DNA of 12,285 bases from an uncultured Alphaproteobacteria bacterium. Its GTDB lineage: Bacteria > Pseudomonadota > Alphaproteobacteria > Micavibrionales > Micavibrionaceae. How positions within the stretch are numbered: the stretch's first letter is position 1; each line of letters begins with the position of its first letter. The translations under genes and the position numbers were made by a program. Location of the stretch: positions 1 to 12,285 of the forward strand of contig CAKZKV010000136.1 of the NCBI GenBank assembly GCA_937124505.1, written 5' to 3'. The notes under the pieces are model-generated. The model worked only from the letters and a program-made list of their open reading frames with translations. It had not been told where the DNA came from and made no database searches. This document shows positions 1 to 12,285 of the stretch, in pieces.

Positions 1-325
1 AGATAATCATAAGGCGTTGTCCGAGCGCCGGAAATTGCAATTTACCGGCAGCGCGCATGTGTCTCTTGTCATGGATCACAAGGGGCATCTGCTGGCGGAG
101 CCGCAAGTTTCAACCATGGGCTTGTTTGATGATCAGGACGATGATGAAATGGAGTTTGTCGAGACTTTGCCGGACGAGATATCCGATTTCATCAATGCCA
201 TGAAGCCGCAAGACAGAGGCGACGATGCGGGGGTTGCTGAAAAATGCCGTATCGCCCTGCGTAATTACATTAACGGGTATTTAGGGCTTAAGCCGAAAAC
301 CGTTGTGCATGTAACACGGGTCTGA
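1..325 (+). CDS. rnj: Ribonuclease J, C-terminal end (partial, runs off left edge)
   Basis: The reading frame is open to the first base, so this is the 3' end of a longer gene. About 107 codons are visible and there is no reason to choose an internal start. The visible part matches the RNase J C-terminal domain: a beta strand ending HVSLVMD, then GHLLAEPQVS, an acidic stretch, a helical segment around EISDFINAM, a helix with CRIALRNYI, and the final strand KPKTVVHVTRV. RNase J is a metallo-beta-lactamase/beta-CASP ribonuclease with endo- and 5'-exonuclease activity in RNA processing and turnover. The catalytic metal-binding histidines lie upstream, outside the window, so catalytic competence cannot be judged. 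The last 38 bases overlap the 3' end of the opposite-strand HAD gene. The identification comes from the C-terminal pattern alone. Confidence 0.82.
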   Translation, partial: DNHKALSERRKLQFTGSAHVSLVMDHKGHLLAEPQVSTMGLFDDQDDDEMEFVETLPDEISDFINAMKPQDRGDDAGVAEKCRIALRNYINGYLGLKPKTVVHVTRV

Positions 326-977
326 GTAGGTTCTCAAGTTCTTCCACGCTCATGGCGATATCGTGCGCCCCGGCATTTTTTAATTTCTCCGCATGTGCCT
401 CGTTGCAATGACTGGCACCGCAAAAGCCGATGACGTGCATATTCGCCGCAAGGCCTGCCTTTACGCCGTGTTCACTGTCTTCTATGACGATACAGCGATC
501 GGGGGGTGTTTGCAGGTGATCGGCACTGAACAGGAACAGGTCGGGGAAGGGCTTGGCGCGTTCCACCATATCGGCGGAATAGACATGCTCGCCAAAAAAG
601 TCACTCAGGCCGGTATGGGCCAGTTTTGTGTGCAGGAAAGTCAGGTGGGAACTGGAGGCGACCGCCATGGGGCGTGAAATCTGCGCCAGAATATTTGAAA
701 TATTCTCAACAGGTTGCAGGCGTTTTTCAAATTCAATTTCAAGAAAGGCTTTCAGGTCACTTTCAAAATTTACGGGAAGATTTTTACCAAATTTTTTCTG
801 GTGGTCTTTGTTTGTTTCTTCATAAAAGGCCTTGTCGCCGATGCCCATAAAACGGCTGACATAGTCTTCTTTCTCGTATGTCAGACCCAGATCGGCCAAA
901 GCCTGCATCTGGATTTCCTGATAGAGAATTTCACTTTCAACCAGCACACCGTCACAATCAAATAGTATCGCGTCCAT
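288..977 (-). CDS. HAD-superfamily hydrolase, beta-phosphoglucomutase/phosphatase type
   Basis: This 229-residue protein has all four HAD motifs in order. Motif I is FDCDGVLVES with nucleophile Asp7 and acid/base Asp9, motif II is the VASSS run with Ser108, motif III is Lys142 in AKPFPD, and motif IV is IVIEDS with Glu166-Asp167. The helical stretch between residues 15 and 85 is the subfamily I cap found in beta-phosphoglucomutase, phosphoglycolate phosphatase and sugar-phosphate phosphatases. It is a soluble cytoplasmic enzyme that probably dephosphorylates or isomerises a small phosphometabolite; the substrate cannot be read from the sequence. The length is normal for the family. An AGGAG ribosome-binding site lies about 8 bases before the ATG. 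The gene is divergent from the DsbC-like gene and its 3' end overlaps the RNase J gene. No functional link to the secretion genes is evident. Confidence 0.9.
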   Translation of the reverse strand: MDAILFDCDGVLVESEILYQEIQMQALADLGLTYEKEDYVSRFMGIGDKAFYEETNKDHQKKFGKNLPVNFESDLKAFLEIEFEKRLQPVENISNILAQISRPMAVASSSHLTFLHTKLAHTGLSDFFGEHVYSADMVERAKPFPDLFLFSADHLQTPPDRCIVIEDSEHGVKAGLAANMHVIGFCGASHCNEAHAEKLKNAGAHDIAMSVEELENLLRPVLHAQRFSA

Positions 978-1177
978 TTTTTTATCTCCTTTTGGATTAA
1001 CGTCATAGTCCTTGTGGAGGGGGCTTGTCTAAACACAAAACGTTATATTTTGTTTCATGTTGGAGAAGATCGCAGGGAAGAGAATCAGTCGGATATTAAA
1101 AACATATAATAAAACTTGTCTAATGTTCTGAAACCATGATTAATTATTAAAGTAAAACGCAAACCAGATATTGAATA
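978..1177. promoter_or_regulatory. Divergent intergenic region with candidate promoters for both flanking genes
   Basis: These 200 bases separate the HAD gene from the secretion cluster and hold no gene. Leftward, TAGACA (bases 1026-1031 read on the minus strand), an 18-base spacer and TATGAC (1002-1007) could be a sigma-70 promoter for the HAD gene. Rightward, TTGTCT (1116-1121), 17 bases and ATTAAT (1139-1144) could serve the DsbC-like gene, and a perfect TATAAT stands at 1105-1110 without a good -35. The right half is very AT-rich. All of these are by-eye matches; none is strong. Confidence 0.35.
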
Positions 1178-2038
1178 ATGATGAAATACCTTCCTTTACT
1201 CTCCCTTTTGATGTTCTTGTCCCTTCCCGTTGCCGCGCAGCAAGGTAACCCGGCTGCTCCGGATCTTCCAGACCCCCTGAAGCGTTTAATTGTTGAAGGG
1301 GCGCAAGTGCGTTATCTGGGGCAAATTAATGGCCTTGATGGATGGGTGACGATTCGTCAGGGGCAGGAGCAGTATTTTTATGTGACGCCGGATCTCAAGA
1401 ATTTTGTGATGGGTCTGCTGTTTGATGACACGGGTCGTATGCTGACCATTGATCAGGTGCAGTCCTTACGTAAAAATGAAGGAGAAGTTCTGGATTTGCT
1501 GGCTGAAGGTCAGTTGGAAGATCGCCCAAGGTTAAATGAACTGGCGGGAGACTCTACGGACAGTAAGTTTCAGCTTCAATCTCCTTCTGAGCAGTTGTAC
1601 AGCGATATGGAGCAAAGTAACTGGGTTCCTCTGGGAAATCCAAATGCGCCTGTGATTTATACAATTGTTGATCCTCAATGCCCGCACTGCCACCAATTTC
1701 TGACGGACCTGAAAGATCAGTATATCAAAAGCGGCAAGTTGCAGGTGCGCCTGATTCCTATTGGATTGCGCGAGGAAACAAAAGCTCAGGCGGCATTTTT
1801 GCTGGCGGCTCCAAATCCGGAAGAATTATGGTTTAAACATCTTGCCGGGGATCAGAATGCATTGCCCGCCAAAGCGCACATCAACAAGCAAGGCGTTCAG
1901 CATAATTTGTCTATTATTGAAAACTGGCGACTGGATAGTACGCCGTTTACTGTTTACAAGGCCAAAGATGGTAGTATCAAAATCATTCGTGGTCGTGCAG
2001 ATAATCCTGAGTCTATTTTGAAGGATCTGGTAGGCTAA
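1178..2038 (+). CDS. Periplasmic DsbC/DsbG-like thiol-disulfide protein
   Basis: This 286-residue exported protein begins with a Sec signal peptide (hydrophobic residues 4-18, likely cleavage at VAA-QQ near residue 20). A short DsbC/DsbG-type N-terminal domain follows at roughly 30-90, then a helical linker with acidic stretches, then a thioredoxin-fold domain from about 145. The active site is CPHC at residues 168-171 and the conserved cis-proline is in STPF (Pro256). In this family such proteins isomerise or reduce disulfides in the periplasm, usually as dimers. It leads the rightward run of type IVB secretion genes, so it may help fold machine components; IncI and F-type transfer regions also carry thioredoxin-like proteins. 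ATGs at 1178 and 1181 are alternative starts, both without a strong ribosome-binding site. Function as isomerase versus oxidase is undecided. Confidence 0.82.
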   Translation: MMKYLPLLSLLMFLSLPVAAQQGNPAAPDLPDPLKRLIVEGAQVRYLGQINGLDGWVTIRQGQEQYFYVTPDLKNFVMGLLFDDTGRMLTIDQVQSLRKNEGEVLDLLAEGQLEDRPRLNELAGDSTDSKFQLQSPSEQLYSDMEQSNWVPLGNPNAPVIYTIVDPQCPHCHQFLTDLKDQYIKSGKLQVRLIPIGLREETKAQAAFLLAAPNPEELWFKHLAGDQNALPAKAHINKQGVQHNLSIIENWRLDSTPFTVYKAKDGSIKIIRGRADNPESILKDLVG

Positions 2039-2126
2039 AACAGTCTCTTTTCTGAAAACAATCAATATGGTAAGACTTAATTAGAATAAACATCCTATAC
2101 TTTAATAAAAAGTTCGAAACGGTTCC

Positions 2127-3083
2127 ATGTCGCTACATAACAATATCCTGACCTATATGATTGAAAATCTGGGACTTCCTCTGATGGAGGCCGTTGGGCA
2201 TGTACAAAAGAAAACTGCGACTCCTGAAAATGATGCGGAGATGATGGCCAGGCTTCTGACATCATCGGTCAATCTGGGGATGGCAATTTCCTCAAAAATG
2301 AATGGCGCAACGGATGCGACTCAGGCAGAAGCCTTGCGGTTTCGCCTCATTGCTCTGGCGGCCCATGCTCTATCCGAAAGAGCGAAGTTAAAATCCAAGG
2401 AGCCGACTGATACTGATATTGACAGTTTGAAGGCCACAATAGATTCATTATTTGTTTTTTCGAATAACTTTTCTGTGAATGAGCAAGGGCTTCAATATCT
2501 CGGAACCTTAGGTCTGGAAGATTTTAAAGCGAAAGAATATGCCGAGCTTTCAACCATTGAAGCTTTTCTGCCGATTGTCTCTGCCATGGATCATAAAGAT
2601 CGTGGGTTGTTCCCGAATATTGCAGAGCGGTTACTCAAAGAATCAGATCAACTGGCAGAGCAATTTCAAAAAGAATCTCAAAAGCCAGAAGACGCTATCG
2701 TTTTTATCAAGCAGAAAATTCTGTCCTTGCTGGTGCAGACATTTGTTCATATCTATCCGGATAAAATAGAGAATAATAAATCTATTGGAGATGTCTGGCA
2801 GGAGTTTGATCGTCGCAAAGCTTTGGTTCTTTTGTTGATGGACTATCTTTTGACGGGGCAGAAGAATATAGAAACCTCTGTTGATCAGGGTGATTCGCAG
2901 TCCGTCTCTAAGCCGAATCAGCCCGATTCATCTGCCGCATCGTCTTCCCCACCACCGCCTCCTCCAACACAAGAATCTCCTGTGCTTCCAAAGGCTACAG
3001 AGGCGTCTGAAAATAAAAAAGATGAGGACGGCGGAAGCGATGGTAGCAGTGGCGGAAGCCCCTTAGGGTTTTTTAAAAAGTAG
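2127..3083 (+). CDS. Unrecognised helical protein with proline/serine-rich C-terminal tail
   Basis: I do not recognise this 318-residue protein. There is no signal peptide and no clear transmembrane segment; the most hydrophobic stretches (about 71-82, 198-210 and 232-242) are short and look amphipathic. Residues 1-250 appear mainly alpha-helical. From about 255 the chain is low complexity: a Ser/Pro region with six consecutive prolines, an acidic-lysine patch, a Gly/Ser stretch, and a final PLGFFKK. It contains no cysteine. It lies between an exported thiol-disulfide protein and a lytic transglycosylase and ends 21 bases before the latter, so it is probably co-transcribed with it. A TATACT hexamer at 2096-2101 could be part of a local promoter; the ribosome-binding site before the ATG is weak. 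It could be a cytoplasmic accessory, a coupling factor or a substrate of the secretion system; none of these is shown. Confidence 0.7.
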   Translation: MSLHNNILTYMIENLGLPLMEAVGHVQKKTATPENDAEMMARLLTSSVNLGMAISSKMNGATDATQAEALRFRLIALAAHALSERAKLKSKEPTDTDIDSLKATIDSLFVFSNNFSVNEQGLQYLGTLGLEDFKAKEYAELSTIEAFLPIVSAMDHKDRGLFPNIAERLLKESDQLAEQFQKESQKPEDAIVFIKQKILSLLVQTFVHIYPDKIENNKSIGDVWQEFDRRKALVLLLMDYLLTGQKNIETSVDQGDSQSVSKPNQPDSSAASSSPPPPPPTQESPVLPKATEASENKKDEDGGSDGSSGGSPLGFFKK

Positions 3084-3104
3084 AGTTAGGGAGGGATGTA
3101 AAAA

Positions 3105-3518
3105 ATGATGAATGAAGCCTTTGCAGCCTGCCTGTTGCTCGCGGCGCAAAATTATGCGGTGCCTCCTGCGGCCCTTGTTGGTATTTATCACGTTGAAGGC
3201 GGAAAAGTTGGGCAGCAGGTGCGGAATAAAAACGGCAGTTATGATCTGGGGCCTATGCAAATTAATACAATCTGGATTCCTGAATTGGCTAAAAAATGGG
3301 GAGTGTCAGAGGCGCATGCTAAAAAATGGGTGCGGGATGATGCGTGTACAAATGTGGGGGTCTCTGCCTGGATCCTTCGTGGACATTTGAATGAGACGCA
3401 TAATCTTAAGGAAGCGATTGCCCACTATCATTCCAGAACGCCTAAATACGGAAATACTTACAAGAAAAAAGTGATAAATGTTATGTACAAAAACAGCCTT
3501 GTAAAAAATAAACGATAA
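3105..3518 (+). CDS. Lytic transglycosylase (SLT-like, VirB1/TrbN-type)
   Basis: This 137-residue protein is essentially one lysozyme-like transglycosylase domain. The catalytic glutamate is Glu31 in GIYHVEGG, the conserved GLMQIN-type motif appears as DLGPMQIN (47-54), and the C-terminal AIAHYHS...YKKKV block is typical. Cys9 and Cys81 sit where related secretion-associated transglycosylases carry a structural disulfide. Such enzymes cleave the peptidoglycan MurNAc-GlcNAc bond to make room for an envelope-spanning secretion machine. The start has a good GGGAGGG-type ribosome-binding site, and an in-frame TAA at 3099-3101 rules out an upstream extension. The protein therefore has no conventional cleavable signal peptide, because the hydrophobic N-terminus is already the first domain helix. 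The domain call is firm; the export route is unclear. Confidence 0.85.
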   Translation: MMNEAFAACLLLAAQNYAVPPAALVGIYHVEGGKVGQQVRNKNGSYDLGPMQINTIWIPELAKKWGVSEAHAKKWVRDDACTNVGVSAWILRGHLNETHNLKEAIAHYHSRTPKYGNTYKKKVINVMYKNSLVKNKR

Positions 3519-3616
3519 TAAAGGCTTGCTGCAATAATTTGGACAAGCTATCCTTTTATTTGATAAAACGCTGTTGTAAAAATTTATTTAAATAAAAATT
3601 ACGGACTGTAAAAAAT
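3519..3616 (+). promoter_or_regulatory. AT-rich spacer, possible promoter before dotDCB
   Basis: This 98-base gap separates the transglycosylase from dotD. TTGGAC (3539-3544), a 17-base spacer and GATAAA (3562-3567) make a weak sigma-70-like promoter. An imperfect inverted repeat (AAAGGCTTG at 3520-3528 against CAAG and CCTTT at 3544-3556) followed by T-rich sequence could be a weak terminator for the preceding genes. A 14-base A/T palindrome lies at 3583-3596. These are low-confidence by-eye signals that would mark dotD as the start of its own transcript. Confidence 0.3.
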
Positions 3617-4120
3617 ATGAATACAAAACAAATTATAGCCTTAGGACTTCTTTTGCCTCTGCTGACCGGATGTGGTGGAACCTACATGAAGGGAAACCCG
3701 CAAATTGTCGCAGAGCCGGACAAGATTTCAGCATTATTAGCAGATGCGGCTGATCGTGCGAGTTCTTCTCTGGAGACTCTTGCCGCTATTGAAGCGCAAA
3801 AACGTCAGGTTCCTGCAACGGCGAATCTGGACAATGCGCCGAAAGAATTGAAAAGAGGAATTACCATTAACTGGATTGGTCCTGTTGAAGATATTACAGA
3901 GAAGCTTGCAAACCGCGCGGGGTATTCGTTCCATGTCTATGGGGCTGCTCCTGCCACGCCGATTATTGTTTCTGTCGATGCGGAAAGCAGGCCGATTGTT
4001 GAAGTTCTAAGAAGTGTGGGTGTTCAATTAGGTAGTGAAGCAGCTATCCATGTGAATGCTCAAGACAGAGTAATTGAAATCAGATACGCAACAAAATTCC
4101 AGGACATCGATGATCTCTAA
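3617..4120 (+). CDS. dotD: DotD/TraH-family outer-membrane lipoprotein of type IVB secretion
   Basis: This 167-residue lipoprotein has a signal peptide ending in the lipobox LLTGC; lipidation would be at Cys19. The next residue is glycine, so there is no inner-membrane retention signal and outer-membrane sorting is expected. A helical linker (about 35-80) leads to a compact domain at about 82-158 with the beta-alpha-beta-beta-alpha-beta pattern of DotD (GITINWIGPVEDI, then IIVSVDAESRPIVEVLRSVG, then RVIEIRYA), resembling secretin N-domains. In Legionella, DotD with DotC targets DotH to the outer membrane and forms part of the outer-membrane core. The C-terminal 11 bases overlap the preferred dotC start, indicating translational coupling. 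The call rests on the fold pattern, lipobox, size and the adjacent unmistakable DotC and DotB. Confidence 0.88.
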   Translation: MNTKQIIALGLLLPLLTGCGGTYMKGNPQIVAEPDKISALLADAADRASSSLETLAAIEAQKRQVPATANLDNAPKELKRGITINWIGPVEDITEKLANRAGYSFHVYGAAPATPIIVSVDAESRPIVEVLRSVGVQLGSEAAIHVNAQDRVIEIRYATKFQDIDDL

Positions 4121-5003
4121 AATGACCTTCCCATTAAAAACATTCACCAGAGGCGCTCTGATGGCCTCCCTTTTGCTCTCTGCTCCTTTAAGCAACCAGG
4201 CTTTTGCGCAATTTTTTGCGAGTGCGAAAGTGGAAATCGAGCGTGGTGATTCCACGCATATGCCTCCTCCAACCATTCATACTCTATTCGAATTGGAAGT
4301 TGATGAAGATGGAGGGCCGATCAAGGAAGGCGAGGGGATAGGGCTTGATATTCGTATGGATGCCCTGAAAGAGGCTGCTCTTTCCTATGGTGCACGTGGT
4401 GGCTTGGCTTTTCGTACATATGAAATCCGGAAAGAACTGGATGACAAGGCCCGCTATCTGGATAAAGTATTTAATTTCAGACGCTTACTTATTCGCGCCC
4501 CATCTGGTTTCTTTATTGAACCTCCCGTTGTAACCGAAGCGGACAATAATACATTAATCAATGGCTTGGAAGCTGCTGTTACGGATCGTATGTATAATAT
4601 CAATTCAAATGCCAAATTTGTGAGTGCGCCCAAAACATGGAATCAATATCTTGAACGTGAATGGGGCGAAGTTGAGCCGCCGCCGAATATCTTGAGACCG
4701 GTTAACGATGAAGAACGTCGGATTTGGAAACAAAAAGTAGAAGAAGGCTGGGTCGAAGGGTATGATCAGGCTGACGAAATATTTGAGAGCGATCTGGCTC
4801 TTCTCCTGGCGCATTTCAGAGGGATGGTGCGGTATCGGATTTTGCTGGCACAAGGCATGATTACAGAGCCTTTTACAGCTCTTAAAGATCGTGGTATTAC
4901 CGGAGGTGGTACGAATATGCGTATAGGTGATCGTGCTGTACAGATTATTGATGTTCCACAGCTAATTCCAGAGTCTGCTGAATGGTCACCAGAAAACCGG
5001 TAA
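4110..5003 (+). CDS. dotC: DotC/TraI-family type IVB secretion core protein, without lipobox
   Basis: The chosen ATG gives 297 residues. It has AGGA 5 bases upstream, overlaps the dotD stop and places a normal signal peptide at the N-terminus (basic n-region, LMASLLLSA core, likely cleavage AFA-QF near residue 33). An ATG at 4122 is a possible alternative; a TTG at 4074 would push the signal peptide inward and is unlikely. The mature part follows DotC closely: MPPPTIHTLFEL, a stretch around LKEAALSYGARGGLAFR, KVFNFRRLL, APKTWNQYLEREW (175-187), EEGWVEGYDQADEIF, FRGMVRYRILLAQGM and GITGGGTNMRIGDR. In Legionella, DotC is a lipoprotein that works with DotD to localise DotH. Here there is no cysteine anywhere, so lipidation is impossible and the protein should be soluble in the periplasm or held by partners. 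It overlaps dotB by 22 bases. Confidence 0.93.
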   Translation: MISKMTFPLKTFTRGALMASLLLSAPLSNQAFAQFFASAKVEIERGDSTHMPPPTIHTLFELEVDEDGGPIKEGEGIGLDIRMDALKEAALSYGARGGLAFRTYEIRKELDDKARYLDKVFNFRRLLIRAPSGFFIEPPVVTEADNNTLINGLEAAVTDRMYNINSNAKFVSAPKTWNQYLEREWGEVEPPPNILRPVNDEERRIWKQKVEEGWVEGYDQADEIFESDLALLLAHFRGMVRYRILLAQGMITEPFTALKDRGITGGGTNMRIGDRAVQIIDVPQLIPESAEWSPENR

Positions 5004-6133
5004 GTCTTGCAAAGGCTGAGAATGCGGCTGAAGAAACTTGGCCTGATGAGCCCATGCGTTTCACGGAAGATCATGTCGATCCTTTCCTGTTATGGGCGAT
5101 CAAGAAAAATTCATCTGATATTACCTTTCAATCAGATAAATCAATTTATGGTGATATTCACGGTACAATTTATCCTCTGACTTTTCGTCCCTTGGATGCT
5201 GCCGATATCGCTGCGGTTCTGAATAAAATATATGGCCCGGATGCGCTTGCTCGCCTAGCGAGTGGACGTGATCTGGACGTTTCCTATGAGGTCAAGCCTG
5301 ACCGTTATACGCGGTTTCGGTTCAGAACAAATATTACAGCTATTTTGTCAAAAGGGCGCGATGCTGTGCAGGTTACGATGCGCGTTCTGCCTAATCAGCC
5401 GCCGACAATGGAAGATTTGAATACAGAGCCGGAAATTATCAAATCCTGGGCTCCGAGGCAGGGAATCGCGGTTATAACAGGGCCAACAGGTTCTGGCAAA
5501 ACGACATTGTTGGCCGCCGGCATGCGTATGTTGCTGGAAAGTGTTCGTGGTGTCGGCAAAGTTTTGACTTATGAAGCACCAATTGAATATGTTTACGATA
5601 CCATCGAACAGAGACGGTCTTTGGTGGCGCAGACTGAAATTCCCAGGCACCTTCATGATTTTGCCCACGGAGTTAGAAATGCCTTGCGTCGTAAGCCAAA
5701 TATTATTCTTGTGGGTGAGTCACGGGACCGAGAGACAATTTCTGCTTCTATTGAGGCCGCTCAGACGGGACACCTTGTTTATACCACGACTCACACAATG
5801 GGAGTCGCAAACACTATTTCCCGTATGATTTCAACGTTTGAGATCAATGAACGCCAGGAACGGGCTTTGGCCTTAATGGAATCCATGCGTCTGGTTGTAA
5901 CGCAGGCACTGGTGCAGAAAGTTGGTGGGGGGCGTATTGGTGTGCGGGAATGGATGATTTTTCCAGATGAAGTGCGGGAAAAACTCATGTCTATTGAATT
6001 TACAGAGTGGTCAGCCGAAATACAGAGAATGGTTCCTCTATATGGGCGCACAATGGGGCGTTCGGCAGAGATTATCTTTGAAGAAGGAAAGATTGATAGA
6101 CGGACATATATTATGTTATCATCATCTACTTAA
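4982..6133 (+). CDS. dotB: DotB/TraJ-family secretion ATPase
   Basis: This 383-residue cytoplasmic AAA+ ATPase belongs to the PilT/VirB11 superfamily. The N-terminal domain (about 20-140) carries DEPMRFTEDHVDPFL and the SSDITFQ motif. The catalytic core shows Walker A GPTGSGKT (167-174), the Asp-box region TYEAPIEYVYD with conserved acidic residues, EIPRHLHDFAHGVRNALRRKP as in Legionella DotB, Walker B IILVGESRD (241-249), and the His box with TGHLVYTTTHT (262-272). All expected catalytic residues are present and the length is close to Legionella DotB. DotB forms a hexamer that docks on DotO to energise substrate transfer. The ATG at 4982 lies inside the end of dotC, implying coupled translation; a later ATG at 5054 is possible but would remove a family-like N-terminal extension. 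This is the most secure identification in the secretion cluster. Confidence 0.96.
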   Translation: MVTRKPVSLAKAENAAEETWPDEPMRFTEDHVDPFLLWAIKKNSSDITFQSDKSIYGDIHGTIYPLTFRPLDAADIAAVLNKIYGPDALARLASGRDLDVSYEVKPDRYTRFRFRTNITAILSKGRDAVQVTMRVLPNQPPTMEDLNTEPEIIKSWAPRQGIAVITGPTGSGKTTLLAAGMRMLLESVRGVGKVLTYEAPIEYVYDTIEQRRSLVAQTEIPRHLHDFAHGVRNALRRKPNIILVGESRDRETISASIEAAQTGHLVYTTTHTMGVANTISRMISTFEINERQERALALMESMRLVVTQALVQKVGGGRIGVREWMIFPDEVREKLMSIEFTEWSAEIQRMVPLYGRTMGRSAEIIFEEGKIDRRTYIMLSSST

Positions 6134-6157
6134 GGCATGTAAATAAAGGGGTTTTAT

Positions 6158-6463
6158 ATGGTCTCAAGAGAAGAGTTTGAAAATATTCAGGAGATGCAGA
6201 ATTGGCACTGGAGAAATTCCATGCGTCCAATTCGATTCTTTGCTTTTGATGCCCGTGCGGCCGTTCCTTATATCTTTCTGTTATTATATGCCCGTCTTGT
6301 GACGCTCACTCTATGTATTATTGTGACCACAGTATTTTATATTCTTGAGAGAATGGGTTTGACGGTTCCTTCTGCTTTGCGTAAATTAAGATCATGGCTT
6401 GTTGGACCTAGGCGTCCAGGTTGGATTACCTTGCGTCAGAGACGCATGATTGACTACAAATAG
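6158..6463 (+). CDS. icmT: IcmT/TraK-family inner-membrane protein
   Basis: This is a short membrane protein of 101 residues. The family signature WHWRNSMRPIRFFAFDARAA (16-35) is followed by a hydrophobic region (about 36-62), LERMGLTVPSALRKLRSWLVGPRRP, and a basic C-terminal tail. This is the layout of Legionella IcmT, which is a little shorter, and of IncI TraK. IcmT is required for type IVB function, and Legionella icmT mutants are defective in phagosome escape/egress; its exact place in the machine is not well defined. An AAAGGGG ribosome-binding site precedes the ATG, and the gap from dotB is only 24 bases, so it belongs to the dotD-dotC-dotB transcript. In Legionella icmT lies apart from dotDCB; here it follows dotB directly, as traK follows traJ in IncI plasmids. 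Confidence 0.9.
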   Translation: MVSREEFENIQEMQNWHWRNSMRPIRFFAFDARAAVPYIFLLLYARLVTLTLCIIVTTVFYILERMGLTVPSALRKLRSWLVGPRRPGWITLRQRRMIDYK

Positions 6464-6501
6464 GCTATGTTATTTTTAGACGAACTTAGAGGAACTACCC
6501 T

Positions 6502-8109
6502 ATGAAAACGAGACGTTATTTTAAGCAATTCCTGCTGGCATCTTCTGTTGTTGGTTTAAGTATTGCCGCGGCTTCCCATGCACGTGCTGCTTTTGAGTGG
6601 ACCCCACCGCAAGAAGTTGTTGCGGAAGAACCATCCTTATCAGAAGAAAACGCGGCTCCTGAAGATATGCTGCCCGTGGTTCCATCTGCGGAAGAAATTC
6701 AGACTGAAGAAATTCTTCCAGAAGTATCTGTTCAGGAAGAGATAATATTGGAAGATATCAATGAAAATGACATTGAGGAAGACCTCCGACAAATCATTGA
6801 AGAAGCAACAGAAAGCAATGTGATTACGCCTGTTGCAGATATTCCGGAGAGCGAGCAAATCGATGAGGTTCCACAAAATATTGTAGTGGAGCCTATCGCC
6901 GAGCAAGTATTGGAAGACGTGAAAAATGCTCCCAAACAAAGTATGCTGTTTGATTCTGTTCAGGACACACCGAAGCAGGATTCTAATTTTATACAGGGAT
7001 TCGGTCGTGATTTGCCGTTAATTACAGCCGTGCGCCAGATCGTTCCAACAGATGTTCCTTATGCTTTTGGGGAAAGCCTTGATTTAGCACAACTCGTGAG
7101 TTGGGAAGGGGGCGAAACATGGCAGGAAACTTTATTGAAGATTGCGAAAGACAATAATCTGAAAGTTGATTTTTCAAATCATATGGTTCGTATATCCAAC
7201 GCAGATACCACGATCTCGGAATCAGAGGCATCGCCGGAAATTGAAACAGTCCGTTTGGAAAGTATTCAGACAATGGAGGAACCCACCGAAAAAAAGTCTG
7301 AAGAGGGTGTGAAGGTTGTAATTGTAAAAGATGATGTATCTGTTTCTGCGGAAGGTGCGCTAAGAAAAACTCAAAAACCACTTAAGGTAGCGCAGCAAGC
7401 TGTAACCGAAAATGAAGTATTGGAAGCTACGATTTCAGATGCGATTGTCATTTCACCAATAGAGGATATGCAGACATCTGTTCCCCTTCCTGAAAAGGAA
7501 GGCACAGATGTGCTAAGCGAAGTAACGGAAGGCGCGGTGATTGAACCGATTGATCCACCATCTCAGGAAACGTTGCAACGTGCCAATAAGGAGGCAAAGA
7601 CATCCAGAATGACGGATGAGATGAAAATGGCAGAGCTTGAAGATCCTGCTATGTCTATGATTGATCAGGTGGTTGCTGATATGCAGGAAGACAGACCTGC
7701 TAAAGCCATCGTAGAGCCTGTTCCTCTCCAGATCACAGAACCTGCTCCGATAGAGGTATCTCAAGATGCCTCCGCGGCGGATCTAACGGAAGATGTAAAA
7801 ACCTCGATACCCGCTCAGAATCAGATGAAGGATACGTCCAGATTGTCTTTTGTAAAGACCTGGAAGGTCAAGAAAAATTCTGATCTGAAAACAACGTTAG
7901 AAGCCTGGTCTCAGGAGGTTGGCGTTAATTTACTTTGGAAAATGGACAAAGACTATGTTGTGAATTACATGGTCTGGGTCGATGGCAACTATGAAGAAGC
8001 AGTAGATGTCCTGATGCAAGGGTATGAAAACCAGAAAGGGCTTATTCCTGTTGCCACGCTGCAGATGGGGCCTTCCGGCCCAGTGCTGGTAATTGAGCCG
8101 GCTGCTTAA
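6502..8109 (+). CDS. Periplasmic TcpQ/secretin-N-like two-domain protein with acidic linkers
   Basis: This 535-residue exported protein has a Sec signal peptide (residues 1-30, SHARA-AF type cleavage) and no cysteine, so it is not a lipoprotein. Two short folded regions stand out. The first, about 163-233, reads GFGRDLPLITAVRQIVP, then VSWEGGETWQETLLKIA, then a strand ending MVRIS. The second, about 449-533, reads FVKTWKVKKNSDLKTTLEAW, then GVNLLWKMDKDYVVNY and the WVDGNYEEAVDVLMQGY block, and resembles the TcpQ C-terminal domain (PilL/secretin-accessory type). Between and before them are long Glu/Val/Pro-rich acidic linkers (33-160 and 235-445). Its good AGAGGAA ribosome-binding site and the 38-base gap after icmT place it in the same operon. 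I infer a periplasmic accessory that reaches toward the outer-membrane ring or peptidoglycan. No specific dot/icm gene name can be assigned. Confidence 0.75.
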   Translation: MKTRRYFKQFLLASSVVGLSIAAASHARAAFEWTPPQEVVAEEPSLSEENAAPEDMLPVVPSAEEIQTEEILPEVSVQEEIILEDINENDIEEDLRQIIEEATESNVITPVADIPESEQIDEVPQNIVVEPIAEQVLEDVKNAPKQSMLFDSVQDTPKQDSNFIQGFGRDLPLITAVRQIVPTDVPYAFGESLDLAQLVSWEGGETWQETLLKIAKDNNLKVDFSNHMVRISNADTTISESEASPEIETVRLESIQTMEEPTEKKSEEGVKVVIVKDDVSVSAEGALRKTQKPLKVAQQAVTENEVLEATISDAIVISPIEDMQTSVPLPEKEGTDVLSEVTEGAVIEPIDPPSQETLQRANKEAKTSRMTDEMKMAELEDPAMSMIDQVVADMQEDRPAKAIVEPVPLQITEPAPIEVSQDASAADLTEDVKTSIPAQNQMKDTSRLSFVKTWKVKKNSDLKTTLEAWSQEVGVNLLWKMDKDYVVNYMVWVDGNYEEAVDVLMQGYENQKGLIPVATLQMGPSGPVLVIEPAA

Positions 8110-8113
8110 TATT

Positions 8114-9286
8114 TTACAGGAAAGTTGCCAGTGTCAATCCGCTAACGGACGCTGTAACGCGGTAGGATGCTTCAAGCTGGATTTGTAAAGAATTCAGCTT
8201 AATGGCAACCTCATCAATATCGGCATTTTCCACATCACTGATCGTATTCAGAACCGTGGCCTTATCCAGTATATGCCGGTCTTTAATTTGTGAGAGTCGT
8301 GCGCGGTCACTTTCAAGGGCAAACCGTACCTCGTCCAGATCATCAATCGCCTGATTAATCATGCGGCCAAGGTCATTAATAATTTTGAAAAAGTTATCTG
8401 CTCTTTGATCGTTTTCCGCATTGAATTCATCCAGAACAACCGGGTCTGAAAAATCAGGAGGCAAAACCAGAGACGTTCCGGGCGGCGGTGTTTGAGGCAG
8501 GTCAGAAGGAAGTGTCGCCCCGTCAAAATCTGATCTTTCCAGCTTTATTTTTTCAATGTGATAAACCTCTGACGTATCTGTCACGGTGAGTTCATTTAAC
8601 ATCTGCGTTGCAATGATGATGTCCCGAAAGCCATCCGCATTTCCAAACGTTGTGTAATCGATTTCGGTTGTTTTATCGACCCGCACCGTGACTTTTCCGA
8701 CATCGCCATTTGTCAGAGGGGCGTTATATCCAATAACGGTGTCGGTTGTAGCGCGATAAGAAGCAATCAGATTATCCGTTGTTAATGTTTCCGCGCGCCA
8801 GTCAGTCAGCTCTCCTTTCAAAAAAGTGGAGAGTGTTCCGCTTGAAAGGGAGAGAGGTTTTGTCGTGGTATTGGCCCCGCCGAAGACATAGCGTTCATTA
8901 TCCTGTGCATTGATCAAATCTTCCATAAAATCAATAATGTTTTCTGTGATGTCATGGATACGATCAAGACTTATTTCCCCTTCCTGAATTTCATTGGCAA
9001 CAATATTTGCTACATTGCCGGCCTGATTTTGTAATTCTTCGATGACGGTTGACATCTGCTCCAGCCGACGATCCGCAATTGTAATGTTGTTGATGTATGT
9101 TTCAATCGAATTAAACTCAGCCCTTGAACGTTTGGAGATGATGGCATTAGTTTCCAGCCCGCTGAATTTCTGGGAAATTTTACCTGTACTTAGCTGCAGT
9201 TGCAGATCGCTCAGCGTAAACTGCTGCCGTTTGACATTTGATATTTGAGAGAGTGTTTGTCCTAAAGTGGAAATGCTGGTGACCAT
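8114..9286 (-). CDS. flgL: Flagellar hook-associated protein 3 (FlgL)
   Basis: This 390-residue protein has the flagellin-like N-terminal helical domain (ISTLGQTLSQISNVKRQQFTLSDLQLQLSTGK, then LETNAIISKRSRAEFNSIETYINNI) and the matching C-terminal helix, with DVENADIDEVAIKLNSLQIQLEASYRVTASVSGL at the end. Between them lies a variable middle region with a proline-rich loop. FlgL forms the second hook-filament junction ring, between FlgK and flagellin, and is exported by the flagellar type III apparatus without a cleaved signal. The gene follows flgK by 13 bases; its AAGGAG ribosome-binding site overlaps the flgK stop codon, so the two are translationally linked. The 3' end is only 4 bases from the convergent TcpQ-like gene, and I see no terminator in between. 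Confidence 0.92.
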   Translation of the reverse strand: MVTSISTLGQTLSQISNVKRQQFTLSDLQLQLSTGKISQKFSGLETNAIISKRSRAEFNSIETYINNITIADRRLEQMSTVIEELQNQAGNVANIVANEIQEGEISLDRIHDITENIIDFMEDLINAQDNERYVFGGANTTTKPLSLSSGTLSTFLKGELTDWRAETLTTDNLIASYRATTDTVIGYNAPLTNGDVGKVTVRVDKTTEIDYTTFGNADGFRDIIIATQMLNELTVTDTSEVYHIEKIKLERSDFDGATLPSDLPQTPPPGTSLVLPPDFSDPVVLDEFNAENDQRADNFFKIINDLGRMINQAIDDLDEVRFALESDRARLSQIKDRHILDKATVLNTISDVENADIDEVAIKLNSLQIQLEASYRVTASVSGLTLATFL

Positions 9287-9299
9287 ATTTTTTTTCTCC

Positions 9300-11786
9300 T
9301 TATCTCACAGCGTCAAGTAGTTCCTGAAATAACTGATCAACGGCGGTTACGGCGCGGGCCGCTGCCGCATAGGCGGTTTGGATGACAATCAGGTTGGACA
9401 GTTCTTCATCCAGATTGACCCCCGATTCATTAATCAGTTGTAATTCCAGTGCTTCTTTGTAGTTTTGTTCGTCTTCCAGTCTGGATTCCACTAAAGAGAG
9501 ATCTTCAATGTGCTTGCTCACAACTTTCTGGGTAAAATCTATCAATGTTGTAGATCCTGCAATATCCGTATCAACGCCGATATCCGGCCCCAGATAGTCT
9601 GAGCGAAAGGACACAAAAACACCGCTGCCGGAAAATGTTTCGGACTGGTAAGCGACATCGGTGATGGGGGAAACTTCCTGTCCTGTCACGCCGAGAGCGC
9701 CGTTATTATCACGAATGCTACCGAACAGAGCGCTGACAATGTTAATTCCTATTGGTAATGCAGCCAGAGCATCTGCCGTACCGTCCGCGTCCGTATCATC
9801 AATAAGGGCTTGTGCTGTCCCGCCCGGAATATTTTCAAAGGGGCCACCTGTTATTCTGAGATCACCACCAAAATCAGGGTTGCTGTAACTGTTCCCCGGA
9901 CGCAGACGAATTTGCCCGCCAAGTCCATCGGGGTCGGCTATAAAATCATAGACAGCCAGGTTCGGAACCGCCTGAAGCTTTGCCAGCAAATCAACTTCTG
10001 TATCGTTTCGGTCAATGGAAACTCGTGTTGAGATATCATTTCCAACCTGAATATCAAAGTAAGGGTCTATGGCTTCGCTGGTTGCGCCATCGGAAAAACC
10101 AAGAAAAAGCAGGCCATCATTTCCCAAGCCGTTGGGGACTGTTCCGGGATCGGCGCTGATAGTAATATCTCCGCGTGAGAGCATTTGAAGCTGGCCGGAG
10201 GGGCCAACCTGCACATTCACGCCCATTGTTGCCAGATCAGCCTGATCTGCGGCGGGCAGGGCGGGGATTGCAACCGTATTGATATAGCTGACCAGATCGC
10301 CGGCAAAATTACCTGTGGGTGGTTGCAAAGCTACAACACTCAGATCAATATCAATATCCACACTCAGCCCCAGATCGGGATCAGAAAAGTTCAGGCGGAA
10401 AACGTCGTTGGGATCGTCCAGCAGTGTGTTCGCGGTTGCCACAATATCCGCTGTATCTGCATAGGTTGTCAGGTCAACAGCGCCTGTGAAAGTATTTGTA
10501 GAGTAAATACCAAGATAATCCTGCAAAGTGGCGCCGGCAACGTCGACCGGGGAAAAGCTGAGCGTTCCTATGGCCTGCTGGAAGTCTGTCTGGCCGAACG
10601 TATATTCCAGAACACGGCGAATCACTTCATTGGAACCGTCCTGAACAACGGCACCATACGTGCCGGTGCGAAGCAGGCTGTTATCATTGATAATGGCCTG
10701 ATTAACCTGTATTTTTCCGGCGAATCCGACATAGGAAACCGAAGACGTTTCATCAATGAGTGGCGTGAGAGGATCATCGAGGGTTGGGGGCGTATCTGGC
10801 GGGACTATCCCTGTTTCATCGGTAAACAATCTTAAGCCCTGTGCTTCGAAGCGTAACGCAAGCTTATGTGCGACTTCATCAATCTGGGCCGTATATTGAG
10901 GCAGGATTTCGTCTCGCAGTTCCAGGAGCGCCCCTATTTTTCCCCCGAGATTTTTCTCGGTCAGGTCAACCCCTCCGGGCGTTGTGGCAGGATCACCATG
11001 CAGAAACAGACTGCTGACCCCCAGATCGGGGTAAGAATTTACAGCAGAGACAGGGGCAGGATTAAATACCAGTTCATAAGCCGATTCAGCCGCGAGTTCC
11101 TGCCCTTCCGGGGTTTGAATGACCATGACTCCATCACCGCGTACAAAAAAGCTGATATCTATTTCCTGTGTTAATTCCTTAATGGCGTTGTCACGGAAAT
11201 CTTCCAACTGGGCCGTTGTTCTGTTGTTTCTAAGTAAAAATGAAATTTCTGAATTTAAATCCGCAATATGTTCCAAAAGGTCATTGACGCGACTGACAGA
11301 TACACTGAGGTCCGTTTGTGCGTCATTCCTCAGTTGTGTCAAGAGGGCGGCAAAATCATTTATTTTCTGTGCGACTGTTTGTGCCTGATCAACCGTTTGA
11401 CTCAGGAGATACGTATCATCGGCACTGTCAGAAAGCGCACTGAAATTATCCCTCAGATCGGCAATTTCTGCCGCAAAAGAGACCTCTGCGTCCGGAGCCC
11501 CATGAAAGTTTTCGATCGACTTTAAATAGTTGAGTTTTGTGTCTTGGGCGCTTGTTTTGCTGATCTGGGTCCAGACATCCCGTGTCAGGGTTAAGTCAAC
11601 TTTTCGTATGATTGTATTGGCACGAACGGCAACGGCTTCACCGTTAATCGCCTGGGTTGATTGTGGCAGGATTTTTCGGGTGTACCCTTCCGTTCCCACA
11701 TTGGCAACATTCGTGGAAATCACACTGAGTTGTTGCTGAGAGATTCTTAAACCAGACAATGCGGCGTCTAAGGCACCAATGGACAT
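9300..11786 (-). CDS. flgK: Flagellar hook-associated protein 1 (FlgK), enlarged
   Basis: This 828-residue hook-filament junction protein is well above the roughly 550 residues of Salmonella FlgK. The N-terminus (MSIGALDAALSGLRISQQQL, then STNVANVGTEGYTRK) is the flagellar rod/hook N-terminal domain, and coiled helices follow to about 210. The C-terminus (VNLDEELSNLIVIQTAYAAAARAVTAVDQLF) is the conserved partner helix. The surplus lies at about 325-720, a beta-rich, Asp/Gly-rich region that appears to hold two related modules (about 460-548 and 575-650). It also contains an Asp-rich loop DTDADGTAD (664-672) that looks calcium-binding. FlgK caps the hook and seats FlgL. The start follows an AGGAG ribosome-binding site with 7-base spacing. 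Expression is probably governed by the sigma-54 promoter and hairpin just upstream. Confidence 0.95.
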   Translation of the reverse strand: MSIGALDAALSGLRISQQQLSVISTNVANVGTEGYTRKILPQSTQAINGEAVAVRANTIIRKVDLTLTRDVWTQISKTSAQDTKLNYLKSIENFHGAPDAEVSFAAEIADLRDNFSALSDSADDTYLLSQTVDQAQTVAQKINDFAALLTQLRNDAQTDLSVSVSRVNDLLEHIADLNSEISFLLRNNRTTAQLEDFRDNAIKELTQEIDISFFVRGDGVMVIQTPEGQELAAESAYELVFNPAPVSAVNSYPDLGVSSLFLHGDPATTPGGVDLTEKNLGGKIGALLELRDEILPQYTAQIDEVAHKLALRFEAQGLRLFTDETGIVPPDTPPTLDDPLTPLIDETSSVSYVGFAGKIQVNQAIINDNSLLRTGTYGAVVQDGSNEVIRRVLEYTFGQTDFQQAIGTLSFSPVDVAGATLQDYLGIYSTNTFTGAVDLTTYADTADIVATANTLLDDPNDVFRLNFSDPDLGLSVDIDIDLSVVALQPPTGNFAGDLVSYINTVAIPALPAADQADLATMGVNVQVGPSGQLQMLSRGDITISADPGTVPNGLGNDGLLFLGFSDGATSEAIDPYFDIQVGNDISTRVSIDRNDTEVDLLAKLQAVPNLAVYDFIADPDGLGGQIRLRPGNSYSNPDFGGDLRITGGPFENIPGGTAQALIDDTDADGTADALAALPIGINIVSALFGSIRDNNGALGVTGQEVSPITDVAYQSETFSGSGVFVSFRSDYLGPDIGVDTDIAGSTTLIDFTQKVVSKHIEDLSLVESRLEDEQNYKEALELQLINESGVNLDEELSNLIVIQTAYAAAARAVTAVDQLFQELLDAVR

Positions 11787-11823
11787 AAAAAAGCTCCTGA
11801 AAAGTTATCTTATCAGGAGCTTT
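11787..11823 (-). terminator. Terminator-like hairpin that embeds the flgK ribosome-binding site
   Basis: Read on the minus strand, AAAGCTCCTGA (11823-11813) pairs perfectly with TCAGGAGCTTT (11800-11790) across a 12-base loop, giving an 11-bp stem. It is followed by a T-run (11792-11787) that abuts the flgK ATG directly. It has the form of an intrinsic terminator for the upstream gene, whose stop codon lies 27 bases before the hairpin. The 3' arm contains the only good flgK Shine-Dalgarno (AGGAG), so folding would also hide it. Folding energy was not computed. Confidence 0.7.
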
Positions 11824-11838
11824 GCAAAGAAAGTGCCA
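11823..11838 (-). promoter_or_regulatory. Sigma-54 (RpoN) promoter for flgK-flgL
   Basis: On the minus strand the sequence TGGCACTTTCTTTGCA matches the -24/-12 consensus: TGGCAC, five bases, TTGCA, with exactly ten bases between the GG and the GC. The match misses only the G usually found after TGGCAC. Counting from the -12 base at 11824 puts the transcription start near 11812-11809, about 25 bases before the flgK ATG. Sigma-54 control of flagellar hook and junction genes is well established in Caulobacter, Vibrio and Campylobacter. An enhancer site for the activator (such as FlbD) was not identified. Confidence 0.8.
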
Positions 11839-11850
11839 GTTTTTGTTATG

Positions 11851-12285
11851 TTACTCTCCCCAGAGATTTTGGGAACCCATATCTCTTAGGTCTACGTCTA
11901 CATTATATTCTTGCAGATCACGTAACTTCATTTCAACTAAAAGGGAAAGCAAAAGTTCTTTTCGAAGGGCCGCTTCATAACGATCACGCGTTTGCATCAG
12001 TTGCATGGCTTCCATCGTCACCTGAAAACGATCTATGTTGGCTTCTTTTGTGATGAGATTTGTGTAGAAGTTCGGGTGTTGGTATATCTGCTTTGTCAGC
12101 ATGTGCATCTGGGCAAAATAACTTGGATTTTCCCCGACAAAAAATTTGATATCATCAGGGGTCATACCAAATTCTTTTAACAAGCCATGAACCTCTGTTG
12201 TGACAAAGCCACTTCCTTCAGATTTCATTCCAACTAAATTGGCGTAACTGTTACGGGCAACATTACGGATCGCACTGATTGATCT
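11851..12285 (-). CDS. Unrecognised protein upstream of flgK (partial, 5' end beyond window)
   Basis: The frame is open to the last base of the window, so at least 144 residues are visible and the true start is probably outside; an internal ATG at 12228 has 19 open codons before it. I do not recognise a family. The visible part appears mostly helical and moderately charged: LLKEFGMTPDDIKFFVGENPSYF, then a helix-rich stretch with RFQVTMEAMQLMQTRDRYEAALRKELLLSLLVEMKLRDL, ending DMGSQNLWGE. No cysteine, signal peptide or membrane segment can be seen in this portion. Its position directly before flgK and on the same strand suggests a flagellar-cluster gene, as small uncharacterised genes often lie beside flgE and flgK. 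The hairpin 27 bases after its stop codon probably ends its transcript. Confidence 0.6.
   Translation of the reverse strand, partial: RSISAIRNVARNSYANLVGMKSEGSGFVTTEVHGLLKEFGMTPDDIKFFVGENPSYFAQMHMLTKQIYQHPNFYTNLITKEANIDRFQVTMEAMQLMQTRDRYEAALRKELLLSLLVEMKLRDLQEYNVDVDLRDMGSQNLWGE

Follow-up and report, generated by a model that had tools for sequence, protein, structure and literature searches.

The window (the whole stretch of 12,285 nt analysed here) carries flgK on its minus strand, followed by a flgL-like gene and preceded by a co-oriented gene whose stop codon lies 12 nt from a sigma-54 −24 element (Table 1). flgK matches TIGR02492 with 241.3 bits (cut-off 170.75), PF22638 also matches, and the start codon is the ATG at 11786-11784. 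The flgL-like gene scores 54 bits against TIGR02550, below the cut-off of 127.2, and its flagellin domains are likewise below cut-off; its position also counts toward the assignment. Dot/Icm-type secretion genes adjoin flgKL on the plus strand (3105-6463), with IcmT/TraK and T4SS_TraI matches over their cut-offs and TrbN-, DotD-, and DotB-like matches all below theirs, and the gene of a TcpQ-domain protein (6502-8109) is convergent with flgL. The upstream gene family (11851-12285 in the window, 1107-2933 at locus L046) has a C-terminal motif like RREMLxSLLxE, with no Pfam match and no PDB sequence match. In a genome of the same genus the upstream gene is the last of four co-oriented genes, none of which has a Pfam match at the thresholds used.

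Table 1. Features around the flgK promoter in the window.
Feature	Position	Strand	Basis or remark
Co-oriented upstream gene, 3′ end	11851..12285	-	ORF list; no Pfam or NCBIfam family match
Sigma-54 −24/−12 element, TGGCAC-N5-TTGC type, TGGCACTTTCTTTGC	11824..11838	-	sequence
5′ hairpin arm, putative anti-Shine-Dalgarno, AAAGCTCCTGA	11813..11823	-	between −12 and predicted +1
Predicted +1 of the sigma-54 transcript	11812	-	12 nt past the C of the −12 GC
3′ hairpin arm, TCAGGAGCTTT, with the flgK Shine-Dalgarno (SD) AGGAG (11798-11794)	11790..11800	-	
Run of six T at the foot of the stem, directly before the ATG; tail as in an intrinsic terminator	11787..11792	-	
flgK (hook-associated protein 1), 828 aa	9300..11786	-	TIGR02492, PF22638
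flgL-like gene, 390 aa	8114..9286	-	13 nt 3′ of flgK

The GG and GC of the sigma-54 consensus TGGCAY-N5-TTGC are present at the proper spacing at 11838-11824. The 5′ arm AAAGCTCCTGA is perfectly complementary to TCAGGAGCTTT, giving a stem of 11 bp with 5 G-C pairs and a loop of 12 nt; three of the six T of the T-run lie inside the stem and three more extend up to the ATG. An earlier note on this DNA had described such a −24/−12 element, a hairpin with the SD in its 3′ arm, and a T-run at the ATG, and its coordinates hold to within one base. It had also placed the sigma-54 start directly after the 5′ arm, in agreement with the +1 that we predict, one base beyond the end of the arm. Since the 5′ arm lies between −12 and the predicted +1, it would be absent from the sigma-54 RNA. 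The window shows a GC-containing stem followed by a U-run, as in intrinsic terminators, and also the layout of certain phage T4 genes: a stable helix of the longer transcript holds the ribosome-binding site (RBS) in its 3′ arm, and the RNA of a downstream promoter, from its predicted start, omits the 5′ arm.

Folding was thermodynamic, from sequence, with +1 predicted from the position of the −12 element. RNA spanning 11860-11770 reaches −27.7 kcal/mol (z −3.68), and 0 of 200 shuffles were equally stable. The minimum-energy structure contains 10 of the 11 stem pairs, part of the ATG is paired in it as well, and the hairpin structure is absent from RNA that starts at 11811 without the 5′ arm. 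The earlier note had proposed folding both transcripts; the SD of flgK is unpaired at 0.00 in the read-through RNA and at 0.48 in RNA from the predicted +1. A simple terminator scan, which takes loops of 3-8 only, did not list the window hairpin.

These features suggest that one flgK promoter segment could do two jobs. As DNA, it would be a sigma-54 promoter. As RNA, made by polymerase passing through from the abutting upstream gene, the same segment would serve as an anti-Shine-Dalgarno arm: by pairing with the RBS of flgK it would block translation of flgK from the read-through message. RNA started by sigma-54 would begin past the arm, so that its RBS would be free. In the cell, read-through would have to occur, and the RNA would fold as computed. 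flgK would be strictly sigma-54-dependent, as the earlier note claimed.

We assembled 89 flgK loci from 58 relatives and 104 genomes of the window's family (overlapping sets), which yielded 88 flgK starts and 87 leaders with a −24/−12 match above a score cut-off of 14. Two loci were left out, L105 (flgK start not found) and L094 (best sigma-54 score 11.7). The 87 leaders comprise 74 in the family of the window (32 genera) and 13 from other families of the order. A sigma-54 match above the cut-off precedes 87 of the 88 flgK starts, the promoter GG and GC are present in all 74 family leaders, and the distance from the C of the −12 GC to the flgK start codon is 35-125 nt with a median of 66 (87 leaders). 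A second, shorter flgK type occurs in the family (L152-L171, 20 loci, matched at 23-30% identity) and was kept apart, outside the leader statistics; an upstream site reaching 14 is absent in 18 of these 20, the exceptions being L164 (14.0, 166 nt upstream) and L156 (15.2, 193 nt upstream). We did not find rpoN in the window's own 357-contig assembly (G000), which has no Sigma54_DBD or Sigma54_CBD match. Because rpoN is present in the same-genus genome G001 and a Sigma54_DBD match in 94 of the 103 family genomes searched, this absence is probably an assembly gap. A search for the anti-SD end of the 16S rRNA (GGATCACCTCCTTT) in 7 genomes recovered it in 4 but not in the window's own genome.

For each leader we calculated the frequency of pairing between the SD and promoter positions −26..−1 in read-through RNA. 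The mean over the 74 family leaders is 0.571, compared with 0.055 for −52..−27, 0.052 for −78..−53, 0.058 within the leader, and 0.031 downstream. Such values are affected by the stretch that is folded (L029 gave 0.06 in one fold set and 0.87 in another). Pairing is at least 0.6 in 48 and at least 0.35 in 56 of the family leaders; it is below 0.35 in 18, among them L065, L007, and L017, which are weakly paired despite having the upstream gene close by. For the 13 leaders of other families, pairing of the SD with the promoter is 0.206, no more than with the preceding stretch (0.209).

The paired sequences themselves are diverse. Examples of these include promoter TCCTTGC with GCAAGGA, ACCTCTTTTGCAA with TTGTAAAAGAGGT, and TCCTTTCG (−7..+1) with CGAAAGGA. 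Arms peak at two places, about −21..−14 and −8..−1, and by class 28 of the 74 leaders have the arm in the −24/−12 core, 23 have it between −12 and +1, as in the window, and 23 in neither. Genera differ in arm class and some contain both, so the arms seem to have been replaced over time while the pairing persisted. In much of the family, selection would then maintain the pairing even as the two arms diverge in sequence, with the 5′ arm placed in the −24/−12 spacer and −12 element in some leaders and past −12, before +1, in others.

For most of the family, the folds predict that the sigma-54 RNA escapes. As a genus mean, SD accessibility is 0.27 in read-through RNA and 0.49 in sigma-54 RNA, and it is higher in the latter in 62 of 74 leaders and 25 of 32 genera (p=2e-5; since leaders share ancestry this and the other p-values given here are too small, an effect that genus-level and within-genus tests lessen and do not remove). 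The remaining 12 leaders and 7 genera show no gain. The exact start position hardly matters for escape on the family mean: with the RNA start placed anywhere between −3 and +4, accessibility is 0.50-0.53, and in read-through RNA it is 0.25. Individual leaders vary: the same-genus leader L002 reaches 0.38 in sigma-54 RNA, and L028, which has the window's layout, rises from 0.00 to only 0.07, another helix keeping its SD paired. The central claim of the earlier note, an RBS hidden in read-through RNA from which the sigma-54 RNA escapes, is well supported computationally in the window and across the family.

Pairing of this kind could also be a by-product of chance, in that the pyrimidine-rich spacer and YTTGC of sigma-54 promoters complement purine-rich SDs. 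Any YTTGC pairs somewhat with AAGG, and we therefore swapped promoters among leaders in all-against-all folds as a control. With one leader per genus (32 genera), native pairing is 0.589 and swapped pairing 0.364, and swapped values were as high in 0 of 2000 draws. Swaps within genera (58 leaders, 16 genera) give 0.637 for native and 0.511 for swapped promoters (p=5e-5), or 0.624 and 0.493 when the window's genus is removed; the exceptions are g6, where the order is reversed (0.37 vs 0.42), and g1 and g29, where the two are equal. Permuting the free (non-consensus) promoter letters together with the preceding 20 nt lowers pairing from 0.613 to 0.295, native being higher in 61 of 74 leaders (genus-level p=5e-6), and permuting the leader before the SD gives 0.379. 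The 13 leaders of other families have no native excess over swaps (genus-level 0.219 vs 0.230). The earlier note had counted arms that vary among relatives without compensation as evidence against its reading; the arms do vary, but native pairs still match better than swapped ones.

The excess is also specific to flgK. In 28 other sigma-54 leaders from the window's own genome and relatives, pairing is 0.164 compared with 0.203 when shuffled, and 23 of these 28 (ATG start, leader up to 70 nt) give 0.198 and 0.243, while the 15 flgK leaders in the same comparison give 0.679 and 0.376. The genes of the control leaders were assigned by a heuristic, six further sites had no assignable gene, and L147 was counted as a flgK leader and not as a control. 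Two of the 28 controls reach 0.6, namely L116 (flagellin-like; 0.80, shuffled 0.56) and L110 (unknown gene; 0.66, shuffled 0.29). The swapped and shuffled controls still stand at 0.30-0.36, so that consensus complementarity gives a real baseline, and it may be how the system arose. As a full account, however, it is quite improbable: native pairing exceeds between-genus swaps, within-genus swaps, and composition-preserving shuffles; the other sigma-54 promoters of the same genomes, G-richer in the spacer (0.34 vs 0.09 for the pyrimidine-rich flgK spacers), have no excess; and 23 of 51 classed arms lie at −11..−1, outside the consensus. By computation, then, the anatomy and the family-wide pairing are observed, and the pairing is specific both to flgK and to the native promoter.

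Per-genus MAFFT alignment with consensus folding (five genera) contributed little, since the position of the SD shifts and the arms fall out of register in the alignments, and it was replaced by the swap tests. The consensus folds contain no SD helix in g28 and g35 (3 pairs each), 11 pairs with 1 one-sided change and 1 of 44 cells broken in g11, 26 pairs with 5 compensatory changes and 9 of 78 cells broken in g10, and 14 pairs with 1 one-sided change in g1.

If the segment acts on read-through RNA, the upstream gene would be the source of that RNA. Using a profile built from 12 of these loci, we found that 63 of the 74 family leaders, and 0 of the 13 others, have the same co-oriented gene family ahead of flgK. 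The stop codon of this gene lies a median of 26 nt from −26 (63 leaders), and a shorter gap goes with stronger pairing (rho −0.31, p=0.012, ancestry not corrected for). Across all 87 leaders, pairing is 0.61 with the upstream gene and 0.31 without it (p=0.0008), a comparison confounded with ancestry; within the family, the difference from the 11 leaders that lack the gene is no more than a trend (0.61 vs 0.42, p=0.07; Fisher 0.12 and 0.50).

The short gap raises the alternative that the hairpin is no more than an intrinsic terminator belonging to the upstream gene, squeezed against the flgK promoter and RBS, with SD pairing as a side effect. Of the 63 leaders scanned between upstream stop and promoter, 0 showed a separate terminator when the stem had to be perfect and 6 did when one mismatch was tolerated, and the gap in the window leaves no other place for one. 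Four leaders from three genera, those of the window, L002, L028, and L022, combine a T-run with a stem whose 5′ arm lies in the promoter, whereas the same scan on shuffled leaders gives a mean of 0.2 per 87 and a maximum of 1 (20 rounds). L002 comes from the one other genome of the genus examined, whose FlgK is 73% identical; its promoter, arms, SD, and T-run are all kept, one C-G pair of the hairpin has become U-G, and three extra inner pairs shorten the loop. L028 builds the window's layout from other sequence. In L022 (G035), TTACCCTTGC..GCAAGGGTAA followed by T forms a perfect terminator whose 5′ arm extends into the sigma-54 −12 element and which stands apart from the SD. In the window's genus, and likewise in L028 and L022 from other genera, much read-through RNA probably ends at the stem. 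We rejected termination as the conserved function, since stem and T-run were found together in just 4 of 87 leaders, whereas the pairing occurs family-wide and singles out the SD and the promoter; a terminator with incidental SD pairing is thus an unlikely explanation. The earlier note's proposal of a terminator that insulates the upstream gene remains plausible in the window and those three other leaders and does not extend to a common function.

Another way to read the pairing is that it times or couples translation. In such a scheme the helix would be opened or processed by upstream ribosomes, RNase III, or an RNA-binding protein, and in certain conditions both messages would yield FlgK. 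The 5′ UTR of flagellin mRNA in Caulobacter is the target of a regulator, FlbT, and in 7 of 63 leaders the upstream stop lies 2-7 nt before −26, close enough for a ribosome that terminates there to upset the base of the helix. In the window, however, stop codon and arm are 27 nt apart, and the arms differ in position and sequence among genera, which argues against a common protein site; we give this reading little credence. The inverted repeat might instead act as DNA, as a cruciform or as the site of a FlbD-like activator of sigma-54. Inverted repeats are a typical shape of operators. FlbD binds ftr sites in flagellar promoter regions, according to the available part of PMC3930126. An operator would nevertheless be expected to conserve its sequence, whereas the sequence, length, spacing, and place of the arm vary by genus and go with the SD, making a DNA site very improbable.

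Taken with the controls, these comparisons make it quite probable that read-through flgK messages are silenced by a selected pairing, with termination added in a few genera, as far as sequence and modelled folds can tell. It is reasonably likely that the family as a whole wrote a translational insulator into its promoter, such that the free promoter letters co-evolve with the SD and only promoter-born RNA makes FlgK. If true, selection would have given the promoter core a role as RNA, one that comes into play only when polymerase runs through the promoter and not when the promoter is used. Genes a few bases apart in small genomes would stay independently controlled without a separate terminator, and FlgK would strictly follow the sigma-54 checkpoint of flagella. 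This would add a second layer of selection on promoter spacers, usually called free, and leads one to expect that promoters in other narrow intergenic gaps may likewise pair with the SD and so silence read-through RNA.

The earlier note knew of no description of this arrangement. Our literature searches found none on sigma-54 promoters acting as anti-SD or on such flagellar genes, which is not proof of absence, but the RBS logic is already described for phage T4. In T4 gene e and I-TevI the RBS is hidden in the longer, earlier RNA, and the late promoter is sited so that late RNA omits the 5′ strand and is translated; I-TevII, I-TevIII, segB, and Aeh1 mobE are similar, and RBS helices occur also in soc and 49 (available parts of PMC3014915 and PMC2988022). 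The likeness, as far as those parts describe the T4 genes, is an RBS hairpin present only in the longer read-through RNA. The flgK case differs in concerning a flagellar gene on a bacterial chromosome, served by a sigma-54 promoter, in that the arm is often the promoter core itself, in that the arms turn over among genera while the pairing stays, and in leaders that are also terminator-shaped in three genera. By this analogy the flgK segment would work like the T4 hairpins; we claim likeness and not descent. In IS10/Tn10-type elements, read-through RNA from outside sequesters the transposase RBS and RNA from the element's own promoter does not, again hiding the RBS in read-through RNA, but in a mobile element with another promoter class. 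With intrinsic (Rho-independent) terminators the window shares a GC-containing stem and a T-run; unlike them, the flgK stem is shared with promoter and RBS, and stem plus T-run was not found in 83 of 87 leaders. RpoN-dependent flagellar genes are known from Caulobacter, Pseudomonas, Campylobacter, and others, and the likeness lies in the hook-filament junction proteins, which are among the RpoN-dependent middle genes in Pseudomonas; silencing of read-through by promoter sequence is not mentioned for such genes in the available part of the source (PMC3930126). A logic known in phages is thus predicted here, as the new element, for a bacterial flagellar gene in many genera.
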